Source: Rhodanobacter sp. (GTDB lineage Bacteria; Pseudomonadota; Gammaproteobacteria; Xanthomonadales; Rhodanobacteraceae). Taken from it: DNA of 64,000 nucleotides. The stretch's first letter is position 1, and each line of letters opens with the position of its first letter. Positions 1 to 64,000 of the stretch are shown one piece after another. The notes beneath the pieces were generated by a model. It did no database searches. It was not told where the DNA came from and worked only from the letters and a program-made list of their open reading frames with translations. The DNA lies in NCBI GenBank assembly GCA_024711345.1, contig JANJTA010000036.1, forward strand, positions 62,001 to 126,000, given 5' to 3'. A program made the translations under genes and the position numbers.

Positions 1-120
1 GAGCCGCCGCAACGCCCCGGCACCGCCTACGCAGCGGAAAACGTCGGGCGTGGCCGGCAAAACGCGAGTGCCATCGCGTTTTCGCTGCGCTATGCTCGGC
101 CGGTATTCCGGGGGGAATGG

Positions 121-738
121 ATGACCATGCAGCGCTGGCTGATTGCCGCCGCCATGACCTGCGTTGCCGCTACTGGCTGCAGCAAGGACGACGGGAAAGC
201 AACATCGAGTACGCGCCGACCGCAACAGGCCGGCCAGGGCACCAACCCGCTGACCACCGCCGGCCATCTTGCCGGCATCGAGGTGGCGGGCCTGAGCGGC
301 GACCAGCGCGCCGTGCAGGCGCACGTCGACGCGATGCACAGGAACCTGATGCGCGACATGCGCCTGGCCGATCCGGCGCGCCGCATTGACCTCGAAAACG
401 CCCGTGCTGCCGTGCGCCCGCTGACCGGCGTGCAGTCCAGCGTCTGGATCGACCGCCAGAACCTGCTGGTGATGGTCGGCGGCAGCCAGTACCGCAGCAT
501 GGCCATGATCGACCGCGTCTGCCTGGCGCTGGAACCGCTGGGCGACACGCTGGCCGTGGTGGTCAACCTGCAGGACGTGACGGCAACTACCTCGGAAGGC
601 GCGGACACGTTGTCGCGCAACTGCCAGTTGGGGGCAGGGGAGCGAGCGATGTTGCAGCCGAAGCGGCAGGTGGATGTGCTGGATCCGGAGGTGCGGCGGG
701 TGTTTCGGGCGCAGCAGGGAGCGCCTACTGATAAGTAA
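121..738 (+). CDS. Putative secreted lipoprotein of unknown function
   Basis: A 205-residue protein beginning with a short hydrophobic segment that ends in a lipobox (VAATGC, Cys20), so it is probably exported by Sec and lipidated by Lgt/Lsp. The mature part is polar and I recognise no catalytic motif in it. The ATG is preceded by a G-run at about 110-115 that can act as ribosome binding site; a second in-frame Met lies two codons later. It stands alone, about 80 bp before another lipoprotein gene. The lipoprotein call is from the sequence; the function is unknown. Confidence 0.72.
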   Translation: MTMQRWLIAAAMTCVAATGCSKDDGKATSSTRRPQQAGQGTNPLTTAGHLAGIEVAGLSGDQRAVQAHVDAMHRNLMRDMRLADPARRIDLENARAAVRPLTGVQSSVWIDRQNLLVMVGGSQYRSMAMIDRVCLALEPLGDTLAVVVNLQDVTATTSEGADTLSRNCQLGAGERAMLQPKRQVDVLDPEVRRVFRAQQGAPTDK

Positions 739-821
739 AGGCATCTAACCTAAATATCGGTTTCGAGCGAAAGCAAATTCACCTTAAAGCCGGGTAAGTT
801 AATCAACAAGGGAGTAAACCA

Positions 822-1424
822 ATGCGTTTGATTCAATGGAGTTTGGCTCTGCTGTTGCTGGCCGGCCTGGCAGGCTGCCAGTCGTCACTGATGGTGAAGT
901 CCGGCGGCCCGGAACCGCGGCCAGAGCCGGGCAAGGCGCTGGTGGTGTTCATGCGGCCGTCGTCGTTCGGTGGCGCGATCCAGTCGTCGGTGTACGACAC
1001 CAGCGAGAAGGAAGACAAGTTCATCGGCATCGTGTCGAGCAAGACCAAGATCGCCTACCAGGCCGATCCGGGCGAGCACCTGTTCATGGTGATCGCCGAG
1101 AACGCGGACTTCATGGTCGCGCACCTGGATGCCGGCAAGACCTATTACGCACTGGTCAGTCCGCGCATGGGCGTGTGGAAGGCGCGCTTCTCGCTGTTGC
1201 CGATCCACAACCAGGCCGGCGCGAAGTACAGCATGCAGTCGCCCGATTTCCGCGAGTGGATGGACAAGACTGCCTGGGTCAACGTCACGCCTGCCGCCGA
1301 GGCGTGGTACCGCGAGCATGCTGCCGACATTCACGACAAGAAGCTGGATTACATGCGTCGCTGGAACACGGCCGACGCCCAGCAGCGGGCCGAACTGACC
1401 CTGCCCGCGTCCGACGGCATCTAG
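822..1424 (+). CDS. Lipoprotein, DUF2846-like
   Basis: A 200-residue protein with a classic lipoprotein signal: leucine-rich stretch and lipobox LAGC with Cys19. The N-terminal mature half (a segment like KALVVFMRPS, then residues suggesting a short beta-sandwich ending in DAGKTYYALV) resembles the DUF2846 family of small lipoproteins; the remaining 70 residues are unassigned. An AGGGAG ribosome binding site lies just upstream of the ATG. A strong hairpin follows the stop codon, so it is probably its own transcription unit. The family assignment is from memory of the pattern and is tentative. Confidence 0.75.
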   Translation: MRLIQWSLALLLLAGLAGCQSSLMVKSGGPEPRPEPGKALVVFMRPSSFGGAIQSSVYDTSEKEDKFIGIVSSKTKIAYQADPGEHLFMVIAENADFMVAHLDAGKTYYALVSPRMGVWKARFSLLPIHNQAGAKYSMQSPDFREWMDKTAWVNVTPAAEAWYREHAADIHDKKLDYMRRWNTADAQQRAELTLPASDGI

Positions 1425-1443
1425 CTCGCTGCAACTCTGCCTG

Positions 1444-1483
1444 GACAGCAACGGCGCCGTGTCACCGCGGCGCCGTTGCTGTC
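1444..1483 (+). terminator. Hairpin after the lipoprotein gene
   Basis: Perfect inverted repeat with 16-bp arms (1444-1459 and 1468-1483) and an 8-nt loop, 20 bp after the stop codon of the lipoprotein gene. No clear T-run follows, so it may be a terminator or a 3'-end stabilising hairpin. Confidence 0.6.
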
Positions 1484-1570
1484 TGCCGGGTTCCCGTGAC
1501 ACCCTCCCGCGTTCACCTGCAGGACATCCTGCGGCTTGGACACTTGATCGTCTGAACGGCAGGAGCAGTA

Positions 1571-2722
1571 GTGCGATACGGCAAATCCGAAAACACCGCG
1601 TGTCGGGGCAAAGTGCTTTCGCGCGCCGCATGTTGCGGCCTGTGGCTGCTCGTCTGCGCAGGTCTGGCCAGTGCGGCGCATGCCGAAGGCGCTGTGGTGC
1701 GCAGCAGCGCGGATGCCATGCCGCCGCGCATGGCCATCCAGGTCAACGACGACCGCATGACGGTGACGCTGGCCGGGGCGCCGCAGGTCTATCTGTACGG
1801 CGTGATCGACGCCGATGCGCCGCAGCGGTTCGAGGCCTTGCTGAAGTCGGGCAAGGTTCCCGCCGGGTCCGACGTCTACCTGAACTCTTCGCAGGGCGAG
1901 CTGGCGGCCGGCATGGCGCTGGGGCGCCTGTTCCGCGCCAGCTCGATGACGACGCATCTCGGCACGCCGCGGCGCAAGCGTGGCGGCTACCGGGGCGCGA
2001 AGGCCGCCGTCTGCAGCGGTGCTTGCGCCTATGCCTATTTCGGCGGCCTTTACCGCTGGGCGCCCACGGGCGGCGATCGCATCGGTCTGATCCGTCACCC
2101 CGATAACGCCCCGACCCAGGGGCAGGCGAATGCCTACCTCAAGGCGATGGGTATCGACCTCGGTGCCCTCGAGGCGCCAGTGGCGTCCGCGGTCGATTCG
2201 CCGCTCTGGCTGGATGCGGACCAGATGACCGTCGCCGGCCTGGCCAACAACGGCCGGCTACCGTTGAAGACGAAGAGCTGGCTGTTGCCGCCGGCGCCTG
2301 TGCTGGAACTGCAGCAGGAGAACCGCCGCGGCACGTATCGGCTGGTCCTGCAATGCCGGCCGGGCAGCGTGACGCTCACTGCCTACGACCAGGTGGGCAC
2401 GACCCGCGCCGCGCAGATCGTGGCGCACGAAACGCGGTCGTATTTCGAGGTCGATCGCCAGGAAGTGCTGGTCGAACCGCGCGGCGCCGCGCGCGCGGTC
2501 GACGGCGCCGTGGTGATCAACCGATCCTGGCCGCCCAGCGAACTGAGGCGGCTGCTTTCGTCGAGTTCCATCGGCGCCTGGGTCGGCGGCCGCCGCCGCG
2601 CCTTCCGCTACGGCGCCACCTTCGTGCTCTATCCGGCCCGGCAGGCCATCAAGGATTTCTACAACGCCTGCTGGCGTGCTGCGCCGTGGCCGGTCCAACC
2701 GGCGCGAGCAAAGAACGGCTGA
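1571..2722 (+). CDS. Periplasmic ClpP-fold (COG3904-like) protein
   Basis: A 383-residue exported protein: basic N-terminus, hydrophobic core and a cleavage site near AHA at about residue 38. The middle (residues ~65-185) has the layout of COG3904 predicted periplasmic proteins with a ClpP/crotonase fold: a strand ending VYLNSSQGEL, then AVCSGACAYAYFGG near residue 146, where the Ser/Cys lies at the usual nucleophile position. The C-terminal ~180 residues are unassigned. Start is GTG 1571, chosen because AGGAG lies at 1561-1565. Enzymatic activity is not proven by the sequence; membership is inferred from the motif. Confidence 0.7.
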   Translation: MRYGKSENTACRGKVLSRAACCGLWLLVCAGLASAAHAEGAVVRSSADAMPPRMAIQVNDDRMTVTLAGAPQVYLYGVIDADAPQRFEALLKSGKVPAGSDVYLNSSQGELAAGMALGRLFRASSMTTHLGTPRRKRGGYRGAKAAVCSGACAYAYFGGLYRWAPTGGDRIGLIRHPDNAPTQGQANAYLKAMGIDLGALEAPVASAVDSPLWLDADQMTVAGLANNGRLPLKTKSWLLPPAPVLELQQENRRGTYRLVLQCRPGSVTLTAYDQVGTTRAAQIVAHETRSYFEVDRQEVLVEPRGAARAVDGAVVINRSWPPSELRRLLSSSSIGAWVGGRRRAFRYGATFVLYPARQAIKDFYNACWRAAPWPVQPARAKNG

Positions 2723-3045
2723 GCTCGCGGGCGCACGGTTGCCGTGGGGACTGGCGCACGCGTCCGCTGCCGCCATTTCGCGCCGGTGCATGACTTCCGA
2801 CCTTCATGACGTCTGACCCTTCGGCGCAGGCCTGATGCCAGCGTAGGCTGCGCGCAACCATCCGGTGCGTGGCGTCGGCCGTCGCCGGTGGCTGCGGACG
2901 GAGAGCGAAGCGATGCCTGCTGCAAGCGGCCCTCCCCAGGCCTGGCAGGCGGACCCCACCGTCCGGAACTTCCCATGGGCAAGTCGCCAGACAGGGCGAT
3001 GGACCCATGTCCCCACAGTCGTTTCAACGGAAGCAGGAAAATCCC
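2723..3045. other. Intergenic region without recognisable gene
   Basis: 323 bp between the ClpP-fold protein gene and the next secreted protein. Open frames here are short and show no family resemblance. I see no clear promoter. Confidence 0.5.
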
Positions 3046-3444
3046 ATGAACAACAAGTGCTCCCTCTCAAGCCACCGTCCCGCTCGCCGCCGCGTCTTCC
3101 CGATTCGTGGCCTGGCAATGGCGGCGGTCATCGGCATGTGCGCGGCAGGATCCGCCACGGCCTTCGCGCAGGCTACCGCAGGCAAGATCTTCGGAAAGGC
3201 GCCCGCGGGCGACACCGTCTCGGCACAAAGCACGGCGACCGGATTGCAGCGCCGGGTGCAGGTGGATGCCAAGGGACGCTACAGCATTGCGCCGCTGCCG
3301 GCCGGTGTCTACACGGTAACGCTGGAAGAAAACGGCCGACCGGTGCTCAAGCATCTGAACGTGCCGGTGATCGTCAGCCGCGGCATCAAGGTCGACTTCG
3401 ATTGTGCCCAGGGCGAATGCGCGAAGCTGGCAGACAAGCCGTAA
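3046..3444 (+). CDS. Secreted carboxypeptidase-regulatory-like domain protein
   Basis: A 132-residue protein with a Tat/Sec-like twin-arginine-containing N-terminus (PARRRVF) followed by a hydrophobic segment and a signal peptidase site near AFA at about residue 41. The mature part has the one-domain beta-sandwich pattern (GRYSIAPLPAGVYTVTL) seen in carboxypeptidase regulatory-like domains, which in xanthomonads also form the N-terminal extension of many TonB-dependent receptors. Here the domain stands alone. Two cysteines (CAQGEC) near the C-terminus could form a disulphide. The ATG at 3046 follows an AGGA stretch. A strong hairpin follows the gene. Confidence 0.7.
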   Translation: MNNKCSLSSHRPARRRVFPIRGLAMAAVIGMCAAGSATAFAQATAGKIFGKAPAGDTVSAQSTATGLQRRVQVDAKGRYSIAPLPAGVYTVTLEENGRPVLKHLNVPVIVSRGIKVDFDCAQGECAKLADKP

Positions 3445-3492
3445 ATCGGGAGGCCGGTCGGTAACCGCCGGCCGGGAACCCCGCCATCGCCA

Positions 3493-3528
3493 CCGAATGC
3501 CCGGCGCCGCAAGGCGTCGGGCATTCGG
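3493..3528. terminator. Bidirectional hairpin between convergent genes
   Basis: Inverted repeat with 16-bp arms (3493-3508 and 3513-3528), one G-T wobble and a GCAA tetraloop, lying between a plus-strand gene ending at 3444 and a minus-strand gene ending at 3565. Position and stability fit a shared terminator, although no T-run is visible. Confidence 0.6.
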
Positions 3529-3564
3529 CCCCGACGGGAATGGAGGGAATCACACCGCTCTGGT

Positions 3565-4485
3565 CTAGCCCCAACTCGACGACGGTATGGCGCCGGGTGC
3601 GAACATGCCCTGCGGCCCGAAATGGAACATGCGGGAGCGGTCGCGCAGGTAGTCGTGACCTTTCTTCGCGAGCACGGAGCGGTTGAGGTCTTCGTACCAG
3701 CGCTGCACCGTAGTGGCGTCGGCCAGCACGAGGAATCTCCAGTCGGGAAAGGCGACGGTGATCGGCTCGTCGCCGTGCCAGGCGAATTGCGCCTCCGCGC
3801 CATGCTGCACCATGTCGGCACCGATCAGCTGGTTCAACGAGGTGCGGATGCGCTCGAACTCCATGTCGGTGAGCAGCGGCGTGAAGTTCTTCACGCCGAA
3901 GAGGTGGCCTTCGTTGCGCCGGTTGTCGGTCTCGCGGCCGGGGACGATCACGTCCTTCAGGTCGTAGTCGCCGTGGATGTATACCCACCCCTTGCCGGCA
4001 TGGCTGAGCTGCAGGCAACCGTAGTGCCTGGATGCGGGGTCGACGTCGACGCGCCAGCGCCACTCGGCCGAGCACTTGGCGGTGCGGCCCACGCCCCAGG
4101 CCACCCAGCTCTCCGGACGCCGCGGATCACCCGGGGGCGGCAGGTTGTCCGCCAGGTACTGCATGCCGTCGTGCCAGGCCTTCATGGCCTTGTCCAGCTT
4201 GGCCGGCTTGTAGGCCGCAGGATGCATGCCCGGGTGCACCACCAGCCCGGCGATGGCGTAATCCTGCTTCACCATGCGGCTGGCCACCGAGCGCATGACG
4301 ATCGGCGGATCGAGGTCGGCAGTCTTGGCCTTCACCAGGGCCGGCTTGGGGTAGTAGCCGGGCATGCCGACGTAACGCAGCGAATCCTGATTGGTATGGC
4401 GCACGAGCAGGATGACGTTGCGATCCCGCGCCACCATGAGGAACTTCTGCAGGTCGATGCCGCGCATCCCGGTGCCAATTCCCAT
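3565..4485 (-). CDS. Conserved hypothetical protein, 306 residues
   Basis: A full-length soluble protein without signal peptide that I do not recognise. It opens with MGIGTGMRGIDLQKF and has hydrophilic regions containing WVAWGVGRTAKCSAEW and GWVYIHGDYDLKDVIV, suggesting a mixed alpha/beta fold. Codon usage matches the neighbours. It is monocistronic: the plus-strand gene ahead converges on it and the thiolase gene behind it is 290 bp away. No functional claim is made; a profile search with the full protein would be the test. Confidence 0.65.
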   Translation of the reverse strand: MGIGTGMRGIDLQKFLMVARDRNVILLVRHTNQDSLRYVGMPGYYPKPALVKAKTADLDPPIVMRSVASRMVKQDYAIAGLVVHPGMHPAAYKPAKLDKAMKAWHDGMQYLADNLPPPGDPRRPESWVAWGVGRTAKCSAEWRWRVDVDPASRHYGCLQLSHAGKGWVYIHGDYDLKDVIVPGRETDNRRNEGHLFGVKNFTPLLTDMEFERIRTSLNQLIGADMVQHGAEAQFAWHGDEPITVAFPDWRFLVLADATTVQRWYEDLNRSVLAKKGHDYLRDRSRMFHFGPQGMFAPGAIPSSSWG

Positions 4486-4776
4486 GACTGCCGCTCCCTA
4501 GCTTGTGGAAAGCCGAGTGTAAGCGGTTTTTGAGGCTGGGCTTCCGACGGGAGGGGAGGCGCCGTCGCGACCGGGACACAGGCGCTGTCGGGACCGGTTT
4601 GGCGGTGCCGGGCGCTCCCCATCTCGAATGATCCGCGTACGTACCCCGTGCGGGATGTCCTCGGAACCTCGACCCGGAGTTTTGCGTACGGACCGAAGGA
4701 GGTCCCTTGTGCAGGGATACTCCTGCGGTTTTTGCGATGGCCGTTCGGGCAGGCAAATCCCGGCTTTCGCCTGACC

Positions 4777-5982
4777 TCAAAGCGCTTCGAAAATCCCCGC
4801 CGCGCCCATGCCGGTGCCGATGCACATGGTCACCATGCCGTACTTCTGCTTGCGCCGGCGCATGCCGTGCACCAGGGTAGCGATGCGCACCGCGCCGGTG
4901 GCGCCGAGCGGATGGCCGAGCGCGATGGCACCACCAAGCGGGTTGACCTTGGCCGGGTCCAGCTTGAGATCGCCCATCACCGCGAGCGCCTGCGCGGCGA
5001 AGGCTTCGTTGAGTTCGATCCAGTCCAGCTGGTCCTGGCTGATGCCGGCCTGCGCGAGCGCTTTCGGGATCGCTTCCTTCGGGCCGATGCCCATCACCTC
5101 GGGTTTCACGCCGGCGACGGAGAAGCCGACGAAGCGCGCCAGCGGCTGCAGGTTGTACTGCTTGATGGCCTTTTCGCTGGCCAGCAGCACGGCGCCGGCA
5201 CCGTCGGACATCTGGCTGGAGTTGCCGGCAGTTACGGTGCCGCCGAACTGGCCGTTGCGGAACACGGTCTTCAGCTTGGCCAGCACCTCGGGCGTGGTAC
5301 CGGCGCGCGGGCCTTCGTCGTCCTTGATCAGGCGGCTGTCGGTGACGATGCCGCGGGTGGCAAGGTCGGGGTAGTGGTCGGCGAGCTGGAACGGGGTGAT
5401 CTCGTCCCTGAACTCGCCGGCGGCCTGGGCGGCCAGCGCGCGGCGGTGGCTTTCCACCGAGAACGCATCCTGCTGCTCGCGGCTGACCTTCCACTGCTTG
5501 GCCACGTTCTCGGCGGTGATGCCCATGCCGTAGGCGATGCCGATGTGCTCGTTGTCGAAGATGCCGGGGTTCATCGCCACCTTGTGGCCCATCATCGGCA
5601 CCATGCTCATGCTCTCGGTGCCGCCGGCCAGCATCAGGTCTTCCTCGCCGAGGCGGATGCGGTCGGCCGCCATCGCCACCGACTGCAGGCCGGAGGAGCA
5701 GAAGCGGTTGACGGTGACGCCGGGCACGGTGTCGGGCAGGCCGGCCAGCAGCAGGCCGATGCGCGCCACGTTCATGCCTTGCTCGGCCTCGGGCATGGCG
5801 CAGCCGATGATGACGTCGCCGATCCGGTGCGGGTCGATGCCGGGCGCCTGCGCCAGCACGGCGCGGATCACGTGGGCGAGCATGTCGTCGGGACGGGTGT
5901 TGCGGAACACGCCGCGCGGCGCCTTGCCGACCGGGGTGCGGGTGGCGGCGACGATGTAGGCGTCTTGCACTTGCTTGGTCAT
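4777..5982 (-). CDS. Acetyl-CoA C-acyltransferase (3-ketoacyl-CoA thiolase)
   Basis: A 401-residue thiolase catalysing the last step of fatty acid beta-oxidation: thiolytic cleavage of 3-ketoacyl-CoA to acetyl-CoA and a shortened acyl-CoA. The acyl-accepting cysteine is in VNRFCSSGLQ (Cys95); the C-terminal half has the GGAIALGHPLGATGA histidine motif and the second cysteine in TMCIGTGMGA. Length is normal for the family. Start at 5982 (MTKQVQDAY) leaves 114 bp to the upstream HAD-ECH gene transcribed in the same direction, so the two probably form one operon under the TetR regulator. Confidence 0.95.
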   Translation of the reverse strand: MTKQVQDAYIVAATRTPVGKAPRGVFRNTRPDDMLAHVIRAVLAQAPGIDPHRIGDVIIGCAMPEAEQGMNVARIGLLLAGLPDTVPGVTVNRFCSSGLQSVAMAADRIRLGEEDLMLAGGTESMSMVPMMGHKVAMNPGIFDNEHIGIAYGMGITAENVAKQWKVSREQQDAFSVESHRRALAAQAAGEFRDEITPFQLADHYPDLATRGIVTDSRLIKDDEGPRAGTTPEVLAKLKTVFRNGQFGGTVTAGNSSQMSDGAGAVLLASEKAIKQYNLQPLARFVGFSVAGVKPEVMGIGPKEAIPKALAQAGISQDQLDWIELNEAFAAQALAVMGDLKLDPAKVNPLGGAIALGHPLGATGAVRIATLVHGMRRRKQKYGMVTMCIGTGMGAAGIFEAL

Positions 5983-6096
5983 TTCGTTCTCCGTGGCCCT
6001 TCGCGCGGTGCGCGGATCAGGGCGAAGTTTTGTCGTGGCTTGCAGGGACAACCATCCCCGTCCAACCCTTTCCGAAGGGGAGGGAGCAGGCTGAGG

Positions 6097-8484
6097 TCAG
6101 TTCCGCAGCGGTTTGCCGGTGGTCATGGTGTGCGCGATGCGGGCCTGGGTTTTCTCGGTCTTCGCCAGTTCCACGAAGTGCTTGCGTTCCAGCGCCAGCA
6201 ACCATTCCTCATCCACCGTGGAGCCGCGTTCGATCACGCCGCCGCACAAGGTGTCGGCGATGCGCCGGGCGATTTCCACGTCGTGCTCGGAGGCGAAGTA
6301 GCCGGCCTGCAGGTTGGCCAGCGAGGCGCGGAAGGTAGCGGTGCCCACGTCGCCGGCGACCGGGATGGCCCGCTGGTACAGCGGCGGGCGGTAGCCGGAT
6401 TCGGCCAGCGCGCCGGCGACCTGCTTGGCGACGTAGAGCAGTTCGTAGGCGTTGAACACCACCACGTCGCTGTCGCGCAGCAGGCCCATGTTCTTCGCCT
6501 CGAGCGCGCTGGGCGAGACCTTGGCCATCGCCACCGTCTCGAACACTTTCTTCAGTTCCTCGAACGGATCGGCCGGGTTGGCCTTGCCGGCGCGCACGGC
6601 CAGTTCGTGCAGGCCGCCGCCGGCCGGCAGCAGGCCGACGCCGGCCTCGACCAGGCCGATGTAGCTTTCCAGCGCTGCCACGGTGCGCGCCGAGTGCATC
6701 TGGAACTCGCAGCCGCCGCCCAGCGCGAGCCCGCGCACGGCGGCCACCACCGGCACCAGCGAATGCTTGATGCGCATGCTGGTGCGCTGGAAATTGGCGA
6801 CCATCTTCTCGAAGTCGTCGAATTTGCCGGCCTGCAGCAGGCCCAGCGCGCCCTTGAGGTCGGCGCCGGCGGAGAACGGCTCGGAGTCTTGCCAGATCAC
6901 CACCGCCTTGAGCTTCTCCTCGGCGAGGCCGATGGCGTGCTGGATGCCGTCGAGCACGTGGTCGTTGACCGTATGCATCTTGGTCTTGAACGAGATGATG
7001 CCGATGCCGTCGTCGCCCAGCGTCCACAGGCGGATGCCGTCGTTCTCCCACAGCGTGTTGCCCTGGTCGAACTTCTCGCCGAGGATCGGATCGGGGAACA
7101 ACTGGCGCCGGTACACCGGGTGCTGCGAGCGCGGCTTGTCGGCGTTGGCGCTGGCGGAGTACGAGCCGGCCTTGCCGTGTACGCCGCTGCGGCCGTCGGT
7201 GACCCACTTGGGTAGCGGCGCCTGGCTCATCGCCTTGCCGGCGGCGATGTCTTCCTCGATCCACTTCGCCACCTGCTGCCAGCCGGCGGCCTGCCAGGTC
7301 TCGAACGGGCCGAGCTTCCAGCCGTAGCCCCAGCGGATCGCGAAGTCGACGTCGCGTGCGGTGTCGGCAATGTCGGCCAGGTGATAGGCGGCGTAGTGGA
7401 ACAGGTCGCGGAAGGTGGCCCACAGGAACTGCGCCTGCGGGTCCGCAGAGGCGCGCAGCTTGGCGAACTTCTCGGCCGGGTCCTTGATGGCCAGGATGCC
7501 GGCGACTTCGTCCGAGGCTTTCTGCTCGGACGGGCGATAGTCCTGCTTCGCCACGTCGAGCACCACGATGTCCTTGCCGGCCTTGCGGTAGAAGCCGGCG
7601 CCGTTCTTCTGGCCCAGCGCGCCCTTTTCAATGAGCCCGCTCAGCCACACCGGCGCCTTGAAGTACTGGTGCCAGGGGTCGTCGGGCAGGGTATCGGCCA
7701 TGGTCTTGATGACGTGGGCCATGGTGTCCAGACCGACCACGTCGGCGGTGCGGTAGGTGGCGCTCTTCGGGCGGCCCACGGCCGGGCCGGTGAGCGCGTC
7801 GACCACGTCGAAGCCCAGCCCGAACTGCTCGGTGTGGTGCATGGTGGCCAGCATCGAGAACACGCCGATGCGGTTGCCGATGAAGTTGGGGGTGTCCTTG
7901 GCGCGCACCACGCCCTTGCCGACGGTGGTGACCAGGAAGGCTTCCAGGCCGTCCAGCACGGCGGCGTCGGTGAGCCGGGTCGGGATCAGCTCGACCAGGT
8001 GCATGTAGCGCGGCGGGTTGAAGAAGTGCACGCCCGAGAAGCGGTGGCGCATCTCCTCCGGCAGCGCCTCGGCCAGCGTGTTGATCGACAGGCCCGAAGT
8101 GTTGGAGGCGATGATCGCGCTCTTCGACAGGTGGCCGGCGATCTTCCGGTACAGGTCCAGCTTCCAGTCCATCCGCTCGGCGATCGCCTCGATCACCAGG
8201 TCGACGTCCTTGAGGTGGTCGAGGTCGTCGTCGTAGTTGGCCGGGATGATCGCGCCGGCGAGGTTCTTGTCGGCCAGCGGGGCAGGCGACAACTTGGCCA
8301 GGTTGGCGATGGCCTTCAGCGCGATGCCGCTCTTGGCGCCTTCTTTCGCGGGCAGGTCGAACAGCACGGTCTCGACGCCGGCGTTGGTCAGGTGCGCGGC
8401 GATCTGCGCGCCCATGACGCCGGCGCCCAGCACGGCAGCCTTGCGGATGCGCAGCGCCGATGTGGGGAAGGATGCAGCGGTCAT
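6097..8484 (-). CDS. 3-hydroxyacyl-CoA dehydrogenase / enoyl-CoA hydratase, HAD-ECH order
   Basis: A 795-residue bifunctional beta-oxidation enzyme. The N-terminal half is an NAD-binding 3-hydroxyacyl-CoA dehydrogenase (GAGVMGAQIAAH near residue 20; SGVHFFNPPRYMHLVE with the catalytic His). The C-terminal half is an enoyl-CoA hydratase (SAGADLKGAL oxyanion segment, GLALGGGCEFQ). Domain order is dehydrogenase first, as in Bacillus FadN, not hydratase first as in E. coli FadB. It acts with the thiolase encoded just downstream. A TetR-family gene lies 38 bp upstream in the same direction, suggesting a regulator-enzyme operon. Confidence 0.95.
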   Translation of the reverse strand: MTAASFPTSALRIRKAAVLGAGVMGAQIAAHLTNAGVETVLFDLPAKEGAKSGIALKAIANLAKLSPAPLADKNLAGAIIPANYDDDLDHLKDVDLVIEAIAERMDWKLDLYRKIAGHLSKSAIIASNTSGLSINTLAEALPEEMRHRFSGVHFFNPPRYMHLVELIPTRLTDAAVLDGLEAFLVTTVGKGVVRAKDTPNFIGNRIGVFSMLATMHHTEQFGLGFDVVDALTGPAVGRPKSATYRTADVVGLDTMAHVIKTMADTLPDDPWHQYFKAPVWLSGLIEKGALGQKNGAGFYRKAGKDIVVLDVAKQDYRPSEQKASDEVAGILAIKDPAEKFAKLRASADPQAQFLWATFRDLFHYAAYHLADIADTARDVDFAIRWGYGWKLGPFETWQAAGWQQVAKWIEEDIAAGKAMSQAPLPKWVTDGRSGVHGKAGSYSASANADKPRSQHPVYRRQLFPDPILGEKFDQGNTLWENDGIRLWTLGDDGIGIISFKTKMHTVNDHVLDGIQHAIGLAEEKLKAVVIWQDSEPFSAGADLKGALGLLQAGKFDDFEKMVANFQRTSMRIKHSLVPVVAAVRGLALGGGCEFQMHSARTVAALESYIGLVEAGVGLLPAGGGLHELAVRAGKANPADPFEELKKVFETVAMAKVSPSALEAKNMGLLRDSDVVVFNAYELLYVAKQVAGALAESGYRPPLYQRAIPVAGDVGTATFRASLANLQAGYFASEHDVEIARRIADTLCGGVIERGSTVDEEWLLALERKHFVELAKTEKTQARIAHTMTTGKPLRN

Positions 8485-8521
8485 TGGCTTCTCCGGATGT
8501 GCAAAGGGTGGGACAGATGGA

Positions 8522-9148
8522 TCAGGGATGGCTGAGCCCGGCGACGGCGAAACGGATCAGGTGCTGCGCGGTCTGCTCGCGGTGGGCGCGCTCGCTGACG
8601 TCGCTCTTGCGCTGGATCATGCCGAAGCCGGACATCGCATGGGTCAGCGCGCCGGTGACCAGGTCGATGCGCCAGTACAGCTCTTCCTTGCTCAATTGCG
8701 GCAGCAGACGGGCGAATTCGGCGGTGAACTGGCGCATCACGTGGCCGTAGTTCACGGACAGAAACTGGCGCAAGGTGTCGTCGTGTTCGGCGAACGCACG
8801 CGCCAGCACGCGCATGAACAAGGCACCGCTGTCGTCGTGCGAGAGGTCCAGGGCGGGGCGGATGAACGCCTCCAGCACGTCCTCGAGCGTGGTCTGCGGC
8901 GCACCGGCAATGCTGGCCAGGGCGGCCAGGCGGCGTTCGTTCAAGGCGTCCAGCCGGCGCCGGAACACTTCCTCGACCAGTTTGTCCTTGGAGCCGAAGT
9001 GGTAGTTGACGGCAGCCAGGTTGACTCCGGCGGCGGCGGTGAGCTGGCGCAGCGAGGCGCCATCGAAGCCGCGCTGGGCGAACAGGAGCTCGGCAGCGCC
9101 GAGTATCCTTTCCTTGGTCGAGCCGGAGCTGTTCACGGGCGGAACCAT
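8522..9148 (-). CDS. TetR-family regulator, PsrA/FadR-like
   Basis: A 208-residue regulator: N-terminal TetR helix-turn-helix (TKERILGAAELLFAQRGFDG, then LRQLTAAAGVNLAAVNYHFG, residues ~10-60) and a C-terminal ligand domain resembling CECR/PsrA-type regulators. Two CAAAC-N4-GTTTG palindromes lie just upstream of its start, matching the known Pseudomonas PsrA recognition pattern. Together with the beta-oxidation genes downstream, this suggests an acyl-CoA or fatty-acid responsive repressor that controls itself and the operon. The regulon assignment is inference; the fold and the palindromes are seen directly. Confidence 0.9.
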   Translation of the reverse strand: MVPPVNSSGSTKERILGAAELLFAQRGFDGASLRQLTAAAGVNLAAVNYHFGSKDKLVEEVFRRRLDALNERRLAALASIAGAPQTTLEDVLEAFIRPALDLSHDDSGALFMRVLARAFAEHDDTLRQFLSVNYGHVMRQFTAEFARLLPQLSKEELYWRIDLVTGALTHAMSGFGMIQRKSDVSERAHREQTAQHLIRFAVAGLSHP

Positions 9149-9166
9149 CCATCGGCCAGCGGCCGT

Positions 9167-9182
9167 TCAAACGATCGTTTGA
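9167..9182. promoter_or_regulatory. PsrA-like operator 1
   Basis: Perfect 16-bp palindrome TCAAACGATCGTTTGA, 19 bp upstream of the TetR start codon. It contains CAAAC-N4-GTTTG, the pattern reported for PsrA in Pseudomonas. It sits where it would block transcription of the regulator-beta-oxidation operon. Confidence 0.75.
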
Positions 9183-9208
9183 GCATACGCGGACAGCTTG
9201 GCGGCCGT

Positions 9209-9222
9209 CAAACGGACGTTTG
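9209..9222. promoter_or_regulatory. PsrA-like operator 2
   Basis: Second palindrome, CAAACGGACGTTTG, with 6-bp perfect arms, centred 41 bp from the first (about four helical turns). The spacing would place two regulator dimers on the same face of the DNA. It is also 145 bp upstream of ndk, so an effect on that side is possible but less likely. Confidence 0.7.
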
Positions 9223-9366
9223 CCGGCGGCCGCCGGCGACTTGCGTATGAGTTAGAATCTGTCAGACTTTCATGGGCTAACTCCGCAATCCAAGTCGGAA
9301 TTGGCCGCCCGCCGGCCTGCCGGCCCACCCCTCTCCCATCCATCCGTTTTCCCGGAGCAGACCCGT

Positions 9367-9792
9367 ATGGCGCTGGAGCGCACTCTTTCCATCATCAAAC
9401 CCGATGCCGTCGCCAAGAACGTCATTGGTGAAATCTATGCACGCTTTGAAAAGGCCGGCCTGAAGATCGTCGCCGCGCGCATGAAGCAGCTGTCGCGCGC
9501 CGAGGCGGAAGGCTTCTATGCGGTGCACCGCGAGCGCCCCTTCTTCAAGGCGCTGGTCGAGTTCATGATCTCCGGTCCGGTGATGATCAGCGTGCTGGAA
9601 GGCGAGAACGCCGTGCTGGCTCATCGCGACCTGATGGGCGCCACCAATCCGAAGGAAGCCGCGCCGGGCACGATCCGCGCCGACTTTGCCGAGTCGATCG
9701 ACGCCAATGCCGTGCACGGTTCCGACGCGGTCGAGACCGCCAAGGTGGAGATCGCCTATTTCTTCGCGGCAACGGATGTAGTGTCGCGTTAA
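9367..9792 (+). CDS. ndk: Nucleoside diphosphate kinase
   Basis: A 141-residue kinase that balances NTP and dNTP pools by transferring the terminal phosphate of ATP to NDPs through a phosphohistidine. The substrate-binding N-terminus ([15 protein letters not shown]) and the active-site histidine motif [12 protein letters not shown] near residue 117 are intact. The length is typical. It heads the ndk-rlmN-pilW-rodZ order that is usual in gammaproteobacteria, separated from rlmN by a short repeat-containing spacer. Confidence 0.97.
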
Positions 9793-9795
9793 TTT

Positions 9796-9909
9796 GTGCG
9801 TTCATTCTTGAACGCGAAGATCAAGAAGGCGGCCATTCGTGGCCGCACAGTTGAAACAAGTGCGTTCTTCCTGAATGCGAAGATCAAAAAGCGGCCATCC
9901 GTGGCCGCA
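9796..9909 (+). repeat. Two tandem ~50-bp copies of a hairpin repeat
   Basis: Two direct copies, 9796-9847 (52 bp) and 9860-9909 (50 bp), separated by 12 bp and differing at only a few positions. Each ends with a 7-bp stem (GCGGCCA/TGGCCGC; 9829-9846 and 9891-9908) closed by a four-base loop (TTCG, TCCG). Both copies have open frames encoding FLNAKIKK, which I treat as accidental. It looks like an intergenic interspersed palindromic repeat that may also weaken read-through from ndk to rlmN. Confidence 0.75.
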
Positions 9910-9928
9910 CTCTTCCAAGAGCTTTTCC

Positions 9929-11059
9929 TTGAACCAAGTTGCTGCCAGCTCGAACAAGGTCAACCTGCTCGACTTCGATCGTCAGGGACTGCGTGATTTC
10001 TTCACGCAGCTCGGCGAGAAGCCGTATCGCGCCGAGCAGGTGATGAAGTGGATCTACCACGACCTGGAAGACGACTTCGAGAACATGACCGACGTGGGCA
10101 AGGCACTGCGCGCCAAGCTCGCCGAGGCCTGCTACATCGGCGCGCCGAAGACGCTGCTGGACAAGGTGGCCACCGACGGCACCCACAAGTGGCTGCTCGG
10201 CATGGATACCGGCAACGCCATCGAGACGGTCTACATCCCCGAGCCGACCCGCGGCACCCTGTGCGTCTCCTCGCAGATTGGTTGCGCGCTGAATTGCCAG
10301 TTCTGCTCGACTGGCGCGCAGGGCTTCAACCGCAACCTCTCCACCGCCGAGATCATCGGCCAGGTGTGGGTGGCGGCGAAGTACCTGGGCAACGTCACCC
10401 ATCAGAACCGACGCATCACCAACGTGGTGATGATGGGCATGGGCGAGCCGCTGGCCAATTTCGAAAACGTGCTGAAGGCGATGAAGCTGATGCGCGACGA
10501 CCTGGGCTTCGGCCTGGCGGCGAAGCGCGTCACGTTGTCAACCGCCGGCCTGGTGCCGCTGATCGACCAGTTGTCGGACGCGATCGACGTGTCGCTGGCG
10601 GTGTCGCTGCATGCGGCCAACGACGAGCTGCGCACCGAGCTGATGCCGATCAACAAGCGCTATCCGCTGGCCGAGCTGCTGGCGGCTTGCCAGCGCTGGA
10701 TCGCACGCAAGCCGCGCACCTCCATCACCTTCGAATACACCTTGATGCAGGGCGTCAACGACCAGCCCGAACATGCCCGCCAGCTGATCAAGCTGATGCG
10801 CAAGTTGCCGACGTGCAAGGTCAACCTGATTCCGTTCAATCCTTTTCCGGGCACCCAGTTCAAGCGCTCGGCCCCGGACGACATCCACCAGTTCCAGACG
10901 CAGTTGTTGAATGCCGGCGTGCTGACCATGCTGCGGCGTACCCGCGGCGACGACATCGACGCTGCCTGCGGCCAGCTGGCCGGGCAGGTCACCGACCGCA
11001 CCCGGCGCAGCGCAAGCATCCGCAAACGGCAGGACGAGGGGGCAACGCATGCGATTTGA
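9929..11059 (+). CDS. rlmN: Dual-specificity 23S rRNA/tRNA (adenine-C2) methyltransferase RlmN
   Basis: A radical SAM enzyme of 376 residues that methylates A2503 of 23S rRNA and A37 of some tRNAs. The iron-sulphur cluster motif CxxxCxxC is visible ([19 protein letters not shown]), followed by the [15 protein letters not shown]-binding segment and the C-terminal catalytic cysteine in [12 protein letters not shown]. The frame is open further upstream, into the hairpin repeats; I chose TTG 9929 because the protein then begins [13 protein letters not shown] like its relatives and AAGAG lies just upstream. It overlaps the pilW gene by 11 bp. Confidence 0.93.
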
Positions 11060-11837
11060 CCGGGCCGTGATCTTCAACCTGCTGCTGCCGCTGGCCGGCT
11101 GTGTCACCACGCACACCGACAGCAGCTCGCTGGGCAAGAGCATGCCGCAGACCAGCAAGGCCGAGCAGGCGGAAGACGCCGCGCGGATCCATACCGAGCT
11201 GGGCCAGCGCTACATGGCCAATGGCGACTTGCAGACCGCGCTGGAAAAACTGACCAAGGCACTGCAGTTCGACCCCAACTACGCGCCGGCGCATACCGTG
11301 ATCGCAGTGCTGTACGAGCGCATCAACAAGCTGCCCGAAGCCGAGCAGCATTACCGCAAGGCGGTGGCGCTGGAACCGGCCAAGGGCGCGCCGAACAACA
11401 ACCTCGGCGTGTTCCTTTGCCACACCGGCAAGATCGCCGAGGCGGACCAGTATTTCCGGAAAGCCGTGGCCGACCCGTTCTACCAGACCCCCGACGTGGC
11501 CCTGACCAACGCCGGCGTCTGCCAGCTGCGCGCCAACGACGTCGCCGCGGCCGAAGCGAGTTTTCGTGACGCCATCGCAAGAAATCCCAATAATGCGGAG
11601 GCACTCTTCCAGCTTGCCAACACGCTTTATCTGCACAAGGATGCATTTCGCGCCAGAGCTTTCCTCCAGCGGTACGATGCGCTGGGCAAGTCGACTGCCG
11701 CGTCGCTCAAGCTAGGCCACGACATCGAAACCCGACTGGGTAACCTGGAAGGTGCCCGTTCTTACAGCAAGCGATTGCTCAGCCAGTTCCCGGACTCGGA
11801 GCAGGCTCACGCCGTAGACAGCACTGCCAGCCCATGA
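11049..11837 (+). CDS. pilW: Type IV pilus biogenesis lipoprotein PilW/PilF
   Basis: A 262-residue outer-membrane lipoprotein (lipobox LAGC, Cys18) built of tetratricopeptide repeats (for example [20 protein letters not shown] and later copies, residues ~48-220). The family (PilF in Pseudomonas) pilots the PilQ secretin to the outer membrane. It overlaps rlmN upstream and shares ATGA with rodZ downstream, so translation is coupled across the operon. Identification rests on lipobox, TPR content and the conserved gene order. Confidence 0.9.
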
Positions 11838-12832
11838 CCGCCATGCAGCAGCCTCAACCATCCAAGCAGGGCTCAAGCGAGCCAGGGTTGTTCGGTATCA
11901 ATTTGCCCGATATGGATGTGGCGCCGGCAAACCCTCACACGGTGAGTTTCGGTAGTCGCCTGCATGCGGCGCGTGAAGCCCAGGGGCTGGACCTGGAAGC
12001 CTGCGCCCATGCGTTGAAGCTGCCCGCCCGGGTGCTGCGCCAGCTCGAGCGCGACCAGTACGACGGCATCGATTCCAAGATCTACCTGGCCAGCTACATC
12101 CGCAAATACGGCCGGCATCTGGGCATCAACGAGGCCTCGCTCCAGGTCGAGCTAGATCGCATCAAACAGATCGAGCCGCCACTGGTGGCCACTGGCGGCA
12201 TCTCGCATTCGCGCTTCCTGCTTGACCGCTACGCCACCGCCGCTACCTACGTCGTGCTGACCGCGGTGATCGTGGTGCCGATGATCTGGCTGGGCGTGCG
12301 TGGCACGCTGGATCGCGACCTCAGCCACCTGGCGCCGCTGGATGCTGCTCCGGTCGCCCAGCTGGAAACCTCAACTACCGGCGCCGCAACGCCCGACGCG
12401 CGCGAGGCGGCCGCGGCCCCGCAAACCCCGCCCAAGGCGGAAGCTTCGCAGGGACAGGAGCAGCCGCTGCTGGCCTCGATGGCGCCGTTTCCGAACCTGG
12501 ACAACACCAGCCTGTCGCCGCCGGTCAGGCCGCTCGCACCTGCCGTGAACAGCGAGGGGGGCAGCCACAGTCTGAGCCTCAATCTTTCCGCGGCGAGCTG
12601 GGTCGAGGTGACCCGGGCCGATGGCACCCGGCTGGAATACGGGCTGCTTCCCGCCGGCAGCAACAAGTCCTATCACAGCGACCAGCCGCTGGATGTGCGC
12701 ATCGGCAACGCCAGTGGCGCCCAGGTCAGCATCGACGGCAGCGCGATCGGTCTGGATGATTTCCGGCGCGCCAACGTGGCTCACTTCCGCATGCAGATGC
12801 GGGACGGCAAGGCCTCCGCAGCCAGCCTCTGA
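11834..12832 (+). CDS. rodZ: Cytoskeletal protein RodZ
   Basis: A 332-residue bitopic membrane protein that links MreB to the cell-wall elongation machinery. In order: an N-terminal helix-turn-helix domain (SRLHAAREAQGLDLEACAHAL, residues ~37-110), one transmembrane helix (TYVVLTAVIVVPMIWLGV, ~140), a Pro/Ala/Thr-rich periplasmic linker and a C-terminal DUF4115 beta domain (SASWVEVTRADGTRL onwards, ~255). The start overlaps the end of pilW by 4 bp. In E. coli ispG and hisS follow; here yfgM is next. Confidence 0.93.
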   Translation: MTAMQQPQPSKQGSSEPGLFGINLPDMDVAPANPHTVSFGSRLHAAREAQGLDLEACAHALKLPARVLRQLERDQYDGIDSKIYLASYIRKYGRHLGINEASLQVELDRIKQIEPPLVATGGISHSRFLLDRYATAATYVVLTAVIVVPMIWLGVRGTLDRDLSHLAPLDAAPVAQLETSTTGAATPDAREAAAAPQTPPKAEASQGQEQPLLASMAPFPNLDNTSLSPPVRPLAPAVNSEGGSHSLSLNLSAASWVEVTRADGTRLEYGLLPAGSNKSYHSDQPLDVRIGNASGAQVSIDGSAIGLDDFRRANVAHFRMQMRDGKASAASL

Positions 12833-12842
12833 TTGCCGTCGC

Positions 12843-12861
12843 GGGCCGCTGCGTGCGGCCC
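12843..12861 (+). terminator. Short hairpin after rodZ
   Basis: GGGCCGC (12843-12849) pairs with GCGGCCC (12855-12861) across a 5-nt loop, 10 bp after the rodZ stop. It may be a weak terminator or pause site before yfgM; no T-run follows. Confidence 0.4.
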
Positions 12862-12983
12862 ATATCGGTTATGCTTGCCCACTTGGTTCGCTCGGCAACG
12901 AGCGGGCGCAAGCGGCATTTCCTCTGCTTACCACACTGGCCTGAGCCCGCGTCCGCGCGGACAGCCTCTTGAATGGTGATTGC

Positions 12984-13634
12984 ATGGCATTTGAAGAATA
13001 CGACAAGTACGAACAGAGCGAGCTGGTCCAGAAATGGCTGCGCGACAATGGCATGTCGATCGTCGTCGGCATCGCGATCGGCCTGGTCGGCATCTTCGGT
13101 TGGCAGCAGTGGCGCAACCACCAGGCCCGCAACGAAGGCGAGGCCTCGCAGATCTACCAGCAGATCCAGATTGCGCAGGCATCCGGCAAGCCGGATGCCG
13201 CCTCGCAGCTGACCGACCAGCTGATGAAGGATTACGCGAAGTCGCCGTTTGCCGTGTTCGCCGTCAGCGAGCGGGCCAAGCAGCAGGTGCAGGCCGGCCA
13301 GTTGGACAAGGCCGAGGTCTCGCTGGAGTGGGCCGAGGCCCATGCTGGCGCCGCGCCGCTGAAGTCGCTGACCTTGCTGCGCATCGCGCAGGTGGAACTG
13401 GCCCGCGACCACGGCCAGCAGGCGCTGGCCACGCTGGATCGCATTCCGGCCGACAGCTATCAGGGGTTGGCGCAGGAACTCCGCGGCGATGTGCTGGTCA
13501 AGCTTGGACGCTCCGATGAAGCACGCAAGGCCTACCAGACGGCCCTGACCGCGCTGGGCGAGGAAGCGCCGCAACGCGGCGCCTTGCAGATGAAACTCGA
13601 TGATCTGACCGTAGCCGGGAAGCAGGGTGCATGA
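12984..13634 (+). CDS. yfgM: YfgM, ancillary SecYEG translocon subunit
   Basis: A 216-residue inner-membrane protein: short cytosolic N-terminus (MAFEEYDKYEQSELVQKWL), one transmembrane helix (SIVVGIAIGLVGIFGW, residues ~25-41) and a periplasmic TPR-like domain. In E. coli YfgM works with PpiD at the Sec translocon on exported proteins. The gene shares ATGA with bamB, matching the yfgM-bamB-der order known from gammaproteobacteria. Confidence 0.92.
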   Translation: MAFEEYDKYEQSELVQKWLRDNGMSIVVGIAIGLVGIFGWQQWRNHQARNEGEASQIYQQIQIAQASGKPDAASQLTDQLMKDYAKSPFAVFAVSERAKQQVQAGQLDKAEVSLEWAEAHAGAAPLKSLTLLRIAQVELARDHGQQALATLDRIPADSYQGLAQELRGDVLVKLGRSDEARKAYQTALTALGEEAPQRGALQMKLDDLTVAGKQGA

Positions 13635-14842
13635 AACCTGAAACGATCAAACGTGCCTTGCTGATCACGTTGGCTTCGTTGGTGACGCTCAGCGGATGCC
13701 ATTCGTTCAAGAAGGAAAACGTCCAGCCGCCGACCCCGCTGGCCAAGGACTTCAAGCCGACGGTGCAGGTCACGCGTCTGTGGCGTACCAGCGTGGGCGA
13801 CGGTGCCGGCGCCAGCGGCGTGCGGCTGCGCCCGACCGTGGTCGATGGCGTGCTCTACGCCGCCAGCACGGACGGCAAGCTGGTGGCGCTCGATGCCGCC
13901 AGCGGCAAGAGCCTGTGGTCGAAGAGTTCGCGCACCCACGGCTGGTTCGGCTGGGGCGACAAGAAGCGCAAGGACGCCGCGTACGCCGGCGGCCCGGCGG
14001 TCAGCGGCGGCCTGCTCGCCGTCGGTACGCTGGACGGCCACGTCTACGCCGTGGATGCGAAGGACGGCAACCCGCGCTGGGACGTGGAAGTGAGCAGCCA
14101 GGTGCTGGCCTCACCGGTGATCGTCGGCGACATGGTGGTGGTGCGTACCGGCGACGGCCGCATCTACGCATTGGACGCCGCAACCGGCCAGCGTCGCTGG
14201 GTCTACGACCAGGGCACCGTGCCGCTGCTCAGCCTGCGCGGCAACGGCTCGTTGCTGGCGGCCAATGGCGTGCTGTTCTTCGGCAGCGACGACGGCAAGC
14301 TGGTCGCCCTGCGCCAGGACAACGGCACGAAACTGTGGGAACAGAAACTGGCCAGCGGCGAAGGCCGTACCGAGATCGACCGCCTGAACGACGCCGACGG
14401 CGCAATCCTGCTGGACGGCAGCACGCTCTACGGTACCGCCTATCACGGCAACCTCGTGGCGGTCGACGGTCCGAGCGGCCGGCCGTTGTGGGCGCACCCG
14501 TTGTCCAGCTTCGAATCGCCGGCCATCAACGACCATGCAGTTTATGGCGTCGACGACGCCTCGGTGGTGTGGGCATTCGACAAGAATGGCGGCGCCGACA
14601 TGTGGAAGAACGACGCGCTGAAGTACCGCTGGCTCACCGGTCCGGCCGTACAGGGCAACTACGTCGTGGTCGGCGACCTGGAAGGCTACGTGCACTGGTT
14701 GCAGACCGGCGACGGCGCGCTGGCCGCGCGCGAGCGGTTGTCGAAGAAGGCGATCCGTGCCCAGCCGCTGGTGGTGGGCGACACCGTGTACATCGAGGAC
14801 GTCGAGGGCCGCATCGGCGCCTACCGTCTGTCCGCGCACTGA
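13631..14842 (+). CDS. bamB: Outer membrane protein assembly factor BamB
   Basis: A 403-residue lipoprotein (lipobox LSGC, Cys23) forming an eight-bladed PQQ-type beta-propeller; repeated blade motifs such as GKLVALDAASGKSLW, GHVYAVDAKDGNPRW and GRIYALDAATGQRRW are visible along the chain. BamB is the accessory scaffold of the BAM complex that inserts beta-barrel proteins into the outer membrane. It overlaps yfgM by 4 bp and is followed after 22 bp by der. Confidence 0.96.
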   Translation: MKPETIKRALLITLASLVTLSGCHSFKKENVQPPTPLAKDFKPTVQVTRLWRTSVGDGAGASGVRLRPTVVDGVLYAASTDGKLVALDAASGKSLWSKSSRTHGWFGWGDKKRKDAAYAGGPAVSGGLLAVGTLDGHVYAVDAKDGNPRWDVEVSSQVLASPVIVGDMVVVRTGDGRIYALDAATGQRRWVYDQGTVPLLSLRGNGSLLAANGVLFFGSDDGKLVALRQDNGTKLWEQKLASGEGRTEIDRLNDADGAILLDGSTLYGTAYHGNLVAVDGPSGRPLWAHPLSSFESPAINDHAVYGVDDASVVWAFDKNGGADMWKNDALKYRWLTGPAVQGNYVVVGDLEGYVHWLQTGDGALAARERLSKKAIRAQPLVVGDTVYIEDVEGRIGAYRLSAH

Positions 14843-14864
14843 TCGCCGGAACACGGTACTTCCC

Positions 14865-16268
14865 ATGCTGCCCGTCGTCGCACTGGTTGGTCGCCCGAAT
14901 GTCGGCAAGTCGACCCTCTTCAACGTGCTGACGCGCAGCCGCGACGCCCTGGTGGCCGACATGCCAGGCGTCACCCGTGATCGCCACTACGGCATCTGCC
15001 GCATCGGCGAGAGGCCCTTCGTGGTGGTCGACACCGGCGGCCTCTCCGGCACCGACGAGGCCATGGACGTGCTGACCGCGAAGCAGGTACGCCTCGCGAT
15101 CGCAGAAGCGGATGCACTGGTGTTCGTGGTCGACGCCCGCGACGGCCTGCTGCCACAGGACGATGCGATCCTGGCCGAACTGCGGCGCAGCGGCAAACCG
15201 ATCGTGGCGGTGGTCAACAAGACCGACGGCCTCGACGAGCAAGCCGTGATGGCCGAGTTTTTCGCCTTCGGCATCGGCGCCACCCTGCCGTTGTCGGCGG
15301 CGCACAACCGCGGCACCGACGATTTCCTGCGCGTGCTGCTGCCGATGCTGCCGGCCGACCGGGAACCCGCCGCGGAAGCCGCCGACGAGGACGGCAGTAT
15401 CCGCGTAGCCATCGTCGGCCGCCCGAACGCCGGCAAGTCGACCCTGATCAACCGCCTGCTGGGCGAGGAGCGGCTGATCGTCTCCGACGTCGCCGGCACC
15501 ACCCGCGACCCGATCCGGGTGCCGCTCGAACGCGACGGCAAGCGCTACACGCTGATCGACACCGCCGGTATCCGGCGCAAGGCGCGGGTCGAGGAGGCGG
15601 TGGAGAAATTCAGCGTCATCAAGACGCTGCAGTCGATCGCCGCCGCCCAGGTGGTGGTGGTGATGATCGACGCGCGCGAGAACCTCGCCGACCAGGACCT
15701 CACCCTGATCGGCTACGCGGTGGACGAGGGCCGGGCGCTGGTCATCGCGATCAACAAGTGGGACGACATGGACTCCTACCAGCGCGACGAATGCCGCCGC
15801 GCGCTCGACCGGCGGCTGGTGTTCGTCGATTGGGCCAAGCAGGTGCAGATCTCCGCACTGCACGGCTCCGGCCTGCGCGAACTGATGCGCGCGGTGGTGC
15901 GCGCGCATGCGTCGGCGACCCGGGAGCTGGTGTCCTCCGACCTCACCAAGGCCCTGGAAAAGGCCTACGAGAGCTACCAGCCGCCACTGGTGAACGGTCA
16001 CGCGCCGAAGCTGCGCTTCGCGCACCCCGGCGGCACCAATCCGCCGACCATCGTGATCCACGGCAGCCGCACCAAGCACATCGCGCCGGCGTACCAGCGC
16101 TACCTGGAGAATTTCTTCCGCAAGCGCTACAAGCTGGAAGGCACGCCGATCCGGATCGTGTTCCGCGAAGGCGAGAACCCGTACGCCGGGCGCAAGAAGG
16201 TGCTGACCAAGGAACAGCAGCACAAGGCGAGACGCCGGCGCAGCGAGCTGATCAAGCGCACGCGCTGA
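14865..16268 (+). CDS. der: Ribosome biogenesis GTPase Der (EngA)
   Basis: A 467-residue protein with two tandem GTPase domains, a feature unique to Der/EngA. P-loops are GRPNVGKST near residue 9 and GRPNAGKST near residue 184; each has its DTGG/DTAG switch II and NKTD/NKWD guanine-recognition motif. The C-terminal KH-like domain contains THPGG-type text ([17 protein letters not shown]). It acts in 50S subunit maturation. Start ATG 14865 ([11 protein letters not shown]) is preferred to the longer open frame, which reads into bamB. Confidence 0.96.
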
Positions 16269-16356
16269 GTCCGTTTGCGACCTACGGATGTATGCGCCGT
16301 TTGTGCGCATCGGAGGCAGCCCGGATAATGGCGAATCCCGCAGCCAGGCCTTTCCC

Positions 16357-17226
16357 ATGAACGCACGCATCCTCGACGGCAAGCGCATCGCACACGAACT
16401 GCTGGAGCGTGTCGGTGTGCGTGTGGCCGCCCGCCTGGCGCAGGGGCTTCCCGCGCCGGGGTTGGCGGTGGTGCTGGTGGGCAACGACGCGGCCTCGGCG
16501 GTCTACGTGCGCAACAAGCGCAAGGCCTGCCAGCAGGTGGGCTTCCGCTCGTTCGGCTACGACCTGCCGGAGAGCACTAGCCAGGAAGAACTGTTCGCCC
16601 TGATCGACCGGCTCAACGCCGATCCGGACGTGCACGGCATCCTGGTGCAGTCGCCGCTGCCGGCGCACATCGACGAGGACGCGCTAGTCGACCGCATCGA
16701 CCCGGCCAAGGACGTCGACGGCTTCCAGGCGATCAACGTGGGCCGGCTCGCCTTGCGCCGCTTCGGCCTGCGTCCGTGCACGCCCAAGGGCGTGATGACC
16801 CTGCTCGGCCACACCGATCGCCCGGTGCGCGGCCAGCACGCGGTGGTGATCGGCGTATCCAACCATGTCGGCCGCCCGCTGGTGCTGGAACTGCTGATCG
16901 CCGGCTGCACCACCACCTGCTGCCACAAGTTCACCCGCGACCTGGAACGCCACGTGCGCCAGGCCGACATCGTGATCGTCGCCGCCGGCAAGCCGGGGCT
17001 GGTGAAGGGCGAGTGGATCAAGCCCGGCGCGGTGGTGATCGACGTGGGCATCAATCGGCTCGACGACGGCCGCCTGGTCGGCGACGTGGAGTTCGCCCCG
17101 GCCGCCGAACGCGCCAGCTGGATCACCCCGGTGCCCGGTGGCGTCGGTCCGATGACGGTGGCCACGCTGATGGAGAACACGCTGGAAGCGGCCGAGGCGC
17201 GCACGGCGCCGCGTCGGGTCGCCTGA
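16357..17226 (+). CDS. folD: Methylenetetrahydrofolate dehydrogenase/cyclohydrolase FolD
   Basis: A 289-residue bifunctional enzyme that interconverts 5,10-methylene-THF and 10-formyl-THF, supplying one-carbon units for purines and fMet-tRNA. The catalytic-lysine region ([17 protein letters not shown], residue ~50-55), the substrate loop ([13 protein letters not shown]), the [12 protein letters not shown] segment and the C-terminal [14 protein letters not shown] signature are intact. The purine link fits with guaB and guaA downstream. Start ATG 16357 is chosen over the longer frame by alignment with the family. Confidence 0.96.
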
Positions 17227-17286
17227 CCACCGCTCGATTGACGCCGCATTCAGCGGCCCGTCTGGCGAGCCTGCGGGCAGGGCGCG

Positions 17287-18776
<1,490 letters not shown>

Positions 18777-18800
18777 CGAAGTCCGGGCCTTCCAGCACTT

Positions 18801-18838
18801 CGCGGCGTCCTTCCTGCACCCGAGGGAAGGACGCCGCG
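18801..18838 (+). terminator. Rho-independent terminator between guaB and guaA
   Basis: Perfect inverted repeat with 14-bp arms (18801-18814 and 18825-18838), 10-nt loop and a downstream T-rich run ending TGTTTTTG. It lies 24 bp after guaB and 31 bp before guaA, so guaA must depend on read-through or its own promoter. Confidence 0.85.
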
Positions 18839-18869
18839 GTTGTTTTTGTACTTTTCAAGAGCCTGAAAG

Positions 18870-20447
<1,578 letters not shown>

Positions 20448-20476
20448 TAAAATCAATCGGTTACACACAAGATGGG

Positions 20477-20499
20477 AAGGCCGGCGATATGCCGGCTTT
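20477..20499 (+). terminator. Terminator after guaA
   Basis: Nine-base-pair stem with one G-T wobble (20477-20485 with 20491-20499), 5-nt loop GATAT, ending in TTTC. It lies 29 bp after the guaA stop. Confidence 0.6.
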
Positions 20500-20511
20500 C
20501 TCGTGTAATGA

Positions 20512-21015
<504 letters not shown>

Positions 21016-21018
21016 GGC

Positions 21019-21546
21019 TCAGTTGCCGTCGGATGGAACGGCGGCCGTCGCCAGGGCGCCGCCGGCGGAGTCGTCCGCCCTGCTGCCCAGCAATTGCACA
21101 TGCAGCCCCCACGGCGACATGAAATCCAGCACCAGCCGACCGGCCAGCGGGCCGGAAGTCACCCGGTGCGGCGCACTGCCGACGTCGACGCCTTGACGGC
21201 GCAGCCATTGACCGGCGTGCGCCACGTCTTCCGTCACGAATTGCACCGTCTGGCCTGCCTGTTGCGGGGCAGGGGCGACGTGGCGTTGATCGAACAGTTC
21301 AACGATCGAACCCGTGTCACAGATCAGCAGGCGCGATAGCGGCAAGCTGCCATCCACGGATTTGCCGGCAGTCGACTCGAGCGGGCGACAACCCAGCACG
21401 TCGGTGAAAAAGGCCACAGCCTGTGACAGGTCCGGCACGCCGACCCTGGCGTAGTCGTCGCCATACAACGTGGCTGCACCCACCGGGAGCGTGCCGACCA
21501 TCATGCCGAGCACGAGAAACAACCGCCAAAATAGTGATTTGCCCAT
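21019..21546 (-). CDS. Exported VOC (glyoxalase/bleomycin-resistance) superfamily protein
   Basis: A 175-residue protein with an N-terminal signal peptide (LFLVLGMMVGTLPVGAA, cleavage near residue 24) and a single VOC domain (YARVGVPDLSQAVAFFTDVLG, then VQFVTEDVAHAGQWL). VOC proteins are usually cytosolic, so periplasmic export is unusual. The start at 21546 (MGKSLFWRLF) is favoured because it begins the signal peptide; a longer frame upstream has no support. Substrate unknown. Confidence 0.8.
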   Translation of the reverse strand: MGKSLFWRLFLVLGMMVGTLPVGAATLYGDDYARVGVPDLSQAVAFFTDVLGCRPLESTAGKSVDGSLPLSRLLICDTGSIVELFDQRHVAPAPQQAGQTVQFVTEDVAHAGQWLRRQGVDVGSAPHRVTSGPLAGRLVLDFMSPWGLHVQLLGSRADDSAGGALATAAVPSDGN

Positions 21547-21790
21547 GATCCGGGGTTCCGATCCGCTGCTGCGCACGATATGGCGCCAGCCTTTGCCGAC
21601 GAAATGCCCGGCCGGCGATCGGCGAGTTTCCCTGGATGGACAATCCGGTGAGTGCGCCATCGTTCCAGGCCGGAAACGCTGCGATCCCACCCGGGTCGTT
21701 GATCCATCGCCCGGCGGCCCTGATCCTTGTGGCCGCCCCCACGATCCGGTGGGTCGTGCCGATCCATCCCCATTGCGAGGAACCACGGAA

Positions 21791-21973
21791 ATGAAGATGA
21801 GCTTCCGCCGCCAGCCACCCCACTTGCGACGCCGGGTCGACAGGTCGGATGCCGCTGTGCGCAGCGTTCCCGCCAGGGGCGTTGTCGCCAGCACCGACCT
21901 GCGTCCGGAGGACGGCTACGACTGGTTGCGCCGGATCAAGCCGATCCGCGTGGCGCAGCGGGCAGGGCGGTAG
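21791..21973 (+). CDS. Possible small basic protein, 60 residues
   Basis: A 60-codon frame starting MKMSFRRQPP with a plausible GAGGA ribosome binding site at 21777-21781. The product is arginine-rich and soluble and I do not recognise it. The rest of the 21547-22006 interval contains no other supported gene. It may be a chance frame; low confidence. Confidence 0.3.
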   Translation: MKMSFRRQPPHLRRRVDRSDAAVRSVPARGVVASTDLRPEDGYDWLRRIKPIRVAQRAGR

Positions 21974-22006
21974 CCTGCGGCTTCGCCGCCGCAATCCGCT
22001 GCGCGC

Positions 22007-22756
22007 TCAAAAGAACTCGTATTCGACCTGCGCCAGCAAGGTGCGCTGCGGAGCGGCGGGATTGATGCCCAACAGCAGGCCGACACGGTATTCGACATTG
22101 CTGCGCGTGCCCGGCACATGCCATTCGCCGGTGACCACCGGACCGGCCTGGTAGGCCTTGTCGTCGGGCCGGCCATACGCCTCGATGCCGGGCCGGAAAG
22201 CAGAAGTCAGCGCATAGGTGCCCGCGTAGCTGTAGCGAAATTCGGTGCCATGCGATGCGCCACCGCCAATCTCGCGTTCCCAGATCAGATTGACGCGATG
22301 ATCGAAACGGCCTGCGGTCTTCTCGATCAATGGACCAAACTCGAGCTCGCCAGGGCCGCCGCCCTTGGGGTGGCCGTAGGAGGCGAGCAGGCCGAAATCG
22401 GCCCAGTAGCGGCCCGGCTCGGTGAACTGGAACGTGTTCTCGAACTCGTAGCCCACCAGCTTTCCGCGCCCGCCCGGCTCCTTTTCGTACTCGGCCAGGT
22501 AGAGCTCGGGTTTCCACCAACTGGTGAATGCGTGCGCCAACGAAAGCTCGGCCGCGCGCTCGCCGTTGATGTCGGCGCGACCATCACCGTAGCCGTAGCC
22601 GCGCAGCTCGACCTCGGTCTGGGTGGCAATCACGTGTGGCGAGTAGACGATGAAGTCATCCGCTTGCGCGAGGCCGGCACCCGCGAACAGGGCGAGGCCG
22701 AGAATCGCGGGGAGAACGCGTCGACTGCGCAGGGGAAACGAGCGGTTCGCTTGCAT
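22007..22756 (-). CDS. Outer-membrane beta-barrel-like protein
   Basis: A 249-residue exported protein (signal peptide with cleavage near AQA, residue ~32). The mature chain alternates polar and aromatic residues in short beta strands (VELRGYGYGDG, YRVGLLLGIN) and ends LAQVEYEFF; a terminal Phe is the usual BAM recognition signal of outer-membrane barrels. It lies 130 bp downstream of the cupredoxin gene on the same strand, so the pair may be co-transcribed. Function unknown; a link to metal handling is inferred from the neighbour only. Confidence 0.75.
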   Translation of the reverse strand: MQANRSFPLRSRRVLPAILGLALFAGAGLAQADDFIVYSPHVIATQTEVELRGYGYGDGRADINGERAAELSLAHAFTSWWKPELYLAEYEKEPGGRGKLVGYEFENTFQFTEPGRYWADFGLLASYGHPKGGGPGELEFGPLIEKTAGRFDHRVNLIWEREIGGGASHGTEFRYSYAGTYALTSAFRPGIEAYGRPDDKAYQAGPVVTGEWHVPGTRSNVEYRVGLLLGINPAAPQRTLLAQVEYEFF

Positions 22757-22886
22757 GGAAGATCCTTGGATAAATATCGGGCCGCGCAGCCCGGCGACAG
22801 GCAGGCTGACGCCAACGGCGTAAGCGCAGTCGATCGAAACGAGTGGGATCAGTGCCTGGGCAGGAAGCTGGGCATGCAGCCGGCGG

Positions 22887-23219
22887 TTATTCCACGATCA
22901 GGCGCCCCTGGGCCGTGTCCTGGTGGAAGTCGCCAAAAAAGGCATAGGTGCCGGCACGCAGGGGGCCGACGTAAACCATGGCGCTGCCATTGGGCAGTAC
23001 CAGCTTCTCGCGGTTGAAATCCGTGCTTTCGAATTCCTCGGGCGTCGGATCCTGGTTGTTCACCACGATGCGTACCTTGGTATTGGCCGGCATCCTGATC
23101 TCGCTCGGTTGATAGCGATGGTTCTTGATGACCAGCGTGTATTCCGGCAGTTCGCTCGCCGCCACACTCCCGGCAGCGATCAGCAAAGCGGTTCCAACCA
23201 GCGTCAAAAAGCGGTTCAT
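22887..23219 (-). CDS. Periplasmic cupredoxin-domain protein
   Basis: A 110-residue protein: signal peptide (cleavage near VAA, residue ~21) and one cupredoxin-like domain (YTLVIKNHRYQPSEIRMPAN, then DPTPEEFESTDFNREK and GTYAFFGDFHQDTAQG). This subtype is typically found beside FTR1/EfeU iron permeases and is thought to bind or oxidise periplasmic iron or copper; the canonical blue-copper Cys is absent. No FTR1 gene is present here. A Fur-box-like sequence lies just upstream. Start chosen at 23219 (MNRFLTLVG). Confidence 0.82.
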   Translation of the reverse strand: MNRFLTLVGTALLIAAGSVAASELPEYTLVIKNHRYQPSEIRMPANTKVRIVVNNQDPTPEEFESTDFNREKLVLPNGSAMVYVGPLRAGTYAFFGDFHQDTAQGRLIVE

Positions 23220-23242
23220 CGGCAGGTTTCCTTGTGACGCGT

Positions 23243-23263
23243 AAATGCTACTCATTGTCATTT
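23243..23263. promoter_or_regulatory. Fur-box-like sequence upstream of the cupredoxin gene
   Basis: On the minus strand the 21 bp at 23263-23243 start AAATGACAATG and end CATTT, resembling the degenerate GATAAT-repeat pattern of Fur sites, in a locally AT-rich patch 23 bp upstream of the cupredoxin start. The match is partial. Confidence 0.35.
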
Positions 23264-23779
23264 GAGCTGTCAAGAAACGCCGCCTCGGAGGGGGCTCACG
23301 AGAGAGGTATCGGCATGGATATGCCGGGCTCGCGCGTACCAAATACCGCAACCGTGTCGTCCACGCGCCCGACTCGTGCAACACCCTTTCCACGCCATGG
23401 CGGAATACTCCGGCCAGCGGTCTTCGCAGTGGCGAGGAGAGCCGCATTGAGCAATACGAACCCTCCCCGGGACGGCGCTGCAGGTGGCGCGAGCGAGCGA
23501 AACCGGATCGCGGATCAGGAGAACGCGCAACCGGGGCGACGGGGCAATGTGAGCCCATCGCCGGGCTGTCCGAAAAAAGCGCCAGCGTGGATCCCCGGCC
23601 GGCTGCGCGATCCGCGGGAAGAGAAGAATCCAGGTCATTCCTCCGCGAGGCGCGATCGCCACGGAAACGTGGAGCACCCCGACCGTCCCGGCAAGCCGGG
23701 AACGGTGTCCGCCTCGGCAGGGCTCAACGAACAGGCAGGATGACCCCACCGGCTCGGCGCAAGCGGGTAGCGGCAACGA
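23264..23779. other. Intergenic region, no supported gene
   Basis: About 515 bp with overlapping open frames on both strands that resemble no family I know. One imperfect hairpin is visible at 23682-23706 (arms with one bulge, AA loop) and could be a terminator for the metallothionein gene on the minus strand or for an unrecognised transcript. Confidence 0.5.
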
Positions 23780-23983
23780 TTACGAGCTTGGCTGACCCCG
23801 GCGCGTTTCAGCGCCCGTCCGTGCTTCGCCGCAGCCCGGGTGGCCGCACTGGCAGCCGGGAGGCTGATCCGAGGTGGGGGACTCCACCCGCTTGCGGCAG
23901 TGTTCGCTGCAATAGGCCTTGCCGGCAGCAACTGCACAGGTGCATGCCGGATGGGCACAGCGCTGATGGTTCGTGGTGTTCAT
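23780..23983 (-). CDS. Bacterial metallothionein (SmtA/BmtA-like)
   Basis: A 67-residue cysteine-rich protein. The pattern CAHPACTC, then AYCSEHC and a distal CQCGHPGC matches the bacterial metallothionein family, in which about nine Cys plus His residues chelate a Zn4 or Cd cluster. It would buffer zinc or detoxify cadmium in the cytosol. The start at 23983 (MNTTNHQRC) fits the family length; a longer open frame upstream is not conserved-looking. I saw no SmtB-type regulator beside it. Confidence 0.85.
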   Translation of the reverse strand: MNTTNHQRCAHPACTCAVAAGKAYCSEHCRKRVESPTSDQPPGCQCGHPGCGEARTGAETRRGQPSS

Positions 23984-24258
23984 CCGGATACCTCGATGGT
24001 GTCCCAGCGGCTGGGGACGTTCATGAAAGCGCACGTCGCGACAAACGAGGGTGATGCCTGTGTGCAGGCCCGATGAGTCCGGCAGGCGTCGTCCGTCGAC
24101 AGGCGCGTGTCGCTGTCGTGGTGCTGTCGATGAAGCGTGTTGCCGAAAGCCAAGGGTCCACATCAATGGCGGCAGAACCGGTGGCCCTGCTCACGCACGC
24201 GTCGCGCAGCGGTCACGCCGGCTGCGCGCGCCATTGCCGATGATCGGGCGCCACCGTC

Positions 24259-24507
24259 ATGGAAACCGCCATGCTCCCCAACGAACCAGGCATCGGCGCA
24301 GCTCCGTCGCCCACCGGTGATCCCGAATACCAGCCGCCCGATCCGCCGCCGCCGACGTTTCCCGATCCCACGCAGCCCGAGCCCGTGCCGCCGACCGGAC
24401 CGGAGTTGCCGCCGCCGGCTCCGTCGCCTGACCCGGCACCGCCAGCCCCGAAGGCGAAGCCTGCGGTCAATGCGGCGTGGCCACCCGCTCGGCGACCTCG
24501 GCCTTGA
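24259..24507 (+). CDS. Possible proline-rich small protein
   Basis: An 82-codon frame whose residues ~12-70 are a Pro/Pro-Asp-rich low-complexity chain (PPDPPPPTFPDP). Its 3' end overlaps the end of the opposite-strand CBS gene by 41 bp. Compositional bias of this kind can be real or can come from GC-rich DNA. No homolog recognised; low confidence. Confidence 0.3.
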   Translation: METAMLPNEPGIGAAPSPTGDPEYQPPDPPPPTFPDPTQPEPVPPTGPELPPPAPSPDPAPPAPKAKPAVNAAWPPARRPRP

Positions 24508-24886
24508 GCGAGCGGGCGTCGGTAGCTTCCAGGTCCGCCTGGGCCACCATGCCGCAGATCGCGCCATCGGCGTCGACAATCGGCACCCGGCGTATCTGCT
24601 GGTCTGCCATCAATCGCGCGCACTCCTCAAGCGAGGCGTCGTCCTTGAGCGTCAGGGCCGGGGCGGTCATGCATGACTGCACTGTGCTGTGCTGCGGGTT
24701 GCCTCCCGTAGCGACGCAACGAACCACGATGTCGCGGTCAGTGATCACGCCGGCCACCTTCAGCTCGCGGTCGGTCACCGGAATCTCGCCGACATCCATT
24801 TCCAGCATCATTCGCGCAGCGTCGGCCAGCGTGGCCTCGGGCAGGCAGCAATGGGGTCTGGGGGTCATTATGTCTTGTACGTTCAT
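24467..24886 (-). CDS. CBS-pair domain protein
   Basis: A 139-residue cytosolic protein consisting of two CBS motifs (VQDIMTPRPHCCLPEATLAD, residues ~3-60; VQSCMTAPALTLKDDASLEE, ~68-125) with the signature endings GVITDRDIVVR and GMVAQADL. CBS pairs bind adenosyl nucleotides and usually act as energy sensors. With no fused effector domain, its partner cannot be read from the sequence. Start at 24886. Confidence 0.9.
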   Translation of the reverse strand: MNVQDIMTPRPHCCLPEATLADAARMMLEMDVGEIPVTDRELKVAGVITDRDIVVRCVATGGNPQHSTVQSCMTAPALTLKDDASLEECARLMADQQIRRVPIVDADGAICGMVAQADLEATDARSLKAEVAERVATPH

Positions 24887-24959
24887 GACGTTTCTCCGCA
24901 ACGGACGAGGCTCCGGGCCTTGCACGGAACCTCCACCTTGTCACCACCGCCTTGAAGAA

Positions 24960-25240
24960 AAGGCGATTGAAGCGTCAACGGTACTCATACAGACCCGCCT
25001 TACCGCCCAGGCTTGCGTTGCCCCGCAAACGCAACGCCCGATCGACGCGCGCCCTGACCGGCAGCACCAGCAGGGCGGGGCGCCGCCGACGAGGATCAGC
25101 ACGACGACGTCGAACGCCGGCACCTAGCCGAACGAGCGCTTGCCGGCCAGGCGCAACATGCACGGCAGGATGAGGTAGACCACTGCACCACGCAGCGCGA
25201 AATGCCACCACGGCTCGGACAATTGCAGGAGGATATTCAT
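24960..25240 (-). pseudogene. Remnant of a DUF421 (YetF-like) membrane protein gene
   Basis: Reading the minus strand from ATG 25240 gives MNILLQLSEPWWHFALRG, then a membrane helix ending LRLAGKRSFG, the typical N-terminus of DUF421 proteins. A TAG at 25128-25126 interrupts it where family members usually have a glutamine; the same frame continues with PAFDVVVLILVGGA, also DUF421-like, and then loses similarity. The gene is therefore truncated by a nonsense change and further decayed. The family match is by pattern; the stop is seen directly. Confidence 0.6.
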
Positions 25241-25701
25241 GGGCCGGGTATCCTCGCTGGGCCTGGGTGTGAACCGCATCGCCGTTCGCGAGGCAGACTA
25301 CCGCCATCCATCCCGATCGGTTGGCGGCGTGCACGCCAGGTCGCGGCGGACTGCGGCTTGACGAACAGCGGCAGGGACCTGGATCGTCTTCGCCTGCTTC
25401 CCGACACGATTGACGCAGGTCTCGCTCCATGCGGCGTGGCCGGCACGCTCGAAGCCCTACCGTGCCATGCGAAACGAGCGAGCCGGGTGAAGCATCGGTC
25501 AAGCAGGTCACACGCCAGATTGCTGCCCGGATCCAGCGATTCAGCCGGCTCCGGCACGCGGCGAGCAAATGGCATCGCTGGCGTGGTGCGCGGCGCGGGC
25601 GCATAGTGGGCTTTGGAGATGGAGCGTCGTGAGACGGCTGTGGGTCCACCGTGCCGTTGCCGCGATTCGCCTGACGAAGATGCTTCCAACAGGGCGACGA
25701 G
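25241..25701. other. Intergenic region before the hybrid kinase
   Basis: About 460 bp with no convincing gene. Open frames on both strands lack family resemblance and most are antisense to neighbouring coding DNA. No clear promoter seen. Confidence 0.45.
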
Positions 25702-28700
25702 ATGGCTATCCCGGAGAATGAAGCGGCGCCTTGCCGCGGTACCGCCGCCGACCGGGCGATTCACGTCGGCTCGATGCGGATGCTGCTGGAGGCGATGCCG
25801 ATACCCGCTTACGTCTGCAACGAGGAGGGCATCGTGGTGGCCGTCAACACCCGCGCCACCGCGCTGTGGGGAGCGGCACTGCAGGTCGGGGGGAGCGACG
25901 AGGCGCTCGTTCCTGCCTTGCTGAAGGCCGGCGGGCTGACGGGAGAGGGGCAGGAGGTGCGCGACATCCATGTCGCGATCCGGACTGCATCCGGCACATC
26001 GCAACGCGCTTTTGCCTGCGCCTCGTGGCTGGGGCGCGACGACGCCAGCATCGGCCTGGTGCTGAAAAGTTTCCGGTTGGCGGAGCCGCCGGACGACGAC
26101 GCGCGGGACCTGTTCGAGAATGGCGCCGTGGGACTGCGCCTGGTCGCGGCCGACGGCACCATACTGCGCGCGAACCAGACGGAACTCGACCTGCTCGGCT
26201 ATCGCCGCGAAGACTACGTCGGGCACAAGCTTCGCGAGTTCGACGCCGATGTCGACCGCCTGGCCAGGCTCCTCGAACGGGTTCGCGCCGGCGAATCGGT
26301 GGACAAGTACCCGGCCCGCCTGATCGGCGGCGATGGCGCCATCCGGCATGTGCAGATCAGCTCCAGCGGGCGCTTCCGTGACGGCGAGTTTCTCCACTCA
26401 CGCTGTTTCACCATCGATGTCTCCGCGCAGGAGCAGTTGAGCCGGACGATCCGCCAGCGCGACCGGCTTTCGCGGCAACTCCTGCAAGCCTTGCCCATGG
26501 CGATCTACACCACCGACGTGCAGGGAAGGATCACCTTCTTCAACCGCGCCGCCCTCAATTTCTCGGGGCGTCGCCCGCCGCCGGAACAGCGGTGGTGCGT
26601 GGCACGGAAGCTGTATCGGCTCGACGGCACCGTGCTGCCGCACGACGAGTGTCCGATGGCCATCGCGGTCCGCACGCGGCGGGCGCTGCGCGGCGAGGTG
26701 GCCATCGCCGAACTGCCGGATGGCAGCCGGCGCACCTTTGCCGCGTACCCGACGCCGCTGTTCAACGACGATGGCAGCCTGGTAGGCGCGGTGAACATGA
26801 TGGTCGACATCACCGAGCAACAGGCTGCGGCGCAGTCGCTGCAGGATTCCAATGCCCGTCTGGAACAGCGGGTGCTGAACCGCACGCGTGCCGCAGAGGG
26901 CGCCTTCATGAGCCTCCATCGCAGCGAACGCGATTTTTCGCTGCTGGTGGAGAATGTGGTCGACTACGCCATCTACATGCTCGATCCGCGCGGCGTCATC
27001 ATCAACTGGAATGCCGGCGCCGAGCGGATCAGCGGGTACTGGGCTGCCGAAGTCGTCGGGACGAACTTCTCGCGCTTCTACACGCCGGAAGACCGCGCCG
27101 GCGGCCTCCCTGACGCGGCCCTGAGCGCCGCCGGCCGCAAGGGCAGCTACAGCGCGGAGGGCTGGCAGGTACGCAAGGACGGCAGCCGCTTCTGGGCCAG
27201 CGTGGTGATTGATCCGGTTTTCGACCACGGTGTGCTGGTGGGCTTCGCCAAGGTCATCCGCGACGTCACCGAGCGCATGCAGGCCGAGGCGGCCCTGATG
27301 GAAAGCGAATACCTCGCGCGCGGCATCATCGACACGGCGCTCGACGGCTTCGTGCAGCTGGATGGGGACGGCCGCATCGTCCAGTGGAACCCGCAGGCGG
27401 AAGTGCAGTTTGGCTGGCCACGCAGGGAGGTCCTCGGGAAATCGCTTTGCGCATTGGCGATCGCGGAGGCGGACCGCGCGCGCTTCGATCGCGACCTCCG
27501 ACCCTCGCTCAGCCGCCCGTCGCGCGGAACCACACGGCGCATCGAAATGGTGGACCGCGAAGGGCGCAGGATTCCGGTCGAACTGAGCATCAGCTCGCTG
27601 ATCGTCAACGAGAGCTACCACACCAACATATTCATTCACGACCTGAGCGAACGACTCCTCGTCGACGCGCAGCTGCACCAGGCGCAGAAGATGGAAGCGG
27701 TGGGCCAGTTGACCGGCGGCCTTGCCCACGACTTCAACAACCTGCTGCAAGGCATCATCGGATCGCTGGATCTGATCCAGCTGCGAATGGGCGAAGGCAA
27801 CACCGCCGACGTGCAGCGCTTCATCAGCGGCGCACTGAGTTCGGCAAACCGCGCAGCAGCGATGACCCACCGCCTGCTGGCCTTCTCCAAACGCCAGCCG
27901 CTGGATCCGCGCCCGGTCCAATCCAATCCGTTGATTCTTTCCATGGCGGACCTGCTGCAACGCACGCTGGGCGAGAAGGTCACGCTGATGTTCGAGCTGG
28001 CGACGGACTTGTCTACCACGCTGTGCGATCCGAATCAGTTGGAAGGCGCCGTGCTGAACCTGGCGATCAATGCCCGCGATGCCATGCCGCAGGGCGGCTG
28101 CCTGCACATCCGTTCCCGCAATGTGGAAGCCGGCGAGATTCCGGCTGGGCAGTGGCCGGACGAGCGCAAGGCAGGCGAAGGCTTCATCTGCATCGAGGTT
28201 TCCGATGACGGCGTCGGCATGGACACGCAGGTGCTCGAGCATGCGGTGGAACCTTTCTTCACCACCAAGGCGCCTGGCCACGGCACCGGCCTGGGCTTGT
28301 CGATGGTGTACGGTTTTGCGCGACAGTCGAATGGCTACTGCGAAATCCATAGCGAACCAACCCGCGGCACCACGGTCAGGCTGTACCTGCCGCGTTTGGC
28401 CGCGAAAGCGAGCGAACGCGGGGACCCTGACGTTTTCCACGCGCCGGCGCCCACGACGAAGGGCGAACTGGTGCTGGTGGTCGAGGACGAAGAGGTGGTG
28501 CGCCACGTGGTCGTCGAAGTCCTGCACCAGCTGGGCTACAAGACGCTGGAGGCGATGGACGGCGAGTCGGGGCTGGCCGCGATCAAGGCGAACGAGGCGA
28601 TCCGCCTGCTTGTCTCCGACATCGTGCTGCCGGGCATGGACGGGCGGGCGCTGGTCACCGCGGCGCGCACGCTGCGACCCGATCTCAGGATATTGCTGAT

Positions 28701-28842
28701 GACCGGCTACGCCGCCGACACTCCCGCACCCGCGGGATTGGCGCCGGTGATGGGCCTGCTCACCAAACCGTTCACCGTGGAAACGCTGGCTGGACGCCTG
28801 CGAAAGATGCTCGGCGAAACCCGTGCCGCGGGCGCGCCGTGA
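25702..28842 (+). CDS. Multi-PAS hybrid sensor histidine kinase
   Basis: A 1,046-residue cytosolic sensor without membrane segments. Four to five PAS domains occupy residues ~20-640 (for example GLRLVAADGTILRANQTELD, IYTTDVQGRITFFNRAAL, IYMLDPRGVIINWNAGAERI, FVQLDGDGRIVQWNPQAE). A HWE/HisKA-type dimerisation helix follows with the phospho-acceptor in TGGLAHDFNNLLQGI (His ~676), then the HATPase N, G1 and G2 boxes (NLAINARDAMP, SDDGVGMD, GHGTGLGLSMV) and a C-terminal receiver (DIVLPGMDG with the phospho-Asp). It converges with a stand-alone response regulator, a likely partner. Signal unknown. Confidence 0.93.
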   Translation: MAIPENEAAPCRGTAADRAIHVGSMRMLLEAMPIPAYVCNEEGIVVAVNTRATALWGAALQVGGSDEALVPALLKAGGLTGEGQEVRDIHVAIRTASGTSQRAFACASWLGRDDASIGLVLKSFRLAEPPDDDARDLFENGAVGLRLVAADGTILRANQTELDLLGYRREDYVGHKLREFDADVDRLARLLERVRAGESVDKYPARLIGGDGAIRHVQISSSGRFRDGEFLHSRCFTIDVSAQEQLSRTIRQRDRLSRQLLQALPMAIYTTDVQGRITFFNRAALNFSGRRPPPEQRWCVARKLYRLDGTVLPHDECPMAIAVRTRRALRGEVAIAELPDGSRRTFAAYPTPLFNDDGSLVGAVNMMVDITEQQAAAQSLQDSNARLEQRVLNRTRAAEGAFMSLHRSERDFSLLVENVVDYAIYMLDPRGVIINWNAGAERISGYWAAEVVGTNFSRFYTPEDRAGGLPDAALSAAGRKGSYSAEGWQVRKDGSRFWASVVIDPVFDHGVLVGFAKVIRDVTERMQAEAALMESEYLARGIIDTALDGFVQLDGDGRIVQWNPQAEVQFGWPRREVLGKSLCALAIAEADRARFDRDLRPSLSRPSRGTTRRIEMVDREGRRIPVELSISSLIVNESYHTNIFIHDLSERLLVDAQLHQAQKMEAVGQLTGGLAHDFNNLLQGIIGSLDLIQLRMGEGNTADVQRFISGALSSANRAAAMTHRLLAFSKRQPLDPRPVQSNPLILSMADLLQRTLGEKVTLMFELATDLSTTLCDPNQLEGAVLNLAINARDAMPQGGCLHIRSRNVEAGEIPAGQWPDERKAGEGFICIEVSDDGVGMDTQVLEHAVEPFFTTKAPGHGTGLGLSMVYGFARQSNGYCEIHSEPTRGTTVRLYLPRLAAKASERGDPDVFHAPAPTTKGELVLVVEDEEVVRHVVVEVLHQLGYKTLEAMDGESGLAAIKANEAIRLLVSDIVLPGMDGRALVTAARTLRPDLRILLMTGYAADTPAPAGLAPVMGLLTKPFTVETLAGRLRKMLGETRAAGAP

Positions 28843-28873
28843 GGGACCTTCCCGACACGCCCGGGCTCCTGGT

Positions 28874-29233
28874 TCAGGGGGAGCCAAGCAGCTCGCGCAT
28901 GATCGTGCGCAGCGCCTGCAGGCTCAGCGGTTTGGCAACCATGCGAACTCCGGGAAACTCGGCCGCCAGATCGGCCAGGTTGCCGCCGGATACGACCGCG
29001 AAAGGCATATACCGCTCGCGCAGCGCGAGCATCAGCGAATGGGCGCTTTCCCCGCGCAGGCCGACGTCGACCAGGGCGGCGTCGAATTCGCCGTACTCGA
29101 GGTCGCTGAGCGCATCGACCAGGGTCAGGTCGACGAGCACGACCAGCCCCATGTCGCGCAAGGTGTCTTCCATCACCATCGCGACGACGGGATCGTCCTC
29201 GACCATGAGAACCCGCTTGGCCCCGGATGTCAT
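28874..29233 (-). CDS. Single-domain response regulator
   Basis: A 119-residue CheY-like receiver: acidic pair in VLMVEDDPVVAMV, phospho-acceptor Asp in AALVDVGLRGE (~54), Thr/Ser switch in FAVVSGG and Lys in VAKPLS. There is no output domain, as in phosphorelay intermediates of hybrid kinases. It is convergent with the hybrid kinase gene, 31 bp between the stops. Start at 29233 (MTSGAKRVLMVEDD). Confidence 0.9.
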   Translation of the reverse strand: MTSGAKRVLMVEDDPVVAMVMEDTLRDMGLVVLVDLTLVDALSDLEYGEFDAALVDVGLRGESAHSLMLALRERYMPFAVVSGGNLADLAAEFPGVRMVAKPLSLQALRTIMRELLGSP

Positions 29234-29358
29234 CTTGCCTTCCCGCTGCAGATCCCCTGCAAAGGCAGTGTATGTCGAATGGAATCGGTCGCGGAAGCCG
29301 ACTCGCATGCCGAAATCGCCATCACACAACGACAGCCATCGGCTTTGCGCGGCTGCCG

Positions 29359-30225
29359 TCAGAACCGCCCGCGCAGCTTCCTCGCGTCGAACGGCGCCTG
29401 TACCTTGGCGTCGTTGTCGAAGTAGCAGTAGACGTCGCGCGACTTGCGTGCCTGCGGCTTTTCATCGCTGACGCGATGCAGCCTGTCGCGGGGTTGGCGG
29501 CCCCGCAGCCAGCAACGGATTCGCCGTGCCCAATCGTCGAGCGCCGCCTGCGAGTAACCGCTTGAATAGAGCACCTTGTCGCCGTGCAGGCGCATGTAGA
29601 CGAACCCGGCGGTCACGTCCTGCAGCTTCGGCCATGCCGTGGGCGCGTCGGAAACCACCAGCGCTGCGCGATGCTTGCGCAGCAGGCGCAGGAAGGCCGG
29701 ATCCGCGAAACTGGGATGGCGGATTTCGACGGCGTGACGGAGCCGATGGTTCCGTTTCGGCGCAAGGTCACCGACCAGCCCGAGATGCCGGTCATGGCGT
29801 CTGGCCATGATCAGCGCGGACGCGCTGTCCCGGGGCAGCGACGAGAGGAATGCGTCGAAAAGGTCGTGGTCGTAGGGCAGGGTGGGCGGAAACTGCCACA
29901 GCATCGGGCCCAGCTTCTCGCCAAGTTCGAGCACGCCGGAGGCAAGGAAGTTCGCCAGCGGCGTCTCCACCTCGCGCAGCCTGCGCACGTGGGTGATGAA
30001 GCGGGGCGCTTTCACCGCGAAGACGAAGCCGGGCGGAGTATCCCGGTACCAGCTGCGCCAGCTGTCGGGGCGCTGCAGTGCGTAGAACGAACCATTGATC
30101 TCGATGGTATCGAGTTGGCGCGACGCGTAGTGCAGCTCCAGCCGCTGCGGCAGGTCCGGCGGATAGAACCGGCCTCGCCATGGCGCGTAGCGCCAGCCGG
30201 AAATGCCGATGCGCAATTTGGCCAT
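29359..30225 (-). CDS. DUF72 family protein (YecE-like)
   Basis: A 288-residue TIM-barrel-like protein of the DUF72 family: GISGWRYAPWRGRFYPPDL at the N-terminus, LDTIEINGSFYALQ, FVFAVKAPRFITH, then AVEIRHPSF and FVYMRLHGDKVLYSSGYS. The family is widespread and its biochemical role is not settled. The start at 30225 (MAKLRIGISGW) is preferred; an in-frame ATG five codons upstream is possible. Confidence 0.9.
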   Translation of the reverse strand: MAKLRIGISGWRYAPWRGRFYPPDLPQRLELHYASRQLDTIEINGSFYALQRPDSWRSWYRDTPPGFVFAVKAPRFITHVRRLREVETPLANFLASGVLELGEKLGPMLWQFPPTLPYDHDLFDAFLSSLPRDSASALIMARRHDRHLGLVGDLAPKRNHRLRHAVEIRHPSFADPAFLRLLRKHRAALVVSDAPTAWPKLQDVTAGFVYMRLHGDKVLYSSGYSQAALDDWARRIRCWLRGRQPRDRLHRVSDEKPQARKSRDVYCYFDNDAKVQAPFDARKLRGRF

Positions 30226-30489
30226 GATCCGCCCATGCATGCCGCGCAAACGGAGTGACGCTAACCCTCCGGCCGTCACCTGGGGATGAAGGCAGCTTCA
30301 GGAGGGGCCTCGGCGGACATGAGTCAACGGTCCATCTGCGCCGTCAGGACGACGTAGCCCCGCCGCATGAATCGGTGCCGTGTATCGAAGAACCTCGAGG
30401 TATAGTCCGGCTGCCGAGCAGCGCCGACTGATGCACGCGCGCCCGGTTGGGACTTGAGTCTCCATCCGGAAAGCAAGATCTTCGGCCTC

Positions 30490-31770
30490 ATGCAGATACC
30501 CACATGCGACATCGACTGCGCTGGTACGGACCCGGAAGCGCTGAACCGGCGTTGCGGCTGCGCCGTGGTCGACATCAACCAATTGCGCCACACCCTGGAG
30601 GCGGCGCTTCCCGGGATGGATGCCATCGATCCGGTGCGGCATGCGCACCTGTTTTCACCCCATGCCCTGTTCGTGGACCGGGGTGCATTGGACGCCATGA
30701 GTTCCGTGGCGGCGGCGGTGTTCCGGGTCGCCAGGCATCCACGCTACGTAGAGCAGGTGTTGCGCCATGCCCCCGAGATCGCGCGACACGATCCGGGTTC
30801 CGCGGGCGGCGTGCTGGGGCTGGATTTTCATCTCACGGTCGAAGGGCCGCGGTTGATCGAGATCAACACCAATCCCGGTGGGCTGCTGCTCAACGCGTTC
30901 CTGCTCGATGCCGTGCATTCCTGTGCGCCGGCAACCTGGACGCCGTGGGCGACCAGTGTCGCGGCGCAGGAGGCGGGCGTTTCGGCGTGGCTGGAGGACA
31001 TGCGGCGCCAACTCGGCCGGATGCCCAGGCGCATGGCCATCGTCGACGTCACGCCGCGCGAGCAGTTTCTTTATCCGGAATTCGAGTTGTACCGGCAGGC
31101 ATTTCAGGCTCGGGGCATCGACACGGTGATCCGGGCGCCAGAAGAATTCATTCACGACCGCCATGGCCTGCGTGATGCCGACGGGCCGGTCGACGCCATC
31201 TACAACCGTCTTACCGATTTCGTCCTGCGCCAACCGGCCTGCCAGCCGCTGGCCGCGGCGTATCTGGCGGGCTCGATTGCCCTGACACCGCATCCCCGGG
31301 CACACGCGGTGTACGCCGACAAGCGCAACCTCGCGGTACTCGATGCCCCGCATCTGCTCGAGAGCTGCGGAATCGATGCCTCCACGACCCATCTGTTGGC
31401 AAAAGCCATTCCGTCGACGGTCGAACTGACCGCGGAAAACCGCGACGCGCTGTGGGCCGCGCGCGAGCACTATTTCTTCAAGCCCGCATCCGGCTACGGC
31501 AGTCGCGGCAGCTATCGTGGTGACAAGATGACCCGGCGCACCTGGGAAGCCATGGCCTCCGCGGCTTACGTGGCACAGGCGTTCGCACCGCCCAGCGTGC
31601 GCATCCCACATGCCGACATCACGCTCAAGGCCGACGTGCGCTGCTTCGCTTCAGAGGACGGCACGCTGCTGTTCGCAGCCCGCCTGTACCAGGGACAGAC
31701 CACGAACATGCGGACCACGCATGGCGGATTCGCCGCGGTGCTCACCTCGCATGAAGCTCGCGTGTCCTGA
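30490..31770 (+). CDS. Circularly permuted ATP-grasp protein
   Basis: A 426-residue protein with ATP-grasp motifs in swapped order: the metal/catalytic segment LIEINTNPGGLLLNAF (usually C-terminal) lies near residue 125, whereas the ATP-binding loop FFKPASGYGSRGSYRGDK (usually N-terminal) lies near residue 335, followed by YQGQTTNMRTTHGGFAAV at the end. This matches the circularly permuted ATP-grasp group, which makes amide or ester bonds from carboxylates. Cys-rich text CDIDCAG...RRCGCAVVD begins the protein. An earlier TTG start at 30454 is possible. Substrate unknown; the gene ends 93 bp before dif. Confidence 0.8.
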   Translation: MQIPTCDIDCAGTDPEALNRRCGCAVVDINQLRHTLEAALPGMDAIDPVRHAHLFSPHALFVDRGALDAMSSVAAAVFRVARHPRYVEQVLRHAPEIARHDPGSAGGVLGLDFHLTVEGPRLIEINTNPGGLLLNAFLLDAVHSCAPATWTPWATSVAAQEAGVSAWLEDMRRQLGRMPRRMAIVDVTPREQFLYPEFELYRQAFQARGIDTVIRAPEEFIHDRHGLRDADGPVDAIYNRLTDFVLRQPACQPLAAAYLAGSIALTPHPRAHAVYADKRNLAVLDAPHLLESCGIDASTTHLLAKAIPSTVELTAENRDALWAAREHYFFKPASGYGSRGSYRGDKMTRRTWEAMASAAYVAQAFAPPSVRIPHADITLKADVRCFASEDGTLLFAARLYQGQTTNMRTTHGGFAAVLTSHEARVS

Positions 31771-31862
31771 GCCGGCACCACGCATCAGCATTTGCAGAGC
31801 AGGGCAACAGCGCACCGCGCGCTGGCGGACCTTCCGGGAGCACTTGCGCGACTTGGTTGCGT

Positions 31863-31890
31863 ATTTTACATAATATACATTATGCGAAGT
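31863..31890 (-). other. dif: Chromosomal dif site / attL of the element
   Basis: On the plus strand: XerD-type arm ATTTTACATAA (31863-31873), centre TATACA (31874-31879), XerC-type arm TTATGCGAAGT (31880-31890). Read on the minus strand it has the XerC-centre-XerD order of gammaproteobacterial dif (GCGCATAA/TGTATA/TTATGT theme). Both arms look functional, so chromosome dimer resolution should still work here. It locates the replication terminus. Confidence 0.92.
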
Positions 31891-32662
31891 GTCGGAAGTG
31901 CCCGGTGAGGTGGCCACAGCTGCCGGAACCCGCCCTCTGGGCCGCCCTGTGGGTCGCCCTCGCCGTGGTGCTCGCCGTCCACGCCGGCGGGTCTGGCTCA
32001 TCAGCCCCGAGGGCTTCCGCGAGCTGCGCCATAGCTGCATGTTGAACCGGCGCGAGGCTGCCGCGTACCTGGGCGTCTGCGTGCGCACCGTGCGCCACTG
32101 GGACAGCGGCAGGAACCGGGTGCCGTGGTCGGTGGTGCGCCTCCTGCGCCTGCGCCGGATGGGCGACCTCGGCGCGCTGTGCGATGAGTGGGACGGCTGG
32201 ACGATCAACCGGCTGGGCCTGCACGCACCAGCGGGCCGCACCTACCGGGAGCGCGACATGCGCCAGTGGTGGCTGACCATCGAGCATGCCCACCTGTTCC
32301 GCGAGGCCTACGACCGCGAAACGCTCGGGGGTGTGGGGGCGCAGCCCCCGCGAGCGCGGGAGCGCGTGACGCTTCTACCCGGAGCCGGTGAGGCGGGCAA
32401 GCAAGCCGACGCCGCGCCCTCGCATCCGATCGAAGCCGTGTTCACGCCGACCGCTTTTGCTCGCCGGTGTCGATTTGCGCGTCAGCGCGGAGCGGCGCCG
32501 GCGGGCATGGCGGCCGGCCTGTCTCCGGCCTCCGTGCGGTTGGGGAACGCGGCGGCGGCGCGCAGCGCCGCGGGGCTTGTCAGCTCTTCTCAACAAGTGG
32601 AACGCTACCCCTTGCAAACCCGATTCCAGCGCCACTTTTGGGGGGTGCGCCGTGCTGGCTGA
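31889..32662 (+). CDS. XafT-like Xer recombination activator (DUF3653)
   Basis: A 257-residue protein whose middle (residues ~38-145) is a DUF3653 domain: VWLISPEGFRELRHS, the helix-turn-helix RREAAAYLGVCVRTVRHWDSG, then DEWDGWTINRLGLHAP and RQWWLTIEHAHLFREAYD. The Vibrio cholerae TLC-phi relative XafT (VC1465 family) activates XerCD recombination without FtsK. GTG 31889 overlaps the last bases of dif; in-frame GTGs at 31898 and 31910 are alternatives, while ATG 32039 would cut off conserved residues. The ~110-residue C-terminal extension is low-complexity and may be partly a cis-acting DNA region. It overlaps rep by 11 bp. Confidence 0.8.
   Translation: MSEVPGEVATAAGTRPLGRPVGRPRRGARRPRRRVWLISPEGFRELRHSCMLNRREAAAYLGVCVRTVRHWDSGRNRVPWSVVRLLRLRRMGDLGALCDEWDGWTINRLGLHAPAGRTYRERDMRQWWLTIEHAHLFREAYDRETLGGVGAQPPRARERVTLLPGAGEAGKQADAAPSHPIEAVFTPTAFARRCRFARQRGAAPAGMAAGLSPASVRLGNAAAARSAAGLVSSSQQVERYPLQTRFQRHFWGVRRAG
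32322..32356 (+). other. Nested hairpin, candidate replication origin
   Basis: Inner stem GGGGGC/GCCCCC (32335-32340 and 32344-32349, GCA loop) lies inside an outer stem CGCTCG/CGAGCG (32322-32327 and 32351-32356). Located upstream of rep within the xafT frame. Rolling-circle elements place their nick site at such hairpins, but a terminator role is also possible. The assignment is inference. Confidence 0.4.
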
Positions 32663-33470
32663 TCCCGTCGTCATCGACCCGCGCAAGGCCCGTTGCCAGC
32701 GGCTGCGCCGCACGATCACGGAAGCGGCCAAGCTGCACGAGCGCGAGGCCCGTTGGGCCTTGGAGCGGCTGGGGCGCTCGGCCTACCGCAAGACCTTCAT
32801 CACCCTCACCTACCGCCCCGGCGAGACTTGGGAGCCGCGCCACGTGTCCCGCTTCGTGCGCCTGATGCGCCAGTGGTTCAAGCGCCGCGAGTATCCGTGC
32901 CGCTTCGTGTGGGTGGGCGAGCTGCAGAAGCGCGGCGCGCTGCACTACCACGTGCTGGTGTGGGTGCCCCGCCGCCTGCGCCTGCCCCGGCCCGATGCCT
33001 GCGGCTGGTGGCCGCACGGCATGAGCAACATCGAGACCGCCCGGAACCCGGTCGGCTACATGGTCAAGTACGCGACCAAGACCCGCCCCGAGGACATCCG
33101 GCGCCTGCCTAAGGGCGTGCGCCTGCACGGCAACGGCGGGCACGACCCAGCGACCCGCGTGCATCTGCGCGAACGCCTGTGGCCGCAGTGGGTGGCGCAG
33201 GAATGGGATCGGCGCCGCATTGAGGCTCACGTTGAGGAGCTGGAACGCGGCGTCGAGACCGAGGACGAACACTACGCCCGGCGGGCCGACGAGGAGGCGC
33301 TGTGGTGTGTGTATGCGCGGCGCTACGAGAGGAAGGGCTTCCCTCGCCTGCTGCGCGTGTCGGGCGGCGTCGTGGACTTGGTCACCGGCGAACTCATCCC
33401 TACCCCGTGGCGCATCGACGTGTCTCGCGGCGTCGTCCGGGCCTACCTCAAGACGGAGACCCTGCAATGA
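32652..33470 (+). CDS. HUH-type rolling-circle replication initiator
   Basis: A 272-residue Rep. It has an N-terminal strand TFITLTYRPG (~55), the metal-binding HUH motif RGALHYHVLVWVP (His at ~97 and ~99) and the tyrosine motif NPVGYMVKYATK (~135) expected of endonucleases that nick the plus-strand origin and link to the DNA 5' end, as in filamentous phages. GTG 32652 is chosen: it follows GGGGG at 32641-32645 and removes a poorly conserved N-terminus. It overlaps xafT by 11 bp and the next gene by 4 bp (ATGA). No other replication function is present on the element. Confidence 0.85.
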   Translation: MLADPVVIDPRKARCQRLRRTITEAAKLHEREARWALERLGRSAYRKTFITLTYRPGETWEPRHVSRFVRLMRQWFKRREYPCRFVWVGELQKRGALHYHVLVWVPRRLRLPRPDACGWWPHGMSNIETARNPVGYMVKYATKTRPEDIRRLPKGVRLHGNGGHDPATRVHLRERLWPQWVAQEWDRRRIEAHVEELERGVETEDEHYARRADEEALWCVYARRYERKGFPRLLRVSGGVVDLVTGELIPTPWRIDVSRGVVRAYLKTETLQ

Positions 33471-33682
33471 GCCAGATCGTGAGCGTTGGCACCAGCAACA
33501 ACGACGACGTGCTGAAACCCTACGGCGTGACGGAGGCGGAGATCGCCATGTTCGCGCTCGACGCCATCCGCTACGCCCACGACAAGGCCGAAGGCAACCG
33601 GCCTCGGTTCCTGTTCGAGCTGGTCGGGGAGTTTGAGGTCGCGCTGCGCGAGGCGATGGACCTGCCGATGCCCGACGACTGA
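33467..33682 (+). CDS. Small unknown protein of the Xer element
   Basis: A 71-residue acidic protein (SNNDDVLKPYGVTEAEIAMFALDAIRY core) with no signal peptide. Its ATG overlaps the rep stop codon (ATGA) and a GGAG lies 10 bp upstream, so it is translated together with Rep. A terminator follows at 33697-33733. Similarly placed genes in inoviral elements can encode ssDNA-binding or control proteins, but I see no OB-fold signature, so no function is claimed. Confidence 0.75.
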   Translation: MSQIVSVGTSNNDDVLKPYGVTEAEIAMFALDAIRYAHDKAEGNRPRFLFELVGEFEVALREAMDLPMPDD

Positions 33683-33696
33683 CCCGCATAAAAGGC

Positions 33697-33733
33697 GAGG
33701 CCCCCGACTGCTGGTGAGCGATCCGGGGGCCTC
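33697..33733 (+). terminator. Terminator inside the Xer element
   Basis: Perfect 10-bp stem GAGGCCCCCG (33697-33706) with CGGGGGCCTC (33724-33733), 17-nt loop, followed by TT. It closes the xafT-rep-small gene unit and lies just before the last gene of the element. Confidence 0.75.
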
Positions 33734-33776
33734 TTGGTACAACGAACCGGGGCCGAAGCCCCAAAGGAATGTTCGC

Positions 33777-34205
33777 ATGAAAACCGACTACGCGGCGCAA
33801 TGCCGCTTCTTCCGGGCCGAAGATGCGGTCCGCATCGCCCTCCAGGCGTACTACGCCGCCGGTCGCCGGATCGAGCCGCCACCGGGCGAACCGTGGATGA
33901 TCGACGGCGAGCCCTACGCCACGGCCTCCGACTTCGCGGATGCCTTCAGCGGCGAACTGCAGGCCCGGCTCTCCCTGCTGGCCCTCGCGCGGCTCGGTGA
34001 CTTCAACGTGCTGCGCGATGGCTGGGATCTTTTCATGCTGGCCGCTGACGTCGAACCGGAGAAAATGGCGCCGATAATCGCAAGGCGCGAGACCGAAAGG
34101 CTCGAAATTGAGGCCGAGTTTTCAGGCCTGAATATGCACAGTTTGCCACCCGAAGATAATCCTGCACATAATCAGCCTCCGAGGGAGGTTGCGAGCCGTG
34201 GATAA
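33777..34205 (+). CDS. Unknown protein at the right end of the Xer element
   Basis: A 142-residue soluble protein (MKTDYAAQCRFFRAEDAVRI... with a middle helix rich in Ala/Leu and an acidic tail). It has an AAAGGA ribosome binding site 9 bp upstream of its ATG. It ends 3 bp before the right dif-like site. The last ~120 bp are clearly more AT-rich than the rest. I recognise no family; it may act in regulation, immunity or helper-phage parasitism. In the circular form this gene would lie directly upstream of xafT. Confidence 0.7.
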   Translation: MKTDYAAQCRFFRAEDAVRIALQAYYAAGRRIEPPPGEPWMIDGEPYATASDFADAFSGELQARLSLLALARLGDFNVLRDGWDLFMLAADVEPEKMAPIIARRETERLEIEAEFSGLNMHSLPPEDNPAHNQPPREVASRG

Positions 34206-34207
34206 AC

Positions 34208-34235
34208 CCGACGAGACCTATACATTATGCGAAAT
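34208..34235 (-). other. attR of the element, with degenerate XerD arm
   Basis: Centre TATACA (34219-34224) and XerC-type arm TTATGCGAAAT (34225-34235) match dif, but the other arm (34208-34218, CCGACGAGACC) has no resemblance to a XerD site. Known TLC-phi attP shows this same loss. The XerC arm differs from that of attL at one base (AAT versus AGT), as expected if chromosomal and element halves were exchanged. The original dif therefore had arms ATTTTACATAA and TTATGCGAAAT. Confidence 0.88.
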
Positions 34236-34456
34236 TACTAACATCCATACCGCTGGGATCGGGCTTCCGCTACCTCGTCCCCGCCCACTCGTCGGAACTG
34301 ACCCGACCTTGTTACTGTTTGAGCCATGAGCGCACTCGAGACCGCGTCGTCGCCGTTTGCGCTGCGGGAAAAACCATGACATGACCTCGTGGCCGGATCT
34401 GGCTGCGGGGCGTGCCGCTTATTGATTGCAGGGGCGCAACACAGGGGCAAGGGGAA

Positions 34457-35443
34457 ATGAAGATATTGCTTGGACGCAGGAAGTGGCTGCTGCTGGCTGT
34501 TGCCGTGGCCTTGCTTGGCGCGGCCGCCGGCATCTGGGTCTTGTTGCACCCGGCCAGCTTCGTGGTGCAACCGTGGCGGGCGCAGCAATCGGTCACTGGG
34601 GCGCGTTTCGTGTTCGGCCCCTATCCGGTGGATGCGGACATGTCCCGCCTGAAGACCGAGGGCGTCACTACCATCATCAGTCTGCTCAACCCGAGCCTGC
34701 CCTACGAGTCGGCGCTGCTGGATCAGGAAAAGACGCGAGCGGAGCGGCTCGGCATCCGCGTCCTCAATTTCCCGATGGGCAGCATCCTCGGTCAGCGCTT
34801 CGGTGCCGACTACGAGCGCAATTCCCGCGCCGCCGCCGAGGCGGCCATCGCCAGCGACGGCACCGTGTACATCCACTGCTATCTCGGCCTGCATCGCGCC
34901 CGCAGCGTGCGTGACTACCTCGAACAGCACGCCGGTCAGGTCGATACCCGCCAATTCGCCGGTTCGATCGAGCACACCCGCTCACCGCGCCAGCTCGCCA
35001 ACGAGCGCGCGCAGGGCTTGTTCGAACAGAACGATTACGAGGGCGCGTTGCGCGAGCTGGGCAGCGTGCAGCCCATGGACTACGCCGCGTACGTACTCAC
35101 CGGCTGGATCGAGCTGCGGCGCAACAACAACGTGCTGGCGCGCGACCAGTTCCGGCAGGCGACCGGCATGGCCGACGCCAAGGCCGATTCCTGGGACGGC
35201 CTGGGCTTTGCGCTGCTACGCCTGGACGATCTGGACGGCGCCGGCGCCGCGTTCGGGCAGGCATTGAAACTGGCGCCACAGGACAACGACGCCATGCAAG
35301 GCATGGCGCAGACGCTCTACCGGCAGAACAAGCCGGCGCAGGCACTCGTCCTGCTCGAACAGCTGCACGCCGCGACGCCGGATAACCCCGAGGTCAATCG
35401 ACTGCTGGAGCGCCTGACGCAGCCGGCCGACACCTCGCCGTAG
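34457..35443 (+). CDS. Membrane-anchored tyrosine phosphatase-like protein with TPR repeats
   Basis: A 328-residue protein: one N-terminal membrane helix (WLLLAVAVALLGAAAGIW, ~10-27), a dual-specificity/tyrosine phosphatase domain (~45-160) and C-terminal TPR repeats (~180-320; for example AQGLFEQNDYEGALREL and LGFALLRLDDLDGAG). The phosphatase signature is VYIHCYLGLHRARS, i.e. HCx5R, with the nucleophile Cys near residue 142. The domains would face the periplasm. GGGGA precedes ATG 34457. The fusion order is uncommon; substrate unknown. Confidence 0.8.
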   Translation: MKILLGRRKWLLLAVAVALLGAAAGIWVLLHPASFVVQPWRAQQSVTGARFVFGPYPVDADMSRLKTEGVTTIISLLNPSLPYESALLDQEKTRAERLGIRVLNFPMGSILGQRFGADYERNSRAAAEAAIASDGTVYIHCYLGLHRARSVRDYLEQHAGQVDTRQFAGSIEHTRSPRQLANERAQGLFEQNDYEGALRELGSVQPMDYAAYVLTGWIELRRNNNVLARDQFRQATGMADAKADSWDGLGFALLRLDDLDGAGAAFGQALKLAPQDNDAMQGMAQTLYRQNKPAQALVLLEQLHAATPDNPEVNRLLERLTQPADTSP

Positions 35444-35554
35444 GCGCAGGCGAACGTCGCGCAGCGACAGTCAGGCTGACGGTTGCCGCTGGCGGCGCGG
35501 CCATCGGCAGGCCGCGCGTTTCGCGTTCATCCCTGGCCCACGCCGGTGCTTTGC

Positions 35555-36714
<1,160 letters not shown>

Positions 36715-36908
36715 GTCTGCTCCCGTTTCAATGGCGCCTTGGCCATTCTGGCCGCGCTGCGGTGACCGGTGCGTGAGAACTTCCCTGCCCGCTTGTGCGC
36801 TTCGCGTGAGCGCGGCGGCAAACGTGCTTGGACGAAGTCGTGCCGCACCCATCACGCGGGCTTGGTTCCAATACGGCTCCCGGCAACCTCTCCCACGGAG
36901 ATCTCCCG

Positions 36909-37358
36909 ATGAAGAACAACCACGACATCAAGACCCTCAACAGCCTGATCGAAACCACGCTGGACAGCGCAGACGGTTATGCGGAAGCGGCCAAGGATGC
37001 GAAGAGCGAATCGCTGGTCTCGCTTTTCAGGGAACGCGCCAACGAGCGCAGGCAGGTGGCTTCGACGCTGCAGCAACGCGTGCGCCTGCTGGGCGGCGAT
37101 CCCGCCGACGACGGCACGATGGCCGCTTCGGCGCACCGCATGTTCGTCAACCTGCGCACCAGCCTCACCTCGAATGACAACAAGGCGGTGGTCGACGAGG
37201 TCGAGCGCGGCGAGGACCATCTCAAGTCGAAGTTCGAGCATGCCATGAACGACAAGGATATTTCGGCGGACACCGAGGCGGTCATCGCCGACCTGTATAC
37301 CTCGGTGCGCAACGGACACGACCAGATGCGGGACATCAAGCGCGCCTTCCACGGGTGA
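36909..37358 (+). CDS. DUF2383 four-helix-bundle protein (PA2169-like)
   Basis: A 149-residue all-helical protein (LNSLIETTLDSADGYAEAAKD; LFRERANERRQVASTLQQRV; ADLYTSVRNGHDQMRDIKRA) of the DUF2383/PA2169 family, a ferritin-like four-helix bundle whose members are often induced by stress in Pseudomonas and relatives. No full ferroxidase ligand set is apparent. The ATG at 36909 follows CGGAG. It is divergent from the glycine-zipper stress gene and converges with ku. Confidence 0.88.
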   Translation: MKNNHDIKTLNSLIETTLDSADGYAEAAKDAKSESLVSLFRERANERRQVASTLQQRVRLLGGDPADDGTMAASAHRMFVNLRTSLTSNDNKAVVDEVERGEDHLKSKFEHAMNDKDISADTEAVIADLYTSVRNGHDQMRDIKRAFHG

Positions 37359-37439
37359 ACTGCAGCCTGCGTCGGAAAAATGGGCGCTGCCCGAGTCGCA
37401 CTCGCTCGGGGGCGCCTTGCGCAGCACCGCAGCGGCAAG

Positions 37440-38384
37440 TCAGCCCGCCTTGCGGGTGGCTGAAGGCTTCTTTGCCGACGCCTTCTTCGTCGAGGATTTC
37501 TTCTTCGTGGCCGGCTTGGCCGCGCGCGGGCCCTTGGCGGGTTTGCCGGCGGCTTTCGCGGTGCTCTTTTTCGCCGGCGTGCGCCGGTGGCTGGCCAGGC
37601 TCTTCTGCAACAACGACATGAAATCGACCACGTTGGTGGTGGCGTTCTCCGGCAGCTCGGCCTCCTCCTCGGCCTCGGTGGCGACCACGCCCTTGGAGCG
37701 CATCCGCTTCTCGATCACCTTGCGCAGGCGATCGCGGAACTCGTCGCGGTAATCCGCCGGATTCCATTCGTCGCTCATCGATTCGACCAGTTGCCCGGCC
37801 ATTTCGATCTCCCGGGACGAGATCCGGTAATGCGCCGCGGCTTCTTCGGGAATCTTGTAGTCGGCGGTGTCCACCAGCTCCTGCGGATAACGCATCAGCA
37901 TCAGCACCAGTGCATGGCCCCGCGGTATCACCGCGGACAGGTACTCGCGCGTGCGGATCACCACCCGCGCAATGCCGATCCGGCCGGTGCGTTCGAGGGT
38001 TTCGCGCAGCAACACGTAGCCCTTCTCCGCCTTCTTGCCCGGCACGAGGACGTAAGGCTTCTCGAAGTACTCCGGACCGATCGCGTCGGCCTGCACGAAC
38101 GTCTTCACGTCGACCACTTCACGGCCGTCCGCCGCAGCCGACTTGATGTCTTCCGGCTCCAGCACGACGTAGTTGCCCTTGGAGTACTCGAAGGCCTTGA
38201 CGATCTCCTTCCACGGCACTTCCTCGCCGGTCTCGGCATTGACGCGCTCGTAGCGCACCGGCGTGTTGCTGCGGCTGTCCAGCATGCGGAAATGCAGGTC
38301 GACGCTGCGCTCGCCGGGCATCAGCGAGACCGGCACGTTGAGCAGGCCGAACGAGAGGGTTCCGGTCCAGATGGGGCGTGCCAT
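37440..38384 (-). CDS. ku: Non-homologous end joining protein Ku
   Basis: A 314-residue bacterial Ku that forms a homodimer ring on DNA ends and recruits LigD. The core beta-barrel (ARPIWTGTLSFGLLNVPVSL at the start, YVLVPGKKAEKGYVLLRETL, and VLMLMRYPQELVD) spans residues 1-250. The C-terminal ~60 residues are a Lys/Ala-rich tail (KKSSTKKASAKK) that in other bacteria binds DNA and aids bridging. Start at 38384 has a strong GGAGG site. LigD lies 1.1 kb away on the other strand. Confidence 0.95.
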   Translation of the reverse strand: MARPIWTGTLSFGLLNVPVSLMPGERSVDLHFRMLDSRSNTPVRYERVNAETGEEVPWKEIVKAFEYSKGNYVVLEPEDIKSAAADGREVVDVKTFVQADAIGPEYFEKPYVLVPGKKAEKGYVLLRETLERTGRIGIARVVIRTREYLSAVIPRGHALVLMLMRYPQELVDTADYKIPEEAAAHYRISSREIEMAGQLVESMSDEWNPADYRDEFRDRLRKVIEKRMRSKGVVATEAEEEAELPENATTNVVDFMSLLQKSLASHRRTPAKKSTAKAAGKPAKGPRAAKPATKKKSSTKKASAKKPSATRKAG

Positions 38385-38414
38385 GGTTGGTTACCTCCTC
38401 CGCCAGCGCCGCGG

Positions 38415-38906
38415 TCAGGAGGCTTTTCTGGCGCGCGTCCTGGCCGCTTTCTTCGCCGCCGCCGAGCGGCCTTCGGCGCCCTTGGTGCGCGCCGCCTTCT
38501 TCGCTGCGGCCGAGCGCGAGCTGGCGCTGCGCTTCGACGCGCTGCGCCGGGCGTGCGACGACAACGCCGACTTCGAAGCGGCCTGGTGGCCTTCCTTCTT
38601 CAGCGCCCTGCTGGTCGCCCGCGAACGCTTCGCCGCGGGCTTGTGGTGCTCGTGCGCGGCAGACTCGTCCTGCGCCGCCTTCTTCCTGGTCGACTTGCTG
38701 GCGCTCTTGCCGGGCTGGACCTTTACGCCGGCGCGCCGGGCCTTCGACAGGCCGATGGCGATCGCCTGCTTGGTCGACCTGGCACCGTGCTTGCCCTTGC
38801 GCACGTGCTCGATCTCCTCGTGCACATACTCCCCGGCCTGCGTGCTGGGGGACTTTCCTTCTTTCTTGTCCTTGGCCGCGGCCCGGCGTGTACGGCTCTC
38901 TGGCAT
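38415..38906 (-). CDS. Lys/Ala/Ser-rich DUF6496-like protein
   Basis: A 163-residue basic protein. The N-terminal half (STQAGEYVHEEIEHVRKGKHG, then STKQAIAIGLSKARRAGV) matches the DUF6496 module that often accompanies Ku/LigD loci; the C-terminal half is a histone-H1-like repeat of RSAAAKKAART and similar blocks. Such tails can bind DNA. GGAG lies 6 bp before ATG 38906; the in-frame ATG at 38912 is too close to it. Located upstream of ku on the same strand (30 bp gap), so it is probably in the ku operon. Confidence 0.75.
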   Translation of the reverse strand: MPESRTRRAAAKDKKEGKSPSTQAGEYVHEEIEHVRKGKHGARSTKQAIAIGLSKARRAGVKVQPGKSASKSTRKKAAQDESAAHEHHKPAAKRSRATSRALKKEGHQAASKSALSSHARRSASKRSASSRSAAAKKAARTKGAEGRSAAAKKAARTRARKAS

Positions 38907-39056
38907 GACCATCTCCGGCGACGAAAAGGTTCGCACACGTGGACTATTGCGGCATCGGCGTGGACAGGCTGTAAAAAACACCGTAACCCGCGTTTCACCT
39001 GTGGCGTACGCCGGCCTCGCTAGCGTGCAGGCGTTCCCGCGACGGAGGTCGGCACC

Positions 39057-39503
39057 ATGGCTGCCAGCAAGCGCACCGCGACCAAGGCGGCCAGGGCCAC
39101 CGCCGGACGCCAGCGCGCGATCCAGGCCGCGGCCGAAGACCACGACGAACGCAAGGCGCCCGGGAAAGACGGGACGCAGCCGTCGACCCGGCGAACCGGC
39201 AAGTCGAAAGGCGGCCAACCGCCGCAGCATCAGCACAAGCCCGGCAGCGAACAACTGCTCGACCCGCGCCCCCAATTCCTGGCCCCGACCTATGCGGGCA
39301 GCGGCAAGCTCGCGGGCATGACCCCGCTGAATCCCGCCGACCAGCCGGCCGAGCGCATGCGCGACTTCGGCAAGTCCAGCGCGATGGGCCGGCCGGCGCA
39401 ACCGGAAGAGCTGGCACCGGCCTACGTCTTCCTGGCTGCGCCCTGCTGCGCCAGCTACATCTCCGGCGCCGTGCTGCCGGTGATGGGCGGCCCGACCAGC
39501 TGA
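39057..39503 (+). pseudogene. Internally deleted short-chain dehydrogenase gene
   Basis: The 148-codon frame joins the hydrophilic N-terminus of a known SDR type (KPGSEQLLDPRPQFLAP, ending GSGKLAGM at residue ~87) directly to the C-terminus (TPLNPADQPAERM onwards, ending YISGAVLPVMGG). The ~170 residues between, including the Rossmann GxxxGIG motif and the YxxxK active site, are absent and the frame is kept. Such SDRs often occur near Ku/LigD. The product cannot be a functional oxidoreductase. The junction is near 39316. It has a good GGAGG site and could still be translated. Confidence 0.7.
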
Positions 39504-39505
39504 TC

Positions 39506-42040
39506 ATGGGCAGCCTGCGCGAGTACCAGCGCAAGCGTGACTTCTCCCGGACGCGCGAGCCGGCCGGCGACATGGCGCTCAGCACGGATCACCGCGCCAT
39601 CTTCGTGGTGCAGCTGCACCACGCCAGCCGCCGCCACTTCGATTTCCGCCTGCAGGTGGGCGACGTGCTGAAGAGCTGGGCGGTACCGAAGGGGCCGAGC
39701 TACGACCCGCAGGTGAAGCGCCTGGCGGTCGAGGTGGAGGATCACCCGCTTTCCTACGCCGGCTTCGAGGGCGACATCGAGCACGGCTACGGCAAGGGCC
39801 ATGTCGATCGATTCGATACCGGCGTATGGGCCAGCGAGGGCGACGCCGAGGCCCAGTTGCGCAAGGGCCACCTGCGCTTCGAACTGTTCGGCAAGCGGCT
39901 GAAGGGCGGCTGGCACCTGGTGCGCAGCGGCCGCCAGGAGCGCCAGCAGCCATGGTTCCTGATCAAGGTGAAGGACCGCTTTGCCGGCGACGTGGAAGCC
40001 GACGACCTGCTCGACGCGAAAATGCGCAGCCGCACCCGCGCCGCCGCGAAAACGCCGGCAGGCAAGACGGTCACCGAAAAGCCCCGCCGCAAGACCGTGC
40101 CGAAAGGCCGCAAAGTGTCGCGATTGCGCCTGGCCAGGCTGGCCGCCGCGTTGCCAGGCGCGCGCGCGGTGCCCGCCACCAGCGCGTTTTTCGCACCGGA
40201 GCTGACCCGCCTGCGCGAGTCCCCGCCGGCGGGCGAAGCATGGCTGCATGAGGTGAAGTGGGATGGCTACCGCATCCTCGCCGCGATCGCCGGCGGCGAG
40301 GTGAAGTTGTGGTCGCGCAACGCGCAGCCATGGAACGAACGATTGCCGGACATCGTGCAGTCGCTGGAATCGCTGGGGCTCGAGTCCGCCCGTCTCGATG
40401 GCGAACTGATCGCGCTGGACGCACGCGGGCACAGCGACTTCAACGGCCTGCAGCAGACGCTGTCCGGCGAAGCGCAGCTGCCGCTGGCCTACGTGCTGTT
40501 CGACCTGCCCTACCTCGAAGGCAGCGACCTTTCGCGAGTGCGCCTGCTGGAACGCAAGGCGTTGCTGCAACAGTTGCTGGCCCACGCGCCGAAGCACCTG
40601 GCCTTCAGCAGCCACACCATCGGCGACGGCGAAGCCGCGTTCCGCATGGCCAGCGAGCAGCAGCTGGAAGGCATCGTTTCCAAGCGCGTCGACTCGGCCT
40701 ACCGGCCCGGGCGCGGCGACGACTGGCTGAAGATCAAGCGACTGCACAGCGACGAGTTCGCCGTGGTCGGCTACACGCCGCCCAAGGGCAGCCGCAGCGG
40801 CTTCGGCTCGTTGCTGCTGGCGCGGCCCGACGCCTCGGTGAAAAGCGGCTGGGTATATGCCGGTCGCGTCGGCACGGGCTTCAGCGACGAACAGCTGCGG
40901 CAACTGGGCAAGACCATCGCCGAGCGCGGAAGCGCGCGGCCCACGGTGAAGCTTGCCGCGATCGACCCGCTGTTGCGCGATGCGCGCTGGGTCGAGCCCG
41001 TCGCGGTGGCCGAGGTGTACTACCGCGGCATCGGCAACAAGAACCTGTTGCGCCAACCGAGCCTGAAGACCATGCGTACCGACAAGACCGCCGCGGACCT
41101 GGCCGACGCCGATCGCGTCCCGCCTGCCCGCCCTGCCGGGGCTTCCACGCGCCGCCGCCAGGCTGCCGGCGGCATCGTCATCAGCCACCCCGAGCGCGTG
41201 GTGTATCCCGAGGACGGCATCACCAAGCAGCAGGTAGCCGACTACTACGCCAGCGTGATGGAGTGGTTCCTGCCCGGGGTGGCGGGCCGCCCGGTGTCGG
41301 TGATCCGTTGCCCGGAGGGCACGGCGAAAACCTGCTTCTTCCAGAAGCACATGATCCACGGCCTGAAGCACGTCGGCAGCGCGAAGCTGAAGGAAGAGTC
41401 CGGCCGCCAGGCCGTCTACATCTATCCGCTCGACGCCGCTTCGGTGATCGAGCTGGTGCAGTTCGGCGTGTTGGAGTTCCATCCCTGGGGCGCGACCATC
41501 GCGCAGCCCGACCTCGCCGACCGCGTGGTGTTCGATCTCGACCCCGGCAACGACGTGGGCTGGGAGCGCGTGGTGGCCGCGGCGCGGCTGGTACATCGGC
41601 GGCTGTCGCAGCTGGGACTGGAGTCGTTCCTGCGTACCACCGGCGGCAAGGGCCTGCACGTGGTGGTGCCGCTGCATCCCGGCTGCCCATGGCCACAGGT
41701 GAAGGACTTCGCGCAGGCGTTCGCCGGCACGCTGGCGCAGGCCCATCCGCTGGAATTCGTCGCCACCGCCAGCAAGGCCCGCCGCAAGGGCCTGATCTAC
41801 GTGGACTACCTGCGCAACAGCCGCGGCGCGACCAGCGTGGCGTCGTACTCGCTGCGTGCGCGTCCCGGCGCGCCGGTCGCCATGCCGCTGCGCTGGACCG
41901 AGCTGGGCAAGCTGAAAAGCGGCAGCGATTTCGACATCCGTTCCGCGCCAAAACGCCTCGCGCGCTTGCGCACCGATCCGTGGGCGGGCGTGGACACGCT
42001 GCGCCAGAACCTCGACCAGGTGATGAAGAAGTTCGGCTGA
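39506..42040 (+). CDS. ligD: Multifunctional DNA ligase D
   Basis: An 844-residue LigD with all three classic activities. Order: 3'-phosphoesterase (residues ~25-150; HHASRRHFDFRLQV and GTYDVDEW-type region), ATP-dependent ligase (~220-520; catalytic Lys in WLHEVKWDGYRILA) and primase-polymerase (~555-830; VVYPEDGITKQQVADYY, VVFDLDPGNDVGW with the catalytic aspartates). It joins double-strand breaks with Ku. The start is 2 bp after the SDR pseudogene, so the two were probably one transcript. Full length and intact. Confidence 0.96.
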   Translation: MGSLREYQRKRDFSRTREPAGDMALSTDHRAIFVVQLHHASRRHFDFRLQVGDVLKSWAVPKGPSYDPQVKRLAVEVEDHPLSYAGFEGDIEHGYGKGHVDRFDTGVWASEGDAEAQLRKGHLRFELFGKRLKGGWHLVRSGRQERQQPWFLIKVKDRFAGDVEADDLLDAKMRSRTRAAAKTPAGKTVTEKPRRKTVPKGRKVSRLRLARLAAALPGARAVPATSAFFAPELTRLRESPPAGEAWLHEVKWDGYRILAAIAGGEVKLWSRNAQPWNERLPDIVQSLESLGLESARLDGELIALDARGHSDFNGLQQTLSGEAQLPLAYVLFDLPYLEGSDLSRVRLLERKALLQQLLAHAPKHLAFSSHTIGDGEAAFRMASEQQLEGIVSKRVDSAYRPGRGDDWLKIKRLHSDEFAVVGYTPPKGSRSGFGSLLLARPDASVKSGWVYAGRVGTGFSDEQLRQLGKTIAERGSARPTVKLAAIDPLLRDARWVEPVAVAEVYYRGIGNKNLLRQPSLKTMRTDKTAADLADADRVPPARPAGASTRRRQAAGGIVISHPERVVYPEDGITKQQVADYYASVMEWFLPGVAGRPVSVIRCPEGTAKTCFFQKHMIHGLKHVGSAKLKEESGRQAVYIYPLDAASVIELVQFGVLEFHPWGATIAQPDLADRVVFDLDPGNDVGWERVVAAARLVHRRLSQLGLESFLRTTGGKGLHVVVPLHPGCPWPQVKDFAQAFAGTLAQAHPLEFVATASKARRKGLIYVDYLRNSRGATSVASYSLRARPGAPVAMPLRWTELGKLKSGSDFDIRSAPKRLARLRTDPWAGVDTLRQNLDQVMKKFG

Positions 42041-42102
42041 AGCCGTTCCCCCGGCCGTGTGCCGCGCCATGCGCCACGGCCCCATACCAAGGAGATACGA
42101 AC

Positions 42103-42261
42103 ATGTCCCTGTCACTGTTGCTGGTCATCATCCTCATCATCCTGCTGATCGGTGCGTTGCCCACCTGGGGCTACAGCAGCTCCTGGGGCTACGGCCCGAC
42201 CGGCGGCATCGGCGTGATCCTGCTGATCGTTCTCGTGCTGTGGTTGCTCGGCGTGTTCTGA
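42103..42261 (+). CDS. DUF3309 small membrane protein
   Basis: A 52-residue protein made of two hydrophobic helices (LSLLLVIILIILLIGALPTWG and GIGVILLIVLVLWLLGVF) around a Ser/Tyr/Gly loop (YSSSWGYGPTGG), the typical DUF3309 pattern. AAGGAG lies 9 bp upstream of the ATG. Such proteins are abundant in stress regulons but their role is unknown. Located between ligD and udgX. Confidence 0.88.
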   Translation: MSLSLLLVIILIILLIGALPTWGYSSSWGYGPTGGIGVILLIVLVLWLLGVF

Positions 42262-42275
42262 GCGTCGAGCAGGCG

Positions 42276-42929
42276 GTGATCGCGCTGGCCAAACCGGTCG
42301 AGCAGGTGCCCGCAGGCAGCCTGGCGACACTGCGCCGGATGGCGGCGGACTGCCGCGCCTGCCCGCTGTGGCGCCACGCCACCCAGACCGTGTTCGGCCG
42401 CGGGCCGGAGCACGCGGCGGCGATGCTGATCGGCGAGCAGCCCGGCGCGCAGGAGGACCTGGCCGGCGAACCGTTCGTGGGACCGGCGGGCCAGTTGCTC
42501 GATCGGGCGCTCGCCGAAGCCGGGCTCGACCGGCGCACGCTCTACCTCACCAATACCGTCAAGCATTTCAAGTACGAGACGCGCGGCAAGGTGCGGCTGC
42601 ACAAGCGTGTGAACGCCACCGAACAGGCCGCCTGCCGGCAATGGCTGGCGGCGGAACTGGCGCGCGTGCAACCGCGTGTGGCCGTCGGCCTGGGTGCGAT
42701 GGCGGCGCAGACCCTGTTCGGCAAGGACTTCCGCATCGGTGCCGAACGCGGCCAGTGGCGCGAACTCGGCCCGCAGACGCGAGGGCTCGCCACCTGGCAC
42801 CCCTCCGCGGTGCTGCGCACGCCGCGCGAGGCGCGCCGCCGCGAAGCCTATGCCGAACTGGTGACCGACCTGCGCGAGGTGGCCGCCGTGCTGGCCGCCT
42901 TGCGCGATGCCGAGGGAGCCGCGCGATGA
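42276..42929 (+). CDS. udgX: UdgX-type uracil-DNA glycosylase
   Basis: A 217-residue member of the UDG superfamily. GEQPGAQEDLAGEPFVGPAG (residue ~50) is the family motif with the water-activating acidic/amide residue; NTVKHFKYETRGKVRLHKR (~85-103) contains the UdgX-specific loop with the His that in Mycobacterium UdgX becomes covalently bonded to the uracil site; TWHPSAVLR is motif B. GTG 42276 is chosen because the frame upstream reads into the DUF3309 gene. Cys residues at the N-terminus (CRACPLW) fit the iron-sulphur cluster of the family. It overlaps the next gene by 4 bp. Confidence 0.85.
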   Translation: MIALAKPVEQVPAGSLATLRRMAADCRACPLWRHATQTVFGRGPEHAAAMLIGEQPGAQEDLAGEPFVGPAGQLLDRALAEAGLDRRTLYLTNTVKHFKYETRGKVRLHKRVNATEQAACRQWLAAELARVQPRVAVGLGAMAAQTLFGKDFRIGAERGQWRELGPQTRGLATWHPSAVLRTPREARRREAYAELVTDLREVAAVLAALRDAEGAAR

Positions 42930-43066
42930 ACCGGCAAGGCCTGGCCTGGTGGGTCCTGGCGCTGGCGATGGCGGCGATCCTGGCGGTGGGCTTCTGGCTG
43001 GGCGCGACCCACCGCGAACCGCGTCCGGACGGCGGCGCACCGGCGGCCAGCGGTTCGCAGGACTGA
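42926..43066 (+). CDS. Small single-pass membrane protein
   Basis: A 46-residue protein with one membrane helix (LAWWVLALAMAAILAVGFWLG) and a polar tail. Its ATG overlaps the udgX stop (ATGA), so it is probably co-translated. Unrecognised. Confidence 0.55.
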   Translation: MNRQGLAWWVLALAMAAILAVGFWLGATHREPRPDGGAPAASGSQD

Positions 43067-43084
43067 ACCCCCGGCAGCACGACG

Positions 43085-44140
43085 TCAACGCAGGAAGCGC
43101 AGCACCTGCCGTTCCAGCTGGCGCGGATGCGCGGCCGTGGCGGGCGCAATGGCTCGCTGCAGGCTGCCGTCCAGCCAGCCTGTCAGCACGCGCGGGTGGA
43201 TGTAGGAAGCGCGGCACACTGCCGGGGTATTGCCGAGAATGGCCGCGACTTCGACGACGGCTCCCGCCAGTGCGCTGCGGCGCGCGCGCTCGCCGCCCCT
43301 GCGAGGCCGCGGCGTGCAGGCGAGGATGCGAGCGGCGTGCACTGTGCCACCCCAGGTGCGAAAGTCCTTGGCGCTGAATTCATGGGTCTGGCCGTCGTTG
43401 CAGGCCGCACGCAGGTACTCGTTGACCATGCCCGAATCCACCGGCTGTCGCCGGCCATCGTCATCGATGTACTGGAACAGCCGCTGCCCCGGAAGTTGCT
43501 GCACGCGGCGCACGATCCGCACCAGCCGACGATCGTCCATTTCCACCTCGCGCTCCTGCCCGCTCTTGCCGCGGAAGGTGAAACGCAGTCGCCCGCGCTG
43601 CGCACGCACGTGGCGGGAGCGCAAGGTGGTCAGTCCGTAACTGCGGTTGTCGCGGGCGTAGCAGTCGTTGCCGATGCGGATCAGCGTGTCGTCCAGCAGT
43701 CGCACCAGCAGGGCGGCCAGCTTGTCGCGCGGCAGGCCCTCGAGGGCGAGATCGCGGCGCACGCGTCGGCGCAAGGCGGGCAATGCCTTGCCGAACGCCA
43801 CGATGCGGTCGAACTTGCCCAGGTCACGATGTTTCCGCCAGCGCGGGTGGTAACGGTATTGCTTGCGTCCGCGCGCATCGCGGCCGGTCGCCTGCAGGTG
43901 ACCGCGCGGGTTGCTGCAGATCCACACCCGGGTATAGGCCGGCGGAATCGCCAGTGCGCGGATGCGCGCCAGTTCGTCGCGATCCGTGATCGGCCGGCCA
44001 TCCGCATCGCGATAGCTGAAGCCCTTGCCGCGACGCCATCGGCTCAGTCCCGGCTGCGTATCGCTGACGTAGACCAGGCCCATCGCGCGCGTCTCGACGC
44101 GCGGGTCCGCGACGTATGCATGCGCAGCTTTTCCGGCCAT
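43085..44140 (-). CDS. Type IB DNA topoisomerase
   Basis: A 351-residue poxvirus-like topoisomerase IB that relaxes supercoils through a 3'-phosphotyrosine. N-terminal DNA-clamp domain (WICSNPRGHLQATGRDARGRKQYRYHP region near residue 75) and C-terminal catalytic domain with the RTWGGT and RASYIHPRVL motifs; the Tyr of the latter (~316) is the likely nucleophile, with Arg/Lys partners upstream (GLTTLRSRHV). Length is typical. It converges with the udgX transcript and its start lies 52 bp from dnaE2, so it may be read in the same direction from there. Confidence 0.92.
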   Translation of the reverse strand: MAGKAAHAYVADPRVETRAMGLVYVSDTQPGLSRWRRGKGFSYRDADGRPITDRDELARIRALAIPPAYTRVWICSNPRGHLQATGRDARGRKQYRYHPRWRKHRDLGKFDRIVAFGKALPALRRRVRRDLALEGLPRDKLAALLVRLLDDTLIRIGNDCYARDNRSYGLTTLRSRHVRAQRGRLRFTFRGKSGQEREVEMDDRRLVRIVRRVQQLPGQRLFQYIDDDGRRQPVDSGMVNEYLRAACNDGQTHEFSAKDFRTWGGTVHAARILACTPRPRRGGERARRSALAGAVVEVAAILGNTPAVCRASYIHPRVLTGWLDGSLQRAIAPATAAHPRQLERQVLRFLR

Positions 44141-44191
44141 GCGCGCCGAGTATGCGCACGCCGGGTCAACGACAGGTGAGCCGCGACGACC

Positions 44192-47100
44192 TCAGTGGAA
44201 GTCCCGCGAGCGCGTGTCCAGCGCGCCCAGCAGCGGGGTGAGATCCTGCAGCCGGTGCGCGATCAGGTGGCGCACGCCATCGACGTTCTCCCACTGCCCT
44301 TCCACCGCCAGCAAGCGCGCCTGCAGCAGCGCACGGCGCTGCGCCTCGGCCACCTGCCGCCACACGATCACGTTGATCAGGCCGTGCTCGTCCTCCAGCG
44401 TCACGAAGATGATGCCGCTGGCGGTTTGCGGCTGCTGTCGCGAGGTCACCAGCCCGGCCACGCGCACGCGGCTGTGGTGCGGCTGCCGGCGCAGGGCCTG
44501 GCCGTCGATGCAGCGCGCCGCATGCAGGCGGGCACGGATCTGCTGCAGCGGATGCGCGCCCAGGCTGAGGCCGACGCGCGCGTAATCGGCCAGCGTGTCT
44601 TCGGCCTGCGTGGGCAACGGCAACGTCACCGCCTGCTCGGCCGGGCTGGCGTTGCCGAACAGCGGCAGTTGCGCCTCGACGCCGGCCACCGTCCAGCGCG
44701 CCCGGTGACGATGGCCGGCCAACCCGCGCAAGGCGGCCGCATCGGCGAGCAGCTCCCGATGGCGGCGGTCGAGGCCGGCCCGCGCGCACAGGTCGGCAAC
44801 GTCGGCGAACGGCCGCTGCCGGCGCGCCGCCATCAGGCGCAGCGCGCTCGCCTCGGAACACCCCCGCAGCATGCGCAGGCCGAGGCGGATCGCGCGCGCG
44901 CCGGCACCGCCATGCGGGTCGGGTTCCAGCGTGCAGTCCCAGTCGCTGAAGCGCACGTCCACCGGACGCACCGCGACGCGATGGCGCCGCACGTCCTGCA
45001 CGATCTGGCTCGGCCCGTAGAAGCCCATCGGCTGCGCATTGAGCAGCGCGCAGGCGAACGCCGCCGGGTAATGGCACTTCAGCCAGCACGAGGCGTAGAC
45101 CAGGTTGGCGAAGCTGGCCGCGTGCGACTCGGGGAAGCCGTAGGAACCGAAGCCCTTGATCTGCTCGAAGATGCGCGCGGCGAATTCCGCCGGGTAACCG
45201 TTCTTCAGCATGCCCTGCATCAGTTTCTCGCGATGCGGCTCCAGTCCGCCATGGCGTTTCCATGCGGCCATCGAGCGGCGCAGCTGGTCGGCCTCGCCAT
45301 CGGTGAAGTCGGCCGCCACCATGGCCAGCTTCATCACCTGCTCCTGGAACAGCGGTACGCCGAGTGTACGTTCCAGCACCGCCTTGAATTGCGGCGACGG
45401 ATACTCGACCCTCTCCTCGCCGTTCCGGCGGCGCAGATACGGGTGCACCATGTCGCCCTGGATCGGGCCCGGCCGCACGATCGCCACCTGGATCACCAGG
45501 TCGTAGAAATTCGCCGGCCGATGCCGCGGCAGCATCGCCATCTGCGCGCGGCTTTCGATCTGGAACACGCCGACGGTGTCGGCGCGCTGGATCATTTCGT
45601 AGGTTGCGCGGTCACCCGGCTCGATCGTCGCGATGGTTTTCGCCACGCCGTGCTCGCTTTCCAGCAACGCGAAACACTTGCGCAGGCAGGTCAGCATGCC
45701 CAGCGCCAGGCAATCGACCTTCAGCATGCGCATGTAATCCAGGTCGTCCTTGTCCCACTGGATGACCGTGCGCTCCGGCATCGCCGCGTTTTCCACCGGC
45801 ACCATCTCGCTCAGCGCAGCGTCGGAGATCACGAAGCCGCCGACGTGCTGCGACAGGTGCCGCGGCATGCCGAGCAGTTCGAGCGTGAGCTTCAGCACCC
45901 GGCGGATGAGCGGGCTGTCCGGGTCGAAGCCCTGTTCGCGCAGCCGCTCGCCAGCCGAGCTGTCGCCCCAGCCGCGCGCAAACACGTCGCTGAGCCGGCC
46001 GACCTGGTCCGGCGGCAGGCCCAGCGCCCAGGCCACGTCGCGCACGGCACTGCGGCCGCGGTAGCAGATCACGGTGGCGGCCAACGCGGCGCGCTCGCGG
46101 CCGTATTTGCGGTAGATGTACTGGATGACTTCCTCGCGCCGCTCGTGCTCGAAATCGACGTCGATGTCGGGCGGCTCGTCGCGGTCCTCGCTGATGAAGC
46201 GCGCGACCAGCAGGTGGTTGACCTCCGGATCCACCTCGGTCACGCCCAGCGCGAAACACACCGCGGAATTGGCGGCCGAGCCGCGGCCCTGGCAGAGGAT
46301 GCCCTGGCTGCGTGCGAAGCAGACGATGTCGTGCACGGTGAGAAAAAAAGCTTCGTACTGCTTCGACGCGATCAGTGCCAGTTCGTCATCAATCAGCTTG
46401 CGCACCTTGGCACTGGCGCCTTGCGGCCAGCGCCAGCGGATGCCCTCCTCCGCCAGATGGCGCAACCAGCTGGCGGGCGCGTGGCCATCCGGCACCAGTT
46501 CGGTCGGGTAGTCGTATTTCAGCTCGCCCATATGGAAGGTGCAGCGTTCGGCAATGCGCACGCTTTCCTGCAGCAGGGTTGCGGGATAGATCCCGGCCAG
46601 CACGTCGCGTCGGCGCAGGTGCCGTTCGCCGTTGCGGAAGATCAGCGCGCCGGCCTCGGCGACCGGCACCCGATGGCGGATCGCCGTCAGCGTGTGCTGC
46701 AGGGCCAGCCGTCGGCGCACGTGCATGTGCACGTCGCCGCTGGCCACCAGCGGAAGATCCGCGGCGCGGCCAAGCGCCTGCAGTTCGCGCAGACGCCCGG
46801 CGTCGTCGGGGCCACGATGCAGTTCCACCGCCAGCCACGCGCGCTCGCCGAACGTCGCGCGCAGCCAGTGGCCATGGGCGATGTCCGGTTGCGGCGCCGG
46901 CAGCCACAAGGCCAGCGTGCCCGGCAGCCCGCCTTCCAGGTCCGCGCGGGCAAGCCGGTAACTGCCCTTTTCCGAAGCGCGGCGTCCGCGCGTGATCAGC
47001 CGGCAGAGTTCGGCATAGCCCTGCCGGTTCTCGCACAGCAGCACCAGTTTCGGGCCATCCGCGAGCTGGAACTCCGCGCCCACGATCAGCTTCACGCCGG

Positions 47101-47272
47101 TTTCGTTGGACGCCTGGTACGCACGCACGACGCCGGCCAGCGAACACTCGTCGGTGATCGCCAGCGCGCGGTAGCCACAGGCGCTGGCGCGCCCGAACAG
47201 CTCGGCCGCACTCGATGCACCGCGGCCGAAGGAGAAGTCGGACAGGCAATGCAGTTCGGCGTAGTCGTTCAT
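44192..47272 (-). CDS. dnaE2: Error-prone DNA polymerase DnaE2 (ImuC)
   Basis: A 1,026-residue C-family polymerase for damage-induced translesion synthesis. It begins [18 protein letters not shown], the PHP-domain signature of DnaE2; the catalytic Asp triad segment is [14 protein letters not shown] (~390). The tail carries the OB domain ([13 protein letters not shown], then [27 protein letters not shown]). ATG 47272 overlaps the end of imuB by 4 bp (ATGA), so translation is coupled. Together with ImuA and ImuB it forms the SOS mutasome. Confidence 0.96.
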
Positions 47273-48672
47273 GCGAACCAGCCCTGCAGCATCCAGCCGT
47301 CCTGCTCGCCGGGCGGGCAGAACGCCCACGCCCGCTGGCCGAGCGAGGTCTCCACCACGTAATAGTCGCGGCATGCCTCGGCACCATCCCACCAGCCGGT
47401 TTCCAGCCGCTCGGGGCCGGCCAGGATGCGCGGCGGCGGGCCACGCAGGGGAACCGGATGCGTCAGCAACCAGGTGGGCCGCGGCGACGGCTCGTGGTGG
47501 ACGTCGGCGCCTTCGGCCACGGCCTGGGCCCGTTCGGGGCGCGGGTCGGCGGTGCCGCCCAGCCGGTAGACCGCCCGCTCGCCCAGCCGTGCGCGCAGGC
47601 GCTCGCGCAGTTGCCCGAGCGGCAGCGCATGCGCCGGCCGCTCGTCGAACAGGTCGCGCCCGGCCGGCACGAACGCCGGCAGCTCGCGTGCGATCAGACG
47701 CAGCGCCAGCACCGGCTCGGGCAGCACGACGTGTTCCAGCCGGCCCCGCGCGAACTCGAACAGCAGCGCGCCCTCGCGCTCCGGTGCCAGCAGTCCCACC
47801 GGCACCTCGGTGCAACGCCCTGCGCGGTGTTCCAGGCGCAGCAGGAACCGCTGCACGCCGCCATCGCGACCGGCGAGATAGGCGGCCAGGTCATCGACCA
47901 TGCGCCGCAGCGGAAAGACCAGCGCCGACTGGTTCTCCACCTCGTGGAGCAGTTCGATGCGCAGGTCGAAGACGTCCGGCGGGCGATACGACTCCAGGCC
48001 GGGCGGGCGCTCGCCGGTCAGGCGCTCCAGCGCAGCCGGCAGCTCCGCACCGAAGCGCCGGCGCAGGCCGTCCCGCGGCAATGCCAGCAACTGGCCGAGC
48101 CGGCGAATGCCCATGCCCGGCAGCGCGGCGATGGCCTCCGCCGGCAAGCAGCTGCCGGCCAGCGGCACCTCTTGCAGGGCGCGCCGCAGCGCACCGGTGC
48201 CCAGCACCGCCTGGCCATCGGCCACCGTGGCCAGGACCTGCGCGGCATGCGGCGTCGGCGCCGCGGCCAGTCGATGGCGAAACCCCAGCCCGCTGAAGTC
48301 TGCCCGCAGCCTTGCCTCCAGCCGGGGCCACGGCCCGAACAGGCCCATGCTGCGGCTGACTTCCAGCACGATCGCATGCGGCAGCAGGCTGACCTCGGAG
48401 CTGTAGCGGTAGGCCACGGCAGCCAGAAACCGGTGCCAGCGGTCCACCGACGCGCGGTCGTACGCGATCGCCTCGAACTTGGACAGCAGCGCCTGCGCGG
48501 CGCCCAGCCGCTGCCCGGCACGCAGGCCGGCGGCATGCGCGGGTTCATTGACCGCAACGATGGTGCAGGCCTGGGCCGGTCCGTCGACGAGCACCAGCGG
48601 CCCCGCCGCGGGATGGCGTCGCAGGATCCCATCCATGGCCAGATGCGGCAGGTTGATGCAGGCCCAGAGCAT
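47269..48672 (-). CDS. imuB: ImuB, Y-family-like mutasome protein
   Basis: A 467-residue protein related to Y-family polymerases but without the catalytic acidic residues at the N-terminus ([11 protein letters not shown] where polymerases have FxDxDxF). The family acts as a clamp-binding hub for the DnaE2 mutasome. The middle shows the little-finger-like region ([24 protein letters not shown], ~175-200). The start is 12 bp downstream of imuA; the end overlaps dnaE2. Confidence 0.93.
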
Positions 48673-48684
48673 GTCCGCCCGCCA

Positions 48685-49308
48685 TCAATGGACAGAACGC
48701 GGCAAGAGAATGGCCCGGGCAGGGGCAACCCCGCCGCGGCATTTGCGCACCCAGAGCTGCGGGTGCGGCGGTGCTTCCAGTTCCAGTCGCAGCGCGGCAG
48801 GCGAGGCGTTGGCAAGGTGGGAGCGATCGCGGAACACGAAAGCGAGGGCCTGCCCGGTGGCCGCGGCGACCTGCAGGCGACGCAAGGCGCGATCGTCGGC
48901 GTGATGCGGCCACACCAGCACGGCGGCGCAGCTGCCCGAGCGCAGGCACTGCTCGGCGGCCCAGAGCACATCCTTCTCGCCGGCAGCCACGATTTCCACC
49001 CGGCGCATGTCGACGCCGTGCTGGCGCCAGCCGGCGACACACGGCGCATACGGCGGCGACACGATCACCACGTGGCGCTGACCTTGGGTCAATCGCGCGA
49101 GCGTGGGCAGCACGAGGCGAAGTTCGCCCACACCATCGACGGGCAGCAGGATTTCGGATAGCGCAGCCTCGGGCCAACCGCCCGCAGGCAACACCGCATC
49201 CAGTGCATGCCATCCCGTGGGCTGCTCGCCAATCGGCACCTCGGGGGCACGACCACGCCAGACCTGACGTGCATCGAGCAAAGCAGACAAGGGCACCACG
49301 GCGCTCAT
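48685..49308 (-). CDS. imuA: ImuA, RecA-like mutasome protein
   Basis: A 207-residue protein of the ImuA/SulA-like group with RecA-type fold (GWPEAALSEILLPVDGVGELRLVLPTLARL; ALAFVFRD). In other bacteria ImuA is needed with ImuB and DnaE2 for induced mutagenesis. Its ATG overlaps the lexA2 stop by one base, so all four genes form one operon driven from the LexA operator upstream of lexA2. Confidence 0.9.
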   Translation of the reverse strand: MSAVVPLSALLDARQVWRGRAPEVPIGEQPTGWHALDAVLPAGGWPEAALSEILLPVDGVGELRLVLPTLARLTQGQRHVVIVSPPYAPCVAGWRQHGVDMRRVEIVAAGEKDVLWAAEQCLRSGSCAAVLVWPHHADDRALRRLQVAAATGQALAFVFRDRSHLANASPAALRLELEAPPHPQLWVRKCRGGVAPARAILLPRSVH

Positions 49309-49928
49309 CAGCTGCCCCGCAGCAGGCCTGCAAACAGACCTTCAATCGCGAAGTCTTCCGTCGGGTCCACGTCGATCGGCTTGAAGCCCGGACTGTTCGG
49401 CAGCAACCGGATCAGCTCGCCCTTCCAATACAACCGCTTGATGGTGAATTCGTTGCCGCGGACACGCGCCGCGACCACCTGACCGTGACGGGCCACCGAC
49501 GTGGCGTGCACCGCCACCAGATCACCGTCGAGGATGCCTTCGTCGCGCATCGAATCGCCGACCACTTTCACCAGGTAGTCCGGCCGCAGCCGGAACAGCG
49601 AACGCGACACGCGCAGGCTGCGCTCGACCCGCGATTCCGAGAACAACGGCTCGCCGGCCGCGATGCGGCCGATCAGGGGTAGATCAAGCGTGTCGGCATC
49701 CATCGGGTCGGACTCGCGCACCAGGCGAATGCTGCGGGCGCGGTTGGGTTCGATCGTCAGCCGGCCTTTCGCTTCGAGCGAGCGGACGTGCTTGAGCACC
49801 GCGCTGACGTTGCCGATCCCCAGGGCCTCGCCGATCTCTTCGAGCGTGGGCGACTGCCCGTCCCGCTCGATCCGGGCGCGGATGAAGGCAAGGACGTTCG
49901 ACTGGCGGCTGGTGATCTGGATGGTCAT
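49308..49928 (-). CDS. lexA2: LexA-type SOS repressor of the mutasome operon (LexA2)
   Basis: A 206-residue LexA. N-terminal wHTH (VLAFIRARIERDGQSPTLEEIG, then ALGIGNVSAVLKHVRSLEAKG), cleavage site Ala-Gly in RIAAGEPLF (~94), catalytic Ser in VVGDSMRDEG (~129) and Lys in EFTIKRLYW (~166). It heads lexA2-imuA-imuB-dnaE2, a well-known SOS cassette in which LexA2 often recognises its own unusual operator. ATG 49928 (MTIQITS) is chosen; ATG 49937 would lie inside the palindrome flank. Confidence 0.94.
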   Translation of the reverse strand: MTIQITSRQSNVLAFIRARIERDGQSPTLEEIGEALGIGNVSAVLKHVRSLEAKGRLTIEPNRARSIRLVRESDPMDADTLDLPLIGRIAAGEPLFSESRVERSLRVSRSLFRLRPDYLVKVVGDSMRDEGILDGDLVAVHATSVARHGQVVAARVRGNEFTIKRLYWKGELIRLLPNSPGFKPIDVDPTEDFAIEGLFAGLLRGS

Positions 49929-49939
49929 GGTTCGCATAG

Positions 49940-49961
49940 TTTTCACCCAAATAGGTGAAAA
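49940..49961. promoter_or_regulatory. LexA2 operator
   Basis: Perfect inverted repeat TTTTCACC (49940-49947), spacer CAAATA, GGTGAAAA (49954-49961), 12 bp upstream of the lexA2 start codon. It differs from the E. coli CTGT-N8-ACAG box and from other xanthomonad LexA boxes I know, which is common for LexA2 cassettes. It also faces the divergent mrfA gene 170 bp away. Confidence 0.8.
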
Positions 49962-50064
49962 TGAAAGATGGAAAAAAGCCGCGTCGAACCACCCGAGACA
50001 GATCAATGGCTTAGCGCGGTGATCGCATCCAGCTTCGAATGCGGCTTCCGTCCCCAGCGTCCAC

Positions 50065-50095
50065 CGGCGCCATCTCACGGGATGAGATGGCGCCG
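50065..50095 (+). promoter_or_regulatory. Perfect hairpin upstream of mrfA
   Basis: 13-bp perfect arms (50065-50077 and 50083-50095) and a 5-nt loop CGGGA, ending 36 bp before the mrfA start. It may shape the 5' UTR, act as a binding site or terminate read-through; the sequence cannot decide. Confidence 0.5.
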
Positions 50096-50131
50096 CGATT
50101 CACTGCCCCCATCACCCGACCAGGCCACCGC

Positions 50132-52543
50132 ATGAACGCCCTTCCCGACCGCTACGCTTCCGACGAACTGGTCCTGCGCAGCGACCCCAGCGATGGCCGC
50201 ACGCTGGCCCAGCGGCTCTCGAAGCGGTATGCGGCGAGGATCACCGGTGCCTTCGTCGTGCTCGGCCGTGAAGGTTCCTTCGCGCCGTTGCCGGACGACC
50301 TGCCGGCTGCGCTCGCGCACGCCTTGCGCTCGCGTGGCATCGAGCAGCTGTATAGCCACCAGGCCGAGGCATGGTCGGCGACGCAATCCGGCGCGCACGT
50401 CGCCATCGTCACGCCTACCGCCTCGGGCAAGTCGCTCTGCTACACCCTGCCGGTCATCACCGCGGCGATGACGCAGCACGCCAAGGCGCTGTATCTGTTC
50501 CCGACGAAAGCGCTGGCGCAGGACCAGGTCGCCGAGTTGCTCGAACTCAACCGGGCCGGCGAACTGGGCGTCAAAGCCTTCACCTTCGATGGCGACACGC
50601 CCGGCGACGCACGCCAGGCGATCCGGTTGCATGGCGACATCGTGGTCAGCAACCCGGACATGCTGCACCAGGCCATCCTGCCGCATCACACCAAGTGGGC
50701 GCAGTTCTTCGAGAACCTGCGCTACGTGGTGATCGACGAGGTACACACCTACCGCGGCGTGTTCGGCTCGCACGTGGCCAACGTGATCCGCCGGCTCAAG
50801 CGCGTGTGCGCGTTCTATGGCGTGACGCCGCAATTCATCCTCTGCTCCGCCACGATCGGCAATCCGAAGGAGCACGCCGAAGCGCTGATCGAGGATGCGG
50901 TGACTGCCATCACCGAGAGCGGTGCGCCGACCGGCGACAAGCACGTGCTGCTGTGGAACCCGCCGGTGGTGAATGCCGACCTTGGCCTGCGCGCCTCGGC
51001 GCGCTCGCAGACCAATCGCATCGCACGCCTGGCGATCAAGTCCGGTCTGAAGACGCTGGTGTTCGCGCAGTCGCGCACGATGGTCGAAGTGCTGACCAAG
51101 TACCTGAAAGACGTGTTCGACAGCGATCCGCGCAAGCCCGCGCGGATCCGCGCCTACCGCGGCGGCTACCTGCCCGGGGAGCGGCGTGCGGCGGAACGCG
51201 AGATGCGCGCCGGCACCATCGACGGCATCGTGAGCACGTCGGCCCTGGAGCTGGGCGTGGACATCGGCAGTCTCGATGTCGTCGTGCTCAACGGCTATCC
51301 CGGCTCCGTCGCCGCCACCTGGCAGCGGTTCGGCCGCGCCGGTCGCCGGCAGCAGTCGGCGCTGGGTGTGCTGGTGGCCAGCTCCGACCCGCTCGATCAA
51401 TACCTCGTGCGCCACCCGGAGTTCTTCCAGGGCGCGCCGCCGGAACACGCCCGCATCCAGCCCGACCAGCCGCTGATCCTGCTCGACCACATTCGCTGCG
51501 CTGCCTTCGAGCTGCCCTTCATCGGCGACGAGATGTTCGGCAACGAAGTCGCCACGCCCTGGCTCGAGGTGCTGGGCGAGGAAGGCGTGCTGCATCGCGA
51601 GGGCGACCGCTGGGAGTGGATCGCCGACAGCTACCCGGCCATCGCCGTGTCGCTGCGCTCGGTGGCGGACGGCAACTTCGTGGTGGTCGATCGCACCGAT
51701 GGGCGCCAGACCATCATCGCCGAGGTCGACTACACCGCTGCGCCGGTGACGCTCTATGAGGGTGCCATCCACATGATCCAGTCGGTTCCGTATCAAGTCG
51801 AACGGCTCGACTGGGAGGGTCGCAAGGCCTACGTCACGCGCACCCACGTGGACTACTACACCGATGCGATCGACTACACGAAACTCAAGGTGCTCGATTG
51901 CTTCGACACGTCCAACGCCGGATGCGGGCAGGCCCACCACGGCGAAGTGCACGTGGTTCGTCGCGTGCCCGGCTACAAGAAGATCCGCTTCTACTCGCAC
52001 GAGAACATCGGCTACGGCCCGGTCAACCTGCCCGACCAGGAACTGCACACGACGGCGGTGTGGTGGCAGCTCCCGCAGGCGGTGCTGGATGCGGCGTTCG
52101 AGCAGCGACAGCAGGCGCTTGATGGTTTCCTTGGAGCGGCCTACGCACTGCACATCGTGGCGACCGTCGCCGTGATGGCCGAGGCACGCGACCTGCAAAA
52201 GTCCGTGGGCAGCGGCGACGGTGCATGGTTCGTCAGCACCGACATCAGCGGCCGCGGCCAGATCCGCGGCAGCGACGGGCAGCCTGCCGCTCTGGCGCCT
52301 GACGCGCCGTTCACGCCGACGGTTTACCTCTACGACGCGTTCCCCGGCGGCATCGGCCAGAGCGAACCGCTGTTCAACCGGCGCGAGGACCTGGTGGCGC
52401 AATCGGTGACCCTCATCGAACGCTGCGATTGCCGCGGCGGCTGTCCGGGCTGCGTGGGTCCGGTGCTTGCGGCCGACGAGGACGCGGCCACGACGCCCAA
52501 GGCCTTGGCGTTGCGCGTGCTGGCGCTGCTGGTGGCGCTGTGA
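50132..52543 (+). CDS. mrfA: MrfA-like DEAD/DEAH helicase
   Basis: An 803-residue superfamily 2 helicase. Walker A TPTASGKSLCYTLP (~95) and DEVH box VVIDEVHTYRGVFGS (~200), helicase C-terminal motif VSTSALELGVDIG, QRFGRAGR-type motif VI and a C-terminal DUF1998 domain with four cysteines in CDCRGGCPGC. This matches MrfA (YprA) of Bacillus, which with MrfB repairs mitomycin C damage. The start ATG 50132 is preferred; the open frame runs further upstream. Its stop overlaps the mrfB start (GTGA). Confidence 0.87.
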   Translation: MNALPDRYASDELVLRSDPSDGRTLAQRLSKRYAARITGAFVVLGREGSFAPLPDDLPAALAHALRSRGIEQLYSHQAEAWSATQSGAHVAIVTPTASGKSLCYTLPVITAAMTQHAKALYLFPTKALAQDQVAELLELNRAGELGVKAFTFDGDTPGDARQAIRLHGDIVVSNPDMLHQAILPHHTKWAQFFENLRYVVIDEVHTYRGVFGSHVANVIRRLKRVCAFYGVTPQFILCSATIGNPKEHAEALIEDAVTAITESGAPTGDKHVLLWNPPVVNADLGLRASARSQTNRIARLAIKSGLKTLVFAQSRTMVEVLTKYLKDVFDSDPRKPARIRAYRGGYLPGERRAAEREMRAGTIDGIVSTSALELGVDIGSLDVVVLNGYPGSVAATWQRFGRAGRRQQSALGVLVASSDPLDQYLVRHPEFFQGAPPEHARIQPDQPLILLDHIRCAAFELPFIGDEMFGNEVATPWLEVLGEEGVLHREGDRWEWIADSYPAIAVSLRSVADGNFVVVDRTDGRQTIIAEVDYTAAPVTLYEGAIHMIQSVPYQVERLDWEGRKAYVTRTHVDYYTDAIDYTKLKVLDCFDTSNAGCGQAHHGEVHVVRRVPGYKKIRFYSHENIGYGPVNLPDQELHTTAVWWQLPQAVLDAAFEQRQQALDGFLGAAYALHIVATVAVMAEARDLQKSVGSGDGAWFVSTDISGRGQIRGSDGQPAALAPDAPFTPTVYLYDAFPGGIGQSEPLFNRREDLVAQSVTLIERCDCRGGCPGCVGPVLAADEDAATTPKALALRVLALLVAL

Positions 52544-53367
52544 ACGCCTTGGCGGCGCGGTTGCGACAGCTGCGCACGGAGTCAGGTCGATCACGACTGT
52601 CCGACGCGGCTACGCCAAAACCTGCCCTTGCGCCCGACGTGCTCCGATGGATTCAGGCACGCTCGCGCATGCAGGGCGCGGCGCCGCGTAATCCCTCCAG
52701 TGACCGCTTCGTGCCAGGAGTCGAGATTGCATCCGGGCTGTTTTTCACCGAAGCGATCGTCGATTGGGGACACCCTCCGGCGTTGATCGACACCGCCTTC
52801 GCCCGATGGGAGGGGCCCGTCGCCCCCAGCCGCCTGCTGCACTTCGACACCGAAACGACGGGGCTGGCCGGTGGCACCGGCACGCGGGCATGGATGATCG
52901 GGGCGGCAGACTGGCTGGCCGACGGGCGTTTTCGCCTGCGCCAGCTGACCACCACCACGATGGCCGCCGAAACCGCGATGTTGCGAACCTTTGCCCAGTG
53001 GCTGCAACCCGACACCGTGCTCGTCAGCTACAACGGCAAGTGCTACGACTCGCCGCTGCTGAAGACGCGCTTTCGCCTGGCGCGGCTGCCCGATCCGTTG
53101 TCAGGCCTCGGCCATCTGGATCTGCTTCACCCGGTGCGGCGGCACTGGAAAGGCAGGTGGGAAAACTGCCGCCTGGCTACCGCCGAACGCGAGCTGCTCG
53201 GCGTAGTACGGGAAGACGATCTGCCAGGTTCGGAAGCTCCGGCCGCCTGGCTTGCGTACCTGCGTGGAGGTTCTGCGCACAACCTGAGACGCGTGTTGGC
53301 ACACAATGCGCAAGACTTGAAAAGTCTCGCTGGCGTGTTGCTGCACCTGGCCAGGTTGCCACATTAG
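52540..53367 (+). CDS. mrfB: MrfB-like DEDDh exonuclease (YprB type)
   Basis: A 275-residue ribonuclease H-like exonuclease. FDTETTGLAGGTGTRAWMIG (~105) gives the first Asp/Glu pair, SYNGKCYDSPLL the next Asp, and HNAQDLKSL the terminal His/Asp, the DEDDh set of the YprB family. GTG 52540 overlaps the mrfA stop by 4 bp, so the pair is co-translated. In Bacillus MrfB is the nuclease partner of MrfA. Note that the protein begins MNALAARLRQ, like the N-terminus of MrfA here only by chance. Confidence 0.86.
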   Translation: MNALAARLRQLRTESGRSRLSDAATPKPALAPDVLRWIQARSRMQGAAPRNPSSDRFVPGVEIASGLFFTEAIVDWGHPPALIDTAFARWEGPVAPSRLLHFDTETTGLAGGTGTRAWMIGAADWLADGRFRLRQLTTTTMAAETAMLRTFAQWLQPDTVLVSYNGKCYDSPLLKTRFRLARLPDPLSGLGHLDLLHPVRRHWKGRWENCRLATAERELLGVVREDDLPGSEAPAAWLAYLRGGSAHNLRRVLAHNAQDLKSLAGVLLHLARLPH

Positions 53368-53765
53368 GCATTGCCAGCCGAACCCGTGCCTGACCCCGAT
53401 AACGTTCGCTAATCACCCTCCCCCGTGTCTGCTCCCGGCCAGAAGCAGACTTCATCGTTACCGGCCCGACGATCAGCAGGCGCGGTTCTGCCGGTCACCA
53501 CTGTTCGAAGCCGCGCGGCAGGCCATGCTTCCGAACTTTCACAGCACGCTTCCCGTCGCACGCTACCGCACAGTCCAGCTGCGGTGGCTGTTCCCAAGCG
53601 GTCAACAGGTCACGCCCCCCCGCTTGGCCGATGGATCAGGCCCGTAATCGACTGCCATTGCGGCGACTCCACGGGCGCACGCTTTCGTCGGCGTGGGAGG
53701 CGGGCGGTAGTCCGGCGACGACCGCTGCGATAAGGTGTCCAGACGTTCCCGGTTATCGTCGCCTC
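53368..53765. other. Intergenic region before the AraC-type gene
   Basis: About 400 bp with no supported gene. Open frames here have no family resemblance and one simply extends the AraC frame upstream. Confidence 0.45.
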
Positions 53766-54722
53766 ATGTCCGAAGTCGACTGGCTAAGCCATCTCCTGCG
53801 CATCGTCACCGTCACCGGACAACTGGAGGTCCGCTGTGCCTATGGCGCGCCGTGGCGCGTAACCTGGGACCAGGCGGCGGCAAACGAAATCCCCTACCAC
53901 GTCATCGTCAGCGGCCGCGCCATCCTCGAGGATCCGCAGACGCGAACGACGCAGGAACTGGTGGGCGGGGACATCGTCCTGCTGCCTCACGGCGCGGCGC
54001 ACGTGCTGCACGACGGTAGTGGAAAGAAGCCCATCCGTACCCACGAACACCGCGGTTCCGCCGGATGGGTGCTGAGCGAGAACGACGGCCAGGGCGAAAA
54101 ACTGGACCTGATGTGCGGGCGGTTTTTCATCACGCCGCCGCATGACCGGCTGATCCGCAATCACATGCCCGCGAATCTGGTCACACGAGCCAGGAACGGG
54201 CATGGCGAAGGCCGTGGCGGCTCCGCCTCCGACCAGCTGGCCAGCCTGGTGAGGCTGATGCGCATGGAGTCCTCCGGTGATCGGGCCGGAGGACGCGCCA
54301 TTCTCGATGCGCTTTCCTCGGCCCTGTTCGCCCTGGTGCTGCGCGCGTCGAGCGAAGGCGAGCAGGCTCCCGCAGGCTTGTTGGCCCTGGCGGCCCATCC
54401 GCGGCTGGCTCCGGCGATCGCGGCGCTGTTCGCCGATCCGGCGCGATCCTGGAAACTGGCCGACCTGGCGGGCTTGTGCGGCATGTCGCGCGCCACCTTC
54501 ATGCGGCATTTCCAGGACCGGCTCGGCTGCTCTGCCCTCGATCTGCTGGCCGAGCTGCGCATGAGCCTGGCTGCCAACGAGTTGAAGAAGCCCGCAATCA
54601 GCACCGAGGCCGTAGCCGAAGCCGTCGGGTACCAATCCGTTTCGGCGTTCCGCCGGGTGTTTACCGAACGGATGGGCATGACGCCGGGGGAATGGCGCCG
54701 ACAGGCGCAGCATCGCGCGTAG
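53766..54722 (+). CDS. AraC-family regulator with cupin ligand domain
   Basis: A 318-residue regulator: N-terminal cupin (PYHVIVSGRAILEDPQTRT, LLPHGAAHVLHD; residues ~35-110) of the AraC_E_bind/cupin_6 type and C-terminal AraC helix-turn-helix pair (LADLAGLCGMSRATFMRHFQ; then VAEAVGYQSVSAFRRVFTER, ~235-310). Regulators of this class often control adjacent oxidoreductase genes; a redox cluster begins 176 bp downstream on the same strand. Start ATG 53766. Confidence 0.9.
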   Translation: MSEVDWLSHLLRIVTVTGQLEVRCAYGAPWRVTWDQAAANEIPYHVIVSGRAILEDPQTRTTQELVGGDIVLLPHGAAHVLHDGSGKKPIRTHEHRGSAGWVLSENDGQGEKLDLMCGRFFITPPHDRLIRNHMPANLVTRARNGHGEGRGGSASDQLASLVRLMRMESSGDRAGGRAILDALSSALFALVLRASSEGEQAPAGLLALAAHPRLAPAIAALFADPARSWKLADLAGLCGMSRATFMRHFQDRLGCSALDLLAELRMSLAANELKKPAISTEAVAEAVGYQSVSAFRRVFTERMGMTPGEWRRQAQHRA

Positions 54723-54791
54723 ATCCCGCGCCGCGCCGGACGACGCTCGGCGTAACCGCCAGCGCACGTGGATCGCCGCCACCCATGCCAC

Positions 54792-54827
54792 ATCTCAATA
54801 TGATCCTTTTGAGGATCATATTGAGAT
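54792..54827. promoter_or_regulatory. Perfect 15-bp palindrome before the redox cluster
   Basis: Arms ATCTCAATATGATCC (54792-54806) and its exact reverse complement (54813-54827), 6-nt centre TTTTGA, in an AT-rich island within GC-rich DNA. It lies between the AraC gene and the nitroreductase gene, 72 bp before the latter. A dyad operator (for a MarR/TetR/HxlR-type repressor) is likely; a terminator for the AraC gene is the alternative. Confidence 0.6.
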
Positions 54828-54898
54828 TATCATGTCTCGAAATTTGCATACCGGACGGTAAAGTGAGCTCCCGTAATCACTGACGAGGGAGCCACCCG

Positions 54899-55645
54899 AT
54901 GAACTGCATCGCCACCGCCGCTGCCACCGATTCCGCAAGCCGTGCCCTCGCAGACATTTGCGCATCGGCCGAACGCGGCGGAAACGAGCGCGCGCCGCAA
55001 CCGCCCCACCCGACCGCGCGTCCTGCACCGACGAACGCCGTCATCCAAACCATCCTGAGCCGGAGCGCCGCCAAGTACTACGACACCGCCGCCACTCTGA
55101 GCGACGACCAGATCCGCCACCTCGTACGCATCGGTACCTCCGCGCCGACCTCCTTCCACCTGCAGAACTGGCGGTTCATCGCCGTCCGCACCCCGGAAGC
55201 CAAGGCCCGGTTGCGCCCCATTGCCTGGAACCAACCTGCAATCACCGACGCCGCCGTGACCCTCATCGTCATCGGCCAGTTGGCCGACGCCAGCACCATC
55301 CCCGCGCGCCTGGCACCGGTGGTGGAGGCGGGGATCATGCCGGCGCATCTGGTACCGGAATGGGAAGCGCCCGCCCGCGGCTTGTACGACGACCAGCCCC
55401 AGCGGCAGCGCGACGAGGCGGTACGCACGGCGACCTTCGGTGCCGCGGCCATCATCTATGCGGCGCGCTCACTGGGCCTGGGTTCGACGCCGATGATCGG
55501 CTTCGATGCCGAAGCCGTGCACCGCGAGTTCGGCCTGGCCGATGGCGAGATCCCCGTGATGCTGCTGACCGTCGGGCCGGAACGCGCCGGCAACTGGCCG
55601 CAGAAGCCGCGCATGCCGCTGGCCGACGTGCTGGATTTCGCCTGA
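54899..55645 (+). CDS. Nitroreductase-family oxidoreductase
   Basis: A 248-residue FMN-dependent nitroreductase fold protein. Motifs: SRSAAKYYD and TSAPTSFHLQNWRFIAV in the first half, AAAIIYAARSLGLGSTPMIGFD and EIPVMLLTVG in the second. The first ~45 residues (Ala/Pro-rich) are longer than usual, so the true start may lie downstream, although GAGGGA precedes ATG 54899. Probably reduces nitroaromatics or quinones. First gene of a five-gene redox cluster. Confidence 0.85.
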   Translation: MNCIATAAATDSASRALADICASAERGGNERAPQPPHPTARPAPTNAVIQTILSRSAAKYYDTAATLSDDQIRHLVRIGTSAPTSFHLQNWRFIAVRTPEAKARLRPIAWNQPAITDAAVTLIVIGQLADASTIPARLAPVVEAGIMPAHLVPEWEAPARGLYDDQPQRQRDEAVRTATFGAAAIIYAARSLGLGSTPMIGFDAEAVHREFGLADGEIPVMLLTVGPERAGNWPQKPRMPLADVLDFA

Positions 55646-55687
55646 TTCCCGATCAACCCATCAACCCACCCATCCAAGGAGTCCACC

Positions 55688-56233
55688 ATGTCACGAGCTG
55701 CCGTCCTGTTGCCGGAACAGGTCCCCGCCACTTCGCAACCGACCCTCGAGGCGTTCACCAGGAATATCGGTTTCACCCCGAACATGATGGCGACCTTTGC
55801 CGCAAGCCCGATCGCGTTCAACGCGTGGGCCGCCCTGCTGGGCTCGCTGAGCAAGGCGCTGGACGTGAAGACGCGTGACAGCATCGGGCTTGCCGTTTCC
55901 GAAGTGAACGGCTGCGACTACTGCCTCACGGTGCATAGCTTCACGGCCGAACACATGGCCAGACTGCCGGCGAACGAGATCATCCTCGCCCGCCAGGGCC
56001 ACGCCAGCGATCCGAAACGCGACGCGGCCATCCAGTTCGCACGCAAGGTCATCGAGACTCGCGGCAAGGTCAGCGACGCCGACGTCAAAGCCGTCCGCGA
56101 TGCCGGCTACACGGAGGCGAACGTGATGGAGATCGTCGCGCTGGTCGCCATGTACTCGCTGACGAACTTCTTCAACAACGTGTTCGATCCCGAGCGGGAC
56201 TTTCCAGCTGTAGCACCGGCCGGCTCGATCTGA
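55688..56233 (+). CDS. AhpD-like alkylhydroperoxidase / carboxymuconolactone decarboxylase-family protein
   Basis: A 181-residue protein with the CxxC redox motif in EVNGCDYCLTVHSF (~80) and the all-helical CMD/AhpD core (LAVSEVN, LPANEIILARQGHAS, VALVAMYSLTNFFNNVF). Proteins with this motif act as peroxidase-related thiol enzymes. AAGGAG lies 9 bp before the ATG. 42 bp downstream of the nitroreductase gene, so probably one operon. Confidence 0.88.
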   Translation: MSRAAVLLPEQVPATSQPTLEAFTRNIGFTPNMMATFAASPIAFNAWAALLGSLSKALDVKTRDSIGLAVSEVNGCDYCLTVHSFTAEHMARLPANEIILARQGHASDPKRDAAIQFARKVIETRGKVSDADVKAVRDAGYTEANVMEIVALVAMYSLTNFFNNVFDPERDFPAVAPAGSI

Positions 56234-56275
56234 GCCGGTCCCCCGCAACCTCCGGAAGCCACGGGAATCGCCTAC

Positions 56276-56968
56276 ATGCACATTCTCCACATCGACTGCA
56301 GTCCGCGCCGGGAATCGCATAGCCGTGGGCTTTCGGCGGCGATCGTCGGACGGCTTCTCGAGGTTGCACCCTGGGCCAGCATCCGCCGGCGTGACTTGGG
56401 CGCCGAGCCGCTGCCGCACGCCGTGGCCGACTATGCGGTCGCACTATCCACACCGGCCACGCTGGCGGCCCCGCCGAAAGGTTCCCTGGATGTTTCCGAA
56501 ATGCTTGTCCGCGAGATCGAAGCGGCCGATGCGATCGTCATCGGAACGCCCATGCACAACTACACGATTCCCTCGGTCCTCAAGGCGTGGATCGACCAGG
56601 TCCTGCGCGTCGGACGCACGATGAAGTCGACGCCTGCCGGGAAGGTAGGAATGCTGCGGGATCGTCCCGTGTTCATCGGCGTCGCTTCCGGCGGCGTGTT
56701 TTCCGGCGAACGGGCCAACCAGCCCGATTTCCTCACGCCATATCTGTCGTTGGTGCTCAACTCCATTGGACTGAAGACGCTGCAATTCCTGCCCCTCCAG
56801 GCCACGGCGTTCCTTGACCAGGACCAAGCGGCATCGGCGAGGGAGAAAGCGCTCGCGGCGATCGACCTGACGGTCGTGGGGGAACGTCGCAACGGTGGAT
56901 ATCGGACGGCGCACCGCAGGCCCTTTGCAGGCCCGCATCACAATTTTCCGGCCTTGGCCGGAGCATGA
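56276..56968 (+). CDS. FMN-dependent NADH-azoreductase (AzoR-like)
   Basis: A 230-residue flavodoxin-fold quinone/azo reductase. MHILHIDCSPRRESHSRGLS is the phosphate-binding start, GTPMHNYTIPSVLKAWIDQVL the NAD(P)H/FMN loop, and FIGVASGGVFSG the second loop. It reduces azo compounds and quinones. The ATG is 42 bp after the CMD gene; the end overlaps the DUF3788 gene (ATGA). Confidence 0.88.
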   Translation: MHILHIDCSPRRESHSRGLSAAIVGRLLEVAPWASIRRRDLGAEPLPHAVADYAVALSTPATLAAPPKGSLDVSEMLVREIEAADAIVIGTPMHNYTIPSVLKAWIDQVLRVGRTMKSTPAGKVGMLRDRPVFIGVASGGVFSGERANQPDFLTPYLSLVLNSIGLKTLQFLPLQATAFLDQDQAASAREKALAAIDLTVVGERRNGGYRTAHRRPFAGPHHNFPALAGA

Positions 56969-57498
56969 ACGCGAGGTCCCTGACGATGTCACGCACAGAT
57001 GCGAAAGCAACCGCCGTCGATGGCGGCACACCGCCCCTGATCGGCAGCAGGATCACCGACAAATCGGCGCCACCCGATGGTCGCGCAGTTCGCCGGTGGA
57101 TCGGACCCGGGGCGTTTGTCCACTGGACCGCATTGGCAAACTGGATCGACGCGTCCTACCCGGGGGTTTTCGTGCCCGACTGGCTGTACGGCGGCAAGAA
57201 CCGGGGCTGGTCCTTGCGCTACAAGAAGACCAAGGCGTTCTGCACTCTGGTGCCGGAGTACGGGCGGTTTTCGGCGGTGGTGGTCCTCGGTCGGGCGGAA
57301 CGGGAGAAGTTCGAGGAACGGCGTTATGCCTGGCGTCCGTCATTGGTAAAGCTCTACGACGACGCCAAGGCGTATACCGACGGGAAATGGCTGACGGTGG
57401 CCATCGCATCGACGGATGACCTGCACGAGGTGATGGAGCTTCTGACCATGAAGCGACCACCAACTCCCCCGCCCGTCCGCCAGCAGAGACGTCGTTGA
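56965..57498 (+). CDS. DUF3788 family protein
   Basis: A 177-residue protein whose core (LYGGKNRGWSLRYKKTKAFCTLVP, ~75-100) is the DUF3788 signature; the family has a SRPBCC/YdhG-like fold with unknown function. The start overlaps the azoreductase stop by 4 bp; a second Met seven codons later is also plausible. The C-terminus is Pro/Arg-rich. Confidence 0.8.
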   Translation: MNARSLTMSRTDAKATAVDGGTPPLIGSRITDKSAPPDGRAVRRWIGPGAFVHWTALANWIDASYPGVFVPDWLYGGKNRGWSLRYKKTKAFCTLVPEYGRFSAVVVLGRAEREKFEERRYAWRPSLVKLYDDAKAYTDGKWLTVAIASTDDLHEVMELLTMKRPPTPPPVRQQRRR

Positions 57499-57592
57499 AG
57501 ACATCGGGCCGATGACCCGTCGCGAGGAAATCGAAGAGACCTTCGCTCCCGCGTGTAATCCAGAACCCACCCATATCGAGGAGATACTTCAC

Positions 57593-58510
57593 ATGAAAGC
57601 GATCGTGGTTACTGATCCGGCGGCAGGTGCGGCTGGAATGAAACTGGTGGATCGGCCTGCGCCGCAGGCGGCGATCAACGATGTCGTCGTCGAGGTTCAC
57701 GCGGCGGGATTCGTCAACACCGAACTGGAGTGGCCCTCGACCTGGACCGACCGGGCCTTCCGTGAACGGACGCCGTCGATCCTCGGCCACGAGCTGGCCG
57801 GCGTGGTCACCGCGCTCGGCTACGGGACCACCGGGCTCTCCATCGGCCAGCGGGTCGTCGGCCTGTCGGACTGGTATCGCGACGGCACGCTCGCCGAGTA
57901 CGTCGCGATGGAGGCGCGCAACCTCGCACCGCTGCCCGGAGACGTCGACTTCGCGGTAGGCGCGAGCCTGCCGATCTCGGGCCTGACCGCGTGGCAGGGC
58001 CTGTTCCAGCATGGCCGTCTAAAGGCGGGCCAGAGCGTCCTCGCACACGGCGCGGCCGGCGCCGTCGGTTCGATCGTCACGCAACTCGCGCGGGAAGCCG
58101 GCGCCCATGTCATCGGCACCGGCCGCGCCGCCGACCGCCAGAAGGCCCTCGATTTCGGCGCCCATGAATTCATCGATCTCGGCAGCGAGCGGCTGGAAGA
58201 CGTCGGCGGCGTCGACCTGGTGTTCGACGTCATCGGCGGCGACATCCAGAAGCGGTCCGCCACGCTCGTCCGGGCCGGGGGAACGCTGGTGACCGTCGTC
58301 GGACCGACGGATGTTCGCCCCGCCGACGGCCACACCATCGATTTCGTCGTCGAGGCAGATCCCGCCCAACTGTCCGAGATCGTTCAGCGGGTGCGGGACG
58401 GACGGCTGCGGACGAACATCGGCAAGGTCTCATCGCTCGACGACGCCATCGCAACCTTCCGTTCGACCGAGCGGCGAGCGGGAAAGACGGTCATCCGCAT
58501 CCGCCCATGA
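57593..58510 (+). CDS. Quinone oxidoreductase-like (MDR, zinc-less) enzyme
   Basis: A 305-residue medium-chain dehydrogenase/reductase: substrate domain start MKAIVVTDPAAGAAG, GHELAGVVTALG, then the NADPH Rossmann motif VLAHGAAGAVGSIVTQLAR (~145) and GRAADRQKALDFGA. No structural-zinc cysteine cluster is present, so it belongs to the quinone-reductase type. GAGGAG lies upstream of ATG 57593. It is the last gene of the redox cluster. Confidence 0.87.
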   Translation: MKAIVVTDPAAGAAGMKLVDRPAPQAAINDVVVEVHAAGFVNTELEWPSTWTDRAFRERTPSILGHELAGVVTALGYGTTGLSIGQRVVGLSDWYRDGTLAEYVAMEARNLAPLPGDVDFAVGASLPISGLTAWQGLFQHGRLKAGQSVLAHGAAGAVGSIVTQLAREAGAHVIGTGRAADRQKALDFGAHEFIDLGSERLEDVGGVDLVFDVIGGDIQKRSATLVRAGGTLVTVVGPTDVRPADGHTIDFVVEADPAQLSEIVQRVRDGRLRTNIGKVSSLDDAIATFRSTERRAGKTVIRIRP

Positions 58511-58939
58511 GGCGCGCGACGCCGAGGTCTTCACCTGGCCAGCAGGCCGCGGCAACCAGGAACGCGCCGCCGCAGATCGAACCGTAACGGCGCGCCCGCC
58601 CCGCATGCGCGGTCACCAGCGCCCGTTCCTCGGTTCGGCTATGGCAGCCTGTCTGCGTTGCTTGCGACTCGGGTCCAAGCGCAGGTTCGGGCACCTATGG
58701 CGGGTAGGCCCCGGGGCTGACTCACCGTGTTGCCCGCCGGGCACCCATGCGGCCCGATGGCACGGAACTGGTGGCCGTTGCCGGCAGGCCGACAACCTTG
58801 CCGGGGGACATCGACCGCGGCTGCATGCGCCTACGGCCGGCGCCAGCCACACCGTGCGCGGCGCGCCACGCCCGGGCTTGATATCGACACGGCGACAGCC
58901 ATCTTCACCAGCACTGGAACGAATCGGAGGCCGCTCGCC
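58511..58939. other. Intergenic region before msrB
   Basis: About 430 bp without a supported gene. The reading frame of msrB is open upstream, but nothing there resembles a family and the family start is at 58940. Confidence 0.45.
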
Positions 58940-59389
58940 ATGCAGCGCTACAGCAAGAACCCCGAAGCATTGTCGCAACTCAGCCCCGAGCAGTACCGAG
59001 TGACCCAGCAAAGCGGCACGGAACGCCCCGGCACCGGCGAATACCTGCACAACCGGGAGCCGGGCATCTACGTCGACGTCGTGTCGGGCGAGCCGCTGTT
59101 CGCCTCGACCGACAAGTTCGAATCGCATTGCGGCTGGCCTAGCTTCACCCGGCCGATCGAGCCGGCCCACATCCACGAACTGCGCGACACCTCGCACGGC
59201 ATGATCCGTACCGAAGTGCGCTCGGTGCATGGCGACAGCCACCTCGGCCACGTCTTCCCCGACGGACCGGCCGATCGCGGCGGCCTGCGCTACTGCATCA
59301 ACTCGGCCTCGCTGCGCTTCGTCCATCGCGACGACATGAAGGCCGAAGGCTACGGCGATTACCTGGACCAGGTGGAGGACGCGCGATGA
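58940..59389 (+). CDS. msrB: Peptide-methionine (R)-S-oxide reductase MsrB
   Basis: A 149-residue MsrB. The family motif is [11 protein letters not shown] (~63) and the catalytic Cys lies in [13 protein letters not shown] (~116), with [10 protein letters not shown] before it. The two CxxC pairs that bind zinc in many MsrBs are missing ([13 protein letters not shown] replaces the first), so this is the zinc-free type. GGAGG precedes ATG 58940. Its stop overlaps the msrA start (ATGA). Confidence 0.95.
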
Positions 59390-59895
59390 CGACCGAACGC
59401 GCGGTCCTGGCCGGCGGTTGCTTCTGGGGCATGCAGGACCTGATCCGTCGCCTGGACGGCGTGGTTTCGACGCGGGTCGGCTACAGCGGCGGCGACGTGC
59501 CGAACGCGACCTATCGCCACCATGGCAGCCACGCCGAAGCGATCGAGATCGAGTTCGATCCCGCGCGGATCAGCTATCGCACGCTGCTGGAATTCTTCTT
59601 CCAGATCCACGATCCGTCCACACTGAACCGGCAGGGCAACGACCGCGGCAGTTCCTACCGCTCGGCGATCTTCTACACGTCCGAGGAGCAGAAGCGGATC
59701 GCCGAGGACACCATCGCCGACGTGGGCGCCTCGGGCCTGTGGCCCGGCAAGGTGGTGACGGAGGTGGCGCCGGCCGGCGATTTCTGGGAGGCCGAGCCGG
59801 AGCACCAGGACTACCTGGAACGCTACCCCGACGGCTACACCTGCCATTTCATCCGGCCGGACTGGAAGCTGCCGCGGCGCCAGCAGGCCGGCTGA
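59386..59895 (+). CDS. msrA: Peptide-methionine (S)-S-oxide reductase MsrA
   Basis: A 169-residue MsrA with the catalytic motif [11 protein letters not shown] (Cys ~12), then [15 protein letters not shown] and a [24 protein letters not shown] segment typical of the family. It reduces S-methionine sulfoxide while MsrB handles the R form; their 4-bp overlap couples production. No signal peptide, so both act in the cytosol. Confidence 0.95.
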
Positions 59896-59904
59896 CGGCG
59901 GGCC

Positions 59905-60897
59905 TCAACGCCCGAAGATGATTTCCTTGCCCTCGTGGTCGCGGTCCCAGCCGCGCAGCTGGTCGCGGATGTGCGCGATGCGCTGACGGCCGAGCGCGTT
60001 GCGTTCCTCGTCCAGCACCTGGCCGTCCAGCAGCTCGGCCAGACGCTGCGCGGTAGGCAGCATGGCGTCCCACGCGTCCAGCGCGGGCAGCGGCGCCGGC
60101 AGGGTCATGAAGAAGCTCACCCCGGGCGTGCGCAAGGCATCCAGCCGCGCCAGGTCGAAATTGCCAGGCTTGAGCATGTTGGCCACGCTGAAGATCGGTC
60201 CCAGCTCGCGCTTGCCGTCGACCAGGCGGTGGTAGATGCCCATGTCGCCGAATTCCAGGCCGGCCTTCTCGGCGGCCACCACCAGATCGGGGCCGTGGAA
60301 GCGCCCGTTGTCGCGGGCCACCACGAACAAGGTGACGATGCGCTCCACCGGCAGTTGCGGCGGGCGCCGGCCAAGCTCGGAACGCGGCGGCACCGCAGCG
60401 CCCGGCGCCGCTTCGGCTGACGCGGCGACGGGTGCCGGTGCCGGCGAAGGGGGCTCCTCCGCCACGGACGGGGCGTTCGGTACCGCCGGCTCGCCGGAGC
60501 TGGGCGCACGCAGGGCGTCGATGATCGAGGCAACATGGTCGGCCAGCTTGGGCTGCTGCCTTGGCCTGGCCTTGGGCGCGGCGGGCATGGGTGTCTTGGT
60601 GCGCTCGCCGGACAGCGTGGCGCCGAGCCGCTCGAGTTCCTCGCGCAGGCCGACGTCGAGCTCACCCTGCTGCGGCTGCGCATCGCCGATGAAGGGTTCG
60701 CCCGCGACCGGTTCGCTGCCCGGCTCGCCCAGGGTGGGTTCGCGACGCTCGCCGGCGTGCGGTTCCGGCATCACCCTGCGCCTGCCCTGCTCCTTCTTCG
60801 GCTGGCCGAACAGCCAGATCAGCGCCAGCACGATCACCCCGACGATCAGCATCGGAATGCCGACGGCAGGGTTCCAGGCAAAGGCGATCGTCATCAT
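59905..60897 (-). CDS. zipA: Cell division protein ZipA
   Basis: A 330-residue ZipA: N-terminal membrane helix (VGIPMLIVGVIVLALIWLFG), long Pro/Glu-rich linker (residues ~45-180) and the C-terminal FtsZ-binding domain (VERIVTLFVVARDNGRFHGPDLV, YHRLVDGKRELGPIFSVANM). It tethers FtsZ to the membrane in gammaproteobacteria. GGAG precedes ATG 60897. It follows smc on the same strand, 8 bp apart, as in other xanthomonads. Confidence 0.93.
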   Translation of the reverse strand: MMTIAFAWNPAVGIPMLIVGVIVLALIWLFGQPKKEQGRRRVMPEPHAGERREPTLGEPGSEPVAGEPFIGDAQPQQGELDVGLREELERLGATLSGERTKTPMPAAPKARPRQQPKLADHVASIIDALRAPSSGEPAVPNAPSVAEEPPSPAPAPVAASAEAAPGAAVPPRSELGRRPPQLPVERIVTLFVVARDNGRFHGPDLVVAAEKAGLEFGDMGIYHRLVDGKRELGPIFSVANMLKPGNFDLARLDALRTPGVSFFMTLPAPLPALDAWDAMLPTAQRLAELLDGQVLDEERNALGRQRIAHIRDQLRGWDRDHEGKEIIFGR

Positions 60898-60905
60898 GGG
60901 CTCCT

Positions 60906-63900
60906 TCAGGCAGCTCCCGCCAGTTTAGCCGCTTCGGCCAGGTCCACCTGCACCAGCCGCGACACGCCGGGCTCGCGCATGGTCACGCCGCACAGCTGGG
61001 TGGCCGCTTCCATCGTCGCCTTGTTGTGGCTGATGAAGATGAACTGCACCTTCTCGCTCATCTCGCGCACCATGTTGGAGAAGCGCCCCACGTTGGCCTC
61101 GTCCAGCGGCGCGTCCACCTCGTCGAGCAGGCAGAACGGCGCGGGGTTGAGGCTGAAGATGGCGAACACCAGCGACACCGCGGTGAGCGCCTTCTCGCCG
61201 CCGGACAGCAGGGTGATGTTGGACACGCGCTTGCCCGGCGGCCGCGCCATGATCGACACGCCGGTGTTGAGCAGGTCGTCGCCGGTCAGCTCCAGGTAGG
61301 CATGGCCGCCGCCGAACAGGCGCGGGAACAGTTCCTGCACGCCGGCGTTGACCTTGTCGAAGGTTTCCTTGAAGCGCTGGCGGGTCTCGCGGTCGATCTT
61401 CTTGATGGCGTTTTCCAGCGTCTCCATCGCGCTGGTGAGATCGGCCAGCTGGTTGTCCAGGTAGGTCTTGCGCTCGCTCTGCTCGGCGTGCTCCTGGATC
61501 GCGGCCAGGTTCACCGGCTCCAGCCGCGCGATCTTCTGGCCGAGGTCAGTGAGCTGCGCGCGCCACTGCTCCGCGTCGATGTCGGCGGCCAGTTCGGCCA
61601 GCAGCGTTTCCAGTTCGAGGCCGGAGGCGCTGATCGCCGCGGCCAGCTGTTCGGCGCGCAGCTGCAGCGCCTGGGCAGCGAGGCGCTTCTCGGACAGGCC
61701 CTCGCGCAGGCTGGCCAGGCCCTGCTCGGCCAGGTGACGCTGCTGTTCGAGCTTGCGGAACTCGAGGTCGCAGTCTTCCAGCGCGAGGCGCGCCTCGACC
61801 AGCTGCTTGTCGACCAGCAGGCGCTGGTCCAGGTAGGTCTGGCGTTCGGCTTCGAGCTCGGCGATCGGGTCGGAGCCGGCGGCGAGCTGTTCGGTGATCT
61901 CGTCGCGGCGCGCCTCGATCTGGCGCAGCTGGGCGTCCATGCGGCCCAGCGCCTGCTCCAGCGAGCTCAGCGAGGACCGCTTCGACTCCAGCGCCAGCGC
62001 CAGCGAGTGCGACTGCTCGGCCGCCTCACGCGCGTTCATGCGCGCCTCTTCGCGCGCCTCGAGCAGCGCCCGCCGCTCGTTTTCCAGCTCGCGGCGCTGG
62101 TCTTCCAGGTCGCCCATCAGGCCGACCGACTCGTCCAGCCGCGCGCGCGCCTCGCGGGTCTGGCTCTGCAATTCATCGAGCTGGGCCGCCAGGCCCTCCA
62201 GTTCGCCGCTGACCTTCTCGGCGCGGGCGCGGGCGGTTTCCAGCTTGCCGCGGTGGCTCTGCAGCTGGCCGGCCAGTTCGGACTGGCGGCGATGCGCGGC
62301 GTACAACTCGCGCTGCGCATCGTCGCGGGCGCGCTCGGCTTCGAATTTGCCGATGCGCAACGCGTCGAGGCGCTCGCCGGATGCTTCCAGCTGCGCTTCC
62401 AGCGCGGCGACCTGTTCGGCCAGCAGGCGCAACTCGCGCTCGCGCGCCAGCACGCCGACCTGGCTGCCCTGCGCACGGCGCACACGGGCCCAGCCCGGCC
62501 CCAGCCATTCGCCACTGCGGGTGATCACTGACTGGTACGGCGCCAGCGCGGACAACGAGGCCACCTGTCGGTGCGCGTCGTCCAGCGACTCGGCGGTGAG
62601 CACGTGGCCGAGGATCGCCAGCGCCGCGGCCGGCCCGCGCACGTGGGCGGCCAGCGTGCCGGCGGTGTGGGCGCCGCCGTCGGCGCCGTCGAGCAACGCC
62701 ACGTCGGCGTTCTCCAGCGCCGCGAATTCGGCGGCCAGCGCGTGTGAGCCGTCCACCAGCACGCTGTCGAGGAAACCGCTCAAGGCGGTTTCGACGGCGG
62801 TTTCCCAGCCGTTCTCGACTTGCAGCGATTCGCCGAGGCGGCGTGACTTGTTCAAGCCGAGGCGGGCCAGCCAGCCGCTGGCGGCGTTTTCCTCCTGGCC
62901 CAGTGCGGCGTGCTGCAGCGCCTCCAGCGAGGCCTGCCGCCCGCGCGCGGCCTGCAGCTGTTGGCGTGCCTCGTTCAGCGCCGACTGTATCTGGCGCTCT
63001 TCCTCCAGCAGCTTCTCGTGACCGGCCTTGTGCTGGTCGAGCAGGCCGCCCAGCGTCTCGACGCGCTCGCGCTGGGCTTCGTGTTCCTCGACCAGTTGCT
63101 GGCCGGCGGCGTCCAGCGCGGCCACGTCGGTGGCCTTCTGCTCCGCTTCCAGCGCCTCGCGCCGGCGCGACAGGTCGATCGCCTGGCGATCGAGATAGTT
63201 GAGCTTGGTGCGCTCCACCTCGGCGGCGCGGTTGGATTCGCCGGCGTTGCGGGTGTGGCTGTCCCAGCGCTGCTGCCAGTCGGCCAGCTTCGCCTCGGTG
63301 CTGCGCTGGGCCTCGGCGGTATCGTCCTGCAGCTGCTGCAGGGCTTCGAGTTTCGGTTCGCCTTCGGCCAGCGCCAGGCGCAGGGTTTCGACCTGCTCGC
63401 GATCGGCGGCAATGTGCGCGGCCAATTCGGCATGCTCGCGCTCGGCATCGGCATGGGCGCGCTGCAGGCGCTCGGCTGTCTCCTTGTTGTAGCGCACCTG
63501 CTGCTCGACCCGGGCGATCTCGGCGCCGACCTTGTATACCTCGGCCTGCACCGCGTTCAGGTGCTCGCTGGCGTCGGTGTGGCGCTCGCGCACGCTTTCC
63601 AGCTGCGCCTCGATCTGGCGCTGGCCGGCCAGCTGCTTCTCGATCTCGATCTCGGCAGCGGAGAGCTCTTCGCCTTCGCCGTCATGCTGGAGCTTCAGGC
63701 CGCGGTATTCCAGCGCGCGCAGCTCGGCTTCCTTGCGCGTCTGCTCTTCCTTCAATGCCTTCCAGCGTTCGGCCGCACGGGCCTGGCGATGCAGGTGTTC
63801 GAGCTGCTTGTCCACCTCGTCGCGCACGTCGCGCACGCGGTCGAGGTTCTCGCGGGTGGCCTTGATGCGGCTCTCGGTTTCCTTGCGCCGTTCCTTGTAC

Positions 63901-64000
63901 TTGGAGATGCCGGCCGCTTCCTCCAGATGCGTGCGCAGTTCCTCCGGGTGCGCCTCGATGATCTGGCTGATCATGCCCTGCTCGATAATCGAGTAGCTGC
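60906..64000 (-). CDS. smc: Chromosome partition protein SMC, 3' part (gene continues past the window)
   Basis: About 1,030 residues of SMC; the N-terminal Walker A part lies beyond the right edge. Visible in order: end of the N-terminal head (EQGMISQIIEAHPEELRTHLEEAAGI), long coiled coils, hinge (LGESLQVENGWETAVETAL, then LSGFLDSVLVDG) and the C-terminal head with signature LSGGEKALTAVSLVFA and Walker B FCLLDEVDAPLDEAN. It condenses and separates chromosomes. Internal Met codons near 63974 are not the true start. Confidence 0.96.
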   Translation of the reverse strand, partial: SYSIIEQGMISQIIEAHPEELRTHLEEAAGISKYKERRKETESRIKATRENLDRVRDVRDEVDKQLEHLHRQARAAERWKALKEEQTRKEAELRALEYRGLKLQHDGEGEELSAAEIEIEKQLAGQRQIEAQLESVRERHTDASEHLNAVQAEVYKVGAEIARVEQQVRYNKETAERLQRAHADAEREHAELAAHIAADREQVETLRLALAEGEPKLEALQQLQDDTAEAQRSTEAKLADWQQRWDSHTRNAGESNRAAEVERTKLNYLDRQAIDLSRRREALEAEQKATDVAALDAAGQQLVEEHEAQRERVETLGGLLDQHKAGHEKLLEEERQIQSALNEARQQLQAARGRQASLEALQHAALGQEENAASGWLARLGLNKSRRLGESLQVENGWETAVETALSGFLDSVLVDGSHALAAEFAALENADVALLDGADGGAHTAGTLAAHVRGPAAALAILGHVLTAESLDDAHRQVASLSALAPYQSVITRSGEWLGPGWARVRRAQGSQVGVLARERELRLLAEQVAALEAQLEASGERLDALRIGKFEAERARDDAQRELYAAHRRQSELAGQLQSHRGKLETARARAEKVSGELEGLAAQLDELQSQTREARARLDESVGLMGDLEDQRRELENERRALLEAREEARMNAREAAEQSHSLALALESKRSSLSSLEQALGRMDAQLRQIEARRDEITEQLAAGSDPIAELEAERQTYLDQRLLVDKQLVEARLALEDCDLEFRKLEQQRHLAEQGLASLREGLSEKRLAAQALQLRAEQLAAAISASGLELETLLAELAADIDAEQWRAQLTDLGQKIARLEPVNLAAIQEHAEQSERKTYLDNQLADLTSAMETLENAIKKIDRETRQRFKETFDKVNAGVQELFPRLFGGGHAYLELTGDDLLNTGVSIMARPPGKRVSNITLLSGGEKALTAVSLVFAIFSLNPAPFCLLDEVDAPLDEANVGRFSNMVREMSEKVQFIFISHNKATMEAATQLCGVTMREPGVSRLVQVDLAEAAKLAGAA

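Follow-up and report, generated by a model that had tools for sequence, protein, structure and literature searches.

Why an element without a recombinase of its own should remain in a chromosomal dif site once it has entered is the question raised by a small insertion in a Rhodanobacter sp. genome. The insertion was examined within a window of 64,000 nt (contig JANJTA010000036.1), to which all positions refer; its features are collected in Table 1.

An element within dif

The integrated unit measures 2,345 bp and lies on the plus strand within the only dif site of the genome. The left site reads ATTTTACATAA-TATACA-TTATGCGAAGT, with XerD arm, centre and XerC arm all present, while the right site repeats the TATACA centre and the XerC arm and has no XerD arm. 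The window holds exactly two copies of the shared core, TATACATTATGCGAA (nt 31,874–31,888 and 34,219–34,233), where shuffled sequences lead to an expectation of zero, and a search of the 3.8-Mb genome allowing up to one mismatch found no others. This pair confirms the preliminary description, which had placed the element precisely in the chromosomal dif, between two sites sharing TATACA and the XerC arm, and had taken the left site for a full dif. It had also held that the right site had lost its XerD arm. The absence stands, but the word 'lost' does not: the arm is missing from the second core in all of the 10 core pairs listed and is always present at the first core where the left side is on the contig, so that attP is better described as having none. 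The outer arm on the right side, GCGAAATTAC, resembles the dif of relatives (e.g., loci L046 and L047), and the inner arm on the left side, GCGAAGTG, differs. The host genome specifies one XerD above the cut-off and a second Xer-like gene. The cumulative GC skew of the window peaks near 31 kb, as expected at a terminus.

A sister strain with no dif at this place had been named beforehand as the observation that would count against integration. Among 44 other genomes of the genus, only G191 has a match to the right-flank gene. Its left flank matches that of the window (93% protein identity) and ends in dif, so that dif is at this place in G191 too. The dif is followed by 57 bp nearly identical to the end of the element and then by unrelated DNA and, as the right flank lies about 22 kb further on, G191 does not provide a clean empty site.

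Table 1. Features of the dif-integrated element and its attachment sites (positions in the window).
Feature	Position (nt)	Strand	Remarks
attL, complete dif	31863..31890	+	XerD arm 31863-31873, centre 31874-31879, XerC arm 31880-31890
Integrated element, 2,345 bp	31874..34218	+	from centre to centre
xafT body	31874..32662	+	frame 0 open from the core onward; conserved domain begins near 31985
rep, HUH endonuclease	32652..33470	+	REP_ORF2-G2P, E = 4.3e-35; GTG start inferred from relatives
orf3	33467..33682	+	relatives in Rep-bearing elements; no convincing family
Hairpin 1, intergenic cassette	33698..33732	+	
Hairpin 2, intergenic cassette	33749..33762	+	
orf4	33777..34205	+	small helical protein in model; no convincing family
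Promoter-like site TTGCCA-18-CATAAT	34143..34172	+	points over attP
Possible ribosome-binding site AGGGAGG	34182..34188	+	read from sequence
5' stub of xafT	34198..34218	+	GTG start codon followed by 6 codons that continue in the frame of the body at attL
attR, centre and XerC arm, without XerD arm	34219..34235	+	

Gene content, relatives and class

The xafT product scores 33.5 bits against Pfam DUF3653 (cut-off 22.4) and 65 bits against NF040522, the VC1465 family, which is under the cut-off of 70. Four of the five XafT proteins tested exceed the latter cut-off, the exception being the window's own, and the NF040522 profile has matches in 9 of 369 genomes of the class, that of the window included. 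HTH and DUF3653 are the only families in the product, tyrosine recombinase not being among them, and its predicted fold matched HTH regulators and antitoxins in the PDB, none at E ≤ 0.001. A search of 50,697 phage records with the XafT piece returned no match; the Rep matched 10 of these records, nine of them Xanthomonas phages. The HYH and YxxxY motifs are invariant in all five Reps compared, which supports the earlier suggestion of rolling-circle replication, and the element probably replicates in this way. The orf4 model has a pLDDT of 81, and its fold had no match in the PDB at E ≤ 0.001. The profile searches agree with the previous reading of the gene content, a DUF3653 (XafT-like) gene, an HUH Rep and two genes of no recognised family: when run on orf3 and orf4, as had been proposed, they gave no convincing family for either. 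No coat, Zot or assembly family was detected among the ORFs of the element, in line with the reported lack of capsid, adsorption and assembly genes. The reported terminator fared less well. The hairpins are present, but they lack a T run on the plus strand, and the region has three terminator-like matches against 1.7 (sd 1.5) in shuffles.

The exact core is found in 66 of 233 genomes of the family, and core pairs on the same strand delimit integrated elements of 1.5–8.4 kb. Two small kinds can be distinguished. The Rep-bearing kind (about 2.1–2.5 kb) carries xafT, rep, orf3 and orf4. A search for this gene set at dif in other genomes, also proposed previously, found it in five besides that of the window: G151 (putatively Root480), G099 (putatively Frateuria defendens), G085 (putatively Dyella tabacisoli), G100 (putatively Fulvimonas soli) and, as a decayed copy, G109 (putatively Luteibacter jiangsuensis). 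The Rep-less kind (about 1.5–1.65 kb) has xafT, a protein with a SEC-C motif in place of Rep, and a small ORF; its members are G056 (putatively Dyella terrae), G146 (putatively Pinirhizobacter soli), G170 (putatively T12-5), G202 (putatively DHG33) and G153 (putatively R. lindaniclasticus). With related units of 1,466–1,651 bp at hand, the element can no longer be called unusually small. In the genomes with the Rep-less kind, REP_ORF2-G2P was detected in G153 and weakly in G170, with no match in G056, G146 or G202; a further profile gave a match in G153 only. Common to both kinds is a two-hairpin intergenic cassette, which folds better than shuffles in 8/8 cases (z from −1.5 to −3.4) and whose pattern was unmatched in the larger dif prophages fetched. 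An IMG/VR scan with the XafT alignment gave 57 pattern matches, none of which was confirmed. Mirror half sites (XerD arm and centre without XerC arm) were also sought, and none was present in the loci scanned, so the xafT-like genes seen on the XerD side of dif elsewhere are not explained in that way. Contigs carrying orf4 relatives have unit size in several cases (10 of 85 at 2.4–2.6 kb and two at 2.6–2.8 kb), which is suggestive of circles at most; those with the SEC-C protein show no clear peak at unit size among the 120 matches listed.

TLC-phi, a satellite of Vibrio cholerae, is described as targeting dif through an attP made of a XerC arm and centre with a degenerate XerD arm, and as having its own replication module and no morphogenesis genes (PMC4246890). 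The Rhodanobacter element resembles it as so described in the dif target, the form of the site, the replication module, the lack of virion genes and the XafT (VC1465) family. Precise integration in dif, an attP without a bona fide XerD arm, an XafT-family gene, a replication gene of its own and no morphogenesis genes were all found, as would be expected of a TLC-phi-type element; the coat and Zot/assembly genes of an inovirus were not. The assignment to the TLC-phi type made in the preliminary description is supported by the site form, the XafT-family gene, the Rep and the absence of known virion genes. The two differ in that the present element is only 2.3 kb and has no known helper. The host genome gave no match to Zot, and hence no resident helper is seen; Zot was found in two (G056 and G153) of the eight small-element genomes searched (G000, G056, G099, G146, G151, G153, G170 and G202). 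A helper inovirus is possible and may have been outside the genome, and packaging by one would follow by analogy with TLC-phi.

The element might instead be a Xer-integrating rolling-circle plasmid that replicates by its Rep, moves by transformation or mobilisation and is never packaged. The presence of Rep, the lack of any packaging gene and a helper unseen in six of the eight genomes would suit a plasmid, but the Rep shares 33–45% identity with Xanthomonas inovirus Reps, and both the XafT family and the site form are those of TLC-phi. A plasmid is rather unlikely on this evidence; it would be compatible with the split gene described below.

A xafT frame divided by the attachment site

Behind attL no stop interrupts the xafT frame from the core onwards, and dif puts a TAA directly before it. 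The GTG 21 nt upstream of the attR centre, behind AGGGAGG, shares its frame with the xafT body. As read from the sequence, attP lies inside xafT, and it follows that integration would leave the body of the gene without its start codon and likely promoter. This position of attP had been overlooked in the preliminary description.

The arrangement was looked for in complete small elements, defined as those in which an XafT-like body is flanked by two copies of a single centre and XerC arm. In 12 of 15 of these, the window's included, an ATG or GTG lies 9–33 nt upstream of the attR centre and shares the frame of the body (12 of 14 in the frame test, with the Fulvimonas element entered as a misfit). 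The distances from start to centre are 9, 15, 21, 21, 24, 24, 24, 24 and 33 nt where the body is in frame 0, and 23, 23 and 23 nt where it is in frame 1. Chance alone would put one third in frame (binomial 2.9e-4, a guide only since the elements are related and the test is less than independent). The fitting elements include two with damaged bodies (a deletion in G146 and a frameshift in G109) and one, G339, from another family of the class. The misfits are the Fulvimonas element (body in frame 2, attR degenerate), G357 (a stop upstream and its own ATG behind the core) and G382 (frame open, TTG only). Left out of the 15 were G153, the ends of which are on two contigs; bodies at dif for which no second core is within reach, including L057, L064, L072, L089, L091 and L092; G158 (L048), with a stop behind the core and its own ATG; G135, with tandem 1,848-bp units, its own ATG and no dif-like site seen; and the larger prophages G046, G049, G110 and G155, between the cores of which the XafT profile was not found. 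G046 and G049 have, by eye, a DUF3653-like frame behind attL without such a start, and including them gives 12/17. The split extends to the Rep-less kind, where xafT is divided in the four of five elements that are testable.

Tandem copies in G170 show the gene uninterrupted across the junction, as a 273-codon ORF that runs over the core and whose product is named by NCBI as a VC1465 family Xer recombination activation factor. Of 194 XafT-like database proteins found, 120 were listed, and 19 of these contain the core-coded peptide, in two frames; a Met stands 7–8 residues before it in 19/19. Other XafT-like proteins start within the body or have a core variant after dif-like residues (e.g., P0227, P0250, P0252 and P0301), as would be expected of integrated copies.

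The promoter-like site is the only sigma-70-like match on either strand of nt 31,700–34,500, where 0.4 are expected. A looser pattern (TTGC-N18 to 20-NATAAT) recurs in 8 of 14 paired elements, 73–76 nt upstream of the attR centre, and is also seen at the attR of G153; it is absent from the other six paired elements (G109, G137, G041, G339, G357 and G382) and from the scanned stretch of G100. Like xafT and the hairpin cassette, this block is shared by the Rep-less elements. Its reading frame varies between elements, or it falls after the last ORF, so that coding alone does not explain its conservation. In the circle the site faces xafT and, once integrated, it faces the chromosome; it is likely to be a promoter of xafT.

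The same overlap could reflect compact packing in an ordinary TLC-phi-like satellite, with xafT starting behind the core, XafT made in both states and integration freely reversible, as it is described for TLC-phi (PMC4246890). The window element has internal GTG codons 15, 24, 36 and 75 nt behind the core, and these could start a shorter XafT holding the whole domain. In the predicted model of the 273-aa protein, confidence is restricted to the HTH and DUF3653 region (roughly residues 21–131) and the N-terminus cut off by integration is poorly ordered, so entry would remove promoter and start and leave a domain predicted to fold without this N-terminus; G357, with its ATG behind the core, also suits an ordinary satellite. 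Against this, the internal GTGs have no clear ribosome-binding site by eye, and in three of nine elements there is no ATG, GTG or TTG between the attL core and the domain. The excess of matching frames over one third and the fixed position of the start in the 19 database proteins also argue against it, and an ordinary satellite of this sort is considered improbable. That the element is a dead remnant, an immobile inovirus or satellite decayed to a few genes, would agree with the missing virion genes, the absence of Zot from the host genome, the 57-bp stump that is all G191 keeps and the decay of some relatives (G109, G146), but is very improbable in view of its four open genes, intact catalytic motifs, the recurrence of the gene set in five other genomes (one copy decayed) and the 85 relatives of orf4 in databases.

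Integration as a possible switch

The best explanation, and probably the correct one, is a TLC-phi-type Xer-exploiting element whose entry into dif splits xafT and cuts the supply of XafT. XafT is reported to activate XerD (PMC9765430). In the circle, xafT would be expressed across attP, driven by the promoter and start codon immediately before that site, and the HUH Rep would replicate the circle. With XafT as its activator, host XerD would act first, on dif and on the attP that has no XerD arm, and XerC would then complete the exchange and bring the element into dif. Entry would leave the promoter-like site, the ribosome-binding site and the first seven codons at attR, and the xafT body at attL, preceded by a stop codon that dif contributes. 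The supply of XafT should then fall, and the integrated copy would be locked until an incoming or tandem copy brought an intact gene. Splitting of this kind would constitute a self-limiting switch.

A further proposal, tentative and given slightly less than an even chance, is that the switch is one-way, the host dif shutting off the activator, and that the Rep-less kind is its most reduced form. With attP after codon 7–8 of xafT, entry would strip the gene of promoter, ribosome-binding site and start codon, the stop would come from dif where the body is in frame 0, and only a whole gene from a second copy or a tandem junction could undo this. The Rep-less 1.5-kb kind would then consist of activator, attachment site and cis signals, with its replication provided in trans by a relative that carries Rep or by an inovirus. 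The proposal offers a testable answer to how a recombinase-less element could make Xer integration one-way, in that only the circle or a tandem has the activator gene intact. Two kinds of 1.5–2.5 kb dif elements, with and without Rep, are now defined.

Attachment sites within genes have been described before. In the archaeal suicidal integrases (SSV1, pTN3 and pT26-2) the attachment site lies inside the integration gene, release by an outside copy has been proposed, and self-splitting integration genes are called exclusive to archaea, for integrases (PMC8371274). The present element likewise has its attachment site inside an integration gene, but the host is bacterial and the gene, cut near its start codon, encodes an activator of the host XerCD and not a tyrosine recombinase. 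If the switch is real, it would be a bacterial counterpart of self-splitting integration genes, in a recombination activator. Apart from the XacF1 precedent, no self-split xafT was found in the literature searched by titles and the starts of abstracts, which covered few subscription papers. What appears to be new is a Xer satellite whose attachment site divides its activator gene close to the start.

XacF1, an inovirus of Xanthomonas citri, is a true precedent for attP within a gene at dif, as its attP is reported to lie inside ORF12, which is split by integration (PMC5666396). It differs in being a full phage and in its split gene, which is of the DUF3693 family and is cut near the 3' end. 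Behind its attP is ORF11, which is weakly XafT-like (20.7 bits, cut-off 22.4; 21 bits, cut-off 70) and has an ATG of its own, 88 nt behind the core, as start. The split xafT suggests a reading of this ORF12/ORF11 arrangement.

The left end and its XafT-like protein

In G191, a same-genus genome with the same left flank, dif is followed by 57 bp almost identical to the left end of the window element, and then by unrelated DNA. The 57-bp piece is the stump left by a lost relative. The XafT-like protein of the window matched PHROG 1668, whose label, "tail assembly protein", does not fit the XafT relatives of this protein.

xafT-like genes on the XerD side of dif

In further members of the genus, xafT-like genes flank dif on its XerD side and are oriented away from it; some of these have their own ATG.

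Coordinates of xafT-like genes and dif-associated segments
Feature	Locus	Position	Strand
XafT-like protein	window	31889-32659	
dif and 57-bp stump, G191	L068	5991-6071	
XerD-side xafT-like gene	L041	13377	
XerD-side xafT-like gene	L045	6049	
XerD-side xafT-like gene	L047	6341	
XerD-side xafT-like gene	L049	5757-5386	minus
segment with the 930-bp unit, G382	L109	8800-10000	
930-bp unit, G382	L100	1390-2320	

Other units at dif

Two of the genomes described here, G382 and G357, were misfits of the split-xafT frame test. The unit adjoining dif in G382 is just 930 bp in size, and its xafT-like frame, without a stop from end to end, crosses the second core and continues into a partial second copy. 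G357, whose host belongs to a different family of the same class, carries 1.6-kb dif units in tandem (L110, L103), in which the xafT-like gene starts behind the core at an ATG of its own. The larger dif prophage of G110 (C1, L074) forms an array of dif units of about 7.1 kb with Zot, the attR of which likewise lacks the XerD arm.
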